Origin: Actinobacillus vicugnae
GTDB taxonomy: Bacteria > Pseudomonadota > Gammaproteobacteria > Enterobacterales > Pasteurellaceae
Assembly: GCF_901687125.1 (NCBI RefSeq)
Contig: NZ_CABFJY010000011.1
Location: forward strand, 1-64,000
Reading direction: 5' to 3'
Length of the DNA: 64,000 nucleotides
The position numbers were made by a program, and so were the translations under genes. This document shows, one piece after another, positions 1 to 64,000 of this stretch (the stretch's first letter is position 1; every line of letters begins with the position of its first letter). The notes under the pieces are model-generated. The model saw only the letters and a program-made list of their open reading frames with translations, did no database searches and was not told the origin of the DNA.

Positions 1-166
1 CGTTATCCAAAATCGTTGAAAACGCAGGACTTGGATTAAAACTCGCCAGCTCTAATTCTAAACGAAATAACTGTGAAAGCCCTTCTTTTAACACAAAACT
101 CACTACATCAAATTCCGTCTCGCCATTAACCTTGAGGCTGTAGCGGTAATTGGATTGTACATTCAT
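1..166 (-). CDS. VgrG-like protein, N-terminal fragment (partial)
   Basis: Reading leftward from the ATG at 166, 55 codons run off the window edge. The peptide begins MNVQSNYRYSLKVNG and continues with a stretch containing FVLKEGLSQLFRLELEL. This is the layout of the first beta-domain of VgrG/gp27-like proteins (a leading beta-strand, then 'GLS..F.L.LEL.S'), which form the spike of type VI secretion systems or of phage tails. The rest of the gene lies outside, so effector domains, length and integrity cannot be judged. The region 167-297 upstream is AT-rich and probably holds its promoter. It is read in the same direction as gyrB but separated by a likely terminator. Confidence 0.55.
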   Translation of the reverse strand, partial: MNVQSNYRYSLKVNGETEFDVVSFVLKEGLSQLFRLELELASFNPSPAFSTILDN

Positions 167-297
167 GTTTTTATCCGTCCAAATTTCAAATAAAAAATGC
201 TGCAAAGTCAATTTATTAGCAATAAAAATTGTTGACTTTTGAAAATAGATGGCATTTTAGCACAGTAATATAATCATATTAAATATTGAGAAAGATA

Positions 298-344
298 AAA
301 AATTGCGGCGTAATGGACAGATCAGCAACTATTTTATCCATTAC
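298..344 (-). terminator. probable gyrB terminator
   Basis: On the minus strand GTAATGGA (344-337) pairs with TCCATTAC (317-310), and an AT-rich run with six T follows. The loop is 19 nt and the U-tract is offset from the stem, so the terminator is only moderately convincing. It lies 22 bp after the gyrB stop codon. Confidence 0.4.
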
Positions 345-365
345 ACCTTGTTTTATCGTTTCAGA

Positions 366-2801
<2,436 letters not shown>

Positions 2802-2907
2802 TTATTCCTATAGTTTATGAAATGAAAAAAGCTCAATTTCTTATCAAGAAATTTAAAGCCAAAAAATTGTAAGAATTATAGCAGAAAAATGCAGAAAAGT
2901 ATTGAAA

Positions 2908-2916
2908 ACAAGCGGT
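2908..2916 (+). repeat. Actinobacillus-type DNA uptake signal family (representative copy)
   Basis: Exact ACAAGCGGT or its complement is found, among others, at 2908, 4726, 7446, 7615, 18429, 20238, 20546, 22213, 28329, 28658, 29453, 34743, 34998, 35238, 35865, 39482, 44702, 45596, 49018 and 52251 (first base given). Many are followed by C and an AT-rich tract, the extended signal. Several lie in coding sequence and several form terminator stems. None was found from 52260 to 64000. Confidence 0.9.
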
Positions 2917-2980
2917 TAAAAAACGGGAAAAATTTGTAAATGAGAAGAAATAATCGAAGTAAAGTCGCGAATGTGTATCA

Positions 2981-3028
2981 CAAAAAAACGGCTAACTTTT
3001 CTAGTAAAAAATTCAGAAAAGTTAACCG
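2981..3028 (-). terminator. intrinsic terminator after ubiA
   Basis: On the minus strand a 12-base arm (GTTAACTTTTCT, 3026-3015) pairs with AGAAAAGTTAGC (3002-2991) apart from one mismatch, with a 12-nt loop, and is followed by CG and a run of seven T. It lies 19 bp beyond the ubiA stop. The base of the stem also carries an AGCGGTTAAC motif, an uptake-signal-like sequence used as terminator material. The stretch 2799-2980 upstream of gyrB holds one exact uptake signal at 2908-2916 and no gene. Confidence 0.75.
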
Positions 3029-3046
3029 CTGGTGATTCAGTTTTAA

Positions 3047-3928
3047 CTACATATAAATGCCAACTAAAATTGCAAAAAACACCCCTAAACCAAAATAATG
3101 ATTATTTAAAAATGCCTTAAAACATTGTTCTCTTACTCGTTGTTTAGTGAGCCAGCATTGATAGCTAAATAAGGTTGCACTCAAACCGAGTAGTAAAAAA
3201 TAGCCCCAATGGTATTCACGACCCCAACCAAATACAACTAACAGAACTAATGCGATAAATTGCAATAAGGCGATGATTTTATTGTCATATTGCGCAAATA
3301 AAATCGCTGTGGATTTTACTCCAATGCGCAGATCATCAGCACGATCTACCATTGCATATTGGGTATCGTAAGCCACCGTCCAAAAGATATTGGCAAAAAA
3401 CAGTAGCCAACACTCCAGTGGAAGCGATTCGCTCACCGCAGCATATGCCATTGGAATAGCCCAGCCAAACGCCATACCTAACACCACTTGCGGTAAATGA
3501 GTAAAACGTTTCATAAAAGGGTAAATAATCGCTAACGCCACCGCCACAAAAGAGAGCAAAAATGCATATTGATTGAGTAACAAATCCAACAAAAATGCGA
3601 TACATATCAATAATGCAAACAGTATTTTTGCTTCTGTGGTGGTAACGCGTCCTGTTGCTAGCGGACGCTGTGAGGTACGCTTTACTTCGCCATCAATATG
3701 GCGATCGGCGTAATCATTAATCACACAGCCCGCAGCTCTCATCACAATAACTCCCAGCACAAAAATAATTAACACCGAGAACGGTGGTATTCCGTCTGCC
3801 GCAGCAAATAACGCCCAAAGGGTTGGATGAAGTAAAAGTAAAGTTCCGATTGGCTTGTCAAAGCGCATTAACTGCGCATAAGCCCACCATTTATTCCGAG
3901 AAAAATGTTGTTGAAAAAATGTTGTCAT
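3047..3928 (-). CDS. ubiA: 4-hydroxybenzoate octaprenyltransferase
   Basis: This 293-residue integral membrane prenyltransferase attaches the octaprenyl chain to 4-hydroxybenzoate, the second step of ubiquinone biosynthesis. The two Asp-rich motifs of the UbiA family are present: [20 protein letters not shown] near residues 72-91 and [20 protein letters not shown] near 187-206. These bind Mg-diphosphate of the isoprenoid donor. Eight or so hydrophobic helices are evident. The ATG start overlaps the glpR stop by four bases (ATGA-type coupling), so ubiA is probably co-transcribed with glpR. In E. coli ubiA follows ubiC, which is not here. Confidence 0.95.
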
Positions 3929-4689
3929 TCATTACCACAGATTTGCACTGCTACTTTGGTTGATACTAAACGTTGTTGCAATTCTAACGGTAATGGCAAA
4001 TCTGTAAACAAATAATTTACTTCTGCAATATCACCTAAACGCACAATCGCACTACGGCTGAATTTTGAATGATCGGTGACCAAAACAACTTGGCGAGAAC
4101 TTTGCATTAACGCACGTTTTACTTGCACTTCGTGATAATCATAATCCAACATTGAACCGTCACTATCAATCGCGCTGATACCTAAAATGCCAAAATCCAA
4201 ACGAAACTGGCTAATAAAATTTACAGTGGCTTCGCCAATCAAACCGCCGTCAGTACGCAAATTACCGCCTGCAACTGTAATATGGAAATCTTCTTTTTGC
4301 ATTAAGATATATGCGGCGTTTAGGTTGTTCGTCACAATCCGTAAATTTTTGTGGGACAACAATGCATACGCCACCGCTTCAGATGTTGTCCCGATATCTA
4401 AAAAGAGCGAAGCACCATTTGGGATCATTGCCGCCACATGGCGTGCAATCGCATTTTTCTGCTCTGAGAAGAATTGCTTGCGCTCGGTATAATCACTATT
4501 CTCACTATTCGACGGCATACCTGCTCCGCCATGGTGACGGCGAATAAGGTTTTTTTCCGCTAATTCATTTAAATCTCGACGGATCGTTTGAGAACTTACA
4601 TTTAATTGAGTAACTAGTTCTTCCGTACTGATGTAGCCGAGCTGATTAACCAATTCAATAATTTTGTTGTGGCGAATAGATTGTTTCAT
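3925..4689 (-). CDS. glpR: DeoR-family glycerol-3-phosphate regulon repressor
   Basis: The 254-residue protein is colinear with E. coli GlpR. An N-terminal winged helix ([20 protein letters not shown], then [15 protein letters not shown]) is the DNA-binding domain; the C-terminal DeoRC sensor domain contains [36 protein letters not shown] and VTDHSKF. In E. coli this protein represses glp genes and is released by glycerol-3-phosphate. It is the first gene of a glpR-ubiA pair; the upstream region to the purB terminator is only 29 bp, so its promoter must lie within or near 4690-4720. No glp structural genes are in the window. Confidence 0.92.
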
Positions 4690-4718
4690 TTGCGTATTCC
4701 TTCTGCAAAGTTTTTAAC

Positions 4719-4748
4719 AAAAATGACCGCTTGTAAGCGGTCATTTTT
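4719..4748. terminator. bidirectional terminator made of an inverted uptake-signal pair
   Basis: A perfect 14-bp stem with a 2-nt loop: AAAAATGACCGCTT, GT, AAGCGGTCATTTTT. The flanking A and T runs make it work in both orientations. It ends purB 10 bp after its stop codon. The stem contains ACCGCTTGT (4726-4734), showing that an uptake signal is used as terminator. Confidence 0.9.
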
Positions 4749-4758
4749 CAGCTGAATT

Positions 4759-6183
<1,425 letters not shown>

Positions 6184-6816
6184 TTAAAGACTTTTATAAA
6201 ACTGTTGTGCTTGATTAAGAATCTTTTTACGGGAAAATAAAAATTGCCAGCGACTACCGCCGACTTGTTGCCATAAAATACCAGCGCGAATCCCCGCTAA
6301 TAAACTTGCTCGGATTTTTTGTTGAATGTCTGGGCGTACTAAATAGTCTTGCAAACCCAATACATGAATTTTTGAACCAAGTGGGCTAATTACATCACTG
6401 TAAATCGCAGCCAAATTAGCGATCATTTGATCTGCCATAATATCATTTTCATAGAGTGGTAATTGGCGTTCAATTTGTTGTAAACGCTCCGCTAATTTTG
6501 CTTTGGCTTCAGGGCTTTTATTTAACTTTTGGCTTAACGCAAGCACGTTAATCCAATAACGCCCAATTTCGGTATCTAATTTACCGTTTGTGCTTCCCAT
6601 TTGTGCTTGTGCGGTTTCCAAACCTGATTTTAAATGACTAATTTGATTGCCGAATACCGCCAATGCTGATTCTGGCTGAGTGATTAATAAGCTTTTAATT
6701 GAGTGGCTAAAAACATCTCGATTTGCATTGCCTTGATGTGCAAATTGTTGAACTAAACTAACCGCTTGGCAAACACCAGCAAAGGCAATAGTAATATCGT
6801 GATAATTGGTAGACAT
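6184..6816 (-). CDS. hflD: HflD, high-frequency-lysogenization protein homologue
   Basis: The 210-residue, mostly helical, membrane-peripheral protein has the HflD pattern: an N-terminal DITIAFAGVCQAVSLVQQFAH, a central LDTEIGRYWINVLALSQKL and a C-terminal IRASLLAGIRAGILWQQVGGSRWQFLFSRKKI. In E. coli HflD binds phage lambda CII and lowers lysogeny; its cellular role is unclear. The order hflD-purB is conserved in gamma-proteobacteria, and the two genes are likely an operon here. Confidence 0.92.
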   Translation of the reverse strand: MSTNYHDITIAFAGVCQAVSLVQQFAHQGNANRDVFSHSIKSLLITQPESALAVFGNQISHLKSGLETAQAQMGSTNGKLDTEIGRYWINVLALSQKLNKSPEAKAKLAERLQQIERQLPLYENDIMADQMIANLAAIYSDVISPLGSKIHVLGLQDYLVRPDIQQKIRASLLAGIRAGILWQQVGGSRWQFLFSRKKILNQAQQFYKSL

Positions 6817-6925
6817 AAAATGAAATAATTAAGCAAAATCAAACTGAAAATTGTTCTTGAATATAACACTTTTTCGCTTATTTTTGAATAATAAAAGCAA
6901 ATAAATTTATCTCATAAAACTAATA

Positions 6926-6954
6926 AAGGCGCCAACGTAACCGTTTGCGCCCTT
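6926..6954 (-). terminator. possible terminator after cydC
   Basis: On the minus strand AAGGGCGC pairs with GCGCCTT, with a short inner AAC/GTT pairing, followed by the T-rich TTATTAGTTTTATG. The U-run is broken, so the call is tentative. It lies about 20 bp after the cydC stop. The rest of 6817-6971 is AT-rich and carries the hflD promoter region. Confidence 0.4.
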
Positions 6955-6971
6955 GTCCAGCTAGGATAAAA

Positions 6972-8639
6972 TTAGTTTATAAACGCCCCGTTATCCATTC
7001 GATATACTTTATCAAATTTATCCAATCCATGGAGGCGGTGTGTAATCATCAACAAGGTTTTATCCTGACAATGATTTAAAATAAGCGTCAAAATTTGTTG
7101 CTCGGTTTCACGATCTAAGCCTTCTGTTGGCTCATCTAGCAAGACTAATTCTGCTTTGCTTACTAATAAACGTGCTAAGCCCAAACGGCGTTGTTCACCG
7201 CCAGAAAGCGGACGACCGCCCTCACCTAGCCATAAATTTAGCCCTTGCTCCTCTAATAAATAAGCTAACCCCACTTGTGCTAATACACGTTCTAATTGTG
7301 TATCCGTAGCCTGTTGATTCCCCAACAACAAGTTATCACGTAAGCTGCTGTTAAAAATATGTACTCGCTGACTTAAAGTTACTATGTGCTGGCGCAAGGT
7401 TACTTCCGAATAATCAGCAATGTTGCAAGAATTTAAACAAATTTGACCGCTTGTTGGCGCGTAATTACGATTAATTAATTGGAAAATCGTGCTTTTCCCA
7501 CTGCCCGTTTTACCTAAAATAGCCACTTTCTGCCCCGCAAATACCTCAAACGAAATCGTATGTAACACGGGCTCCTGACGATTTGGATAGTTAAACGTCA
7601 CAGCCTCAAATTGGACAAGCGGTCGATTTTCTACAACTTTTTGCCAATTATCGTTAGTGCCAAATACAACTAACGGTTGCTGTTCAGTAATTTCATTTAG
7701 GCGTTCTGCCGCCGTAATTACTTGTCCTAAATGCAAAAAGGCTAAGCCAATTGGCATTAAAATCTCACCTGATGCCATCACACAAAATACCACAAGTGCA
7801 ATCAGTGCTTCTGGATAATCGGCTGAAGGCAGATTAATTGCGGTTGAGGCAAGATAAATCACCACGCACAATAAAAGCCCATTCGAAAAAATCAATAATG
7901 CATTAGATAAACCTGTTAATTGGCTTTCCTTACTTTGTGCCGTTAGCCATTCATTTTCGGTTTGAGTGAGTTTTCGGCTTGCTTGTTGCACCACTCCAAA
8001 CAATAAAAATTCAGCGTGCATTTGAATCCATTCAATAAATTGGCTACGATAATTCGCTCGCGCTTGTACTACTTTCTCACCCGATTTGCGTCCTAAACGA
8101 TAAAATAATGCAGGGAAAATTAATAGCAATCCACTAAGCGATCCGCAAATCACTAGCGCAAGTAATGGCGAAACAAAAGATAAACCAACTGCCATAAACG
8201 CAATCAGCATGATTGCACTCACAAATGGCGAAATCAGATTTAAATAAAGTGTATCAAGCGTATCAACATCTGCGACTAAACGGTTAAGCAATTCGCTATT
8301 TCTAAAGCGATTTAAACCGCTTGGGCTAATCGGAATCAATTTACGAAACACGTTAACACGTAAATTTGCCAATACTCTAAATGTTGCATCATGAGTGACC
8401 AAACGTTCAAAATAACGAGAAATCGTACGCCCAATCGCTAAGCCTCGTACACCAGACGATGGGTAAAAGAAATTAAAAATAATTGCCGATCCTGCTAAAA
8501 ACGAAGCCGATAAAAACCAGCCTGATAGGCTTAATAAACCAATACTTGCCGTTAAGCTGGTAATCGCTAATACAACACCAAGCAACAAATGCCCTAAATG
8601 GGAGCGATAAAGAGAAAGAAAAGGAAAAATAGATTTCAT
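6972..8639 (-). CDS. cydC: CydC, ABC exporter half for cytochrome bd assembly
   Basis: This 555-residue half-transporter has an N-terminal six-helix membrane domain and a C-terminal ATPase with Walker A GKTGSGKST, signature LSGGEQRR and Walker B LVLLDEPTEGLD followed by the switch His in MITHRL. With CydD it forms the heterodimeric CydDC inner-membrane complex needed for cytochrome bd maturation, proposed to move cysteine/glutathione or haem. The gene follows cydD after 7 bp and is the second gene of the operon. Confidence 0.93.
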   Translation of the reverse strand: MKSIFPFLSLYRSHLGHLLLGVVLAITSLTASIGLLSLSGWFLSASFLAGSAIIFNFFYPSSGVRGLAIGRTISRYFERLVTHDATFRVLANLRVNVFRKLIPISPSGLNRFRNSELLNRLVADVDTLDTLYLNLISPFVSAIMLIAFMAVGLSFVSPLLALVICGSLSGLLLIFPALFYRLGRKSGEKVVQARANYRSQFIEWIQMHAEFLLFGVVQQASRKLTQTENEWLTAQSKESQLTGLSNALLIFSNGLLLCVVIYLASTAINLPSADYPEALIALVVFCVMASGEILMPIGLAFLHLGQVITAAERLNEITEQQPLVVFGTNDNWQKVVENRPLVQFEAVTFNYPNRQEPVLHTISFEVFAGQKVAILGKTGSGKSTIFQLINRNYAPTSGQICLNSCNIADYSEVTLRQHIVTLSQRVHIFNSSLRDNLLLGNQQATDTQLERVLAQVGLAYLLEEQGLNLWLGEGGRPLSGGEQRRLGLARLLVSKAELVLLDEPTEGLDRETEQQILTLILNHCQDKTLLMITHRLHGLDKFDKVYRMDNGAFIN

Positions 8640-8646
8640 GTATCAC

Positions 8647-10389
8647 CTAGTGTTGTTGTAATTCTGCAAAATAACCTTCTTTTTCGAGTGCTTCAAAGCT
8701 TCCTTTTTGTACGATCTCGCCTTGTTTCATCACCCAAATTTCATCACATTGTTTAAGATCTTCAATGCGATGCGTGATCATCAATGTAGTTTGCGTTTGG
8801 CTTAAATGTTGTAGTGCATTTAATACTTCTTGCTCTGATTGCATATCTAAGCTAGCGGTTGGTTCATCTAGCAATAGCAATTCATAATCACGCAATAATG
8901 CTCGCGCAATCGCAATACGTTGTGCCTGACCACCAGAAATACCCGCATTGGCATCTTGCACCTGACTGTCCAAGCCCAAACGATACACAAATTCATCCGC
9001 TTTTGATAACGCCAATGCTTGTTTTAACTCCGCTTCGCTCGCATGAGGGTTGCCTAATAAAATATTTTCACGCAATGAGCCTTTAATCAATTGTGGATTC
9101 TGCCCAACCCAAGCTAGCTTTTGGCGATATTGCACCAAATTTAGCTCTCGTAATTCGACGCCATTTACCGTTACCGAGCCTTGATAAGGCAAAAAGCCTA
9201 ATAACATATTCATCAACGATGTTTTACCTGCCCCACTTTGCCCCACCAATGCAATATGTTGGCGAGAAGCAAGGCTAAAGTTTAGTGGTTTGGTTAAAGC
9301 TTTACCTTGTGGTGAAAGGATCACGCAGTCGTTTGCCAAAATCTCAAGCGGTCGATTTTGCAGATCTTTTTGCAAATCGTTTTGTGTTTGAGTAATCGGT
9401 TGATTTAAAAAGGCTTCAATACCATCTGCTGCGCCAATCGCTGCCGCTTTATCGTGGTAAAACACACCTAGTTCACGTAGAGGTTGATAAAATTCAGGCG
9501 CAAGCATTAAGCAGAAGAAGCCAATAAATAAACTGACGCCTGTGCCGTAATAGCCAAAGTCTAATTCACCTAAATAGATAAAACCAAAATACACTGCCAT
9601 TACTGCAATCGAAATGGCAGTAAAAAATTCCAATACCGCAGACGATAGAAATGCCATTTTCAACACATCCATCGTACTTAAACGAAACGCTTCGGTACTT
9701 TGATAAATTTGTTCAGTTTGTTTTTCTGCCTGACCAAATAAACGAATGGTTTCAAGTCCTCTTAGTTTATCTAAAAATTGACCGCTAATACGAGAAAGCA
9801 CGCCAATATTACGCTGATTTGCCTCCACGGCTTTAATACCTGCCAGTGCCATAAACACGGGCAATAATGGCAATGTTATAAATAAAATCAAACCTGCTGC
9901 CCAGTTAATCGGAAACACAAAGCACAAAATAATCAGCGGCACGCACAGCGATAAAAATTGTTGCGGTAAATAACGTGCATAGAAATTATGTAGGTTTTCA
10001 ACTTGCTCAAGCATCAATGTCGCCCAGCTTCCTGCTGGTTTTTGCTGAATGCCCATTGGCCCAATTTCTGCTAACTTTGCCATAATTTGCTCACGCAAAT
10101 GCAAACGAAGGATTTGTCCTGCTTTAAAACCTGTACGTTCTCTTAGCCAAGTGAGTAATGCCCGCCCACTAAAACACCCTAATAGCAGACCTAGTTCCGT
10201 TAAAAACGTATTCGGGCTTTGGTGCGCAATAATCATTTTATGTAACATCGAAGCCAAAAGAGCCATTTGTCCAATCACTAAAACTGCGGTTAAGCTCCCA
10301 AATAATACATTGAGGTACATCCATTTTTTAATTATTTTTTGTTGCCCTCGAAGCCATTTTTGCAACTGTTTTTGTCGTTGTTTTTCCAT
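8647..10389 (-). CDS. cydD: CydD, ABC exporter half for cytochrome bd assembly
   Basis: The 580-residue partner of CydC has a membrane domain (residues about 1-320), with the CydD-type region GSWATLMLEQVENLHNFYARYLPQQ, and an ATPase with Walker A GQSGAGKTS, signature ISGGQAQR, Walker B LLLLDEPTASLD and MITHRI. It precedes cydC by 7 bp. In E. coli cydDC lies with trxB; that link is absent here. An AAAAATGG start preceded by AATCAAAA gives a weak ribosome binding site, but the family begins at this Met. Confidence 0.93.
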   Translation of the reverse strand: MEKQRQKQLQKWLRGQQKIIKKWMYLNVLFGSLTAVLVIGQMALLASMLHKMIIAHQSPNTFLTELGLLLGCFSGRALLTWLRERTGFKAGQILRLHLREQIMAKLAEIGPMGIQQKPAGSWATLMLEQVENLHNFYARYLPQQFLSLCVPLIILCFVFPINWAAGLILFITLPLLPVFMALAGIKAVEANQRNIGVLSRISGQFLDKLRGLETIRLFGQAEKQTEQIYQSTEAFRLSTMDVLKMAFLSSAVLEFFTAISIAVMAVYFGFIYLGELDFGYYGTGVSLFIGFFCLMLAPEFYQPLRELGVFYHDKAAAIGAADGIEAFLNQPITQTQNDLQKDLQNRPLEILANDCVILSPQGKALTKPLNFSLASRQHIALVGQSGAGKTSLMNMLLGFLPYQGSVTVNGVELRELNLVQYRQKLAWVGQNPQLIKGSLRENILLGNPHASEAELKQALALSKADEFVYRLGLDSQVQDANAGISGGQAQRIAIARALLRDYELLLLDEPTASLDMQSEQEVLNALQHLSQTQTTLMITHRIEDLKQCDEIWVMKQGEIVQKGSFEALEKEGYFAELQQH

Positions 10390-10467
10390 TTTTGATTAAT
10401 TTCTATTGAGATAACACATTGAATTAAATTGAATTTTATCATGTTATCCACCATTATTGGGCAGAAT

Positions 10468-10560
10468 TTATAGAAAAATGTTAGCGAGTTTTTGTAATAA
10501 TTCATCACTCGGGTTAGCAGGGCTTGCACTTGGAATAATGACACCTAAATGAACATACAT
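10468..10560 (-). pseudogene. possible 30-codon remnant resembling the end of a PTS EIIA domain
   Basis: Between the sapD terminator and cydD a 30-codon frame starts at an ATG and ends LGVIIPSASPANPSDELLQKLANIFL. A hydrophobic strand ending in Pro, then SDELLQKL and a final helix, is the pattern at the C-terminus of several PTS EIIA proteins. No ribosome binding site or upstream coding part is seen, so at most it is a relic; chance resemblance is quite possible. Confidence 0.22.
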
Positions 10561-10567
10561 AAAATAA

Positions 10568-10589
10568 AAAAAGGGCTTTCGCCCTTTTT
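10568..10589. terminator. terminator of the sap operon
   Basis: A perfect nine-base stem AAAAAGGGC / GCCCTTTTT with a TTTC loop, with A and T runs on both sides. It ends the tyrR-sapABCD transcript 36 bp after the sapD stop, which shows that no sapF follows here. Confidence 0.88.
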
Positions 10590-10624
10590 GGTTTGAACCA
10601 CTATTATAAATTAGCGATGTATTA

Positions 10625-11662
10625 TTAATCGGTTTTCTCGCTAACCACCACGGGTTCAAATTCCGCTTTTTTAAGGAAGTTTTGTTCCCTAAAATTGATT
10701 GGAAAATGGCAAGCGAATTCATGTTGTTTGAATTTACGTAATGGCGGTTTTTGAATACATTTTTTCTGAGCAAACGGGCAACGAGGACCTAAACGGCAGC
10801 CAATTGGCATATTTTGCAACATCGGAACCGTGCCTTTTAAAGTGTTTAAATGACTTTTAAATGCGAGCGGTTGTGAAAAGTCTGGAATGCTATTCAATAA
10901 TACCGAAGTATAAGGGTGGTAAGGCGCTTCCATAATCGTTTCTTTACTCCCGATTTCAACGGTTTGTCCGCAATACAGCACATTAAATGAATCAACCCAT
11001 TTATGAATACTACGAATATCATTTGCAACCAATAAAATTGAAGTACCGAGATTTTTATTCATACTCGATAATAAACGATAAATTTGTAATTGAGTGGTTG
11101 GTTCCAACGTGTGAGTAGGTTCATCCGCCACTAATAAGCGAGGTTGATTTGCGACTGCCATCGCGATAATCACTTTTTGGGCTTCACCCTCTGTAATATC
11201 AAATGGATAACTTTGCATAATAGTCTTGTGATCACGAATCCCAACGCGATGTAACAATTCAATCGCTTTTTTCTTTTTCCAACCAAACCATTGCCACCAT
11301 TTGCCTTTAAAATTAATCGTTTGAGTTAATTGTTCACCAATACTGCGACTTGGATCTAGACTGGAACGAGGGTCTTGGAAAATCATTGAAATTTGCTCCC
11401 CCACTACTTTCCTGCGTTGTGCGGGTGAAAGTTTTAGTAATTCCACATCATTAAAGCGAAAGCGATCTGCAGTTACGATCCATTCATCTTTCATCACACC
11501 GCAAATAACTTTTGCAATTAAACTTTTACCTGAACCCGATTCGCCAACTAAACCGCAAACTTCCCCCTCATCAAGAGTGAGATTAATATTATCTACCATT
11601 TTTACTCGACCATTTGGTGTATCAATTTCGATACTTAAATGGCGAATATCTAATAAAGCCAT
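10625..11662 (-). CDS. sapD: SapD, ATPase of the peptide ABC transporter
   Basis: The 345-residue ATP-binding subunit is closest in pattern to E. coli SapD, including the C-terminal Cys-rich segment GCRLGPRCPFAQKKC shared by Opp/Dpp-type ATPases. Walker A is GESGSGKS (40-47) and Walker B LLVADEPT (D180, E181). The ABC signature is altered (DITEGEAQK), as it is in E. coli SapD. The switch histidine expected after the last beta-strand is Asn214 (LVANDI, where E. coli has ISHDL), which would weaken ATP hydrolysis unless the partner subunit compensates. SapF, the usual second ATPase, is absent downstream, where a terminator follows. Confidence 0.88.
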   Translation of the reverse strand: MALLDIRHLSIEIDTPNGRVKMVDNINLTLDEGEVCGLVGESGSGKSLIAKVICGVMKDEWIVTADRFRFNDVELLKLSPAQRRKVVGEQISMIFQDPRSSLDPSRSIGEQLTQTINFKGKWWQWFGWKKKKAIELLHRVGIRDHKTIMQSYPFDITEGEAQKVIIAMAVANQPRLLVADEPTHTLEPTTQLQIYRLLSSMNKNLGTSILLVANDIRSIHKWVDSFNVLYCGQTVEIGSKETIMEAPYHPYTSVLLNSIPDFSQPLAFKSHLNTLKGTVPMLQNMPIGCRLGPRCPFAQKKCIQKPPLRKFKQHEFACHFPINFREQNFLKKAEFEPVVVSEKTD

Positions 11663-11674
11663 AATCTATTCCAA

Positions 11675-12562
11675 CTAATAACGATATTTTTCTAATACAC
11701 GGCTGATACCGTTACCTAGCATACTAATAATTAAAATTACCAAAATAATTGCCATTCCAGGCAAAATAACTGTCCAAGGTGCTAAATAAATTAATTCCAA
11801 TGAATCTTTAATCATTGCACCCCATTCAGGCGTTGGATTTTGAGCACCAAGTCCAATAAAACTCAGTGCGCTAATATCAAGCACTGCAATCATAAAAATA
11901 TGCGTAGCCTCTTTTACGGCAACTGAAGTTAAATTAGGCAATACCACTTCTTTAATCAAATCCCAACGAGTTGCCCCATCTAAACGTAAAGTAATCACAT
12001 ATTCGCGTTTAAGTTCTTGTTCGGTCGCTTGATAAATTTTATGGATAAAATGCGGTAACATAGCTAATGAAATTGCCAACATCGCATTGATCAGACTCGC
12101 ATCCATCAACGTTGCAATAATAATCGCAATAATTAAAATCGGGATAAATAAGAACGTGTCGAATAAATGCCCAATAAAAGAAAATGATTTACGGCTTGTG
12201 CCAGCCAGTATGCCAATGATGCCACCAATCAAGCCAATCGAAACTGTAATTACCAGCGCAGAACCCACCGTATAATAAAAGCCATACAGCATACGGCTGA
12301 AAATATCGCGCCCTAAATCATCCGTTCCAAAAAAATGGCTAATTTGCCCCTTGTCATCCCAAGATGGAGGCATGAGCTCTGCACCAATAAATTGCGAATC
12401 CGCATGATACGGTGCAATTAAGTAGCCAAAGAAAACCAACAACAATAGTGCGGTAAACAGGTATAAACTTGTTAACGTTAATTTATCTTTACGCAATTGA
12501 AACAGAAATTGTTTGAAATAATCCGATTCTCTAAACTGTTCTGGCTCTTCTCTATTTAACAT
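11675..12562 (-). CDS. sapC: SapC, peptide ABC transporter permease
   Basis: A 295-residue inner-membrane permease of the DppC/OppC type. It has an N-terminal helix, a periplasmic loop with HFFGTDDLGRDIFSRMLYG, and the cytoplasmic EAA loop KREYVITLRLDGATRWDLIKEVVLPN that docks with the ATPase. With SapB it forms the pore for peptides delivered by SapA. The start overlaps the sapB 3' end by 11 bp, indicating translational coupling. Confidence 0.92.
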   Translation of the reverse strand: MLNREEPEQFRESDYFKQFLFQLRKDKLTLTSLYLFTALLLLVFFGYLIAPYHADSQFIGAELMPPSWDDKGQISHFFGTDDLGRDIFSRMLYGFYYTVGSALVITVSIGLIGGIIGILAGTSRKSFSFIGHLFDTFLFIPILIIAIIIATLMDASLINAMLAISLAMLPHFIHKIYQATEQELKREYVITLRLDGATRWDLIKEVVLPNLTSVAVKEATHIFMIAVLDISALSFIGLGAQNPTPEWGAMIKDSLELIYLAPWTVILPGMAIILVILIISMLGNGISRVLEKYRY

Positions 12563-13514
12563 ACCAATCCTTTTTCTGCGAGGGGTCTAATATCGTCGTA
12601 ATCAAACTAACTAACATATCCATTAGCAATACAAACAAACCAATTGCCACAACGCCCGCTGAAATTGCATTATAGTCTTGCGCTGAAAGTGCATTAATTA
12701 GCCATAAGCCAATGCCGCCCCAGCTAAATACATTTTCAATCAACATTGAGAAAGCAAACACAAGTGTAAAATTACGCGCACTCATTGGAATCAATGCAGG
12801 CAAAGTATTATGCAAAATATGTGTACGCCAGATTTTAAACGGAGACCAACCACGGGTTTGTGCCACTTTAATATAGTTTTGCTTCATCACATATTCCGCA
12901 CGTTGACGGGTAAAACGAATCACTTCTAAAGTAGCAGGTACAGATAAAATCAACGCAGGTAGCGCCAAATGATGTAGCACACTTTGCATCATTTTCAATT
13001 TATAAGGCGAATCTGCTAAAAAAATATCCAATAGACGAAAACCAGTCACCGAAGAAATTTCATAAATCGGATGTAATTCTCCCACGGCGGCAATTGCCCA
13101 TTGATTACTCGAGGCATAATAAAGTACGACAATCGCCAGCCAAAACACTGGCATAGCCAAACTAAGTGACCCTAACGTTGCCAACGCTTTACCCGCAAAA
13201 TGATCGCGAAATGCTGCTGAAAACAACCCTAACGGCAAGCCAAGCACTAATGAAACAACCGAGGCCGCTATACATAACGAAATGGTCGCTGGAAATACAT
13301 TTAAAATTTGATCGGCAATTACCTCGCCACTAATATAACTGATTCCAAAATCCCCTTGCATCAGCCCGCTAACATAACTGACATACGCCTCTACTCCCTG
13401 TAAATCCAAAAAGTGATTCAGCGGATCTCTTAATAAAATGTTGTAGCTGATCAAGGTTAAAATAAACAAAGTGATCAGGGTTAAAAATAAGCGTCTAACT
13501 AAAGCTAATAACAC
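12552..13514 (-). CDS. sapB: SapB, peptide ABC transporter permease
   Basis: A 320-residue DppB-type permease: an N-terminal helix (LFLTLITLFILTLISYNILL), QGDFGISYISGE and an EAA loop containing YIKVAQTRGWSPFKIWRTHIL. The partner permease is SapC. In Haemophilus the Sap system carries antimicrobial peptides and haem and supports K+ uptake. It starts 2 bp after the sapA stop. Confidence 0.92.
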   Translation of the reverse strand: MLLALVRRLFLTLITLFILTLISYNILLRDPLNHFLDLQGVEAYVSYVSGLMQGDFGISYISGEVIADQILNVFPATISLCIAASVVSLVLGLPLGLFSAAFRDHFAGKALATLGSLSLAMPVFWLAIVVLYYASSNQWAIAAVGELHPIYEISSVTGFRLLDIFLADSPYKLKMMQSVLHHLALPALILSVPATLEVIRFTRQRAEYVMKQNYIKVAQTRGWSPFKIWRTHILHNTLPALIPMSARNFTLVFAFSMLIENVFSWGGIGLWLINALSAQDYNAISAGVVAIGLFVLLMDMLVSLITTILDPSQKKDWYVK

Positions 13515-13516
13515 GG

Positions 13517-15220
13517 TTATTTCTCTTCATACTTTAATTTTAAATCTGCCAAACGAACCTGTCCGAACGGCGTAACTTGCGCATTTTCAATTCGAGGATT
13601 AACCAACAACACTCGATTCCCATTCACCAATGGCAACACGGGTAATTGCTGCTCTAAAATCTTTTGCGCTAAGCGATATAACAACTGGCGAACATAGGCT
13701 AACTCGCTTCCCTTCGCCAATTCTAATAAGCGGTCGAATTCTGGATTACACCAATTGGCTAAATTGGTTAATTCATTTTTAGAACGGCAAGCAAGAATTG
13801 GCGATAAAAACGCATTTGGATCCAAATTATTTGCTAACCAGCCTGTTAAAATCAGATCGTAATCTGCTTTCCCCGCCTCGGCAAACTGCGCAACATAAGC
13901 TCGGCTTACAGGTTTAATATCCAGCTCAATGCCAATTTTAGCTAAATCTGCACGAATCAGCTCCGCCATTTTATGTGGATGCAAATTGTAAACCCGATTT
14001 TCATCTAGCACCCACAGTTGCAAGCGGTCAGATTTCTCTGATTTTTTACCTGTCAAATCTGCTCCTGAAAATGGGTAGCTATTATAATTTTTGATGGGAT
14101 ACAACGTAGGAGGAAGCACATTTTGTGCTACTTGTGCTGCATCATAAAACAAAATATCTGCGATACGTTTACGGTTAATTGCCTGTGCAATTTTGTGTCT
14201 AAATTGCAGATCCTGCATTTTTGCTTTTTGCGTGTTAAACGCTAAAAATGCCAAATTAGCGCCTAAATTCTCAACAACCTCATCTTTATGCACAACTGAA
14301 CGTTGGCTTGGTTCAGGCAATGCCACTACATCGCACTCTCGGTTTAAGTATTTGGCAATACGTCCTGCACTGTTGGTGGACATATCTACGACCATATTCG
14401 GGATTTGTGCTTTTTTACCCCAATATTTGCTATGCGGTTTTAATCGAATATATTCATTGGCGACATAATCATTTAGCTGATAAACGCCCGTGCCAATCGG
14501 TAATAAATCAAGTTGCGCAAGGTTTTCATCTGCATTTAATTGTAAAGCATATTCTTTCGATAAAATCACTGCATATTGGCTCGCTAAATGCGCCAGCACT
14601 GAATTATCCGCTTCAATTAAATGAATCTGAACCGTATAGTTATTTGGTGCAGTAATTTTTTTGATTTTATTTTTGAGCGCCACACTTTCAAAATATGGGT
14701 AATGCGCTAAGTTTGCTTTAAATTGGTAAGCATAATATTGATTTTGCTGAAACTGCGCGCGCCCACCTTCGTTAAAATCCAATGCAGGCAATTCTTCCAC
14801 ATAACCAATAATACGGTTAAGCGAAAACACGACGTCTTCCGCATTAAAATAACGGGTTGGTGTAAACCACGAAGTTGTATGAAAGGAAACTTTACGACGC
14901 AAATTTAACGTAATCACTTTACCATCTTCGCTAATCGTAAAATGCTCCGCTAATGCAGGTTTTAGTGAATTAGATTTAATGTCAAACTCAAATAATTTGT
15001 CGTAAATTTGCTCGGTGACGACATTCATATTTGCCCCGATATCCGCTTTTTGCGGATTAAAAGAAGCACCTAACCCCCCCGTGCAATAAACTAGGCTTTC
15101 ATTACGCAATTCTTTTGGAATGCTAGGGGCAGAAAAAGCGGTCGAATTTAAGCCCAAAATTGTAAAAATTACGCCAAATTTTACCGCTTTGCCAATAAAA
15201 GGTTTTATCTTGATATACAT
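13517..15220 (-). CDS. sapA: SapA, periplasmic peptide-binding protein
   Basis: The 567-residue SBP_bac_5 (DppA/OppA) protein has a signal peptide (MYIKIKPFIGKAVKFGVIF..., cleaved after about residue 30 at TAFSA). The family signature AEHFTISEDGKVITLNLRR is followed by FHTTSWFTPTRYFNAEDVVFSL. It would capture cationic peptides or haem in the periplasm for SapBC. It starts 2 bp after the tyrR stop, so tyrR and sapABCD are read as one unit. Confidence 0.92.
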   Translation of the reverse strand: MYIKIKPFIGKAVKFGVIFTILGLNSTAFSAPSIPKELRNESLVYCTGGLGASFNPQKADIGANMNVVTEQIYDKLFEFDIKSNSLKPALAEHFTISEDGKVITLNLRRKVSFHTTSWFTPTRYFNAEDVVFSLNRIIGYVEELPALDFNEGGRAQFQQNQYYAYQFKANLAHYPYFESVALKNKIKKITAPNNYTVQIHLIEADNSVLAHLASQYAVILSKEYALQLNADENLAQLDLLPIGTGVYQLNDYVANEYIRLKPHSKYWGKKAQIPNMVVDMSTNSAGRIAKYLNRECDVVALPEPSQRSVVHKDEVVENLGANLAFLAFNTQKAKMQDLQFRHKIAQAINRKRIADILFYDAAQVAQNVLPPTLYPIKNYNSYPFSGADLTGKKSEKSDRLQLWVLDENRVYNLHPHKMAELIRADLAKIGIELDIKPVSRAYVAQFAEAGKADYDLILTGWLANNLDPNAFLSPILACRSKNELTNLANWCNPEFDRLLELAKGSELAYVRQLLYRLAQKILEQQLPVLPLVNGNRVLLVNPRIENAQVTPFGQVRLADLKLKYEEK

Positions 15221-15222
15221 TG

Positions 15223-16371
15223 CTATTTACTAATTCCGTAAGCTCTTAATTTATTTGCCACTGCTGTGTGAGAAATCCCCAAACGTTGAGCTAGTTTACG
15301 AGTACTTGGATATTGTGCATAAAATTTGCGTAATAAAGTCGCTTCAAAATTATTCACCAATTCTTCCAAGCTCTCACCATTATCCAAAATTTGAAATTCA
15401 TCTGATTTTGGCTGATGAGTAGGTAAATTTAAATCTTTTACGGCTAAACGATAGCTATGTGCTAAAGTACAAGCTCGATAAATAGCATTGTATAACTCAC
15501 GCAAGTTACCAGGCCAATGATAAGCCTTCAACGCTTGTAAAAATTCATCATCATATTCCAGCTTACTAATGCCTAGCTGCTCGCTAATTTGTGCAATAAA
15601 TCGGTCTGCAAGCAATGATAGATCAGCATGGCGTTCTCGTAATGGCGGTAAATCTAGCGTTAACACATTTAAGCGGTGATATAAATCTTCACGCACTTTG
15701 CCTTCTGCAACAAATAATGAAAGCGCTTTTTGAGAGGTACAAATAACACGCACATCCACATGAATTTCTTTATCTTCGCCGACGCGGCGAAATGATCCAT
15801 CATTTAAGAAACGCAATAATTTTGCCTGCATTTCAAGCGATAATTCTGCAATAGAATCCAGTAATACCGTGCCACCATTAGCATATTCAAAAAAACCAAT
15901 ATTTTCTTTACCACTACCACGATGTCCAAACATTTCCGTTTCAGCTTCATCTGGTGGAAGTCCTGCGCAATTCACAGCAATAAATTTATGTGAACGACGA
16001 TCACTTAACTCATGACAAGCTTTGGCAAATACATCTTTTCCCGTGCCGGTTTCCCCTTGGATTAATAATGGCGCATCTAATAATGCAAATTTTTTCGCTT
16101 GGGCAACAACTGCTTTCATATTGTCACTTTCAGCAATCAACTGTGCAAAACCAGTGCTGTGTTCAGTAAATTCTACTTTTTGCACAGCTGCAAGCGGTCG
16201 GATTTCAGCCAAAATTTGCATTTGTTGCGTTTCTGACAACAAATCGAATTTAGCTTGAATTCCTGATTCCGTGAAAGTGATATTTTGAATAGATTGATTT
16301 TGTTTTGCTGCAAAATGCATTAAAGTTTCTGCAACCGTTAGTTTTTCTGTACATTCAATCAATAACTGCAT
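15223..16371 (-). CDS. tyrR: TyrR-type regulator of aromatic amino acid genes
   Basis: The 382-residue protein has a short N-terminal region (no recognisable ACT/PAS pair as in the 513-residue E. coli protein), an AAA+ domain (Walker A GETGTGK 106-112) and a C-terminal HTH with YPSTRKLAQRLGISHTAVAN, which is nearly the E. coli TyrR sequence. The GAFTGA loop needed to contact sigma-54 is absent (GHRGSGKENIGF), as expected for TyrR, which works with sigma-70. In the Walker B region VLLDSIAEL the usual Glu is Ser173. It heads the sap operon; E. coli has the related pspF next to sapA. Confidence 0.85.
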   Translation of the reverse strand: MQLLIECTEKLTVAETLMHFAAKQNQSIQNITFTESGIQAKFDLLSETQQMQILAEIRPLAAVQKVEFTEHSTGFAQLIAESDNMKAVVAQAKKFALLDAPLLIQGETGTGKDVFAKACHELSDRRSHKFIAVNCAGLPPDEAETEMFGHRGSGKENIGFFEYANGGTVLLDSIAELSLEMQAKLLRFLNDGSFRRVGEDKEIHVDVRVICTSQKALSLFVAEGKVREDLYHRLNVLTLDLPPLRERHADLSLLADRFIAQISEQLGISKLEYDDEFLQALKAYHWPGNLRELYNAIYRACTLAHSYRLAVKDLNLPTHQPKSDEFQILDNGESLEELVNNFEATLLRKFYAQYPSTRKLAQRLGISHTAVANKLRAYGISK

Positions 16372-16402
16372 AAGAAAGTCGCCTTGTATTCACTGGAATT
16401 GA

Positions 16403-17176
<774 letters not shown>

Positions 17177-17188
17177 TTTCAATCGTTA

Positions 17189-17214
17189 AAAAGGCGTTCA
17201 GACGAGCGCCTTTT
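17189..17214 (+). terminator. gmhA terminator
   Basis: AAAAGGCGTTC pairs with GAGCGCCTTTT (one G-U pair) around a 4-nt loop, 13 bp after the gmhA stop. Confidence 0.8.
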
Positions 17215-17274
17215 CTCTTGCTACGAGAGGTTAAATTTCATACTTTCTGCAAACCGACCAAGTCTATATCGGTG

Positions 17275-18249
17275 TTAATTAAGATCGGTTTTCTCAATCA
17301 TTTTATAAGGCACTCTTAGCACACGATCTTTTAATTGCCATTCAGTTCCTACATCCGCAGGTTTACCTTTGGCTAAATTAGCACTAAATGCCATAATGGC
17401 TTTACTTTGGCTAATCCAATCGTTCTGAATTGTACCTGCAAGCGCGCCTATTTTAATTAAATTAAGCGCTGCTGGAATGCCATCAATGCCATAAATTGGT
17501 ATCAATTTACCCTGTGCTGCGGTTGCTTCTGACGCACCAATTGCCATCGCATCATTATTGGCAATAATCACTTCAATTTGTTCTTTGTGTGGTGTAGCAA
17601 ACCATGCACTGACTTTTTCTTTTGCTAGCTCCGTTCTCCATTGTGCGGATTCCAATGCCAACATTTGCGAACCTGTAACAAGTTGTTCTAGGTGTTGAGC
17701 CACCACTCTGGTTCTTAGCTCTGCATCGGGATGCCCATTTTCTCCTTTTAGAATTGCATATTGAATTTGTCCATCTTTATTAAGATCATATTGGGGATTA
17801 GCTTTCCACTGTTTTACTACCATTTCAGCTTGTAATTTGGCAATTTCAGTTGCATCTGTACCGACATAGTAAACATTATCGTAACTTTCTAACGCCTGAC
17901 GTCCTGGATCTTTATTAAATAGAATAATTGGCACATTACGATCAATTGCCTTGCCCACCACAGTACGCCACGCATTTTGATCGACTAAATTGACCGCTAG
18001 CACTTTCACTTTTTGCTCAAGTAAAGCTTCAACTTGATTGTTTTGTACAAATTGAGAATTTTGCGCATCATTCATTAATAACGAAAGCTGTTGTTGATTA
18101 GCATGCTTTTCTAGTTCTCCTTTCATCAAATAAATAAAGTTATCGTCGTAGCGATAAAGTGTTACTCCTACTTTATCTTGCGCCAAACTTGCATTTGCAA
18201 TACCGATACCTAAACTTGCGATTAGAGAATAAATCATCATATTTCTCAT
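17275..18249 (-). CDS. galactose/glucose-binding periplasmic protein, MglB-like, orphan
   Basis: The 324-residue protein has a signal peptide ending near ASLAQD and a type I periplasmic binding fold. Residues that hold glucose/galactose in E. coli MglB are all visible in matching positions: Asp and Phe in YRYDDNFIY, Asn in VNLVDQ, His/Asp/Arg in GHPDAELR, Trp in SAQW, Asn in IANNDAMA, Asp in GIDGIP and Asn in TIQND. The calcium loop DLNKDGQIQ is intact. No mglA or mglC is adjacent, so its permease must be elsewhere or it works as a spare binding protein. The short tail after DLN lacks the last residues of MglB. Confidence 0.85.
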   Translation of the reverse strand: MRNMMIYSLIASLGIGIANASLAQDKVGVTLYRYDDNFIYLMKGELEKHANQQQLSLLMNDAQNSQFVQNNQVEALLEQKVKVLAVNLVDQNAWRTVVGKAIDRNVPIILFNKDPGRQALESYDNVYYVGTDATEIAKLQAEMVVKQWKANPQYDLNKDGQIQYAILKGENGHPDAELRTRVVAQHLEQLVTGSQMLALESAQWRTELAKEKVSAWFATPHKEQIEVIIANNDAMAIGASEATAAQGKLIPIYGIDGIPAALNLIKIGALAGTIQNDWISQSKAIMAFSANLAKGKPADVGTEWQLKDRVLRVPYKMIEKTDLN

Positions 18250-18424
18250 AATATGCTCCCATTCTTTATCTTATGGCATTAAAAGGATTGGCTTGATACT
18301 ACACCGATTAACCTATAAATAATGTGAAGCAGTTCACAGAATAAACAATTTAATCGTTTGCTTTTCGCATAAAATATGAAAAATAGCCATAACAAGCGGG
18401 CAAATTTACAAATTTTTTTGCAAA

Positions 18425-18507
18425 TTGCACCGCTTGTAAACAAAATCCGCTATAATTCAAAAAATCTTATGGTGCATTACTATCCTGCACCTTTTTTATT
18501 TTTATAG
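18425..18507 (+). promoter_or_regulatory. rnb promoter and terminator-like leader with a 12-codon ORF
   Basis: A perfect -10 TATAAT lies at 18451-18456; the -35 is unclear (TTGCAC at 18425 is too far at 20 bp). About 15 bases past the -10, GGTGCA (18471-18476) pairs with TGCACC (18486-18491), followed by six T. That is an intrinsic-terminator shape between promoter and gene. A 12-codon ORF (MVHYYPAPFLFL, 18469-18507) spans the hairpin, though no ribosome binding site precedes it. The rest of 18250-18424 contains inverted uptake-signal-like sequences and no gene. Confidence 0.5.
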
Positions 18508-18516
18508 AGAGAATTT

Positions 18517-20493
18517 ATGTTTCAAAACAACCCGTTACTTGCCCAATTAAAACAGCAGATTGAGGCAAATAAAGAATATGTGGAAGGTACGGTCAAAGCG
18601 TCAGAAAAAGCGTTTGGCTTTTTAGAATGCGATAAGAAAAGTTATTTCATTCCGCCATTCGAGATGAAAAAAGTAATGCACGGCGATAAAGTAAAAGCAG
18701 TAGTGAAACGTGAAGGTGATAAAGAACAGGTTGAAATTGATAGCTTACTTGAACCAATGTTAGATCGCTTTATTGCACAAGTGCGTTTTAACAAAGACAA
18801 TAAATTACAACTAGCCGTTGATCACCCAAGTATCAAAAACATTATTCCAGCCAATACCCATAAGAAAGTAACTGAATCACTAGAAAATGGCGACTGGGTG
18901 GTGGCGCAATTAAAAACTCACCCATTGCGCGATGATCGTTTCCTATTCGCTCAAGTTACTCAATTTATCTGTAAAGCGGATGATAATTTCGCACCTTGGT
19001 GGGTAACACTTGCACGTCACGAACAGCCTCGCGAACCTGTTGCGAACGAGAAAAACTATGCATTACATGATGAATTAACACGTGAAGATCTGACTTCGCT
19101 GTACTTTACTACTATTGATAGCCCTAGCACGCAAGATATGGACGATGCGCTATTTATTGAGCCAATCGAACAAAATGGCGCTCAAATAGGCTGGCGTTTA
19201 GTGGTAGCGATTGCCGATCCAACCGCTTATATTCCAGAAAATTCAAATATTGAAAAAGCGGCTCGTCAGCGTTGCTTCACCAACTATTTGCCTGGCTTTA
19301 ATATCCCAATGTTGCCACGTGAATTGTCAGATGACCTATGCTCACTTGTGCCAAATGAAAAACGCCCTGCGTTAGTCAGCTATATTGAAACCGATTTAGT
19401 GGGCAATATTATTGCTGAACCTCGTTTTGTGTCTGCATGGGTAGAAAGCAAAGCAAAATTAGCTTACGACAATGTTTCTGACTATCTCGAAAACATTGAA
19501 AATGCGTGGCAACCTGAAAATGCTGAAACCAAGCAACAAATTGATTGGTTACACCAATTCACCTTAGCTCGAATTGAATGGCGCCGTAATCATGCGTTAT
19601 TATTCAAAGAGTCTGGCGATTATTCATTTGAATTAAACGAAGATGGCTCGGTGCGTAATATTCATGTTGAATATCGTCGTATTGCAAATCAAATGATTGA
19701 AGAATCTATGATTATTGCCAATATTTGTTGTGCTAAATTCTTAGCTGATCATGCCAAAACAGGTATTTTTAATACCCATTCAGGTTTTGATCCGAAAAAT
19801 TTAGAATTAGCACAAAAATTCTTATTGGATACACTTGCTAACGATGAAAACCATGCAACGCTTAGCGAATTATATGCACCAGAAAAACTTGCTACCCTTG
19901 AAGGCTATTGCGCAATGCGCCGCTCAATTGATGAGTTCCCTGAAAAATTTTTAGAACTTCGCTTACGTCGTTACCTTACTTTTGCGGAATTTAAATCAGA
20001 AGTAGCACCGCACTTGGGTTTAGGAATTAGCCATTACGCCACTTGGACATCACCGATTCGTAAATATGGCGATATGGTAAACCACCGCTTAATTAAGCAA
20101 GTATTACTAGGTCAGCAACCAAAAACGATTGAAGAAAGTATACTTGCTCGCTTACAAGAAGCGCGTCGCCAAAACCGTTTAGTTGAGCGTGATATTGCTG
20201 ATTGGTTGTATGCTCGCTACCTTGCCCCAATGGTAGAACAAGCGGTCGCATTTGAGTGTGAAATTGCAGATGTTTCACGTGGCGGTGTACGTGCTAAAGT
20301 GATCACAAATGGTGCGCAAATTTTTGTGCCATTCTCCACTATTCACGATAAAAAAGAAGAAATGGAGTTCCGCCCAGAAGAAATTGCTCTCTACATCAAA
20401 GGCGAAAAAGCCTACCAAATTGGACAGGCTGTCAAAGTAAAACTCACCGAGGTTCGCTTAGAGACTCGTTCAATCGTGGGTAATATTATCTAA
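18517..20493 (+). CDS. rnb: exoribonuclease II
   Basis: The 658-residue RNase II degrades single-stranded RNA 3' to 5'. Two N-terminal cold-shock domains precede the RNB catalytic domain, whose acidic cluster TIDSPSTQDMDDA gives Asp201, Asp207, Asp209 and Asp210, the E. coli numbering; an S1 domain ends the protein (CEIADVSRGGVRAKV onward). The ATG is preceded by AGAGAGAA. Bases 19889-19922 (residues about 458-469) are identical to a spacer of the CRISPR array in this window. Confidence 0.96.
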   Translation: MFQNNPLLAQLKQQIEANKEYVEGTVKASEKAFGFLECDKKSYFIPPFEMKKVMHGDKVKAVVKREGDKEQVEIDSLLEPMLDRFIAQVRFNKDNKLQLAVDHPSIKNIIPANTHKKVTESLENGDWVVAQLKTHPLRDDRFLFAQVTQFICKADDNFAPWWVTLARHEQPREPVANEKNYALHDELTREDLTSLYFTTIDSPSTQDMDDALFIEPIEQNGAQIGWRLVVAIADPTAYIPENSNIEKAARQRCFTNYLPGFNIPMLPRELSDDLCSLVPNEKRPALVSYIETDLVGNIIAEPRFVSAWVESKAKLAYDNVSDYLENIENAWQPENAETKQQIDWLHQFTLARIEWRRNHALLFKESGDYSFELNEDGSVRNIHVEYRRIANQMIEESMIIANICCAKFLADHAKTGIFNTHSGFDPKNLELAQKFLLDTLANDENHATLSELYAPEKLATLEGYCAMRRSIDEFPEKFLELRLRRYLTFAEFKSEVAPHLGLGISHYATWTSPIRKYGDMVNHRLIKQVLLGQQPKTIEESILARLQEARRQNRLVERDIADWLYARYLAPMVEQAVAFECEIADVSRGGVRAKVITNGAQIFVPFSTIHDKKEEMEFRPEEIALYIKGEKAYQIGQAVKVKLTEVRLETRSIVGNII

Positions 20494-20498
20494 ATTAT

Positions 20499-20552
20499 AA
20501 GCGGTCAAATTTCGAGAATTTTTTGCAAAATTTCCTTGAAACTTGACCGCTT
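20499..20552 (+). terminator. inverted uptake-signal pair after rnb
   Basis: AAGCGGTCAAATTTC (20499-20513) pairs with GAAACTTGACCGCTT (20538-20552) apart from one position; the loop holds a T-rich stretch and TTTTGCAAAA. It lies just after the rnb stop and before the downstream membrane gene. It lacks a clean U-tract at its end. Confidence 0.5.
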
Positions 20553-20568
20553 GTTCCATGAGGCTTTT

Positions 20569-20940
20569 ATGCAAAAAACGATTATCGGCTTTGTGCTTTC
20601 TCTCGCTATTTTGTGGGGAATGCTCTACATCGGCAAAGGTTTGAATATATTGATTCCAATTGGCATTCCCGACAGTATTTGGGGACTACTCGTGCTCTTT
20701 TTTGCCCTGATTACAGGTCTGCTTAAATTAGAATGGGTATTGCCAACGGGACGGTTTCTCAATCGTTATATGCCTATTGTATTTTTGCCTATTTGTGTTG
20801 GCATGGTTGAATATGGTGATATTTTAACCCGTTATTTTTCCTCATTAATTATTTCAAATATTCTCAGCACCATTATCACCATTGTGATTGTAGGTTGGGT
20901 CGCACAACGCTTATTCAAAGATTCAGGAGATGAACAATGA
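20569..20940 (+). CDS. yohJ: CidA/LrgA (YohJ) family membrane protein
   Basis: A 123-residue protein with four hydrophobic helices, matching the CidA/LrgA/YohJ family (IPDSIWGLLVLFFALITGLLKLEWV, FLNRYMPIVFLPICVGMVEYGD). These small holin-like proteins work with a CidB/LrgB partner; roles in murein hydrolase control, pyruvate or other small-molecule movement have been proposed. The start is set at 20569, with TGAGG eight bases upstream; a TTG further upstream would translate the uptake-signal hairpin. It overlaps the next gene by four bases. Confidence 0.82.
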   Translation: MQKTIIGFVLSLAILWGMLYIGKGLNILIPIGIPDSIWGLLVLFFALITGLLKLEWVLPTGRFLNRYMPIVFLPICVGMVEYGDILTRYFSSLIISNILSTIITIVIVGWVAQRLFKDSGDEQ

Positions 20941-21623
20941 TTTACCTCTATACCGTTCTCACCGTAGTCGCATTTTTTTTAAGTGTGAAGCTTAGTAAAA
21001 AACTCGCTATTTCTCTGCTAAACCCTTTTTTACTCACTTTATTGTTACTATTAGCGATCTTAATCATTTTTCAGATTCCTTATAAAGAATATCAGCAAGG
21101 CACTTCTCCATTGAGCCATTTTTTAGGCTTGGCCATCGTTGCGCTTGCAATTCCGCTCTATGAACAATTTCCACAAATTCGCCAGCGTTGGAAGGCAATC
21201 AGCTTTATTCTGTTGCTCGGTACAGTGGTTTCAATGTGTAGTGGAATGCTACTAGCGTTGTTATTTGGCGGTACTCAGGAAATCGTAGCCGCTTTAATGC
21301 CTAAATCAGTCACTATGCCGCTTGCATTAGTGATTACAGGCGAAATTGGGGGCGAATTTGCCTTAAGTGCAGTAGGCGTAATGGTGGCTGGATTGTTTGG
21401 CGCTGTTTTAGGTTTGCCTATTTTGAAATTAGCTCATGTGACCAATGCCCAAGCAATTGGTATGAGCTTAGGCATCGCCTCACACGCACTCGGTACGGCT
21501 CGCTGTATGGAATTAAACACAAAAGCAGCAAGTTATAGCTCGCTTGCGTTAGTCATTTGCGGGCTACTTTCTTCTTTTATCGCACCACCTATTTTCCATT
21601 TCGCCGTAAAATGGTTTATGTAG
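20937..21623 (+). CDS. yohK: CidB/LrgB (YohK) family membrane protein
   Basis: A 228-residue membrane protein with about six to seven helices and the LrgB signature region ALMPKSVTMPLALVITGEIGG plus GLPILKLAHVTNAQAIGMSLGIASHALGTARC. It pairs with the preceding CidA-like protein; ATGA overlap means coupled translation. No LysR- or LytTR-type regulator is adjacent. Confidence 0.85.
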   Translation: MIYLYTVLTVVAFFLSVKLSKKLAISLLNPFLLTLLLLLAILIIFQIPYKEYQQGTSPLSHFLGLAIVALAIPLYEQFPQIRQRWKAISFILLLGTVVSMCSGMLLALLFGGTQEIVAALMPKSVTMPLALVITGEIGGEFALSAVGVMVAGLFGAVLGLPILKLAHVTNAQAIGMSLGIASHALGTARCMELNTKAASYSSLALVICGLLSSFIAPPIFHFAVKWFM

Positions 21624-21647
21624 TTTAGTTATTATTGGAGAACATAA

Positions 21648-22460
21648 ATGGCAACTTATATTGTTGGTGATTTACATGGCTGTTTTGATGAATTACAACT
21701 ATTACTCAAACAGGTTAATTATGATCCCAAACAAGATGAACTTTGGCTAACGGGCGACTTGGTTGCACGAGGCGAAAAGTCGTTGGAATGTTTACGTTTT
21801 GTAAAAGATCCAAATAACAATGCCAAAACGATTTTAGGCAATCACGATCTACATTTACTTGCAACGCTACTTGGCATTAAAAAAGTTAAACCTAATGATA
21901 AAGTGACTGCTATTTTTGAAGCGCCAGACCGAGAAGCATTGCAAAATTGGCTGAGAAATCAACCGCTTCTCGTTCAGCACCCAACACATAAATTCCTATT
22001 GGTTCACGCAGGTATTAGCCCTGAATGGAATCTTGCCGAAACACTCGCTTGTGCAAAAGAAGCTGAGGCAGTGTTACAAGGTGAAATGTATGCCGATTAT
22101 ATTGCACAGATGTATGACAGCTATCCAGATTACTGGTCTACCGATTGGCAAGGCATTGAGCGTTGGCGTTATATTATTAATGTATTCACGCGTATGCGTT
22201 TTTGCTATCACAACAAGCGGTTAAATTTTGCTTGTAAATTACCTATTGAAGAAGCACCTTGCGAATTAACACCTTGGTTTGAATTAAATAATCCATTATT
22301 TGCTGAACAAGAAATTATTTTCGGACATTGGGCAAGTTTAATGGGTAAATCAGATAAACCGAATATCTACGCATTAGACACAGGCTGTGCATGGGGGAAT
22401 CATCTCTCAATGATTCGTTGGGAAGATAAACAAATTTTCACACAGCAACGCTTAAAATAA
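21648..22460 (+). CDS. apaH: diadenosine tetraphosphatase, symmetrical
   Basis: The 270-residue metallophosphatase hydrolyses Ap4A to two ADP and acts as a decapping enzyme on Np4-capped RNA. Motifs: GDLHGCFDE near the N-terminus, [29 protein letters not shown] and the C-terminal FGHWASLMG. In E. coli apaH follows apaG and rsmA; here it stands alone after the yohJK pair with a TTGGAG site upstream. Confidence 0.95.
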
Positions 22461-22523
22461 AATCAAACAACCTGAGGATTATTGCTATCATTTCCATTTT
22501 CGATTAGAATTCGCCTCGTCTAT

Positions 22524-22600
22524 GCAACTATAGCTCAGTTGGTTAGAGCACCACCTTGACATGGTGGGGGTCACTGGTTCGAGTCCAGCTAGTTGCACCA
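22524..22600 (+). tRNA. tRNA-Val (GAC)
   Basis: A 77-nt cloverleaf: acceptor GCAACTA / TAGTTGC, D-arm AGCTCAGTTGGTTAGAGC, anticodon stem CCACC/GGTGG with loop TTGACAT (anticodon GAC), T-arm with GGTTCGAGTCC, encoded CCA. It matches the E. coli tRNA-Val2 pattern. Confidence 0.96.
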
Positions 22601-22607
22601 TTTTCCA

Positions 22608-22637
22608 ATCCCTCGCTTTACAGCGGGGGATTTTTTT
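22608..22637 (+). terminator. terminator of tRNA-Val
   Basis: ATCCCTCGC pairs with GCGGGGGAT around TTTACA, followed by seven T. Confidence 0.88.
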
Positions 22638-22667
22638 ATGCCTTACATTATTCAACGAAATGGCTAA

Positions 22668-22895
22668 TTAAAAAGCCCATTTAAAATTGCTCATTTGAAC
22701 ATTTTTAAATGGGCTTTCGCCTTTGCCATAACCCGCTTTGCGGTGCTTCGCATTGCGCTGATAACTACCTTTACCTTTTCGATTTCGCTCAATACGGCTT
22801 TTAAATAATCGGTCAGTAACTAAAGCTTTTAATGCATTTTCTTGGATTTCCCCTCGATTATGCTGATAGGCTATTGTTTTTAATGCTTTTTTCAT
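22668..22895 (-). CDS. arfA: alternative ribosome-rescue factor A
   Basis: The 75-codon gene encodes an ArfA homologue: YQHNRGEIQENALKALVTD and LFKSRIERNRKGKGSYQRNAKH match the E. coli core (YQHTKGQIKDNAIEALL, KGKGSY). ArfA recruits RF2 to ribosomes stalled on mRNAs without a stop codon when tmRNA fails. An AAGGAA site precedes the ATG. The last codons form a perfect 15-bp hairpin whose T-tract contains the stop codon, so most transcripts should end before it; the active protein is expected to be shortened (about 60 residues) and under tmRNA control. Confidence 0.9.
   Translation of the reverse strand: MKKALKTIAYQHNRGEIQENALKALVTDRLFKSRIERNRKGKGSYQRNAKHRKAGYGKGESPFKNVQMSNFKWAF
22672..22717 (-). 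terminator. terminator inside the arfA coding end
   Basis: On the minus strand AAAGCCCATTTAAAA (22717-22703) pairs perfectly with TTTTAAATGGGCTTT (22686-22672) around a 16-nt loop. The TTTTT run continues directly into the arfA Phe codon and TAA (22670-22668). Transcription ending in this run gives a non-stop mRNA; RNase III cutting of the stem would do the same. This is the known design of arfA control. Confidence 0.85.
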
Positions 22896-23072
22896 TTTGT
22901 TTCCTTTTTGTTTGATTGTGTTATTAATCTATCAAATAGACAGCGTATGATGCCAAATTTTATGATTATTGTATATAAGAATCACGAAAACTTCGGTATA
23001 ATCTCATAAATATCCACCATAAAAAGCGGTTACATTTTCTCACAATTTTGCAATTACTGCAGAGAGGTTTCT

Positions 23073-23828
23073 ATGAAAAAAGAAGAAGTAGGACATAACT
23101 TTTTAGCTCGCCTTGGCAAAACACGTCTACGCCCAGGTGGTAAATTAGCTACTGATTGGCTGATTGCGAATGGCGACTTTAACAAAGATAAAAAAGTATT
23201 AGAAGTGGCTTGCAATATGTGCACTACCGCAATTGAGATTGCGAAACAGTATGGCTGTCATATTACAGGTATCGATTTAGACGAAGATGCACTTGATAAA
23301 GCTCGTGCCAACATTAAAGAAAACGGTGTTGAAGAACTAGTTCAGGTACAACGTGCAAATGCGACGAAATTACCATTTGAAGACAATTCGTTTGACATTG
23401 TAATAAATGAAGCAATGCTAACCATGTTACCTATTGAGGCAAAGCAAAAAGCAATTCGGGAATATATTCGTGTGTTAAAACCAGGTGGTTTTTTATTAAC
23501 CCATGATGTAATGCTAAACACTGAAGAAGCAGAACCAGTGATCCAAGCCCTGCGTGAAGCGATTCATCTTACCGTTACCCCACTAACTAAAGATGGTTGG
23601 AAAACATTATTCCATGAATGTGGTTTCCGTAATGTAGATGCGTATTCAGGTGATATGACATTACTCTCGCCTAAAGGCTTGATTTATGATGAAGGCGTGT
23701 TAGGCGCAATGAAAATTGTAGGAAATGCCTTGAAACCTGAAAATCGAGACACCTTCAAAAAAATGTTCCAAACCTTTAATGATCCTGAAAACAAACTGGG
23801 ATTTATTGCTGTTTGTAGCCAAAAATAA
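23073..23828 (+). CDS. class I SAM-dependent methyltransferase
   Basis: A 251-residue Rossmann-fold methyltransferase of the UbiE/Methyltransf_11 type. Motif I is VLEVACNMCTT, where the usual Gly-rich GCGxG is replaced by ACNMC, still followed by the acidic GIDLDEDAL of motif II; then ANATKLPFEDNSFDIVINEAML and VLKPGGFLLTHDVML. The substrate cannot be told. It stands alone; the 177-bp region upstream, shared with arfA, carries an uptake-signal-like AAGCGGTTACATTTT and probably both promoters. AGAGAGG precedes the ATG. Confidence 0.75.
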   Translation: MKKEEVGHNFLARLGKTRLRPGGKLATDWLIANGDFNKDKKVLEVACNMCTTAIEIAKQYGCHITGIDLDEDALDKARANIKENGVEELVQVQRANATKLPFEDNSFDIVINEAMLTMLPIEAKQKAIREYIRVLKPGGFLLTHDVMLNTEEAEPVIQALREAIHLTVTPLTKDGWKTLFHECGFRNVDAYSGDMTLLSPKGLIYDEGVLGAMKIVGNALKPENRDTFKKMFQTFNDPENKLGFIAVCSQK

Positions 23829-23895
23829 TTTTAATCCTTCTAGGCTCGGTTATCTGGTTTAGAAGGATTTTTCAAATCATACAGAGGGAAATCGA

Positions 23896-24972
23896 ATGTT
23901 TGAAATGTTCCAATCTTGGTATAAACAGAAATTTAATGATCCGCAAACTGTTGCTTTGCTCGGTATCTTATTGATTGGATTCGGAATTATTTATTTTTTT
24001 AGCGATCTTATTATGCCTCTTCTGGTGGCTATCGTGTTCGCTTATTTACTTGAATGGCCGATTCGTTTTCTGACTCGCCATTTTAAATTTCCGCGTTTTC
24101 TTAGCCTTGTGATTGTGTTGGGAGGTTTTATTTCGCTCCTAATTTTCTTGTTTATGGTGATGTTACCAAGTCTTTGGAATCAAGCGGTTACTTTTATTCG
24201 AGATCTTCCCTCAATGTTCAATCTATTAAATGCTTGGCTTGAAGCATTGCCAGAACATTATCCAGAGCTGATTGACTATGCCATGTTAGATACATTAATG
24301 GGCAATCTAAAAACAAAAATTCTAGGCTTTGGGGAATCTTTATTAACTTTATCTGTCCACTCTATTATCAGTCTAGTTGGGCTAGGTATTTACGCATTTT
24401 TAGTGCCATTAATGGTATTTTTCTTATTAAAAGATAAACACCTTTTTGTGCGCAGTTTTGTGCGTATGTTACCTAAAAACCGCCGCTTAGCAGCAAATGT
24501 ATGGTTTGAAATGCAACAGCAAATCGCCAACTACATCCGAGGTAAATTTTTAGAAATTTTGATTGTAGGGATCGCAACTTACGCTATCTTTTTATTCTTT
24601 GATTTACGCTATCCATTATTACTTTCTGTAGCTGTCGGATTATCGGTTTTAGTACCTTATATTGGTGCAGTTTTGGTTACGATTCCCGTTGCTTTAGTCG
24701 CATTATTTCAGTTTGGGTTATCGCCTGAATTTTATTATTTGCTACTTGCATTCGTTATCAGCCAATTACTAGACGGAAATTTAGTTGTGCCATTTTTATT
24801 CTCAGAAGCGGTCAATTTACATCCACTCACTATCATTGTAGCGGTGTTAATTTTTGGCGGATTATGGGGATTTTGGGGTGTATTTTTTGCAATTCCACTT
24901 GCAACTTTAGTAAAAGCCGTGATGAATGCACTTCCTTCGAATGAAGACGATATTGCTGAAGTTCGTGAGTAA
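23896..24972 (+). CDS. perM: AI-2E family transporter, PerM-like permease
   Basis: A 358-residue membrane protein with about seven helices. The family signature includes [43 protein letters not shown] and the [23 protein letters not shown] followed by [22 protein letters not shown]. This agrees with E. coli PerM (YfgO). The family (TqsA/YdiK/PerM) exports small molecules or acts as Na+/H+ antiporters in some members; the substrate here is unknown. GAGGGAA precedes the ATG. Confidence 0.82.
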
Positions 24973-25037
24973 AAAAATGTCACTTATGGCGTAATGCAAA
25001 CACTATAGTCTCTGTTCAACAATAAAAAGGAAAAGAA

Positions 25038-25967
25038 ATGCCTGAACAAAAACTATCCTCACGTCACCCTTATTTAAATAAAATGAGTAGCGTTGTTGCA
25101 ATTGGTGGCGGACACGGTTTAGGTCGAGTGTTATCATCACTTGCATTTCTTGGTGAGCGGCTCACTGGTCTTGTTGCCACCACAGATGATGGTGGCTCTA
25201 CTGGGCGTATTCGCTCTCAGCATGGTGGGATTGCGTGGGGAGATCTACGTAATTGCCTAACTCAAATTATTATTAAACCTACTGTTGCCTCTGCACTATT
25301 TGAATATCGCTTTGGAGGCGTAGGAGAATTAGCTGGACATAATTTGGGTAATTTGATTTTGAAAGCGTTAGAAAATATGAAAATTCGACCGCTTGAAGGC
25401 ATTAATTTAGTCCGAGAGCTGCTGCACGTTAGAGCGGGTCTGATCCCAATGTCAGAATCGCCAGTGCATTTGGCTGCTCAATTAAAATCAGGTGTAACCA
25501 TTGTGGGAGAAGTATCCGTCGATGCGCTTGAAGAGATTCCTCGAAATCTCTTATTGATCCCGAAAGTAAGTGCGACACCAGAGGCTATCGATATCGTAAA
25601 AAAAGCCGAATTGATCGTTCTCGGTCCAGGTAGCTTTTTAACTAGCATTATGCCTTCATTACTTATTGATGAAATATCCAGCGCAATCACACAAAGTAAC
25701 GCAAAACTCATTTTTATCGATAACATTCAGCAAGAATCAGGCCCAGCTGGTTCACTTTCGTTAGCAGATCGTATTGAGTGGTTAGAAACTCGCATTGGGA
25801 AAAATCGCTTAAACGGTATTATTACTGTACCAACTACATACAACGATTTGCCTGAAAATATTACCGTATTAAAGCAAATTTTATCTGATGATGAGGTGGA
25901 ATACCGTCACGACAGAAATAAGCTCAGCAAAGCCATCAATGATATAGTAGAATTATTAAATAGATAA
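25038..25967 (+). CDS. YvcK/CofD-like protein
   Basis: The 309-residue protein belongs to the YvcK (E. coli YbhK) family: VVAIGGGHGLGRVLSSL at the N-terminus, VATTDDGGSTGRIR, GDLRNCL, FEYRFGGVGELAGHNLGNLIL and LIVLGPGSFLTSIMPSLL. In Bacillus YvcK is needed for growth on gluconeogenic carbon sources and for cell shape and binds UDP-sugars; the gamma-proteobacterial members are poorly studied. AAAAGGAAAAG precedes the ATG. Confidence 0.85.
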   Translation: MPEQKLSSRHPYLNKMSSVVAIGGGHGLGRVLSSLAFLGERLTGLVATTDDGGSTGRIRSQHGGIAWGDLRNCLTQIIIKPTVASALFEYRFGGVGELAGHNLGNLILKALENMKIRPLEGINLVRELLHVRAGLIPMSESPVHLAAQLKSGVTIVGEVSVDALEEIPRNLLLIPKVSATPEAIDIVKKAELIVLGPGSFLTSIMPSLLIDEISSAITQSNAKLIFIDNIQQESGPAGSLSLADRIEWLETRIGKNRLNGIITVPTTYNDLPENITVLKQILSDDEVEYRHDRNKLSKAINDIVELLNR

Positions 25968-25971
25968 ATAT

Positions 25972-26002
25972 CTGCCCCTTTTCAGGGGCAGTCTGTTTTT
26001 TA
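25972..26002 (+). terminator. terminator after the yvcK-like gene
   Basis: CTGCCCC pairs with GGGGCAG around TTTTCA, then TCTG and six T. It separates the yvcK-like gene from queA. Confidence 0.8.
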
Positions 26003-26014
26003 TAGAGGTTTACC

Positions 26015-27100
26015 ATGTTAGTTTCCGATTTCCATTTTGATTTACCTGATGAGCTTATCGCTCGTTATCCAACAACAGAACGTACTGCTAGCCGTTTATT
26101 ACATTTAAATGGTGAAACAGGCGAATTTGCAGATAAACAATTCTCAGACTTGCTTGCTCAAATTAATCAAGGCGATTTGCTTATTTTTAATAATACTCGA
26201 GTGATTCCAGCCCGTTTATACGGTCGCAAAGCAAGTGGTGGGAAATTAGAAGTTTTAGTCGAGCGTGTGTTAGATGAGCATCGCTGTTTAGCGCACGTAC
26301 GCGCCTCTAAAGCACCGAAAGAAGGCGCAGAGTTAGTGTTAGGTGAGGATAAATTAGGCGAAGGTAACGGCTTTAAAGCAACCATGCTTGCCCGTCACGA
26401 AGCGTTATTTGAATTACAATTTAACGAGCAACAACCGCTATTTGAATTACTACAACAAGCGGGACATATGCCTTTACCACCTTATATTGATCGCCCTGAT
26501 GAAGATACTGATCAAGAACGTTATCAAACCGTTTACAGTAAAGTTTTAGGTGCGGTAGCAGCACCAACTGCGGGTTTACATTTTGATAATCCAACATTAG
26601 AAAAGCTAAAAGAGAAAGGTGTAAATACGGCTTTTGTGACATTGCATGTTGGTGCTGGAACATTCCAGCCTGTACGAGTGGAGAACATTTTAGATCACAA
26701 GATGCACGCTGAATACGCGGAAGTAAGCCAAGAGGTTGTCGACCAAATTTTAGCAACCAAAGCTGCTGGGAAACGTGTGATTGCGGTTGGAACGACTTCT
26801 GTTCGCTCAATTGAAAGTGCAGCACAAGCGGCTGAAAAGGACGGTAAATTAATTGCGCCCTTCTTCTCAGATACGAGTATTTTCCTCTACCCAGGCAAAA
26901 CATTTCGTGTTGTAGATGCGCTAGTGACAAATTTTCATTTACCTGAATCAACATTAATAATGCTCGTTTCTGCGTTTGCAGGCTACCGTAATACTATGAA
27001 AGCTTATCAGCATGCGGTTGAAGCGAAATATCGCTTCTTTAGTTATGGCGATGCCATGTTTATCAATAAAAATCCAAACGCATTTCATGATGTGCCTTAG
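26015..27100 (+). CDS. queA: S-adenosylmethionine:tRNA ribosyltransferase-isomerase
   Basis: The 361-residue enzyme makes epoxyqueuosine in tRNA from preQ1 by transfer of the ribosyl part of SAM. Family signatures: [70 protein letters not shown] and [18 protein letters not shown]. It is usually followed by tgt, which is not here. AGAGG lies eight bases before the ATG. Its last four bases overlap the end of comEC on the other strand. Confidence 0.95.
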
Positions 27101-29415
27101 TTCACAGAGCTAGAGGCATTAATTGGAAGCCCATAGGTCATTCGATACCATGGGCTTCTATCATTTCTAGCTGTCTCTAACGTCCAGCTACCACCTTCTT
27201 CAAATTTCACCTTTACCATACCAACCATTGAGGTACTAAAAGCCTTCACATTATACTGGTGTAACCGAGTTAATACTTGTTGATTTGGCATTTTCCAAGG
27301 GTTCCAACGCCCTGCCGAAATTACGGCAATCTTTGGTTTTACTTGAGCTAACAAGGTATGACTAGAACTCGTTTTACTACCATGATGAGGCACTTGTAGA
27401 AAATCAACTTGCCCAATTTGATGGGCAAATTTATGCTCTTGAAGTGCGGTCGTATCGCCCGTAAAAAGCAGTGATAAGCGGTCAATTTTTACCAAAATAA
27501 TGCAAGAGTCTTCATTTTTTGCCCGAGAAACTTTCGAAGTAGGATAAATCGCTTCTAATTCAAACTCACCAAATTGCCATGTATTACCCGCAATACAAGC
27601 TTCTGGGTAACGTTTAGCATAGGATTTTTCGCTTGGAGAAATTAAACGAGCCTTGGGATACGCATTAAGTATATCCACTACGCCACCTGAATGATCATTA
27701 TCATCATGGCTCAAAAAAATCGCCTCTAACTGAATCTGGTTGCGCTTTAGATACGGCAAAATCTCTAGCTGTGCCATAGAACTGATTTGCCCCGAATGTC
27801 CTTTCCAACTCGCACCCGTATCATAAAGCACCGCCCTTTTCTCTCCATTTTCTTGATAAATAAGCGCTTGTGCTAATCCTTGCCCTATATCAAAAGTCAG
27901 CCATTCTGGCGTCATAGAATGTTTAGCAACAGCCCAGAAGATACCGTAGAAGCTAATCACTAATACACCGAGTTTTTTCCAATAAGTGACTAATAATTGA
28001 GTTTGCCATAATGCTAGCAATAACAAACAAAAAGCATTTACTAACAATAAATTGGCTTGTTGTATCTGGCTTAATGGAATCCAATCTGATGAAAAATAAG
28101 AAAGTATGGCTAAACTCTTTTGGGTTAGCCAATCCGCCCAACTCCAGCTATTAAATAAATTATTGGTTAATAATGAAAATAGCACTAAAGGCACTAATAA
28201 CAAGCTATATAAAGGCACAATAATAAAATTAGCACAAAATGCCCAAGGTGAAATACCTTCAAAAAAGAAAAATTGTACAGGAGAAAAAACAAGAAAAATG
28301 CCTAATTGCAAATGAACTAATGAAAGCCACAAGCGGTTAAATTTTTGCCATTTTTTGCACAAAGGGAAAAGGTTCATAAGCGGAAAATAGCGATACCAAA
28401 TGATTAAACTAAGCACCGCTAAAATAGACAACCAAAAACTATCCGATAAAATCGTAACAGGATCTAGAATCAGCAAAAGCGCCACCACACGCCACCATAA
28501 CTGCCAAGGCGTATAATAACGACGTATCCACTGACAGAACAAAACAATACTAATCGCAAGCAAAGCTCGCATCGTTGGAATCGCAAAACCAGATAAATAA
28601 CAATAAAAAATTGCAAAGATTAGGCCCAATATTCTTGGAAAATGATATGAAAAACCGACCGCTTGTAGCACGCTTAATCGCAAACATCCCCACTGAAAAA
28701 TCTTCGCCAGCCAAAAGCCAATCCCCATTGCCAACCCTATATGCAAACCCGATATTGCAATTAAATGTGCGGTTGATGTTTGTTGAAATAATTGCCAATC
28801 AGCATTAGCTAGCCATGCTCGTTCACCAAATGCTAAAGCAAGTAATAACCCCTGCGAAGGATATGATGCAAGTTGCGCTTTGGTATAATTTAGCCATTGA
28901 TTGCGCCAAGATAATGATGTTTCTGTGGCTAATTTCTTCACTTTTGTAACCGTCGCTTGTCCATTTAAATGTTGCGCAAAAAGCCAACGTTGGCGATCGA
29001 AATTTCCAATATTCAAACGCGCCGAAATTGGACGTATTTTAAGTTTTGCTTGATAAACTTGCTCTAATTCTAGGGCTTCGCTCGATTGCCAATTTAAATA
29101 AATACGATCGCCATTATCTAGTTTGGCGAATGCGGTCTGAAATTCCGCTTGTTTAATGATTTTTTGGATTTGAAATGTATAACTTTGTGGGGAGGAAATT
29201 GCATATTTATGCGCATTTTCTGCTAGATGAATAATTTGTATATAATTAATCAAAACTAAACTACCAAGTAACATAAGCAGTTTTTGTTTAAAAAACACAC
29301 CAACAACAAATATTACTACCGCAATATAGCATCCTAAAATAAGCCATTCACGAGCAAGAAAAAGTAACGGAAGAAATGATAAAGATAAGGCAATAGTAAA
29401 GCGGTCAAAATTCAT
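27097..29415 (-). CDS. comEC: ComEC/Rec2, DNA uptake channel
   Basis: The 772-residue inner-membrane protein moves one DNA strand into the cytoplasm during transformation. It has an N-terminal OB-like region, the ComEC membrane core ([21 protein letters not shown] is the family signature) and a C-terminal metallo-beta-lactamase-like domain with [24 protein letters not shown] and PHHGSKTSS. Haemophilus calls it Rec2 (788 residues). The start is set at 29415; a GTG at 29472 would lie closer to the regulatory site and translate an uptake signal. A CRP-S site lies upstream, so the gene should belong to the Sxy/CRP competence regulon. Confidence 0.92.
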
Positions 29416-29478
29416 AGCAAATTCTCTTTTTGCAAAGTATGCTAAAATTTTGACCGCTTGTGGAAAGTTCACCTAAAG

Positions 29479-29498
29479 TTTGCGATCTAGATCGCAAA
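29479..29498 (-). promoter_or_regulatory. CRP-S competence site for comEC
   Basis: The palindrome TTTGCGATCTAGATCGCAAA has the TGCGA-N6-TCGCA core that defines Sxy-dependent CRP-S sites in Pasteurellaceae (C in place of T at the key position of the ordinary TGTGA). Its centre lies about 73 bases before the comEC ATG. A TAGCATACT -10 candidate near 29437-29445 would put the site at about -55 to -61, a class I position. Confidence 0.85.
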
Positions 29499-29550
29499 AA
29501 TCAATAATATAAATTCAACAATTCAAATAAGTCACGTACTATACAGCAAG

Positions 29551-30762
29551 TTACTTATTATCTTCTGCCATGCTCACCGCCGCAGTAAATAATACGTCTG
29601 TCGATGAGTTTAACGCAGTTTCTGCTGAATCTTGAATAACACCAATAATAAAACCAACGCCAATTACTTGTGCTGCAATATCATTTGGAATATTAAATAA
29701 GCTACATGCTAATGGAATAAGTAATAGAGAACCACCAGCAACACCCGATGCGCCACAAGCACAAATAGATGCAACAAGACTTAATAATAGCGCTGTTGCA
29801 AAATCAGGATGGATTCCTTGTGTATAGGCAGCCGCTAAAGTTAATACTGTTACGGTAATTGCCGCGCCAGCCATGTTGATATTAGCACCGAGGGGAATAG
29901 CAACGGAAGCGATCTCGTCACGTACACCTAAACGTTTCGCTAAGTTCATATTCACTGGAATATTTGCTGCTGAACTACGAGTGAAGAATGCCGTTACACC
30001 GCTTTCACGTAAACAAGTTAGTGTTAATGGATATGGGTTACGACGAATTTTCCAATACACAATGAGTGGATTTAAAATAAATGCCACAAACACCATCGAA
30101 CCTAATAAAACACTTAATAAACGTGCATAGCCTTCGAAAGCGTCAACACCATTTACTGCAATAGTTTCAGCAACTAAACCAAATACACCGATTGGTGCGA
30201 ATGCAATAACAATTTTAACCACATAAGATACTGCTTCTGCAAAATCATTTAAGAAAGTTTTAGTACTTGGTGCAGCATGACGTAAGGCAATACCTAAACC
30301 GATAGCCCAAGCTAAAATACCAATAAAGTTTGCATTTGCTAACGCCTGTAATGGGTTATCTACTAAATTAAATACTACCGTTTTGATAATTTCACCAATA
30401 CCTTGTGGTGGATTTAAATTATCAGGATTTGAAACAAGCTCTAACGTAGTAGGGAAAAGGAAACTAAACACGACGGCAGTTAATGCTGCAACAAATGTGC
30501 CTAACACATACATGATTAAAATCGGTTTTAATTTACTATCTGAACCAACCTCTTTATTTGTAATTGCAGAAAGTACTAATACAAAAACCAGAATTGGAGC
30601 AATTGCACGAAGTGATTTAACAAAAAATTGTCCTAGCACACCAACACTTTTTGCCCATTCAGGTTGGAAATAAGCTAAAGTGACGCCCAGCACTAGACCG
30701 ACGGCAATACGTAAAACTAAATTGCCCCCGAAAAGTTTTGAAGATAAAGAAGAGTTACTCAT
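29551..30762 (-). CDS. sstT: Na+/serine-threonine symporter
   Basis: The 403-residue protein is a DAACS (glutamate-transporter fold) member with the SstT pattern: [16 protein letters not shown], the serine-rich hairpin region [17 protein letters not shown], the central [19 protein letters not shown] and [23 protein letters not shown]. It imports L-serine and L-threonine with sodium. It is a single gene; the 261 bp between it and dgkA contain the two divergent promoters and no other gene. ATAAT AAGTAAC at its end lies close to the comEC control region. Confidence 0.92.
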
Positions 30763-31023
30763 AATATTTTACAATAGAAGACCAAAACAGAATAAACGGC
30801 TAGCCGCCTATCCACCTAATGAATATGAAGTTTCGAGATTAACGGAAAACGCATCATTTTGGAATAGCTAATCAAGCATTTTTATTAGATTTTTAGATAT
30901 TAGCGATTAAAATTTGTTATCTCTTGCAGATTAATATACTACCACCAAGAAAAATGCTTTTCGCAACCGATTTCTTTCAGGTAGAATGACATATATTTTG
31001 ATAATAAAACCACAGGAAACTAA

Positions 31024-31386
31024 ATGAAACCAGAAAATAAAGCAGATTTTAAGCGCGTGATACGCGCCACTGGTTACTCAATGAAAGGACTTAAAGTAGC
31101 TTATCTTCACGAAGCTGCATTTCGCCAAGAAGTTTGGTGTTCAATTATATTAATTCCACTAGCACTCTTACTTGCAGATAATATTATTGAAACCATTTTA
31201 TTACTCGGTAGTGTATTCTTAGTGCTACTCACTGAATTGTTAAATAGTGCAGTTGAATCAGTAGTTGATCGGATTGGTTCCGATTTTCACGAGTTATCTG
31301 GACGAGCAAAAGATATGGGCTCTGCGGCAGTCTTTATAGCTATGGTTTTATTAGCAATTACATGGCTACTTATCATTCTTTTTTAA
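31024..31386 (+). CDS. dgkA: diacylglycerol kinase
   Basis: A 120-residue three-helix membrane enzyme that phosphorylates diacylglycerol to phosphatidate, recycling the lipid left by periplasmic glucan or phosphoethanolamine transfer. The signature ELLNSAVESVVDRIGSDFHELSGRAKDMGSAAV is the DgkA active-site segment (Glu-Asn... and AKDMGSAAV). Size matches E. coli DgkA (122). CAGGAAA precedes the start. ushA follows after 81 bp. Confidence 0.96.
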   Translation: MKPENKADFKRVIRATGYSMKGLKVAYLHEAAFRQEVWCSIILIPLALLLADNIIETILLLGSVFLVLLTELLNSAVESVVDRIGSDFHELSGRAKDMGSAAVFIAMVLLAITWLLIILF

Positions 31387-31467
31387 TTCATATAGGCAAT
31401 AGATTTATAGCACAACTATTTATCTAATGCCTATTTTTTTGCATATCAATCTAAAGCTGAGGTTCTT

Positions 31468-33111
31468 ATGAAATTTACTAAAACACTTGTTTCTGTTGCA
31501 TTGCTGTCTGCAACATCTGCAATGGCATATCAAACAGATAAAACTTATTCGTTCACGCTCCTTCACACTAATGATATCCACGGGCATTTCTGGCAAAACG
31601 ATAAAGGTGAATACGGACTTGCTGCACAGAAAACGGTTATTGATAACATTAAAAAAGAAGTTGAAGCAAAAGGTGGCTCAACCATTATCTTAAATGCGGG
31701 TGATATTAATACTGGCGTACCAGAGTCCGATATGCAAAATGCCCGCCCTGATTATGAAGGTTTAAATGCAATTGGTTACGAAGCAATGGTTTTAGGTAAT
31801 CATGAATTTGATTTCCCTCTCCAAGTTCTCACTATGCAAGAAAAATGGGCGAACTTCCCTCTTATCTCTGCGAACGTGATCAACAAACGTACCCAGAAAG
31901 AACTTACTAAGCCTTATGTGATGTTAGATAAACAAGGCTTAAAAGTTGCCGTTGTAGGTTTAACGACCGAAGATACAGGTAAATTAGGCAACCCTGATGT
32001 TACTGAGAATGTAATTTTTAAAGATCCAATTCAAAGCGCTAAAGATACATTAGCTCAAATCAATAAAACCGAAAAACCTGATATCCGCATTGCACTTACT
32101 CACATGGGTTGGTACTTAGATGGCAAACATGGTAGCAACGCTCCAGGTGATGTTACTATGGCAAGAACTTTAGACAAAGGTACTTTTGATGTCATTATTG
32201 GTGGACATACGCACGACACTGTATGCTTCGATGAAAAAGGACAATTTAGAACAAAATATACGCCAGGCGATAGCTGTAAACCAGATTTCCAAAATGGTAC
32301 TTGGATTATGCAAGCAGGCGAATGGGGTAAATATGTTGGCCGTGCCGATTTTGAATTCAAAAATGGTAAAACAACATTAGTTAACTACGAGCTAATTCCA
32401 ATTAACTTGAAAAAAACCATTAAAAAAGAAGATGGCTCAAAAGAGTATCAACTTTACCAAGCTGAAATCAAACCAGATCAAGCTCTATTTGAGCACTTGA
32501 AAAAATATCAAGATGAAGGAGATAAACTACTCAATATAGAAGTGGGACAAGTGAAAGGTTTATTAGATGGTAAACGAGAACATATTCGCTTTGTACAAAC
32601 GAATCTAGGCAGATTAATTGCACAATCACAAAAAGAGCGTGTAAAAGCCGATATTGGTATTATGAACTCGGGTGGTATTCGTTCATCAATTGAAGAAGGT
32701 AACGTAACGTATAAAACGATATTAACGGTACAGCCATTTGGTAATATGATCTCAACTCTTGATTTAAAAGGTCAAGAATTATTAGATTTCCTAACTACCG
32801 TAGCTTTAAAAGAAGTTGATACTGGTGGCTACCCTCAATTTGCAGGTATTTCGATGACTGTAGATCGCGTTGCTAAAACAATCTCAAACCTTCAAATCGC
32901 AGGAAAACCATTTGATGCTAACAAAACATATAAAATCTCGATTCCAGATTATTTAACTGCGGGTGGTGATGGCTATCCAGTTATGAAAAAACACCCTAGC
33001 TATGTAAATACAGGCTTTATTGATGCAGAAATGTTGAAAAAATACTTTGAAGAAAACAAAGTAATTGATGCAAGCAAATACGATCCAAAAGAAGATATTA
33101 TTTTTAAATAA
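31468..33111 (+). CDS. ushA: periplasmic 5'-nucleotidase / UDP-sugar hydrolase
   Basis: The 547-residue protein has a signal peptide (MKFTKTLVSVALLSATSAMA) and is colinear with E. coli UshA. The metallophosphoesterase half has LHTNDIHGHFW, GDINTG, GNHEFD, THMGWY and GGHTHD; the C-terminal substrate domain has NSGGIRSSI, VQPFGNM and TAGGDGYP. It hydrolyses nucleotides such as NAD-derived AMP and UDP-sugars in the periplasm, which in Pasteurellaceae can feed NAD or nucleoside salvage (related NadN acts in Haemophilus). GAGGTTCTT precedes the ATG. Confidence 0.92.
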   Translation: MKFTKTLVSVALLSATSAMAYQTDKTYSFTLLHTNDIHGHFWQNDKGEYGLAAQKTVIDNIKKEVEAKGGSTIILNAGDINTGVPESDMQNARPDYEGLNAIGYEAMVLGNHEFDFPLQVLTMQEKWANFPLISANVINKRTQKELTKPYVMLDKQGLKVAVVGLTTEDTGKLGNPDVTENVIFKDPIQSAKDTLAQINKTEKPDIRIALTHMGWYLDGKHGSNAPGDVTMARTLDKGTFDVIIGGHTHDTVCFDEKGQFRTKYTPGDSCKPDFQNGTWIMQAGEWGKYVGRADFEFKNGKTTLVNYELIPINLKKTIKKEDGSKEYQLYQAEIKPDQALFEHLKKYQDEGDKLLNIEVGQVKGLLDGKREHIRFVQTNLGRLIAQSQKERVKADIGIMNSGGIRSSIEEGNVTYKTILTVQPFGNMISTLDLKGQELLDFLTTVALKEVDTGGYPQFAGISMTVDRVAKTISNLQIAGKPFDANKTYKISIPDYLTAGGDGYPVMKKHPSYVNTGFIDAEMLKKYFEENKVIDASKYDPKEDIIFK

Positions 33112-33127
33112 TCTCAACTAAAAAAGA

Positions 33128-33155
33128 AAAAAGCTAAGTGAAAGCTTAGCTTTTT
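33128..33155. terminator. bidirectional terminator between ushA and rng
   Basis: AAAAAGCTAAG pairs with CTTAGCTTTTT around TGAAAG, with A and T tracts on both sides, between convergent genes. Confidence 0.88.
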
Positions 33156-33185
33156 ATTAGCTCAAATGGCTTTAATTCCTTCCTA

Positions 33186-34661
33186 TTACATCACAACTAC
33201 ATCAAATTGATCTTGATGATAATAAGGTTCTAATTTTATTTCGACTTTCTTACCGATAAAGGCTTCTAATTCTGCAATCGAAGCATGTGTTTCTTCGTTA
33301 ATCAAATACTCTGCCACTTCTTTCGATGCATAAACACGCACTTTTTCGGTTTTAAACAAATGATGAACTCGCACAATTTCTCGTAAAATTTCATAACAAA
33401 CTGTTTCCACAGTCTTAATCGTACCACGCCCTTTACAGGCTGGACAATCGCAACAAAGCACACGCTCCAAACTTTCACGGGTACGTTTACGCGTCATTTC
33501 TACTAAGCCCAATTGCGTAAAACCATTAACATTGGTTTTTACTCTGTCACCTTTTAATGCTTCTTGCAACGACTGCAACACACGCTCACGATGTTCTTCT
33601 TCTTGCATATCAATAAAATCAATAATGATAATTCCACCCAAATTACGCAATTGTAATTGATGCGCAATCGCCTGCGTAGCTTCAATATTAGTATTAAAAA
33701 TGGTATGCGCCAAATTACGAGAACCAACAAATGCACCCGTATTAATATCAATCGTGGTCATTGCTTCGGTTTGTTCAATAATTAAATAACCGCCCGATTT
33801 TAAATCAACTCGCTTATCCAATGCTTTTTGAATCGCATCTTCCACTCCATAAGCATCAAACAAAGTTTGACTACCGCTATACAAGCTCACATTTTCGGTT
33901 AATTCTGGCATAAACTCAGATAAAAACTCTTTTACCTGCTCATAAGTCATTTTAGAGTCAATCCGAATTGCATTGATATGGGTACCGACAAAATCACGTA
34001 GTACACGTTGCGCTAGCGCAAGTTCGCCGTATAACATTGATTTAACAGGATATTTTGCCTTGCGTTCTAAAATTTTACGCCACAAACGCTTCAAGAAAAT
34101 CGTATCTTGTTGCAAACTTTCTTCCGAAACCTCTTCCGCCGCCGTACGCACAATAAAGCCACCAAGCTCATCACAATAAGGCTCAACTAAGGCTTTTAAA
34201 CGGCTACGTTCTTCTTCACTTTCAATCCGTTGTGAAACACCAACATGACTATTTTCTGGCATAAAAACCAAGTAGCGCGAAGGTAAGGTAATATCGGTAG
34301 TTAAACGAGCACCTTTAGTACTAATTGGATCTTTCACCACTTGTACGATAATATCCTGCCCCTCACGCACCAGTTCTGCAATGTCTTTTACCACAAACTG
34401 CTTTTTCTCATTTTCATCGACACATTCTGTATGAGAAACAATATCGGAAGCATGTAAAAACGCCGCCTTTTCCAAACCGATGTCAACAAATGCCGATTGC
34501 ATACCAGGCAAAACACGGGTAACTCGCCCTTTATAAATATTCCCGACAATCCCCCGTTTCGCCTCACGCTCAATATGAAGCTCTTTTAACAATCCATTTT
34601 CCACTAACGCTACCCGAGTCTCGCTCGGTGTAACATTCACTAATAATTCTGCTCCACTCAT
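33186..34661 (-). CDS. rng: ribonuclease G
   Basis: The 491-residue endoribonuclease has the RNase E/G layout: an S1 domain (GNIYKGRVTRVLPGMQSAFVDIG), the 5' sensor and DNase I-like parts with IDINTGAFVG and GGIIIIDFIDM (the catalytic Asp pair), and the zinc-link motif CPACKGRG. It helps mature 16S rRNA and turn over mRNA. It has no long C-terminal scaffold, so it is RNase G rather than RNase E. 34662-34872 between rng and the array contains one exact uptake signal (34743-34751) and nothing else recognised. Confidence 0.95.
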   Translation of the reverse strand: MSGAELLVNVTPSETRVALVENGLLKELHIEREAKRGIVGNIYKGRVTRVLPGMQSAFVDIGLEKAAFLHASDIVSHTECVDENEKKQFVVKDIAELVREGQDIIVQVVKDPISTKGARLTTDITLPSRYLVFMPENSHVGVSQRIESEEERSRLKALVEPYCDELGGFIVRTAAEEVSEESLQQDTIFLKRLWRKILERKAKYPVKSMLYGELALAQRVLRDFVGTHINAIRIDSKMTYEQVKEFLSEFMPELTENVSLYSGSQTLFDAYGVEDAIQKALDKRVDLKSGGYLIIEQTEAMTTIDINTGAFVGSRNLAHTIFNTNIEATQAIAHQLQLRNLGGIIIIDFIDMQEEEHRERVLQSLQEALKGDRVKTNVNGFTQLGLVEMTRKRTRESLERVLCCDCPACKGRGTIKTVETVCYEILREIVRVHHLFKTEKVRVYASKEVAEYLINEETHASIAELEAFIGKKVEIKLEPYYHQDQFDVVVM

Positions 34662-34872
34662 TGTTATCTTTCTCTAAGTCGTTAAATCATAATTAATTAA
34701 AGTTTAACATTGACCAGCCAAGAAAACAAAAAACAAGATCAAACAAGCGGTTGATTTTTTGAGGAAAGAACTAAAAAGGAAACCAATTTATAGATAGATA
34801 TAAAGACTTTAGAAAAACAGCTACCATAAAGATAACTTCATTATCGATGTTAAAAAATAATTACTTTAATCA

Positions 34873-35368
34873 GTTTCAACACACAGCCACGTGAAAGTGG
34901 CTGCTAACGATTCTTTACCTTCGTCTTTTTTAACTTTAGTTTCAACACACAGCCACGTGAAAGTGGCTGCTCAGGCAACGGTGAATAAAGGGATTACACA
35001 AGCGGTTTCAACACACAGCCACGTGAAAGTGGCTGCCACCCCATTTCTTGCGCCGAACGCTTAAGACGTTGTTTCAACACACAGCCACGTGAAAGTGGCT
35101 GCTTGCTACCCTTGAAGGCTATTGCGCAATGCGCCGGTTTCAACACACAGCCACGTGAAAGTGGCTGCCAACAGAAGCCAATGCGATATTATCAAATCCA
35201 ATGGTTTCAACACACAGCCACGTGAAAGTGGCTGCAAACAAGCGGTCAGATTTTATAAAAAAATTGCAAGTTTCAACACACAGCCACGTGAAAGTGGCTG
35301 CTACCGTATCCACATCTAAACGAAAGTTTGCAGGAAGTTTCAACACACAGCCACGTGAAAGTGGCTGC
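34873..35368 (-). CRISPR. type I-C CRISPR array, 8 repeats and 7 spacers
   Basis: Eight identical 32-bp repeats start at 34873, 34939, 35005, 35071, 35137, 35204, 35270 and 35337. On the plus strand each begins GTTTCAACACAC and ends GTGGCTGC; read on the minus strand it ends in TTGAAAC, the usual type I-C 3' handle, and contains the pairing CAGCCAC/GTGGCTG. Spacers are 34-35 bp. The array therefore reads on the minus strand, with the newest spacer beside cas2. Spacer 35103-35136 equals rnb bases 19889-19922. Spacer 35236-35269 contains an exact uptake signal, and the boundary at 34998-35006 forms another with the repeat. Confidence 0.98.
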
Positions 35369-35558
35369 TCCCTACAAGATAACGTATTGAAATATCAGGC
35401 TTTATTTCCTTTTATTCGCTAACGTAGCGTAGAAAGTAGAAAAAGTATAGCATATCGTCAATATACTTTTCTTTATTTTTTCTAACTCCCTGATTTTTAA
35501 AGAACTATTTATATTCGCTAACCTCTCGGCGTTGTGATGAGAACTACATGTTAGCGAT
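35369..35558 (-). promoter_or_regulatory. CRISPR leader
   Basis: A 190-bp AT-rich stretch between cas2 and the first repeat on the transcribed strand. It contains a TATACT -10 candidate (minus strand, about 35445) and an exact 11-base direct repeat TATTCGCTAAC at 35413-35423 and 35512-35522, with an inverted partial copy GTTAGCGA at 35550-35557. These may be promoter or integration elements; the assignment rests on position. Confidence 0.6.
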
Positions 35559-35852
35559 TTATAAAATCAGCGTATCTTTAAAAATATCAATCGGCTCTTT
35601 CATTCCATGATGTTCGACTTTATTCCGCCATTTACTGCCCAAATGGTAAAAGCGCAAACTGTCGCAATCGGGGTTATAGGTTGCCAATAATTTATTTTTA
35701 AGTGTTACCCATTGATCGGGCGTGACATCACACTCAAACACCGAATACTGGGCTCGCACGCCATAATCTAGGCAATGCTTGGCGATTTGCCGTAGGCGTT
35801 TTTGCCCTGCGGGATCATCGAATGAAATATCGTAGGTAATTAACATCAACAT
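35559..35852 (-). CDS. cas2: Cas2
   Basis: A 97-residue ferredoxin-like protein, MLMLITYDISFDD..., with the conserved Asp in YDIS at the end of the first strand, and RAQYSVFECDVTPDQW. It dimerises and bridges two Cas1 dimers in the spacer-integration complex. The start is set at 35852 after GGAGGG; a TTG at 35864 would include the uptake-signal edge. An exact uptake signal (35865-35873) lies between it and cas1. Confidence 0.94.
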   Translation of the reverse strand: MLMLITYDISFDDPAGQKRLRQIAKHCLDYGVRAQYSVFECDVTPDQWVTLKNKLLATYNPDCDSLRFYHLGSKWRNKVEHHGMKEPIDIFKDTLIL

Positions 35853-35899
35853 AACGCCCTCCAAACAAGCGGTCGGATTTCAACAAAATTTTGCAAAAG

Positions 35900-36913
35900 C
35901 TAACGCATTAAAAACGGTGGATATTCGGCTAAATCACCACGCAAATGGCGGGCTAAAAGCATCGCTTGAATATAGGGTAGTAATCCAATTTCTACTTCTT
36001 CCTGTAAAAAGGGGTGAATAATTTTTTCTTGTTTTTTCGCTTGTAAGGTTTGAAACAACAATTTACGAGCCTCCGGTTTTAAACTCACCGCTCCACTGGC
36101 TTCCACCACAAAATCACTGGGCTTAATTTGCTTACGATTAATCAAAGACAGTACCATTCTATCCACCCACCAAGCACGAAATTCTTCCAGTAAATCCTGT
36201 GCCAAGCTATCGCGACCGGGGCGATCAGCATGTAGAAAACCGACTTGAGGATCAAGCCCCACGCCTTGCAGCGCACCGCTGATGTCTTTGCCCAAAATGC
36301 TATAAACAAAAGAGAGCAGTGCATTCACGCCATCGCGTGGGGGGCGGCGGTTGCGACCGTCAAAGGTAAAACCGCTTTTTTCGCTGATTAACTGCCCGAA
36401 CACGCCGAAATAACGTGCCGCCGCTTCGCCTTCAATACCACGAATCAACGCCAAATCGTCCGCCCGTTCCAGTTGCCGTAAACTTGAATTCAAGCCGACA
36501 ATCGCTTCCTGCAACGCCGCATTTTCGCCGTAATTACGAATCTGCCGTTGCAGAACCCGTTTCGACGACTGAATTTTCGCCGCAATAATATGGCGGGCAA
36601 TCGGCACAGGGTTTTGCTCCGACACCTTATATTGCGCCCGACGTAACAACACATTACCACTCTGCCGCCCCTGCAAACGCCCCAAAAACCGCCCGTTTTC
36701 AGTAAAAAACGCCAAATTTACGTTATTTTCCCCGCAAAATCCCAACAAAAACGGCGACACCAGCACATTACCAAAACAGAAAATATGTCCGATAGAATGC
36801 ACCGGCAACTGCGCCACTTTCTTGCGTTCCTGCTCCACCACCAAAGTTTCCCGCTCTTTATGCAAATAACTGCCTTGAGTAGTGATGTAGAGCGTGTTTT
36901 GAAGTTTTCTCAT
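35900..36913 (-). CDS. cas1: Cas1, type I-C integrase
   Basis: The 337-residue integrase inserts new spacers at the leader end. It has the N-terminal beta domain (NTLYITTQGSYL, IFCFGNVLVSPFLL) and the helical catalytic domain with the metal triad visible: Glu in GIEGEAAARYFG (161/163), His228 in FLHADRPGRDS and Asp240 in AQDLLEEF. AAGGAG lies ten bases upstream of its ATG. Its base composition looks richer in G+C than neighbouring housekeeping genes. Upstream, instead of cas4, comes a gene of unknown function, so the usual cas4-cas1-cas2 adaptation block is split. Confidence 0.95.
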   Translation of the reverse strand: MRKLQNTLYITTQGSYLHKERETLVVEQERKKVAQLPVHSIGHIFCFGNVLVSPFLLGFCGENNVNLAFFTENGRFLGRLQGRQSGNVLLRRAQYKVSEQNPVPIARHIIAAKIQSSKRVLQRQIRNYGENAALQEAIVGLNSSLRQLERADDLALIRGIEGEAAARYFGVFGQLISEKSGFTFDGRNRRPPRDGVNALLSFVYSILGKDISGALQGVGLDPQVGFLHADRPGRDSLAQDLLEEFRAWWVDRMVLSLINRKQIKPSDFVVEASGAVSLKPEARKLLFQTLQAKKQEKIIHPFLQEEVEIGLLPYIQAMLLARHLRGDLAEYPPFLMR

Positions 36914-36948
36914 AGTGTAAAAACTCCTTGAATTTTGACCGTGCTTTT

Positions 36949-36960
36949 ATGCCGTCTGAA
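36949..36960 (+). other. Neisseria-type DNA uptake sequence, copy 1
   Basis: Perfect 12-mer ATGCCGTCTGAA, the AT-DUS of Neisseria meningitidis/gonorrhoeae and relatives, in the gap between cas1 and the unknown gene. Beside it lies AAAAGCACGGTCAAAATT (minus strand), two bases away from a Haemophilus-type uptake signal. Confidence 0.9.
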
Positions 36961-36989
36961 AGCATATTTAATACAAAGAAATGAATGTT

Positions 36990-38744
36990 TTATTCTTGTT
37001 GTCCAAAAAGAGCTTTTCCTATATACCAAATAGCTTGCCCATAATTTGATATAAGCTGTTTCCCTTGTTGAAGAAAAGATTGGTTTTCATCAACCCTTGC
37101 CAGTTTTAATGCACTCTCAATTTTAGAACTTGTTGGATGCGCATCTCCCAATCTCATATCGTAAACACCAACAATCACGCTAAAAATCCTATGTGCATTA
37201 TCTTCTCCTATTTTTTGAGCAACAATGTCTTCTAATAATTTATTGGAACCGAGTGTTTTTTTATCTTTATGAGTAGATAGCCCACGAAGAGCTTTAACGT
37301 TAAGTCTATCGGTAAAAGTGCGAACCAAATCTTTTGCTAATCTTAGCAGTGATGCTTTGTCCGTACTTGCAAAACGGGAGATTTGTTGAAAAAAGTCCTG
37401 TTCAGTGATGTCATGCGAAAACAAAGCAATATTCAACTCTTGTTTAAAACTCATTTCCAACAGTTTCATTACTTCAAATAATAATTTCTCAACAGCATGA
37501 GTAGAAGCGGGTTGGACTTTAACCTGAGAAGCTAATAATTCTGCGGAAACTTTACCCTCAGGCACAGTATTATAGGCAGCCCAAATATGTTGCTCCCATG
37601 ATGGAAGTTTAGCAATATCATAGGCATATACCGTTATTAAATCAGAATTATTTATCCCGAAATGGGTATGATAGCCTGATGCGGAATGAATACTACCTGT
37701 TTCTGCGCTATACCATTCTAATGAAAAGCCGCGATGTTTCAGTAGTTCATTTACGATACCTGAACGAAACCACAGCCATCTTCCAACATCTTCATTATCC
37801 AATTCAGATGAAGCCATTCTTTGTCCATCGGTTTCTACAATAAATGTTGGAAGATGCTTATCTTCATCTTCCCGAACACGGATACTTAATCCTTGATGTT
37901 CAATCCATTCATTTCGCCAGAACTCTCCTTCCACCCTTATACCTTCATATCCACCACGATAACCTTGCGAGCTTTCTGATTCTGTATTTCCATCATGTTC
38001 AACCCCCAGCACAGGTGCATCATCTTCTTCATCAATATCAGTTCGCCATACTCGAAATGAAGCCCAACTTCCGCCATAGACATCATTTAAACTACGGATA
38101 AGCAACTCAAACCTACCATTATCCCGTTCTTCTTGGAAATTAGTTAAATCTGAATATTCACCGCTTTCTAATGCTTCAATGTTTTCTACTCTTTGACGAT
38201 AATAGGAAAGACGGAGAGAAAGATTTCTTGCTGCCAAATAATCCATTAAAAATTCTCTTTTAATTTCAATTTGGACATGATTGCCTTTATCATCAAAAGA
38301 TTCGCGGATAACTTCAACGAAATCCTCTTCAGGTCTGACCCAACTGTTATTTTCTTTTACTAATCGGAGCGCAAGAATCAAATCTGGACTTATTATCCAT
38401 TTTCGTCCGCCAATTACAGGTTGGGGATAATCAAAAATAAGATGAATACCAATGGGCTTATTTTCATTCCATTCATATTGTTCAACTGATTTATAATATC
38501 CATTATTGTAAGCATAGGGTTTGGCATCCAAACTGATTCCTATGTCAGACCACCCTAAGGTTTCAGCAAACTCTTTATGTTCAGGCGGGAAAGCAATTGC
38601 ATTACATCCAAAAAATTCAGACTTATAACCAATTTCTTGAGAGTCTCCCTTTTCATTTTCACAAATAGCCCTCAAAGGTATCCAAGTAGCAGTTGAAAAT
38701 GTGCGACGTGTTTCTCTTATTTGTAAAATCCAATCTTTAGTCAT
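36990..38744 (-). CDS. unknown protein embedded between cas4 and cas1
   Basis: I do not recognise this 584-residue protein. It is acidic in the N-terminal two thirds, with many Trp/Tyr-rich beta-like stretches (NGYYKSVEQYEWNENK, YGGSWASFRVWRTD, GRWLWFRSGIVNELLKHRGF) and no signal peptide, membrane helix or Walker motif. The last 180 residues are helical (LLFEVMKLLEMSFKQEL..., DLVRTFTDRLNVKALRGLSTHKDKKTL) and include VYDMRLGDAHP, an RX4H motif (Arg531, His536) like that of HEPN RNases. The start is set at 38744 after GAGAGA; an ATG at 38759 is possible. It is colinear with the cas operon and flanked on both sides by Neisseria uptake sequences. Confidence 0.75.
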   Translation of the reverse strand: MTKDWILQIRETRRTFSTATWIPLRAICENEKGDSQEIGYKSEFFGCNAIAFPPEHKEFAETLGWSDIGISLDAKPYAYNNGYYKSVEQYEWNENKPIGIHLIFDYPQPVIGGRKWIISPDLILALRLVKENNSWVRPEEDFVEVIRESFDDKGNHVQIEIKREFLMDYLAARNLSLRLSYYRQRVENIEALESGEYSDLTNFQEERDNGRFELLIRSLNDVYGGSWASFRVWRTDIDEEDDAPVLGVEHDGNTESESSQGYRGGYEGIRVEGEFWRNEWIEHQGLSIRVREDEDKHLPTFIVETDGQRMASSELDNEDVGRWLWFRSGIVNELLKHRGFSLEWYSAETGSIHSASGYHTHFGINNSDLITVYAYDIAKLPSWEQHIWAAYNTVPEGKVSAELLASQVKVQPASTHAVEKLLFEVMKLLEMSFKQELNIALFSHDITEQDFFQQISRFASTDKASLLRLAKDLVRTFTDRLNVKALRGLSTHKDKKTLGSNKLLEDIVAQKIGEDNAHRIFSVIVGVYDMRLGDAHPTSSKIESALKLARVDENQSFLQQGKQLISNYGQAIWYIGKALFGQQE

Positions 38745-38806
38745 ATTTAAATCTCTCATAATTTAATTTTATCTATCATATTTTAAAACCAATTTATCCC
38801 TCAAAT

Positions 38807-38831
38807 AACTTGTAAGCAGAACTTACAAGTT
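38807..38831. other. perfect hairpin upstream of the embedded gene
   Basis: AACTTGTAAG pairs perfectly with CTTACAAGTT around CAGAA. It lies between the cas4 stop and the embedded gene, without a T-run, so it is more likely an RNA-processing or partial terminator element than a full terminator. Function unknown. Confidence 0.5.
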
Positions 38832-38868
38832 GCGCTGCGCTTAATGCGAGCTGTTATTCAAAATTTTA

Positions 38869-38880
38869 ATGCCGTCTGAA
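38869..38880 (+). other. Neisseria-type DNA uptake sequence, copy 2
   Basis: A second perfect ATGCCGTCTGAA, same orientation as copy 1, two bases before the cas4 stop codon on the other side of the embedded gene. The two copies are 1,920 bp apart. Confidence 0.9.
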
Positions 38881-38882
38881 TC

Positions 38883-39551
38883 CTACTCCCCAAACAACCC
38901 CTTCACATACCTCACCGACTTATCCCTTTCCATCAATTTCGGCTGGCAAATCTCCACCAGCGAACAAGCCTTGCAACGTTTGCCGTATTCGGGCGGGGGC
39001 GTTTGTCCGCTGTTTAACAGTGAGCGGACGGCATTGATAACCGCTAAGGTTTTTTCGCGTAGCTCGGCGGAGAAGACAACAGGCAAGCGGTGGCGGGTTT
39101 GCATATACCAAAGTGCGCCTTCATTGATGGTTTGCCCCGTCATTTCTTCCAAGCATAAGGCTTGGGCGCAAAGTTGAATTTCATCAATGGGTTCACGTTT
39201 CGGTTTGCCACGTTTGTATTCGACAGGTTTGAGAGAATTGGTTTTGAGATCCTGTTCGACCAGATCCAAAATCCCCGTTAGCCCTAATTTTTCCGCAAAG
39301 ACGTGGACGGTGCGTTCAAAGCGAATGCCTTTGCGTTTTTCTGGCTCGCCCGAGTCCACACGTTCGTGTAAGACTTTGCCTTGGGCGGTGAGATAATTTT
39401 CAGCCCACGCCTGTTCGTTATGGATTAACGCACATTGACGTGGGCAGAAAGCATAATGTTGCAAAGCAGAGAGAGAAATCAACCGCTTGTCGCTTGTACT
39501 TGGGGCTGCAAGCGGTCGGATTTCGGCGGAATTTTGCAAATCCATACTCAT
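38883..39551 (-). CDS. cas4: Cas4 nuclease
   Basis: The 222-residue Fe-S nuclease trims prespacers and selects the PAM end during adaptation. It shows ALQHYAFCPRQCALIH (Cys36, Cys40), the nuclease residues in GILDLVEQD and PVEYKRGKP, and the C-terminal cluster Cys193-x2-Cys196-x5-Cys202. Family members usually begin near LISLSALQHY; here about 22 extra residues (MSMDLQNSAEIRPLAAPSTS) are encoded by sequence carrying uptake-signal motifs (39482-39545). It starts 7 bp after the cas7 stop with no clear ribosome site, so coupling is likely. G+C appears raised in the middle of the gene. Confidence 0.92.
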   Translation of the reverse strand: MSMDLQNSAEIRPLAAPSTSDKRLISLSALQHYAFCPRQCALIHNEQAWAENYLTAQGKVLHERVDSGEPEKRKGIRFERTVHVFAEKLGLTGILDLVEQDLKTNSLKPVEYKRGKPKREPIDEIQLCAQALCLEEMTGQTINEGALWYMQTRHRLPVVFSAELREKTLAVINAVRSLLNSGQTPPPEYGKRCKACSLVEICQPKLMERDKSVRYVKGLFGE

Positions 39552-39558
39552 TGGAGAA

Positions 39559-40449
39559 CTAGCCTAATTTACGGTGAAGTATAGTTTTACCTAAATCCTG
39601 TTCATTAACACTAACGGTGTAGTCATCAAAACTGCGGCTAACATCCACGCTTTCTTTTTTGATAACCTGAATACGCTTGAATAGGCTGTCGGCAGGGGCG
39701 TCGCCCAAGCTGTTGCTATGTTCAAATACATATAAACCACGAGCGTTCATTTGCCCACGAGCCGCCGAATGATCGTGGTCGAACATATTGATTAAGGCTT
39801 GCCAAAACAATTCTAAATCGTCATCTGAAAAGCCTGTTTGCTTAGCAAAGTGAGCGGAAACAAAACCGTGACAACGATATAAGCCGTAAGGCACGGTGAA
39901 TTTACGTCCCATACGTCCACGTTCAGACGTTTCTTTATTTTCTTCAGAGCCTTTTTTGTCATTTTCAACTTCTTTGGCTGCTGCTGAACGTGTAATTGAA
40001 TGCTCCAAAGTTACTATTGGCTCTACAGAACGAGAAAAGGTAAGTTGGACAGGACCTCTTACTTGCCCTGCGTTTTCACCTGTTGTCAATACTGCACCAA
40101 ATGTACGAATATCATAATAACGATTACACATATATTGACGAGCAGATTCCGTTTTTTCTTTACCTTTCGGTTTTTCTTTAACACTTTCTTGTTGGTGTGC
40201 GTCTGCAATCAAATCATTTAATATGGCTTTCTCACGTACAAAAATATCATTGTGCTTTTTATCATCTTCGCTATCTTTGACAAGTTGCACAAAATTACGC
40301 ACTTTACGTTTTAAGCAAACATCAGTAACCAATCCCATACCTGTTTCAGGATCAATGCGTGGCAAGTTGCCTGCGTCAGGATCGCCGTTTGGATTACCAT
40401 CTTGTACATCAAATAAAAATACGAAATCGTAGCGTTTTTCAATAGTCAT
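39559..40449 (-). CDS. cas7: Cas7 (Csd2), Cascade backbone
   Basis: The 296-residue type I-C Cas7 coats the crRNA spacer in several copies. The start RYDFVFLFDVQDGNPNGDPDAGNLPR is characteristic of Csd2, followed by VTDVCLKRKVRNFVQ, FGAVLTTGENAGQVRGPVQLTFSRS and a C-terminal GLYVFEHSNSLG. It lies 2 bp after cas8c and 7 bp before cas4. Confidence 0.95.
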   Translation of the reverse strand: MTIEKRYDFVFLFDVQDGNPNGDPDAGNLPRIDPETGMGLVTDVCLKRKVRNFVQLVKDSEDDKKHNDIFVREKAILNDLIADAHQQESVKEKPKGKEKTESARQYMCNRYYDIRTFGAVLTTGENAGQVRGPVQLTFSRSVEPIVTLEHSITRSAAAKEVENDKKGSEENKETSERGRMGRKFTVPYGLYRCHGFVSAHFAKQTGFSDDDLELFWQALINMFDHDHSAARGQMNARGLYVFEHSNSLGDAPADSLFKRIQVIKKESVDVSRSFDDYTVSVNEQDLGKTILHRKLG

Positions 40450-40451
40450 TT

Positions 40452-42182
40452 TTATTGCTCCTGTGATTCAGTGGATTGGTAAAAGTCTTGTTTTTGTTGG
40501 TAATAACCGATAGCAAATAAGCCTTGTTGGTTGATATTCAGATGATTTGGGAAAGCGTGAATTTTATTCACAATTTCTTGCTGTGATTTTTCTAAATTGA
40601 TTCTTCTGCCCGTATGCAATTTAGCCAAGTGATGTTTAGACAGGCGAAGTAATGTGCCAAATACGGTAATCGGTGTGCTACTCGCTGCTCCAAAATAACG
40701 ATCCCCAATGGTTGCATTTAAGCCTGGATTAGCTTCATCTTGGATTTTTTCTAAGACGGCAAACAATCTGCCTAAGAGATAGCCAATATCTTCTCGGGTT
40801 TTATCTAAACTCATCGATAACTCCTTAATGTTTGTTAAGCGGTTGGCTCGGATTGCTCGGTTAAGGTATGCCTTAATCAAACAAGCTCGTCCATAGGTAA
40901 TTTTTTGTTCTGCTTTGTTGCGGCGTAATGCGGTTTGAAACAGTGCAATAGGTAGCGGTAAATGATTTAATGCGGATAATGTCGTTTGGGCAATTAAATC
41001 TGGTGGCAGATTTTCCAGTTTGCCATCTAAAACCAAATTACCCAGCAAGCGTGATAACGGCATAAATTCTGGATAAGGCGATTTTTCGCTACGCACCATT
41101 TTTAAATCTTCATACCATTGGGCAAGATTTTCGGATAATTCTGCAACCGTAGTTTCGTGCCAAAAACGCACAACTATCCGTGCTGAATTGGGCGATAAAC
41201 CTAAAAGATAAAATTTATCTGTCGCATTAGGTTGGATGTATTTACCGTTGTATAGACTTTTATAAAGTGCTTTGACTTCGCCAATGTGTGCATCTGGATT
41301 ATCTTTGTTACCGTTTAACATAATAGGTAGACGGGTTTCCAATGGAGCAGGTTTTTCACTCCAACACACCGCTGTCACATCGCCTATACGAAAACGGTTT
41401 TCACTGGCAAGCAATGTGTTTAACGCGGTAGAATATTCAAACATTGCTTGTTCACCGACAGGGAAAATGAACCCTTGTGCCTTACCATAGGATTCAAATG
41501 CGGAAAGGTTTACGGACGTAAACGGAGCTGGTTTGGCATTCACCCCTTTTACCGCATTATGCAGTCGAGCAATCGGTGCATTTTTCCCTGTTACCAAACA
41601 AATGCCTTTTGGCGTATCATCTGAACTCAATTCTTTGGTTTGAGCTAAGTAATTTTGCAAAGCAGGAGATTGACAGACCAAACTGGCTACTTCATCTACC
41701 AAACGAAAACTCAAATTACAGCCTTTGATTTTGCTACATTCTGCCCAGTTTTCATGTTGCATCACTTTGGCTTTTTCATCGGGAGAACCTAAGAAGGCAG
41801 CAACAGCTGCAATACCTTCATCTTCGGGAAGAGTTTGTTGAAGTGCTTTTACTTTTTCCGTAAAACTTTGGTGTTGTTTATCCGCTTGTTCCTGCTCTTT
41901 TTCACCAGCATAAGCTAGTACATAACCATAATGATCCCAAAGTATATTACTGATCTCATAGGATTTTTTACCTGACCGAGCCAAACCTTTCGGAACTAAA
42001 AAAGTGCGGGCAATTTTTTTCTTGTTTTGTAATTCTCGTGTATCTTCAAAAGCGATAAATTTCCCTTGTTTATCAATCACGATGATAAAAGGAATTTCTT
42101 TATGTTCAAAACCTTCTGGGGCAATATCACCACCCAAAGCGGCTTTGCGTTGGTAGTATTGGGTAAGGGCGTGCAAGATCAT
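40452..42182 (-). CDS. cas8c: Cas8c (Csd1), large Cascade subunit
   Basis: The 576-residue large subunit of type I-C Cascade recognises the PAM and recruits Cas3. It begins MILHALTQYYQRKAALGGDIAPEGF, typical of Csd1, and contains NLSAFESYGKAQGFIFPVGEQAMFEYSTALN, and LDKTREDIGYLLGRLFAVLEKIQDEANPG. In other I-C systems an internal start gives a separate small subunit (Cas11) from its 3' end; here an ATG at residue Met of SMSLDKTREDIGY is a candidate. It overlaps cas5c by four bases. Confidence 0.94.
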   Translation of the reverse strand: MILHALTQYYQRKAALGGDIAPEGFEHKEIPFIIVIDKQGKFIAFEDTRELQNKKKIARTFLVPKGLARSGKKSYEISNILWDHYGYVLAYAGEKEQEQADKQHQSFTEKVKALQQTLPEDEGIAAVAAFLGSPDEKAKVMQHENWAECSKIKGCNLSFRLVDEVASLVCQSPALQNYLAQTKELSSDDTPKGICLVTGKNAPIARLHNAVKGVNAKPAPFTSVNLSAFESYGKAQGFIFPVGEQAMFEYSTALNTLLASENRFRIGDVTAVCWSEKPAPLETRLPIMLNGNKDNPDAHIGEVKALYKSLYNGKYIQPNATDKFYLLGLSPNSARIVVRFWHETTVAELSENLAQWYEDLKMVRSEKSPYPEFMPLSRLLGNLVLDGKLENLPPDLIAQTTLSALNHLPLPIALFQTALRRNKAEQKITYGRACLIKAYLNRAIRANRLTNIKELSMSLDKTREDIGYLLGRLFAVLEKIQDEANPGLNATIGDRYFGAASSTPITVFGTLLRLSKHHLAKLHTGRRINLEKSQQEIVNKIHAFPNHLNINQQGLFAIGYYQQKQDFYQSTESQEQ

Positions 42183-42823
42183 CTTTTCACCTCATCACTA
42201 TTGGCGGGTGGCACAATGATCACACCGTTTTCAGCTTTACAATGATAAAACATCGGCTCGGCATTATCGGAATCTCGTGGGGCGGATTTGCTGTAATCCA
42301 TATCGTAGAGCATAAAGCCAAAATCTTGGGTGATGTCTTCTCGTGGCAAGCCATCTTCTGCCCTTTCCAATAATCTAAAATTGCACGGAAATTCACGGCA
42401 ACCTAAATAGGGTTGATGAAAATACTGTCCCTTGCTCGCACGGCGTTTAAACATTTCCACAAACTTGATGCGATTATCATCTTTGCCAGCCTGATCGGTC
42501 ATTTCAAAATCAGCGTGAATACGGTAAGCCACATCGCGCAACAACATAGACGCTCTCTGTTGTCGGTTATCTTCAATATAAAGCGATTGACTACGCTCAC
42601 TCATTTTGCTACCCAGCTCATTACGGCGGATATTTACCCATTGAATGGGTTTTAAAATCTCAATTTTAGACACTGACCAGCGAATAGCCGGCTTCCACAG
42701 AATTGCCGTCAAAATGTTTCGTGCCACAGACGGCGTAATCACAGGATAACTCACCCGTTCCACTTTCAATTCAGGGCGAGTAAAACAAGCTAAATCACCG
42801 CTAATTTCCAAAATAAAACTCAT
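42179..42823 (-). CDS. cas5c: Cas5c, crRNA-processing endonuclease
   Basis: The 214-residue Cas5 of type I-C systems cuts the repeat (replacing Cas6) and caps the 5' handle of crRNA. It matches the Cas5d/Cas5c pattern: FTRPELKVERVSYPVITPSVARNILTAILWKPAIRW, RRNELGSKM, QRASMLLRDVAYRIHADFEM and YHQPYLGCREFPCNFRL. It ends in a four-base overlap with cas8c and is 38 bp after cas3. Confidence 0.95.
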   Translation of the reverse strand: MSFILEISGDLACFTRPELKVERVSYPVITPSVARNILTAILWKPAIRWSVSKIEILKPIQWVNIRRNELGSKMSERSQSLYIEDNRQQRASMLLRDVAYRIHADFEMTDQAGKDDNRIKFVEMFKRRASKGQYFHQPYLGCREFPCNFRLLERAEDGLPREDITQDFGFMLYDMDYSKSAPRDSDNAEPMFYHCKAENGVIIVPPANSDEVKR

Positions 42824-42861
42824 AAACCCTCCAATTTATTCTTTAAAACTATAATACTATT

Positions 42862-45489
42862 CTAAAACACAAAAGATTGCATTTCATCATCAAAATTCGC
42901 ACCTAACACATTGTCATAATAACCTTTATCTAATAACAGTAAACCTGCTCGGGGATAAACGGAATTTGCAGGTAACTTTTTAAGTTCATTTTCATAAATG
43001 GTGATGGTATAGCGTTGCAACTTCCGATAAACCCATTTATGTTTTAGAGGATCACTTTCAAGATAATTAAACCAACTTTCAAAAGGTTCAGGCAAAGGCG
43101 GGGTATCGGTTTGTCCGTAAGTTTCATCAATATCGCTTGGATAACGATATTTTTCCAAATGATTTAGCCACAAATCAGGCGATATATCGGCTAAATGTGT
43201 TTCATAAAATGTGTCTAACTCAGCCGTATCTACCACTTTTGTTGTTTTCCCCTTTTCCTGCCAAGCCAGCGGAATAAATGGCACAATTAACGCAATGCCT
43301 TGATTATCAATCAAGCGAAACTTCTCCGCTACGGTACGAAATTTTATCGATAGAGGATTTTGAGCACTTGATTCCAGGGTTAAATCGTGGCAAATGTTAT
43401 GTTTATCTCGATCTCCTTTTCCGTTAAATCGTTGGAAATAATCACTAAATGCAACTGGCGATAATGGATCAGCTAATTTATCGCTCTGTATCATCTCCTC
43501 CGTAATATCCTGCCCTTGTTTCAAACTGCCATTTGGTGCGCCCTCTTCGGCTCGAAATACGATCACTTCACCCAAATTCGGCAATTTACCCTCACGATTA
43601 CAACGCCCCGCGGCTTGGGCAATGCTATCTAAACCTGCCATTGCTCGGTAAACCACAGGGAAATCTAAATCAACACCTGCTTCAATCAATTGTGTACTCA
43701 CCACCCAAAGCGGTTGAGCGAGTTCTCCATTGCGATAAGCGTGTAAATATCGGCGAATTAACCCAATAACTTCGGCACGGTGAACGGCACACATATTGGC
43801 AGAAAGGTGCAATTTAATGCCATTGACTGGCAAAGCAGCAAAAAGTTTGCGTGCGTGTTTGCGAGTATTCACAATCGCCAACACGCAATCTCGTTGAGCA
43901 ATTTCATCAGCAATTTCTTGCCAGCTTTGTTTCAGCTGATCTTTCGCTGGAAGCCTGATTTGCACACGGCGAAGTTTTTCCGCAAGGGCGATTTTATCTT
44001 TGATGATTTCATATACATCGGGCAAACCTTCCAATAATGTCCGCCCAAAAGTATCAATATCTTTGCCTAATTCAGGTTGCGTTGCGGTACATAACACAAA
44101 AGTAACGCCATAATCCCGAGCCAATACTCGCATAATATCGGTAATCGGCTTTTGAAACTCACGGGGAATTTGTTGGGCTTCATCTAAAATAATGACGCTA
44201 TCAACAATGTTATGCAGTTTTCGACAACGGCTAGTTTTAGCTGCAAATAGGCTTTCAAAAAGTTGCACGTTCGTGGTAACAATCAACGGAGCATCCCAAT
44301 TTTCCGTTGCCAAACGAGTTCTTGCAGTTTCTTTATCTTCGCTTACTTCTAAATTGCTATGATGTTCTAACACCACATCTGCACCTAGCACATTGCGAAA
44401 AACCACTGCATTTTGCTCAATAATGCTGGTAAATGGAATGGCATAAATAATGCGTTTTTTATTGAATTTCAATGCGTGTTTTAACGCAAAGCCTAAACTC
44501 GCCAAGGTTTTTCCGCCCCCTGTCGGCACTGTCAGGCTGAACAATGATTTATCTAATTGAGCTGCGGTAAAGCATTGTTGCAAAATAGCATTACGTTCCT
44601 GATTAAGCGGTGAGTTATCCGCTTTTTTTGCCAATGTCGCCATATAATGCTCATAGCGACTGTATAGCTCATTCAGATCTGCAAATTTAGGGCGAAATCC
44701 TACCGCTTGTGCTTCATCAGCACTGGCATACCCATTCATAAAGGCTTCGGTATCTAAAAAGTCCGCATCGACCAAACAAGAAAAGAGAAAACGAATCCAA
44801 ATATGCAGTTCTTGTGCACAATTTGCTTGTAAAAAAGCAGGAAAATCACTTATCAAGTCGTCATTAGAAAGTGCAAAAAAATCCTCAGACAAACCACTTG
44901 ATAGCCAACCTTGCAACGCCTTCTCTAATTCATCATTCGCATTCTGCAAACGTGCTTTTAAACTGCCTTTATTGAGCCAATCAGCTAGCCCTGCGTGATG
45001 TCCTGCGATGAGATAGGCAAGTATATGACCAATAAAAGGATCAAGTTTTGCAACCGCATATTTTGCCCCTGCGGTGGAATGTGGAATTTTCTGCGAAGAA
45101 GATTGTTCTACCTCTTCCAAATGGGCATTTTCTTTATCACTCCCTGATTTTTCAGCAAGATAACGTTGCCATTCTAACCGTGCTTTACCTAAATCATGTA
45201 ATAGCCCCAAAACCTTGGCATACTTTCCACCACGTCGAGCTGCAAATTTCTGAGCTAATTGGCTAACCTGTAACAAGTGAGTAGGTAAAGTTTGATATAT
45301 CCATTCGCTATTCTTATTTTTATATAAGTGGGCAACTAAAACAGATTTTGTTTCTGTATCTTGAGCCATCCCAAAATCAAGCTTGTCAGCAAATTGCTTG
45401 GCTAATTCTGCCGTTTCAGTTAAATGGGGTTCGAGTGTTTGAATTTTACCATCAGATTTGCAGATATGAGCAATTCGAGTTGAGTTCAT
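42862..45489 (-). CDS. cas3: Cas3 helicase-nuclease with duplicated N-terminal segment
   Basis: The 875-residue protein unwinds and degrades DNA marked by Cascade. HD-nuclease residues: His71, HDLGK (98-102), GHHAG (163-167) and Asp in LVDADF; helicase motifs: VPTGGGKT (321-328), DEAQ (436-439), CTATQP and AAGRCNREG. The first 48 residues repeat the segment that normally starts Cas3: IAHICKSDGKIQTLEPHLTE (6-25) and VAHLYKNKNSEW...TLPTHLLQV (52-75). TAGGAG before the ATG at 45489 shows the extra copy is translated. Uptake signal 44702-44710 lies in the gene. Confidence 0.95.
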   Translation of the reverse strand: MNSTRIAHICKSDGKIQTLEPHLTETAELAKQFADKLDFGMAQDTETKSVLVAHLYKNKNSEWIYQTLPTHLLQVSQLAQKFAARRGGKYAKVLGLLHDLGKARLEWQRYLAEKSGSDKENAHLEEVEQSSSQKIPHSTAGAKYAVAKLDPFIGHILAYLIAGHHAGLADWLNKGSLKARLQNANDELEKALQGWLSSGLSEDFFALSNDDLISDFPAFLQANCAQELHIWIRFLFSCLVDADFLDTEAFMNGYASADEAQAVGFRPKFADLNELYSRYEHYMATLAKKADNSPLNQERNAILQQCFTAAQLDKSLFSLTVPTGGGKTLASLGFALKHALKFNKKRIIYAIPFTSIIEQNAVVFRNVLGADVVLEHHSNLEVSEDKETARTRLATENWDAPLIVTTNVQLFESLFAAKTSRCRKLHNIVDSVIILDEAQQIPREFQKPITDIMRVLARDYGVTFVLCTATQPELGKDIDTFGRTLLEGLPDVYEIIKDKIALAEKLRRVQIRLPAKDQLKQSWQEIADEIAQRDCVLAIVNTRKHARKLFAALPVNGIKLHLSANMCAVHRAEVIGLIRRYLHAYRNGELAQPLWVVSTQLIEAGVDLDFPVVYRAMAGLDSIAQAAGRCNREGKLPNLGEVIVFRAEEGAPNGSLKQGQDITEEMIQSDKLADPLSPVAFSDYFQRFNGKGDRDKHNICHDLTLESSAQNPLSIKFRTVAEKFRLIDNQGIALIVPFIPLAWQEKGKTTKVVDTAELDTFYETHLADISPDLWLNHLEKYRYPSDIDETYGQTDTPPLPEPFESWFNYLESDPLKHKWVYRKLQRYTITIYENELKKLPANSVYPRAGLLLLDKGYYDNVLGANFDDEMQSFVF

Positions 45490-45687
45490 AGATAGCTCCT
45501 ATTGTCTTTATTGTATTTTATTATCCCAATATACTCTGCAATAATAAAATCATAAATATGAAATTATAGAAATTGCAATTTTTCATACAAAAAATACCGC
45601 TTGTTGTGCCAATTTCACAAAAAAATTACTTTTATCTTGAGATTTGCTAAAATAGCCTGATTTTTATAGTCATTTACAAGGAATATC
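45490..45687. promoter_or_regulatory. divergent cas3 / ycaO promoter region
   Basis: 198 bp of AT-rich DNA between divergent start codons. It holds one exact uptake signal (45596-45604) and a possible ycaO -10 (TAAAAT, about 45647-45652). I see no clear operator palindrome. Confidence 0.5.
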
Positions 45688-47451
45688 ATGTCAGAACAAA
45701 CTTTTATTACGGGTAAAGATGCTGCGCTTGAAGACAGTATTTCTACTTTTCAGCACAAATTAAAAACGCTTGGTTTTAATATTGAAGAAGCATCTTGGTT
45801 AAACCCTGTGCCAAATGTGTGGTCGGTGCATATTCGTGATGCGGACTGTCCGCAATGTTTTTCTAATGGTAAAGGCGCAAGCAAAAAAGCCGCTCTTGCT
45901 TCTGCTCTTGGGGAATATTTTGAGCGTTTATCTACCAACTATTTCTGGGCAGATTTCTATTTAGGCCAAGAAATTGCCAATGGCGAATTTGTCCATTATC
46001 CAACCGAAAAATGGTTTGCTATTGAAGATGATGAGCAACTACCTGAAGGTATTTTAGACGATTTCTTATTGGATTATTTCGATCCAAATGGGGAACTTAC
46101 ACCCAATTTATTAATTGATTTGCAATCAGGTAATTACGATCGTGGTATCGTAGCGTTGCCTTATACACGTCAGTCAGACAATCAAACGGTTTATATTCCA
46201 CAAAGCATTATCGGCAATTTATTTGTGTCGAATGGTATGTCGGCAGGCAACACGAAAAACGAAGCTCGCGTGCAAGGCTTATCGGAAGTGTTTGAGCGTT
46301 TTGTAAAAAACCGTATTATCACTGAAGCAATCAGCCTCCCTGAAATCCCACAAAATGTGATTGATGGCTACCCAACAATCAAAGCTTCCATTGAGAAATT
46401 AGAGCAAGAAGGCTTCCCAATCTTGTGCTATGACGCTTCTTTAGGTGGTGAATTCCCTGTAATTTGTGTGATTTTATTAAACCCGACCAATGGTACGTGT
46501 TTTGCTTCTTTTGGTGCGCATCCGAATTTCCAAGTTGCATTTGAACGTACGGTAACTGAGCTGTTACAAGGTCGTAGCTTAAAAGATTTAGATGTATTTG
46601 CACCGCCTTCATTCAATAATGAAGATGTGGCGGATAACGCTAATCTTGAAACGCACTTTATTGACTCAAGCGGTCTGATTTCTTGGGATCTTTTCAAACG
46701 TGATGCGGATTATCCGTTTGTCCATTGGGATTTCTCTGGCACAACTGAGCAAGAATTTGCCAATATGATGGCAATCTTTAATAAACACGAACAGCCTGTC
46801 TATATTATGGATTATGAGCATTTGGGCGTGTACGCTTGCCGTATTCTTGCACCAGGTATGTCAAATATTTACCCAAGCGATGATTTAATTTACGCAAATA
46901 ACAATATGGGTATGGATTGGCGTGAAATTTTGCTAGATCTACCTCATTTCCATCACGATCATGAAACCTATCAAGAACTGCTTGATGAATTAGATGAACA
47001 AGGTATTGATGATTTCACCCGAGTGCGTGAATTTATCGGCATTGTGGCGGAAAAAGGCTCAGCGATGCAAACTTTACGTATTGGCGAACTCAAATCAATG
47101 TTGCACCTTGCATTAGGCAACTTGGAACAAGCTCTTGACTGGGCAAATTGGACAGCAAATATGAATGCCAGCGTGTTCTCGTCTGAACGCAATAACTACT
47201 ACCGCTGTTTAATTCAATCGATTGAATTGTTCTTAGATGAAAGCCGTGAAGCCGAACAATACCGTATGGTCTTTGAGAAAATGTACGGCAAAGACGCGGT
47301 AGAATTTGCTTGGAGCGCAATCCAAGGCGGTAACCCATTCTACGGTTTAACGGCTTCAGATGAAACATTAGAAAATATGACTGCGCATCAAAAATTACTG
47401 AATGCTTACCGTAAACTACAGGTAGCAAAAGTAAATCCGATTGCGAGATAA
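45688..47451 (+). CDS. ycaO: YcaO, ribosomal protein S12 methylthiolation accessory protein
   Basis: The 587-residue protein is colinear with E. coli YcaO: an ATP-binding YcaO domain (SNGKGASKKAALASALGEYFERLSTNYF, SNGMSAGNTKNEARVQGLSEVFERFVK, with the Glu pairs that bind Mg-ATP) and a C-terminal TPR-like part (LHLALGNLEQALDWANW). E. coli YcaO helps RimO modify Asp88 of S12. No azole- or thioamide-peptide precursor gene is nearby, so the housekeeping role is preferred over a RiPP cluster. AAGGAA precedes the ATG. Confidence 0.9.
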   Translation: MSEQTFITGKDAALEDSISTFQHKLKTLGFNIEEASWLNPVPNVWSVHIRDADCPQCFSNGKGASKKAALASALGEYFERLSTNYFWADFYLGQEIANGEFVHYPTEKWFAIEDDEQLPEGILDDFLLDYFDPNGELTPNLLIDLQSGNYDRGIVALPYTRQSDNQTVYIPQSIIGNLFVSNGMSAGNTKNEARVQGLSEVFERFVKNRIITEAISLPEIPQNVIDGYPTIKASIEKLEQEGFPILCYDASLGGEFPVICVILLNPTNGTCFASFGAHPNFQVAFERTVTELLQGRSLKDLDVFAPPSFNNEDVADNANLETHFIDSSGLISWDLFKRDADYPFVHWDFSGTTEQEFANMMAIFNKHEQPVYIMDYEHLGVYACRILAPGMSNIYPSDDLIYANNNMGMDWREILLDLPHFHHDHETYQELLDELDEQGIDDFTRVREFIGIVAEKGSAMQTLRIGELKSMLHLALGNLEQALDWANWTANMNASVFSSERNNYYRCLIQSIELFLDESREAEQYRMVFEKMYGKDAVEFAWSAIQGGNPFYGLTASDETLENMTAHQKLLNAYRKLQVAKVNPIAR

Positions 47452-47459
47452 TTGGTAGA

Positions 47460-47486
47460 GGCGAACAACGTTCGCCCATATTTTTT
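47460..47486 (+). terminator. ycaO terminator
   Basis: GGCGAAC / GTTCGCC with a three-base loop, then CATA and six T. A second perfect hairpin with a related stem follows at 47503-47521. Confidence 0.8.
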
Positions 47487-47502
47487 CATGGTTACATTGT
47501 TT

Positions 47503-47521
47503 GGGCGAATGCCATTCGCCC
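47503..47521. repeat. palindromic GGGCGAAT hairpin
   Basis: GGGCGAAT, GCC, ATTCGCCC: a perfect eight-base stem related to the ycaO terminator stem 40 bp before. Two related short palindromes in a row suggest a small repeat family. Confidence 0.6.
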
Positions 47522-47559
47522 CTGCATTGTTGAAATAAACTTACATTTCGGAACAGACT

Positions 47560-48522
47560 ATGATCGACTTTCGTCCTTTTTATCAACAAATCGCAACCAC
47601 TAATCTTTCCGCGTGGCTTGAAACGCTTCCGCTACAATTAAAACAATGGGAAAAAACCACCCATGGAGATTATGCCAAGTGGGCAAAAATTGTAGATTTT
47701 ATGCCAAATTCGACCGCTTGCATTAATTTAAAAGATAAAGTGGAATCTATTCCTCATTCATCCCTTTCAACGGGGGAAACCAAACAACTTACTCATCATT
47801 TAAAACAGCTAATGCCTTGGCGAAAAGGCCCATACCATTTGCACGGTATTCATATCGACACCGAATGGCGTTCAGATTTCAAGTGGGATCGCGTGCTTCC
47901 TCACTTGTCGCCATTAAAAGATCGCATTATTTTAGATGTGGGCTGCGGTAGTGGATACCACATGTGGCGAATGGTCGGTGAAGGTGCAAAAATGGTGGTT
48001 GGTATTGACCCCACCGAGCTCTTTCTTTGCCAGTTTGAAACGGTGCGTAAATTGCTTGGCAATGATCGCCGTGCGAATTTAATTCCGCTAGGCATTGAGC
48101 AAATGCAACCGCTTGCCGCCTTCGACACCGTGTTTTCAATGGGCGTGCTGTATCATCGCAAATCGCCCCTCGATCATCTTTCACAGCTTAAAGCTCAATT
48201 AGTGAAAGGTGGCGAATTAGTGCTAGAAACCCTTGTGATTGATGGCGATATTAATGATGTGTTAGTGCCAGCGGATCGTTACGCTAAAATGAAAAACGTC
48301 TATTTTATTCCGTCTGTAAAAGCATTAATTAATTGGCTGGAAAAAGTCGGCTTTAAAAATGTGCGTTGCGTTGATGAAGCCATCACTACACTTGAAGAAC
48401 AACGCAAAACGGATTGGCTTGAAAATGAATCTTTGGTGGATTTTTTAGATCCAAATGATTTATCTAAAACAATTGAAGGGCTTCCTGCTCCAAAACGAGC
48501 AGTCATTTTAGCTAACGCTTAA
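47560..48522 (+). CDS. cmoB: tRNA U34 carboxymethyltransferase
   Basis: The 320-residue SAM-fold enzyme uses carboxy-SAM (made by CmoA) to convert 5-hydroxyuridine at tRNA position 34 to cmo5U. The match to CmoB includes [55 protein letters not shown] and [17 protein letters not shown]. cmoA is not adjacent. The ribosome site is weak (CGGAACAG). Confidence 0.95.
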
Positions 48523-48530
48523 ACCACTTT

Positions 48531-48552
48531 GTGCGCTTTTACAAAAGCGCAC
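48531..48552 (+). terminator. hairpin after cmoB
   Basis: GTGCGCTTTT pairs perfectly with AAAAGCGCAC around AC, nine bases after the cmoB stop. No T-run follows, so its termination strength is unclear. Confidence 0.5.
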
Positions 48553-48679
48553 CTTCCCAATTTGAATTAGATCAAAAACCTTTCTCTTCACCGTTAAATT
48601 TACCCCTTTCTTTGTATGGTCGCTTGTCGTTTGCTTTTTTAAAATTTACGCACAGTTTTTGAGCAAAAAAGGAATAGTA

Positions 48680-49015
48680 ATGACAAATCCATTTCAAGCT
48701 GAATGGACTCGAAAAGCCCAAGTTATGTGTTTAGGACATTGGATCATTCGTTACCAAGGTAAAGAAATTACGCTACCAAAAGACCGCTACGATAAAGATA
48801 TGGGCACAAAAGGTATTTATAACTATATGGATCCCGATGATGAGCTTTATTTAGAAGGGTTAGATGAAGACGATTGGATTGTGGAAAATATCGAATGGCT
48901 AAGCGATGTTTTTATTGCGGAAGATATTCCGATTGAAGAAGAAATGATGCGTTATTTCTACCAAGCCGTAAATAAAGAAGATTGGCGTTGTGGTTCTTGT
49001 GGAGGCTGTATCTAG
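48680..49015 (+). CDS. small acidic protein with CxxCxxC tail
   Basis: A 111-residue, strongly acidic protein, not recognised with certainty. It has MTNPFQAEWTRKAQVMCLGHWIIRY at the start, an Asp/Glu-rich middle (DPDDELYLEGLDEDDW) and ends WRCGSCGGCI, a triple-Cys tail that could bind metal or take part in thiol chemistry. The start is set at 48680, six bases after AAAAAGGAA; a TTG at 48659 is less likely. It stands alone between cmoB and a convergent mltA. Confidence 0.65.
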   Translation: MTNPFQAEWTRKAQVMCLGHWIIRYQGKEITLPKDRYDKDMGTKGIYNYMDPDDELYLEGLDEDDWIVENIEWLSDVFIAEDIPIEEEMMRYFYQAVNKEDWRCGSCGGCI

Positions 49016-49018
49016 CAA

Positions 49019-49085
49019 CAAGCGGTCAAATCTCCGTCCAATTTTGTTCGAATTTTACAAAATTGGACGGAGATTTGACCGCTTG
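49019..49085. terminator. 28-bp perfect inverted repeat ending in uptake signals
   Basis: Arms 49019-49046 and 49058-49085 pair without mismatch around an 11-nt loop. The outer ends are CAAGCGGTCAAAT and ATTTGACCGCTTG, i.e. an inverted uptake-signal pair, extended inward by a unique TCTCCGTCCAATTTTG arm. It separates the convergent genes and probably ends both transcripts. Confidence 0.75.
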
Positions 49086-49100
49086 CTATAAATAAGAATA

Positions 49101-50198
49101 TTAGTTTAATACCCAAACTCGTCCATAGTGTTTCATTAAGCCTGCTTTATGTCCAGCTTCGTCGCCAATACCTTGGTATAAGTCAAAGTGCTGACCTTTT
49201 ACCGCACCGCCCACATCTAATGCGACCATTAAGCGCAATTCGTGTTTGCCTGTCCAGTTACCATTACGATCGATTAATGGCATTTCAACCAATAATACGC
49301 TACCTGATGGCACAATGCTTTTATCTGAAGCCACTGATGCTAATGCCACTAATGGCACGCCTGCGGAGCCTTTTACTTGTCCTGTTGGATCGTTTTTAAA
49401 GAACACATAAGATGGGTTACGTTCTAATAAGCCTTGTACACGGTGTGGGTTGCGTTGCCCCCATTCACGAATCGCTTGAATCGACATTTTCTCTTTTGAA
49501 ATTTCGCCGTCTTCTACTAATAGACGCCCAACACTTGCATATTTAAAGCCATTTTGACCTGCGTAAGCAAAGTAGTTGAGACGTCCATCACCAAAATCAA
49601 CATAACCACTGCCCTGCACGCCAAGTAAGAAGTTATCTAACATTGAATCGCTATACGCCAGTTCTAAACCTTTGCCTTCTAATGCGCCGTCATAAATTTG
49701 TGAACGGGTAAAGCGTTTTTGGCTTGGCATTGCATAAATTGGATGCTGATATTTACCTTGCGGCGTGCGACGTGCGTGAATCACTGGTGAATAATAGCCT
49801 GTCATTAATACGTTTTGGAAGCCGTCTTCGCCACGCATTTGTAATGCGTGAATATTATAACGCGCTAAATCGGATACTTTACCGCCTGCGGCAATCCATG
49901 ACGAAATTTTGCCATAAGTGCCTGCGTAACGTCCTGTAATACCACCTGCATAAGCACGCACGTTATTTAATTGTTTTAAGAAGTCTTGGAAATTTACAAT
50001 AGTGCCATTTGCTGCCACAGTAGGTGTACTAACAAAATTATATGGAATATATTGTCGACCTTTATAGATCGCGCCAAACTTAGCGTGTTCGGCTTGGTAA
50101 TCCGTTTTCCCTTTGCTTGCCTTATCCGAAGAACAGCTCGCCACTAAAAACGCAAGAGTTGTCACTTTTGTCCATGTTTTACATGCTTTCCAATTCAT
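49101..50198 (-). CDS. mltA: membrane-bound lytic murein transglycosylase A
   Basis: The 365-residue lipoprotein cleaves the MurNAc-GlcNAc bond of peptidoglycan with 1,6-anhydro product. A lipobox LVASC at residues 18-22 ends the signal peptide. MltA and 3D domains are clear: VLMTGYYSPVIHARRTPQGKYQHPIY, YVDFGDGRLNYFAYAGQNG, and the catalytic Asp in LMVALDVGGAVKGQHFDLYQG. Length agrees with E. coli MltA (365). Confidence 0.95.
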   Translation of the reverse strand: MNWKACKTWTKVTTLAFLVASCSSDKASKGKTDYQAEHAKFGAIYKGRQYIPYNFVSTPTVAANGTIVNFQDFLKQLNNVRAYAGGITGRYAGTYGKISSWIAAGGKVSDLARYNIHALQMRGEDGFQNVLMTGYYSPVIHARRTPQGKYQHPIYAMPSQKRFTRSQIYDGALEGKGLELAYSDSMLDNFLLGVQGSGYVDFGDGRLNYFAYAGQNGFKYASVGRLLVEDGEISKEKMSIQAIREWGQRNPHRVQGLLERNPSYVFFKNDPTGQVKGSAGVPLVALASVASDKSIVPSGSVLLVEMPLIDRNGNWTGKHELRLMVALDVGGAVKGQHFDLYQGIGDEAGHKAGLMKHYGRVWVLN

Positions 50199-50401
50199 AA
50201 AAAAACCTTAAGTAATGATGATTCGAAAAGAGGCTAGCGTACCAAAATTCATCGTAAAACGATACTAAATTTTTATCCTTTACATAGGCTTAATTTGTGA
50301 TATTTTATGCTACTTCTGTTTCAATTTCAGTCAAACAAACTATTTTTAATAAATTACGCTTGCAATCATGCTAAAAGTGAGTATTATACACCGCATACAG
50401 A

Positions 50402-50478
<77 letters not shown>

Positions 50479-50485
50479 GAATTGC

Positions 50486-50514
50486 TAGCCCTTGATAATA
50501 TCGAGGGCTTTTTC
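50486..50514 (+). terminator. terminator of tRNA-fMet
   Basis: GCCCTTGA pairs with TCGAGGGC (one G-U) around TAATA, followed by five T. Confidence 0.8.
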
Positions 50515-50608
50515 GTATTTACAAAAAAATTAAATTTTACCGCTTGCGAATCCGTTTCTTTTGCCAGTACACTTGGCAAACCTCACACTGGTTTTCTACA
50601 ATTCTACT

Positions 50609-52069
50609 ATGAATAACATTCTTACCATTACTCAACTTAACTATTCAGTACGTAACTTACTTGAAATGGAATTAGGGCAAGTTTGGCTCACGGGCGAAAT
50701 TTCTAATTTTAGCCAGCCTGTATCAGGTCATTGGTATCTCACACTCAAAGACGAAAATGCCCAAGTGCGTGGCGCTATGTTTAGGATGAAAAACCAGCGT
50801 GTCGCTTTCCGTCCACAAAATGGCACGCAAGTGTTAGTGCGTGCCAACGTGAGTTTATATGAGCCTCGCGGTGACTATCAGATCATTATCGAAAGTATGC
50901 AACCTGCAGGAGACGGGCTTTTACAGCAACAGTTTGAGCAATTAAAGATGAAACTGGCTGCTGAAGGGTTGTTTGCGCAGGAGAAAAAAAAGCCAATTCC
51001 TGCTTTTGCTAAACGTGTGGGCATTATTACTTCCTCAAGTGGCGCTGCTTTACAAGATATTCTTAATATTTTAAAGCGCCGTGATCCGAGTTTATCTATC
51101 ATCATTTACCCTACTTTAGTGCAAGGTAAAGAAGCAAGCCAAGATATTGTTGCCACGATTGATTTAGCTAATTTACGCAATGAATGCGATGTATTGATCG
51201 TAGGGCGAGGCGGTGGTTCGCTAGAAGATTTATGGTGTTTTAATGAAGAAGTCGTAGCTCAAGCAATTTTCCGTTCTAACATTCCAATTATCAGTGCGGT
51301 GGGGCATGAAACTGATGTCACTATTGCCGACTTTGTTGCAGATTTAAGAGCGCCAACCCCTTCTGCTGCAGCCGAATTGGTTAGCCGTGATCAGCAAGAG
51401 TTGATTCGTCAATTACAGCATCAATTTGACAGAATTAGTCTCGCTTTTGACCGCTTGTGGAACGAGAAAAGTGCTGGTTTTGCACAATTAAAATTGCGTT
51501 TAAATGCTCAACATCCTGTGCGCCAAATTCAAATGCAACAACAGCAATTAACGCAATTTAACTACCGTTTAGAAAGCACAATCCATAAAACATATTTAAC
51601 TGAAAAGCAAAAGCTAGCACAGTTGTTGCTTCGTTTAACCAATCAACACCCACAACATCAGCTACAACAACAGCAAACACAGTTAAAGCAAGCTGAATAC
51701 CGCTTAACCCAAGCAATAGAACAAACTCTTCTTGCCAAACAACATCAATGGAAAAACCTTACAGAGCGAGTTAAACGCAATCCATTGCCACATTATGTCG
51801 CAAAACAAACGCAACAACATGCTCAGTTAGCACAACAACTTCAATTTGCAATGGAGAAAAAATTTAGTAAAGCACAGCAAAAATTCCAAGCACTTTGCAC
51901 CAAAATTGATGGATTAAGTCCGCTAAAAATTTTAGCGCGCGGTTACTCTGTTACCCAAAATTCACAGGGCGAAATTCTTTGTTCTACCGCAAATCTAAAA
52001 GTTGGCAGTCAAATCACCACCAAACTATCACAAGGTGAAATTGTGAGTGAAATCCTGAAGATTGATTGA
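50609..52069 (+). CDS. xseA: exodeoxyribonuclease VII large subunit
   Basis: The 486-residue subunit digests single-stranded DNA from both ends with XseB. The N-terminal OB domain ([22 protein letters not shown]) is followed by the catalytic core [35 protein letters not shown] and [30 protein letters not shown], then a long Gln-rich coiled coil and the C-terminal [12 protein letters not shown]. The start at 50609 ([14 protein letters not shown]) fits the family; a TTG at 50561 would add 16 residues. The ribosome site is weak. Confidence 0.94.
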
Positions 52070-52150
52070 TTAAAATATACCCAATTTGAATTTAATTCAT
52101 TTTTCTTTTGGCAAATCAAAGTGTTAGTCCATCATTGGCTATGTTGTTCA

Positions 52151-52187
52151 CGAAGTTATCCACAAGTTGTGTGAATAACTTCGTTTT
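52151..52187 (+). terminator. hairpin after xseA containing two inverted DnaA boxes
   Basis: CGAAGTTAT (52151-52159) pairs with ATAACTTCG (52175-52183), then four T. Inside the arms lie TTATCCACA (52156-52164) and, inverted, TGTGAATAA (52170-52178), both fitting the DnaA-box consensus TTATNCACA, separated by five bases. The remainder of 52070-52329 holds one exact uptake signal (52251-52259) and the tRNA-Leu promoter region. Confidence 0.6.
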
Positions 52188-52329
52188 ACCATGCAAAATA
52201 AGTGTTGCTTTTTACGGCAAACAATGATTTCCTCCTTTTTTATTTGTTGCACAAGCGGTCTAATTTGCCTATAATCACGCACATTGCTAGCGTGATTCTT
52301 GCTTGGCAATTTACAATCATTTATCCTTA

Positions 52330-52416
52330 GCCAGTGTGACGAAATTGGTAGACGTAGCGGATTCAAAATCCGCCGCCCTTAAAAGCGTGTCGGTTCGAGT
52401 CCGACCACTGGCACCA
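52330..52416 (+). tRNA. tRNA-Leu (CAA)
   Basis: An 87-nt class II tRNA: acceptor GCCAGTG / CACTGGC, anticodon loop TTCAAAA (CAA), a long variable arm (CGCCCTTAAAAGCG), T-arm GGTTCGAGTCC and encoded CCA. It borders the element remnant, and tRNA-Leu genes are known targets of Pasteurellaceae integrative elements. Confidence 0.96.
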
Positions 52417-52479
52417 TTCATAATTCTCATATCTATCTAAGCATAAAACACAATCCATTCAACACGAAGGAGTGTTTAT

Positions 52480-53126
52480 ATGCTAAATCAATATAAACCA
52501 TTTATTGTTACTGTAATGTCCACTAAAGGTGGCGTAACTAAATCTACTAATGTCGCAAACACATTGGTGTAAATTGTGATCTTCGTACATTAATGATTGA
52601 CACAGATACTCAACCTACAGTATCTTCTTACAACCATATTGATGAACAATCACCATTTGGTATTTACGAATTTTTTAATAGACCTGATTTACACTATAGA
52701 GAACTCATTTCTGAAACCGAGTTTCAAAATCTTGACATTATCCAATCAAACGACCCAAATGATCGTTTAACTACTGAGTTAAAGAACAATCCTGCGGGTG
52801 CTCTTCTATTTAACAAACTTGTTCATCAGATTGAAGGTTACGACCTTATCATTATTGATACACGCAGTACACGTGGCATTACGGTTGATATGACCGCATT
52901 GGCGAGTGATTTAGTTATCTCTCCAATTAAACCAGAATTGGTTTCCGCACGAGAATTTGTGCGTGGAACGTTGAATTTATATCAATCTCTTGAAATATTT
53001 ACAGACTACGGTTTAACCCTTCCTCCATTAAAAGCTGTTATTAATTACTTAGACCATACAAAAGATGCGAAAAAATCGTTATGGCTAATTCAAGTCAATC
53101 AGAGCTATACCATCCTATTCTATTGA
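52480..53126 (+). pseudogene. parA: parA-type ATPase of an integrative element, frameshifted
   Basis: From the ATG at 52480 (after GAAGGAG) the frame reads FIVTVMSTKGGVTKSTNVAN, a ParA Walker A, then stops at TAA near 52573. Coding continues in another frame as IGVNCDLRTLMIDTDTQPTVSSY, with IIIDTRSTRGITVDM (Walker B region) and SAREFVRGTLNLYQ, as in ParA of ICE ends. An apparent duplication of AC in AAACACATT at about 52560 explains the shift. The 3' end is shortened and runs into dnaB. Non-functional. Confidence 0.85.
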
Positions 53127-53345
53127 AGCCGAGCAAGCCGTATTAGGCGGATTGCTTTTGGATAATAATAAATGGGATTGAGCTGTAAAACAGATTCAAT
53201 TGTGACAGGTACATCTTTCGGTATTGATCGCTTAGATAACAGTACTGCTAGTGGGCAAAGTGGCGATTTAATTATTTTAACTGCTCGCCCATCCATGGGA
53301 AAAACCGCATTATCACTAAAATTTATCGAAAGTGCGCTGAATTAG
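53081..53345 (+). pseudogene. dnaB: dnaB-type replicative helicase, decayed
   Basis: An ATG at 53081 (MANSSQSELY) is followed, one base out of frame, by YSIEAEQAVLGGLLLDNNKWD, the DnaB N-terminus. About 150 codons are then missing, and from about 53200 TGTSFGIDRLDNSTASGQSGDLIILTARPSMGKTAL follows, the DnaB RecA-fold with its Walker A, ending at TAG 53345. Such dnaB copies follow parA in ICEHin1056-type elements. Not functional. Confidence 0.82.
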
Positions 53346-53509
53346 GCAACCAATAAACCCGCACAATATTATCCGCACATAAACATTTATTTGAACTAAG
53401 TCCCTATAACCTTGCCTATATATTAGGGTTATAACTGTTTTTTAACTATTTTTTCACATTAATTATAAAGTTTTAAAGTCGTTTATATCATTTAAAGGAC
53501 GAACCTTTT
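53346..53509. other. non-coding gap before the glycan operon
   Basis: 164 bp with no gene. TATAACC (about 53405) can pair with GGGTTATA (about 53427), followed by CTG and six T, a possible terminator of the relic; the AT-rich rest presumably holds the operon promoter, though I see no clear -35/-10 pair. Confidence 0.4.
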
Positions 53510-54709
53510 ATGCAAAACTTAATAACATCTCATTGTACTTCTCCTCCACCTCGAATTGCGTTTTATTCCCACGACACAATGGGATTCGGACATATTCGCC
53601 GTAATATGTTACTAGCGCAATCAGTATTACAAGCCAATCCGAACACAGATGTGTTATTGCTTTCTGGTGTACGTGAATCTGGCGCTTTTAAATTACCTAA
53701 AGGCGCGGACACCGTTACACTGCCAACCTATTTTAAAACGGCTGACGGAGAGTATATTCCGCGTTCTTTAGGCACGGATATCAAACGTCTGGTTAAAATA
53801 CGCCGTAAAATTATTCATGCAGCATTGGAAGCATTTGAACCAGATATTTTAGTGGTGGATAACGTGCCACGCGGTGCCATGAATGAATTGGATAGTATTC
53901 TGCCTGAACTCGCCAATCACGGTACACATTTGGTTTTAGGTTTACGCGATATTATTGATGAACCAGATGTCGTGCGTAAACAATGGCAAAAATTAAAAAA
54001 TATTGAAATCATTAGATTATATTTTTCCAGTATTTGGGTTTATGGCGATCCGCAATTATTTGATTTTACTCAAGAATATAATTTACCTAATGATATCAGT
54101 AAAAAACTCCATTATATGGGCTATTTAGATCAAACCCGACGAATGGAATACCAAGGCGGTTTGAATACGGTGATTTCCGATATGCCATCCCCTTATGCAT
54201 TATGTATGGTCGGCGGCGGTCAAGACGGTTTCGATCTGGCCAAAAATTTCTTACAAGCACAATTACCTGAAGGCTGGAGTGGCTTATTGATCAGTGGCGC
54301 ATTAATGCCGTCTGGACAACGTCGTCACTTAGAATTATTGACTGAGCAACGTCCTGATATCTGTATGGTCGATTTCGTTGCTGAACCGTTAAAGCTTATG
54401 CAAAACGCAGAATGCATGATTTCTATGGGCGGTTATAACACCACTACTGAAATTCTTTCTTTCAATAAATGCGCATTAATCGTACCTCGTATCAGACCAC
54501 GCTTAGAACAATGGATTCGAGCTTCCCGCCTAGCCAAAATGGGCGTTATTGATTGTCTACACCCGAATGATTTAACGCCTGAAGCATTATCAGCTTGGTT
54601 AGCAAAACAAAAACTGCAAGCGAATGCCCGCGATATGCTGAAATTTAACGGTTTAGACAATGTAGTCAGCCAAATTAATCAAATTATAAAGTTCGGTTCT
54701 TCTCTTTAA
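53510..54709 (+). CDS. family 28-like glycosyltransferase (COG4671 type)
   Basis: The 399-residue GT-B protein opens PPRIAFYSHDTMGFGHIRRNMLLAQ, the pattern of predicted glycosyltransferases related to MurG/GT28, and has the C-terminal nucleotide-sugar half with MVGGGQDGFDLA, ISMGGYNTTTEILSFNKCALIVPR. It probably works on the cytoplasmic face on a lipid- or sugar-linked acceptor; donor and acceptor are unknown. It is the first gene of a six-gene plus-strand operon; AAAGGA precedes its ATG. Confidence 0.75.
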   Translation: MQNLITSHCTSPPPRIAFYSHDTMGFGHIRRNMLLAQSVLQANPNTDVLLLSGVRESGAFKLPKGADTVTLPTYFKTADGEYIPRSLGTDIKRLVKIRRKIIHAALEAFEPDILVVDNVPRGAMNELDSILPELANHGTHLVLGLRDIIDEPDVVRKQWQKLKNIEIIRLYFSSIWVYGDPQLFDFTQEYNLPNDISKKLHYMGYLDQTRRMEYQGGLNTVISDMPSPYALCMVGGGQDGFDLAKNFLQAQLPEGWSGLLISGALMPSGQRRHLELLTEQRPDICMVDFVAEPLKLMQNAECMISMGGYNTTTEILSFNKCALIVPRIRPRLEQWIRASRLAKMGVIDCLHPNDLTPEALSAWLAKQKLQANARDMLKFNGLDNVVSQINQIIKFGSSL

Positions 54710-54731
54710 CTCATTTTTTATGGATGTAATT

Positions 54732-55961
54732 ATGAATACTTTAAACAACACTACTCCTATGTATGTCGGTTATGTGCTGAAACGTTACCCTCGTTTTTCG
54801 GAAACTTTTGTTGTTAATGAAATTTTAGCCCATGAACGAGTCGGCACTAAAATCGATATTTTTGCTTTAGGTCCAGTTGAAGAAACCCATTTCCAAGACG
54901 GAATTTCTCGTGTTCGTGGTCCTGTAACGCGTTACGAATCCAAACAACGTAATCTAGAAAACTTATGGGAAGCAATGCGTAAAGGGTTTGCCGAATTACC
55001 GAATTTTGTTGAAAAATTAGCTCAAGTTGATCAATGCAACGTATATGAATTATACCAGGCAATTTCTGTGGCATTAGAAGTGAAAAAACGCGGTATTCAA
55101 CACTTACACGCTCACTTTGGTACCCAAGCAACCACCGTGGCTCGTCAAGCCGCGCGCCTTGCAGACATTACTTATACTTTTACCGCACACGCAAAAGACA
55201 TCTTCTTCCAATATGAGGATTCGACTAACTTAGGGGAAAAAATGCGTGATTCTGCAACGACCATTACCATTTCCGACTACAACAAAGCCTATTTACAAGC
55301 ACAATACGGTTCGGATGCGGATAAAGTGGTACGCATCTATAACGGTATGGATTTAAAAAAATTCCCTTACGCACCATTTGAAAAAAGAGAACGTCATATT
55401 TTAGCCGTTGGGCGTTTAGTCCCGAAAAAAGGGTTCACCTATTTATTGCAAGCGCTTGCAATCTTAAAAGCTCGTGGCGAAAAAATGTACTGCACTCTTA
55501 TAGGCGACGGTAAATTACGCGATGAAATCGCTGCGGAAATCACTGCACTTGATATCGGTGATGTGATTACCATGGTAGGACCTATGGCTCAACCAGATAT
55601 TATTCGTCAAATGTCAACGGCAAATATGGTGGTCTCACCTTGCGTAATCAGCGATGACGGTGACCGTGATGGTTTACCGACGGTATTACTTGAATCTATG
55701 GCATTAGGTACCCCAGTGATTTCTACCCAAGTTGTAGGCATCCCCGAATTAGTCAAAGACGGCGAAACGGGTTTATGCGTAGAAGCTGAAAATGCCGAAG
55801 TTCTCGCTGATGCAATGATACGCTTATTAAATGACCATGCATTATGCAAAAAACTGTCTGAAAACGGACGTCAATTAATTGAACAAGAATACGATGAAGA
55901 TACCAATGCGGCAAAACAACGTGATTTCTTCGCCGCTGCAATTAACTCATCAAAAGCATAA
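54732..55961 (+). CDS. GT4-family glycosyltransferase
   Basis: A 409-residue GT-B enzyme. The N-terminal half has VGYVLKRYPRFSETFVVNEILAHE and HLHAHFGTQATTVARQAARL; the C-terminal donor half has ILAVGRLVPKKGFTYLLQAL, LIGDGKLRDEI and the E-x7-E motif in DGLPTVLLESMALGTPVISTQVVGIPELV. Retaining transfer from a nucleotide sugar is expected. The start at 54732 follows GGATG by seven bases; ATG 54720 is an alternative adding four residues. Confidence 0.85.
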   Translation: MNTLNNTTPMYVGYVLKRYPRFSETFVVNEILAHERVGTKIDIFALGPVEETHFQDGISRVRGPVTRYESKQRNLENLWEAMRKGFAELPNFVEKLAQVDQCNVYELYQAISVALEVKKRGIQHLHAHFGTQATTVARQAARLADITYTFTAHAKDIFFQYEDSTNLGEKMRDSATTITISDYNKAYLQAQYGSDADKVVRIYNGMDLKKFPYAPFEKRERHILAVGRLVPKKGFTYLLQALAILKARGEKMYCTLIGDGKLRDEIAAEITALDIGDVITMVGPMAQPDIIRQMSTANMVVSPCVISDDGDRDGLPTVLLESMALGTPVISTQVVGIPELVKDGETGLCVEAENAEVLADAMIRLLNDHALCKKLSENGRQLIEQEYDEDTNAAKQRDFFAAAINSSKA

Positions 55962-55975
55962 CCAGGAAATAAATT

Positions 55976-57166
55976 ATGAGAATAGCTTATATTTGTGCTG
56001 ATCCAGGTATTCCCGTATTCGGTACTAAAGGCGCCTCCGTACACGTACAAGAAGTAATTAAAGGCATGCTGGCACGCGGTCATGAAGTTACTCTCTTTGC
56101 TCAGCGTTTAGGCGGTGACGCACCAGAAGAATTAAAAGAGATTAACATCAAGAAATTTGCAAAATTACCTAAAACCTCCAAAGAAGAACGTGCGCAAACC
56201 GCATTAGCAGCGAATACTGCCAATGAAGAAATGTTGGGAAAATACGGTCCGTTTGATTTGGTTTACGAGCGTTATTCTTTATGGAGTAACGTCGGTATGA
56301 CATTTGCGAAAAAACATCACATTATGGGTTTATTGGAAGTCAATGCACCGTTAATCGAGGAACAAAAGAAACACCGCGAATTACCGTTAGAACAAGAAGC
56401 GAAAAAAATTGCTCATGCTGTGTTTAATGATGCAGATGCAATTATTGCCGTATCACCAGGTGTAAAACACTATTTAGAGGCATTTGCAAAGGTAGGTCAC
56501 AAAACGCACGTGATTGCAAATGGTGTCGCATTAGATCGCTTCCTTCCTGCGGCTACAAAAAACACGGAACGCTTAAGTCACTTAAAACAAACGGTTGAAC
56601 AACATCAACCCGTGACAGTTGGTTTCTTAGGCACATTAAAACCTTGGCACGGTCTTGCAACACTAGTGCAAGCATGGCGTTTATTACGTGAACAAGACCA
56701 CAATGTCCGCTTATTAATTGTGGGTGACGGCCCTGAGTTTGAACCGTTAAATGCAGAAATCAATCAGCTAAATCTAGCTGATTACGTCACATTTGCTGGC
56801 GCGGTACAACCTGAAGACGTACCGCAATGGCTTGCTCAAATGGATATCGCAGTCGCCCCGTATCCGCAATTAGAGAATTTCTATTTTTCTCCATTGAAGA
56901 TTTATGAATATATGGCAGCGGCATTACCGATTATTACAACCAATGTCGGTCACTTACCTACAGTGGTTGAACATAATCATAACGGCATTTTAGTTGAACC
57001 TGAAAATCCGCAAAAAATGGCGAGAGGTATTTTATCTTTGATTAAAAATCCCGCAAAAACGATCGCACTTGGTAAGGCTGCGCGTTTAACTGCGGAACAA
57101 AGACACAGCTGGTTATCGGTTGTAGATCAAATATTGGACATCGCGCATGACTGCAAAGAACGTTAA
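55976..57166 (+). CDS. GT4-family glycosyltransferase
   Basis: A 396-residue GT-B enzyme: MRIAYICADPGIPVFGTKGASVHVQEVIKGMLARGHEV, then AIIAVSPGVKHYLEAF, VGFLGTLKPWHGLATLVQAW, LIVGDGPEFE and the E-x7-E region FYFSPLKIYEYMAAALPIITTNVGHLPTVV. It differs from the preceding GT4, so two linkages are likely. CAGGAAA precedes the ATG; its end overlaps the ABC gene by 20 bp. Confidence 0.85.
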   Translation: MRIAYICADPGIPVFGTKGASVHVQEVIKGMLARGHEVTLFAQRLGGDAPEELKEINIKKFAKLPKTSKEERAQTALAANTANEEMLGKYGPFDLVYERYSLWSNVGMTFAKKHHIMGLLEVNAPLIEEQKKHRELPLEQEAKKIAHAVFNDADAIIAVSPGVKHYLEAFAKVGHKTHVIANGVALDRFLPAATKNTERLSHLKQTVEQHQPVTVGFLGTLKPWHGLATLVQAWRLLREQDHNVRLLIVGDGPEFEPLNAEINQLNLADYVTFAGAVQPEDVPQWLAQMDIAVAPYPQLENFYFSPLKIYEYMAAALPIITTNVGHLPTVVEHNHNGILVEPENPQKMARGILSLIKNPAKTIALGKAARLTAEQRHSWLSVVDQILDIAHDCKER

Positions 57167-59030
57167 GGTACCGAAAATCAATACCACCGCTTGGTGGTCT
57201 GTTGCCCGAAGGTTAAAAGATTACATTCGTCCTGAACGGACGCTCGTGATTACATCACTCTTAGCCTTATTAATGACCACTGGAATGCGCTTACTTAAGC
57301 CATTGCCATTAGCATTCGTATTTGACCATGTATTGATTGAATCACTGGATCCCTCGGATGTCCTTAAGGAAAGTACCAAAGAATTTGAGACTAATTTACA
57401 CTATGGGTTATTCGATTCGTTGCTAGTTCAACTCACCCAAGAACAGATATTAATTGGCTGCGGTATTGCTGTTGTCATTGTCGCTTTAATGACATCGGCG
57501 TGCAGTTTTTTTAGTACCGTTGGTTTAGCGCTTGCGGGTAGCCGTATTCTTAGTAGTATACGAAATGATTTGTTTGAACATATTCAATATCTATCGTTAC
57601 GTTTCCACTCACAGGCAAAAGCTGGCGATTTAACAATGCGTTTAATCAACGACATCGGCATGTTGCGTGAAGCGGTTATCACAGCATTAATGCCTATGCT
57701 GGCAAATATTCTTATTTTGCTCGGCATGACGGGAATGATGTTTTACTTAGACTGGAATTTAACGCTCTTAGCTATACTCTCTTTCCCTGTTCTTTGGTGG
57801 ACAACGAATCGTACAGGCGAAAAAATTCATCAAGCCAGTCGAGAACAACGTAAGCAAGAAGGTTCATTAGCTGCAAAAGCGGCAGAATATATCAGTTCAA
57901 TTCGTATCGTACAGTCATTATCTTTAGAAGATGCAACCTTGCAAAGTTTTGCTGGCAACAACACCGATGCACGTAAGAAAGATGTGAAAACCAAACGCCT
58001 TGCGGCAGGTCTTGAACGTCGTGTAGATATTCTCGTTGCTTTTGTTACGGCAATCGTCTTATTCATGGGGGCAAGATCTGTATTACATGGTGAAATGACT
58101 CCAGGTGAGTTATTAATTTTTATGTCGTATTTAAATAACTCTTTCCGTCCCGTACGTGAATATGCGAAATACACGACTCGTCTATCTAAAGCATTAGCAG
58201 CAGGCGAACGTATCGTTGATCTGTTGGATGAAGAGCCAGATATTCAAGACAAACCGAATGCTCCGAAACTGAAACACGTAAAAGGTGAAGTGCGATTTGA
58301 GCATGTTTTCTTTAGCCATCAAAACAAAGAAAACCTTGCTCAACCAGTATTAAAAGATATGAATTTTACTATCAAACCAGGGCAAAGCGTGGCGATAGTC
58401 GGTCCGTCTGGTGCAGGTAAATCCACGATTACCAGCTTATTGCTACGTTTATATGATCCAGATGAAGGTGCTGTGCGCATTGACGGCAAAGATATTCGTG
58501 ACTACAAAATATCTAGCGTTCGTTCACAAATCGCCATCGTGCCACAGGACAATATTCTGTTCGGGGTATCTATACGTAGAAACATTGCTCTTGGCGCACA
58601 TAACAATAAAGATGAAGTGACCGATGAACAAATCATCGCAGCAGCCAAACTGGCACAAGCACATGATTTTATTATGGCAATGCCTGAAGGCTATGACACG
58701 GTATTAAGCGAACGTGGTAGCTCATTATCTGGTGGACAAAGACAGCGTATTGCGATTGCACGTGCTGCGGTAAATAACAACTCAATCTTAATTTTAGATG
58801 AACCAACGGTCGGTCTCGATCAGGAAAGTGAAAATGCGGTGATCAAGGCGCTAGATAATCTTACCCATGGGCGCACTACTATTATCATCACGCACGATTT
58901 GAATTTTGCCACTAAAGCCGACCGCATTATTTTTGTAGATAACGGTGCAGTTAAAGAGCAAGGCAGTCACCAAAAATTACTGGCGAAAGGCGGTAAATAT
59001 GCTGCTTGGTGGAAACTGCAAAACGGTTAA
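57147..59030 (+). CDS. MsbA-like ABC exporter, fused permease-ATPase
   Basis: A 627-residue half-transporter. The membrane domain (about 1-350) has six helices with RPERTLVITSLLALLMTTGMRLLKPLP and SLRFHSQAKAGDLTMRLINDIGMLREA; the ATPase has Walker A GPSGAGKST, Q-loop VPQDNILF, signature LSGGQRQR, Walker B ILILDEPTVGLD and switch TITHDL-like ITHDL. It would act as a homodimer. In this operon it is the only exporter, so it should carry the glycan or glycolipid made by the neighbouring enzymes across the inner membrane. Confidence 0.88.
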   Translation: MTAKNVKVPKINTTAWWSVARRLKDYIRPERTLVITSLLALLMTTGMRLLKPLPLAFVFDHVLIESLDPSDVLKESTKEFETNLHYGLFDSLLVQLTQEQILIGCGIAVVIVALMTSACSFFSTVGLALAGSRILSSIRNDLFEHIQYLSLRFHSQAKAGDLTMRLINDIGMLREAVITALMPMLANILILLGMTGMMFYLDWNLTLLAILSFPVLWWTTNRTGEKIHQASREQRKQEGSLAAKAAEYISSIRIVQSLSLEDATLQSFAGNNTDARKKDVKTKRLAAGLERRVDILVAFVTAIVLFMGARSVLHGEMTPGELLIFMSYLNNSFRPVREYAKYTTRLSKALAAGERIVDLLDEEPDIQDKPNAPKLKHVKGEVRFEHVFFSHQNKENLAQPVLKDMNFTIKPGQSVAIVGPSGAGKSTITSLLLRLYDPDEGAVRIDGKDIRDYKISSVRSQIAIVPQDNILFGVSIRRNIALGAHNNKDEVTDEQIIAAAKLAQAHDFIMAMPEGYDTVLSERGSSLSGGQRQRIAIARAAVNNNSILILDEPTVGLDQESENAVIKALDNLTHGRTTIIITHDLNFATKADRIIFVDNGAVKEQGSHQKLLAKGGKYAAWWKLQNG

Positions 59031-59057
59031 CAGCGAATCAAAGGAGTTTATTTTATT

Positions 59058-61361
59058 ATGCTGACAAAAGCAGACAAACAAATTATCGCCCGCGAGCCGA
59101 ATCTGCCAGGATTAGCCGTACTATTGAACCAACAAGCATTATTGGCACAGCTTAAAACGCTGCCTCAATTTGCAGATGCGATCAAAGCGCAAGTGCAATA
59201 CCTGCGTTATAAACCGAATACAAGCTGTGCCTGTACCGTAAAAATTGAGTTTGACGGTCATTCTTCCCAATATTTTTATGCAAAAGCGTTGAGCAAAGCA
59301 CGTTTTGATGAATCATGGAATCACCCTAAACGTCAAAAGCTGGTACTACAAAACGATCCGCTTTCGCCTTTTGCCTTAATGGATCAGTACATTTTATTTA
59401 TGTACCCTGTACATGACCGCGGTATCGGCAATCTGAAATGGTTAACCAGTAAAAAGGCACAGCAAAATTTATTAAAGCAATGCATTTTGCCCAACGCCTC
59501 AGAAAGCTGTTTACACTTTGAAGTGTTGCGCTATAAACCTGAACGCCGTCTCGTGGCTCGTGTTCGCCAAGATGGGAAAACTATCGCAGTGGTGCGTAGT
59601 TCAAATAGTGTGGACTTCAGTCGCATTATTATCGGCGCGACGTTTTCGGTGGCGGAACGTCATCAAAAAATTTACGGTATTGACGGCACAACGTACACAT
59701 TAGTTACCAGCTGGCAAAAAGGTACAAGTTTGTGCCCAGAAGAGGGGGAATTTCCGTCTCAAGAGTTGATTCCGACGATAGCCAAAACGATTGCCCGAAT
59801 TCATCAAAGCCCGTATAAACATCCTGGCAAATATGATGTTGCAGATGAGTTAAACGCACTCAACGACGTAACGAATACTTTCCAGCATATTCTGCCTGAA
59901 GCGGCTCATTGGTTAAAAACCTTGATTATCGAATTGGAGCAAAAACTCCCGAAAATCATACCGCACTTTACGTTAATCCACGGTGATCTTTCGCTTGATC
60001 AAATGATTATGCGTAAAAATAAAGAAGGTCGCGTGAAATTACGTGTGTTGGACTGGGATCGTGCAACTTCTGGCAATCCGTTAATGGATTTGGCGACGAT
60101 GCAGGCACGCTTAGAGTTACAAGTGATTGAAGGCGTTATTCCACAATGGAAAGCAAAAAATTTAATGACTGCGCTACTGAAAGCATACCAAAAACGGACT
60201 CAGTATGATTTAGATGGTTTACCGTATTTTGTTGCTTCGGCCATATTAAAATTAGCAACGGAGCCATTTCGTAAACGTAGTGCAAAATGGGAGCAAAACT
60301 GTCTGCAATTATTGCAACGAGCGGAAATAATATTAAATCAGCCAAGTAATCCGTTGACTGTGCATATCAATGCGCCGACAGATATTTCTGCCGACCCGCT
60401 GTTATCAACCTTAACGGATCATGTGGCAATGCAAAATATGCTCATGTCTACTCTGCCTGAAGATTTCCAAGGTGAATTAAAAAGTGCAGTGTTGAAACGT
60501 TATAAAAAACAACGTCGCGCCTTAATTGATTATGCCGTTAATACCGAAAACGGACTACGTTATTTCATCGGCAAATATCGTACCAAAGGTTTGGACAATC
60601 GTGCTTATAAAGTACAGAAAGCCTTATGGAATAAAGGTTTTAAATACGAGAAAACCGTCAGTGTCGCACGCCCTTTGGGTAAACTGCCTGAACTGCATAC
60701 GTGGTTGCAGGATAAAATCGACGGTTTATGCCTCGGTGAATTACTACACCCGAATAATCAACGCTTAGCGTTTTGGGGTGAATCGGTCGCCAAAGCATTA
60801 CATACTTTGCACCAAAGCAATGTGGCACAGGAACTCGAACTGCCAGTTTGGACAGTCGAGAAAGAAATGGAAATTTTGCAAGATCGTTTAACCCAAGCCG
60901 AATCTATCCTGCCTCATTTGGCTGAACGTATTGCCAAAGTACGGTGCGATAGTTGGGAGATTTCGCGTTTAATCTCAAGCCAAGAATTAGTTTCTGTGCA
61001 CCGTGATTTTTATCAAGATCAGGTGTTAGAACGAAACGGACACCCAGGCCATCTGGTTTTATTGGATTTGGATTTGATGAGTCAAGGTCATGCCGCGTTA
61101 GATGCGGGAAATTACCTTGCTCATATTCAAGAATATGGATTACGCCAATACGGCAATATTAATACATTCAAAGTACACATGGATGCGTTCGAGCATAGCT
61201 TTATTGCTCAAACTCATGCGAATGCAAAAGATGTGAACACTTACACCGCGCTTTCGCTCGCACGGCATATTTATATCAGTACGTTATTTGATGATCGTAA
61301 ACCGATTACGGAATCATTATTAAAAATAACGGAACAAAACTTTAAAGTATTACTGAATTAA
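59058..61361 (+). CDS. two-domain APH-fold phosphotransferase
   Basis: The 767-residue protein contains two aminoglycoside-phosphotransferase/choline-kinase-like domains. The first has LIHGDLSLDQMIM (His308) and LRVLDWDRATSGNPLMDLA (Asp332, Asp334); the second has SVHRDFYQDQVLE (His648) and LVLLDLDLMSQGHAALDAGNYLAH (Asp670, Asp672). Each pair is the Brenner catalytic motif and the metal site, so both domains may be active. It probably phosphorylates a sugar or glycolipid head group in the glycan pathway; antibiotic resistance is not suggested. AAGGAG precedes the ATG. Confidence 0.8.
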   Translation: MLTKADKQIIAREPNLPGLAVLLNQQALLAQLKTLPQFADAIKAQVQYLRYKPNTSCACTVKIEFDGHSSQYFYAKALSKARFDESWNHPKRQKLVLQNDPLSPFALMDQYILFMYPVHDRGIGNLKWLTSKKAQQNLLKQCILPNASESCLHFEVLRYKPERRLVARVRQDGKTIAVVRSSNSVDFSRIIIGATFSVAERHQKIYGIDGTTYTLVTSWQKGTSLCPEEGEFPSQELIPTIAKTIARIHQSPYKHPGKYDVADELNALNDVTNTFQHILPEAAHWLKTLIIELEQKLPKIIPHFTLIHGDLSLDQMIMRKNKEGRVKLRVLDWDRATSGNPLMDLATMQARLELQVIEGVIPQWKAKNLMTALLKAYQKRTQYDLDGLPYFVASAILKLATEPFRKRSAKWEQNCLQLLQRAEIILNQPSNPLTVHINAPTDISADPLLSTLTDHVAMQNMLMSTLPEDFQGELKSAVLKRYKKQRRALIDYAVNTENGLRYFIGKYRTKGLDNRAYKVQKALWNKGFKYEKTVSVARPLGKLPELHTWLQDKIDGLCLGELLHPNNQRLAFWGESVAKALHTLHQSNVAQELELPVWTVEKEMEILQDRLTQAESILPHLAERIAKVRCDSWEISRLISSQELVSVHRDFYQDQVLERNGHPGHLVLLDLDLMSQGHAALDAGNYLAHIQEYGLRQYGNINTFKVHMDAFEHSFIAQTHANAKDVNTYTALSLARHIYISTLFDDRKPITESLLKITEQNFKVLLN

Positions 61362-61375
61362 GTTAAGGGGAAAGC

Positions 61376-62545
61376 ATGAAAATTACTATTGTCGGCGCAG
61401 GCTATGTAGGTCTATCGAATGCTATTTTATTAGCACAAAAACATCAAGTGACCCTGCTTGATATTTCTGCTGAAAAAATTGAAAAAATTAATCACAAAAT
61501 TTCACCGATTCAAGATAAAGAAATCATTGAATATTTAACGACTAAAGCATTAAATCTTACAGCAACAACGGATGCTACAACGGCTTATACTGGTGCTAAA
61601 TATGTGATTATCGCAACACCGACAGACTACGATCCGACAATGGATTACTTCAACACAAATTCCGTTGAAGCCGTCTTGAAAGCTGGTTTAGCTCAAAATC
61701 CACAGGCATACTTTATGATTAAATCAACTATTCCTGTGGGCTTTACACAAAAAATGCGTGCGTATTTCAATACAGAACACATCATTTTTTCACCAGAATT
61801 TTTACGTGAAGGTAAGGCATTATTTGATAACTTGCATCCATCGCGTATTGTGGTGGGTGATACCTGCAAGGCCGCCGAGAAATTTGCCCATATTCTGCGT
61901 GAATGCAGTCTTAAATCAGAGACACCGATTCTGCTAACCAATCCGACCGAAGCGGAATCAATTAAATTATTCGCGAATACTTATTTGGCTTTACGTGTAG
62001 CATTCTTCAATGAGCTTGATTCATTCGCAGCCACATTTAATCTTAATGCGAAAGATATTATCAACGGCGTATCCCTAGATCCACGTATCGGCACGCATTA
62101 TAATAATCCGTCATTCGGTTACGGTGGTTACTGTTTACCGAAAGATACGAAACAATTATTGGCGAATTATAAAGGTATTCCGCAAAATTTGATTAGTGCA
62201 ATCGTGCAATCCAATGCCACCCGTAAAGATTTCATTGCAAATGAAGTGATCGCTAAAAATCCATCCGTTGTGGGTGTTTATCGATTAACAATGAAATCTG
62301 GTTCGGATAATTTCCGCAGCTCAAGTATTCAAGGCGTGATGAAACGTATTAAAGCGAAAGGCATTGGAATTATTATTTATGAACCTGAGTGTCACGGTGA
62401 GGAATTTAATCATTCAAAAATCATAAAAGATTTGGCTGAATTCAAAAAACATTCGGACATCATTTTGGCAAATCGTGTCACTGAAGAGCTGGGAGATGTT
62501 TTAGACAAAGTTTATACCCGCGATTTACGTGGTGATGATATTTAA
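61376..62545 (+). CDS. ugd: UDP-glucose 6-dehydrogenase
   Basis: The 389-residue enzyme oxidises UDP-glucose to UDP-glucuronate with two NAD+. The Rossmann start [19 protein letters not shown], the STIPVGFT and [13 protein letters not shown] segments, and the active-site Cys in [15 protein letters not shown] are intact. As last gene of the operon it indicates glucuronic acid in the product. AAGGGGAAAG precedes the ATG. Confidence 0.93.
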
Positions 62546-62579
62546 TTTATTGATTTTTTCTTGTTAGGAGAGCAATTTT

Positions 62580-62633
62580 ATGTTGAAGAAACCCTTGTGT
62601 TTAGATAGTGCACATCAAATTTTTACGCAATAA
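62580..62633 (+). pseudogene. 17-codon stub at the end of the glycan operon
   Basis: After AGGAGAGC, an ATG opens MLKKPLCLDSAHQIFTQ and stops at TAA. The good ribosome site and position 34 bp after ugd suggest the start of a gene lost by deletion; its function cannot be told. Confidence 0.35.
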
Positions 62634-62645
62634 AATAAAGATAAA

Positions 62646-62678
62646 AAGTGGGCAAATCACTTATTGAGTTGCCCGCTT
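62646..62678. terminator. hairpin after the glycan operon
   Basis: AAGTGGGCAA pairs with TTGCCCGCTT (one G-U) around 13 nt. On the minus strand it is followed by CTTTTTATC-type T-runs, so it serves the decayed minus-strand gene best; on the plus strand the T-run is weak. Confidence 0.6.
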
Positions 62679-62679
62679 T

Positions 62680-63279
62680 AAAATTATGATTAACCGATAT
62701 ATGTTGATAACGGTTAGCATCCTGCTCCAGATTGTCGTATGAGTTTGGTTTCAAAGTTTTTTTGATTGATTTCTTTGTGTTACAAACAGCAAATTGTTTC
62801 AGTTCAGAACCTTGAGTAACTCGAAATACTCCTGCAAAGAATGGCTTAGCATCTCCCATTGATTCTTGATATTGCACATAATAACTATCTTGATTGTCTT
62901 CAAATTCAAGTGAAGACAACACATAACCAGAACGACTGGCAATAATTGAATTATTACGTTGCGTCTTGACGAAAGAGGCGAAATTGCCGCACCTCCGCCG
63001 ATAGAATCATGAATATAATCGGATAATACTGCCTAAAAACGTTTGACCACGTCATTTGCAACAGCTATACGGTCGCCATAACGCCCAACTATAATTTTCG
63101 GTATTTGATAGTTTGTGACCGTATGTATCGGTAACATTGCTATCTGGAAAAATGGCGCAACTGTTTTCAGTTTTCGGACTGAGCATTTGCCATTTATGCG
63201 TTTTTATTTCGCCTTCCTTCACTTCTTTTGGATACCATTTCCCAGCCTTATCCTTTTTCGTTGCAGGAATTATGTATTG
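62680..63279 (-). pseudogene. decayed gene of unknown function
   Basis: On the minus strand a protein-like frame runs from about 63279 (QYIIPATKKDKAGKWYPKEV, then HKWQMLSPKTENSCAIFPDS) to a stop at 63054; a second frame reads YGDRIAVANDVVKRF and SDYIHDSIGGGAAISPLSS; from about 62960 to 62750 the first frame resumes with SGYVLSSLEFEDNQDSYYVQ and FFAGVFRVTQGSELKQFAV. The frame switch and in-frame stops mean it is broken. I do not recognise the family; it has no membrane segments. 63280-63383 shows nothing further. Confidence 0.4.
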
Positions 63280-63383
63280 CTATTTGAATCATTATCTATT
63301 CGCTATAACGATAATATTAGCTATATATTTAACCATGTCGCATTCAGTTATTAACCAAGTAAATATAAACACTATAGATACAA

Positions 63384-63411
63384 AAAAATGCAGCCCTAAG
63401 GCTGCATTTTT
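63384..63411. terminator. terminator of the adhesin gene
   Basis: AAAAATGCAGCC pairs perfectly with GGCTGCATTTTT around CTAA, with an extra T-run on the minus strand, 22 bp after the adhesin stop. Confidence 0.9.
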
Positions 63412-63433
63412 ACTATAAGTTAATTAGCTTCAA

Positions 63434-64000
63434 TTACCATTGGTAACCTACACCCACAGAGCCACCTAAGTCTCCACGAGTATTCGCATTACCTTGTAAT
63501 TTAAAGATAACTTTGCCGTTATCGCTTGAACGAGAGTAACCTACGGCTAACGCACTTTCACCTTTGAAAGTACCAGCCGCCGCTGCCACCATTGATTTAC
63601 CTGGTACATAAACTTGTGGTAAACCTGCTGCAGCATTCGCACCTGCAATACCTGCACGAAGTTCTTTATTCACTTTGTTGATACGGTTATGAACATTATT
63701 TGTTGCCGCTTTCAATTGGCTCACATTCACTGCGTCAGTATCCGCTTCGCCCGCTTTCACATTAGTGATCTTCGTACCTGCTGCATCAACGCCTGATTTT
63801 GTCACGCTTGGGCCATTTGCAATCTTCACGCCATCAGAATCAATTGTTGTATCGCCTGCTTTCACAGTATTTGTAGTAACTTCCGTTGCATTTACACTGC
63901 TCACATTCAGATCTTTCGCTAATTTCACAGTTAAAGTGCCATTTCCGTCAGAAACTACCCCAATATTGTTATCTGATAATTTAGATTCATCAGTAATACC
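63434..64000 (-). CDS. trimeric autotransporter adhesin, C-terminal part (partial)
   Basis: The 188 residues in the window are the C-terminus of a YadA/Hia-like adhesin; the gene continues past the window end. It has the head/stalk repeat pattern DGVKIANGPSVTKSGVDAAG, the neck motif ITNVKAGEADTDAVNVSQLK, a short coiled coil (NNVHNRINKVNKELRAGIAGANAAAGLP) and the YadA anchor (GKSMVAAAAGTFKGESALAVGYSRSSDNGKVIFKLQGNANTRGDLGGSVGVGYQW) ending in the aromatic residue needed for outer-membrane assembly. It would form a homotrimeric barrel and surface adhesin. Confidence 0.92.
   Translation of the reverse strand, partial: GITDESKLSDNNIGVVSDGNGTLTVKLAKDLNVSSVNATEVTTNTVKAGDTTIDSDGVKIANGPSVTKSGVDAAGTKITNVKAGEADTDAVNVSQLKAATNNVHNRINKVNKELRAGIAGANAAAGLPQVYVPGKSMVAAAAGTFKGESALAVGYSRSSDNGKVIFKLQGNANTRGDLGGSVGVGYQW

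Follow-up and report, generated by a model that had tools for sequence, protein, structure and literature searches.

Genes nested within the operon of another immune system are among the closest described counterparts of the locus analyzed here. The accessible part of PMC3710099 describes PrrC or ApeA nested in restriction operons, ApeA being found embedded within them. The gene described here would likewise be an immune gene housed within the operon of a different immune system, and its family also occurs between hsdR and hsdM; however, the host operon is in this case CRISPR-Cas, and its two recurring slots change their contents from operon to operon in two families. Integrons have been presented as anti-phage libraries (Darracq 2025, Getz 2025, and Kieffer 2025, as cited in the available text of PMC12444791). 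They have in common with the present locus a fixed frame and exchangeable immune cargo, and members of the inserted-gene family are themselves cassettes; in contrast to integrons, no attC is found at the cas slot with an attC model, and exchange would proceed via homology in cas4 and cas1. The type I-C systems of Haemophilus, Mannheimia, and Neisseria have the same cas genes in the same order as the operon studied here. A 2026 Haemophilus survey describes the gene order, cas3-cas5-cas8c-cas7-cas4-cas1-cas2, as identical and does not mention inserts in its accessible portion (PMC13016550). A hypothetical gene lies between cas3 and cas8f in one Vibrio I-F operon (PMC6360697, accessible in part). 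Defence cargo at the I-C cas4/cas1 junction is not reported in the literature covered, which included the accessible parts of PMC10865793, PMC13016550, PMC4771134, and PMC6360697 and from which subscription journals were mostly absent.

The window, that is, the whole stretch of 64,000 nucleotides that was analyzed, carries on its minus strand a type I-C operon composed of cas3 (42862..45489), cas5c (42179..42823), cas8c (40452..42182), cas7c (39559..40449), cas4 (38883..39551), an inserted gene (36990..38744), cas1 (35900..36913), and cas2 (35559..35864), as well as a CRISPR array at 34873..35368 with 8 repeats, counted by eye and given no strand. PADLOC models identify cas3, cas5c, cas8c, and cas7c, PADLOC and NCBIfam models together identify cas4 and the I-C cas1, and the cas2 product resembles Cas2 proteins of solved structure (best E value, 1.2e-34). 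The ORF coordinates bear out that a gene of 584 codons interrupts cas4-cas1; its start is ATG 38744, where most aligned homologues begin, and an ATG at 38759 would give 589 codons. The higher G+C content ascribed to cas1 and cas4 is also real (47.7 and 49.9%, versus 39.3% for the window), and that of the inserted gene is 37.0%. The gap between cas4 and the inserted gene (38745..38882, minus strand) contains a palindrome, CTTGTAAG-TTCTG-CTTACAAG, within 38760-38840, upstream of the inserted gene.

We consider it likely, at a probability of roughly 70%, that the cas4/cas1 junction is a cargo slot of which the inserted gene is one occupant, and that this gene is itself likely a stand-alone anti-phage gene encoding a predicted sensor and RNA cutter. 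Confidence was trimmed to 0.70 because 7 of 10 slot proteins that lack a Pfam family are without any match in PADLOC as well, the other 3 having one. Among the roles offered in the first-pass annotation, the one supported here is that of a distinct defence gene that shelters in the operon.

Two recurrent cargo slots

The cas4/cas1 junction is well supported as a recurrent cargo slot in two inferred families. I-C cas1 was surveyed in 140 genomes inferred to be Pasteurellaceae (50 over the cut-off) and 83 inferred to be Neisseriaceae (26 over), these labels having been inferred from uptake words, named Mannheimia and Aggregatibacter homologues, and 1437 AT-DUS in G597. The operons analyzed were 50 of the Pasteurellaceae type (49 over the cut-off and that of G128, just under it, with G023, G050, and a split copy in G039 left out) and 26 of the Neisseriaceae type; the n for each junction excludes loci missing either of its genes. 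Counting the window, cas4 and cas1 are at least 300 bp apart in 40/50 Pasteurellaceae-type and 22/24 Neisseriaceae-type operons. An ORF of at least 100 amino acids is present in 54 of these 62 filled slots, and the junction is empty, at 7 to 113 bp, in 12 operons. The cas3/cas5c junction is a second slot, with a gap of at least 500 bp in 31/65 operons and an ORF of at least 100 amino acids in 23 of them; in the window, it is empty. Within the window's family, 17 of the 20 genera that have an I-C operon show at least one filled slot.

The same counts bear on a rival explanation, namely, that the two junctions are only a safe harbour, where insertions are tolerated and defence genes prevail through their mobility, with neither a functional link nor selected exchange. 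Such an account would fit the restriction of frequent filling to cas4/cas1 and cas3/cas5c: gaps of at least 300 bp are seen in 1/55 operons at cas8c/cas7c and 2/76 at cas1/cas2, and those at cas5c/cas8c (8/39 and 3/17) are taken as unmatched starts of divergent cas8. It would also fit the filled cas4/cas1 slots in other families of the class, 6/28 by the 300-bp threshold (29 of 31 loci over the cut-off besides the window's, with a reach of 1.5 kb before cas1; L214 is without cas4 in reach). However, an insertion at cas4/cas1 splits the adaptation module, yet cas7c/cas4 is filled in just 5/72 operons. Furthermore, 67 of 71 slot ORFs are co-oriented, and filling reaches 62/74 in the two uptake-sequence families versus the 6/28 elsewhere. 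We consider a mere safe harbour somewhat unlikely.

Many cargo genes look immune-like, and the cargo changes from operon to operon. In Pfam scans of 40 of the 118 cargo ORFs, 18/33 cas4/cas1 slot proteins were above the cut-off, under names that include NYN+LOTUS, TIR, SLATT, SMODS, OLD TOPRIM, GmrSD, RVT_1, PIN, DarT, and Macro and also HNH, RhuM, metallo-beta-lactamase, DUF1643, and HATPase. The other 15/33 fell below it, and the slot therefore predicts candidate anti-phage genes, first among them that of the window. At cas3/cas5c, 5/7 proteins were above the cut-off (SIR2, HerA, STALD, KwaB, and NA37). Seventy cargo representatives matched 414 PADLOC models, compared with 5 for 70 flanking genes; the PADLOC names include GajB, HerA, SIR2, SduA, KwaB, DarG, and type II restriction proteins. 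Overall, the cargo types include DarTG, CBASS, OLD, TIR, reverse-transcriptase, SIR2-HerA, Thoeris, and Kiwa proteins. We take TIR, OLD, GmrSD, DarTG, CBASS, Thoeris, and Kiwa to be anti-phage, and their Pfam and PADLOC names agree.

Turnover is evident from pairwise comparison: of 149 operon pairs whose cas1 genes reach 93% identity or more, 142 have no cargo DNA in common. Clustering of the 118 cargo ORFs gave 70 clusters, with 15 common to both families. In five cross-family pairs (L125/L173, L133/L170, L129/L178, L122/L160, and L112/L167), the common cargo is 81 to 88% identical in DNA, with cas1 at 73 to 82%, and the opposite case is seen in others, such as L096/L156 (cas1, 95%; cargo, 70%).

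Uptake sequences and exchange

An exact AT-DUS (ATGCCGTCTGAA) is found on each side of the inserted gene, both on the plus strand. One copy (36949..36960) is in the cas1 leader (36914..36960, minus strand), where it accompanies a decayed Haemophilus-type uptake word, AAAGCACGGT; the second (38869..38880) lies just behind the cas4 stop codon. The paired exact copies of the first-pass annotation are hence confirmed and are beyond chance, as these are the only 2 copies in the 2,484,975-base assembly (2 in 2.48 Mb) and the reversed control gave 0. The separate uptake signal of the host genome was also recovered, with ACAAGCGGT present 21 times in the window versus 0.47 expected. The AT-DUS copies are direct, which rules out an inverted-repeat terminator. 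Other DUS dialects include muc, eik, king3, and wad. The AT, AG, king, and sim dialects are treated in the accessible part of PMC7371117.

In 12 of the 61 other filled slots, a DUS-like word with 1 to 3 mismatches occurs in the 110 bp before cas1, and the cas1-side copy of the window is therefore not insert-specific; it fits a leader in which uptake sequences are frequent. The cas4-side copy is unique to the window among the 62 filled slots; in all 61 others, the closest word within 60 bp behind cas4 has 4 to 7 mismatches (raw counts). Exact DUS or USS, with the window excluded, amount to 34 in 9.15 kb on the cas1 side (25/61 slots) and 0 in 9.15 kb on the cas4 side of the 61 filled slots; across 61 slots, the slot interiors contain 7 in 66 kb and the cas coding regions 487 in 446 kb. 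Before cas1, Haemophilus-type USS stand at 29 to 34 bp and DUS at 47 to 121 bp. We infer that adaptation to uptake is a property of the cas frame but not of the cargo, which has a higher A+T content.

The foreign words had been read as a sign that the segment came through a Neisseria. A recent Neisseria import of the entire cas4-gene-cas1 segment would account for the position of the only two AT-DUS of the genome, and the two families do intermix in a cas1 DNA tree, with 14 label changes, at least 7 of them forced by starred branches, in what is a quick tree for which long branches and uneven composition were flagged. Against this, the operon nearest to the window's cas1 and cas4 among those sampled is the Pasteurellaceae-type L123 (88 and 85% DNA identity), other operons, including L123 (2 mismatches), also have DUS-like words ahead of cas1, and the gene family is present in 0/46 genomes of the DUS-rich genus and in 1/83 Neisseriaceae-type genomes, there at 35% identity. 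Such an import is quite unlikely in our estimation. What stands of the earlier proposal is a foreign segment and exchange between Neisseria-type and Pasteurellaceae-type bacteria, seen in the label changes of the cas1 tree, which does not track the host family, and in the cargo clusters of both families; derivation of this gene from Neisseria is not supported. The window operon is itself a mosaic, with cas2 nearest to L143, cas3, cas5c, and cas7c nearest to L125, and cas8c about equally close to L118 and the Neisseria-type L171.

Cargo exchange may occur by natural transformation, in which recombination within the conserved flanking genes, cas4 and cas1, would swap the cargo and uptake sequences near cas1 would assist. 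In a broader reading, for which we see about even chances, I-C operons of competent mucosal bacteria would be an integrase-free counterpart of integrons: an immune frame with two docking slots and uptake sequences at the cas1 edge, drawing on a pool of single innate systems that is shared between families, swapped by transformation, and read with the cas genes, to which the window's gene would add a new member with an Avs3-like sensor and a HEPN RNase. If true, the CRISPR operon doubles as a trading post for innate immunity, the cas4/cas1 interval is a simple place to read off new defence genes, and the uptake-sequence specificity of Haemophilus, Neisseria, and their kin is tied to immune gene flow.

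AT-DUS clusters of 6 and 12 copies were also noted in the window's family, in L182 (G119 contig 28) and in L183 and L184 (G132), respectively; five of the six copies lie within about 8 kb, and the three stretches are without an I-C cas gene.

Predicted product of the inserted gene

A defence role of the inserted gene is likely, and we predict that its product is a sensor joined to a HEPN RNase. Residues 1 to 290 of the structural model share the fold of the C-terminal domain of Avs3 (AVAST type 3; residues 1845 to 2077). In contrast to Avs3, the inserted protein has another rear domain and no ATPase family match in Pfam, PADLOC, or NCBIfam scans, its 584 residues being occupied by other domains. 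The rear part carries an RLGDAH motif (codons at 37137..37154, minus strand), of which R, D, A, and H are invariant in 70 aligned family sequences. R535 and H540, at a spacing of 4, thus agree with the HEPN pattern Rx4-6H; in the predicted structure, R535 is near the end of the helix from 518 to 539, and H540 is in the following loop.

The helical end may instead be no HEPN domain, in which case the protein would work otherwise, for example, as a binding decoy or regulator. The weak fold scores could be cited for this, as a Foldseek search with this part of the protein found nothing at an E value of 0.001 and HEPN chains did not stand clear of unrelated helical proteins; the same is true of the missing profile match to ApeA. 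However, the invariant RxxDAH lies where a long helix ends and a loop follows, which is where HEPN Rx4-6H is placed in the accessible part of PMC3710099. We regard a non-HEPN end as a somewhat unlikely option; the HEPN part of the prediction is weakly supported by the fold search.

ApeA (PF18862+PF18739), a HEPN protein with a beta-rich N-terminal domain, is similar in outline, both proteins having approximately 300 mostly strand residues with conserved aromatics, followed by a helical Rx4H domain. The two differ in sequence: none of the 70 family members matched PF18862 or PF18739 at an E value of 1, hhalign against 8 aligned ApeA proteins gave a probability of 0.2%, and ApeA identity by sequence was dropped. 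A class-wide PF18862 search returned no matches anywhere, its controls included, and so carries no weight here. A sequence search of solved structures with the inserted protein gave nothing under an E value of 0.34, and matches of the gene to WWE_5 (E, 0.076) and Cas1 (E, 0.013 to 0.051) were rejected as far under the cut-offs. A phage gene was also discarded as a candidate, with no match among 50,697 phage records. An RNase mechanism is plausible: the front domain would recognize a phage component and free the predicted HEPN RNase, and RNA cutting in the infected cell may then lead to abortive infection.

Gene family and neighbourhoods

The family of the inserted gene is mobile, has no Pfam name, and is widespread in unrelated bacteria, with 1740 relatives at an E value of ≤0.001 (7997 candidates scored); in E. 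coli, the 4.9-kb DNA used as the query had no near match. Five of 140 genomes of the window's family have a member, the window's counted and one being a weak 23% match. The member lies in the cas operon in the window and in the cas3/cas5c slot in L145, and L146 and L147 have one with I-C cas genes not in reach.

This distribution bears on the proposal that the gene assists in spacer acquisition together with Cas4, Cas1, and Cas2, or controls the operon. Its position and orientation inside the adaptation module would agree with an accessory role. However, 57 of the 58 homologue loci from the genome collection are without an I-C cas gene in the sequence examined, which was 4.9 to 19.8 kb per locus with varying flank lengths and was checked with the window's own Cas proteins only (L003 to L060), and 1/58 near I-C cas genes is no conserved association with cas1 or cas4. 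The only other cas locus in which the family was found carries it between cas3 and cas5c, and in other operons the slot is filled by unrelated genes or empty. We consider an accessory role very improbable, and the controller role is likewise without support; residence outside I-C cas loci, together with absence from the DUS-rich genus, also speaks against a Neisseria origin. The 58th locus, L049, and L145 are one and the same, and L049 was left out of the counts. Its record (CABDVE010000001) is titled Pseudomonas stutzeri NCTC11607, has the I-C operon spacing of G128, a genome of the window's family, and is probably mislabelled. In G128, cas1 has an in-frame stop; the adaptation module of L145 may be dead, and both slots are filled.

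The anti-phage reading agrees with the neighbourhoods of the family, in which 211 PADLOC models matched over 98 proteins (98 of 213 neighbour ORFs), versus 5 over 70 I-C flanking genes, an unmatched control of 70 from 163 flank clusters. A Fusobacteria plasmid carries a homologue (L152:5968-7749) that is nested in a type I restriction operon, between its hsdR and hsdM genes. At the window's gene, the attC model found no site, and an attC remnant was ruled out (best E value, 2.4). In 7/57 loci, attC on both sides makes the family member an integron cassette; 48 of 49 attC hits are on the strand of the gene, 14 of the 49 being among the sequences used to build the model. A one-strand run of attC-like sites surrounds the homologue at L013:8324-19209, which is probably a chromosomal integron array.
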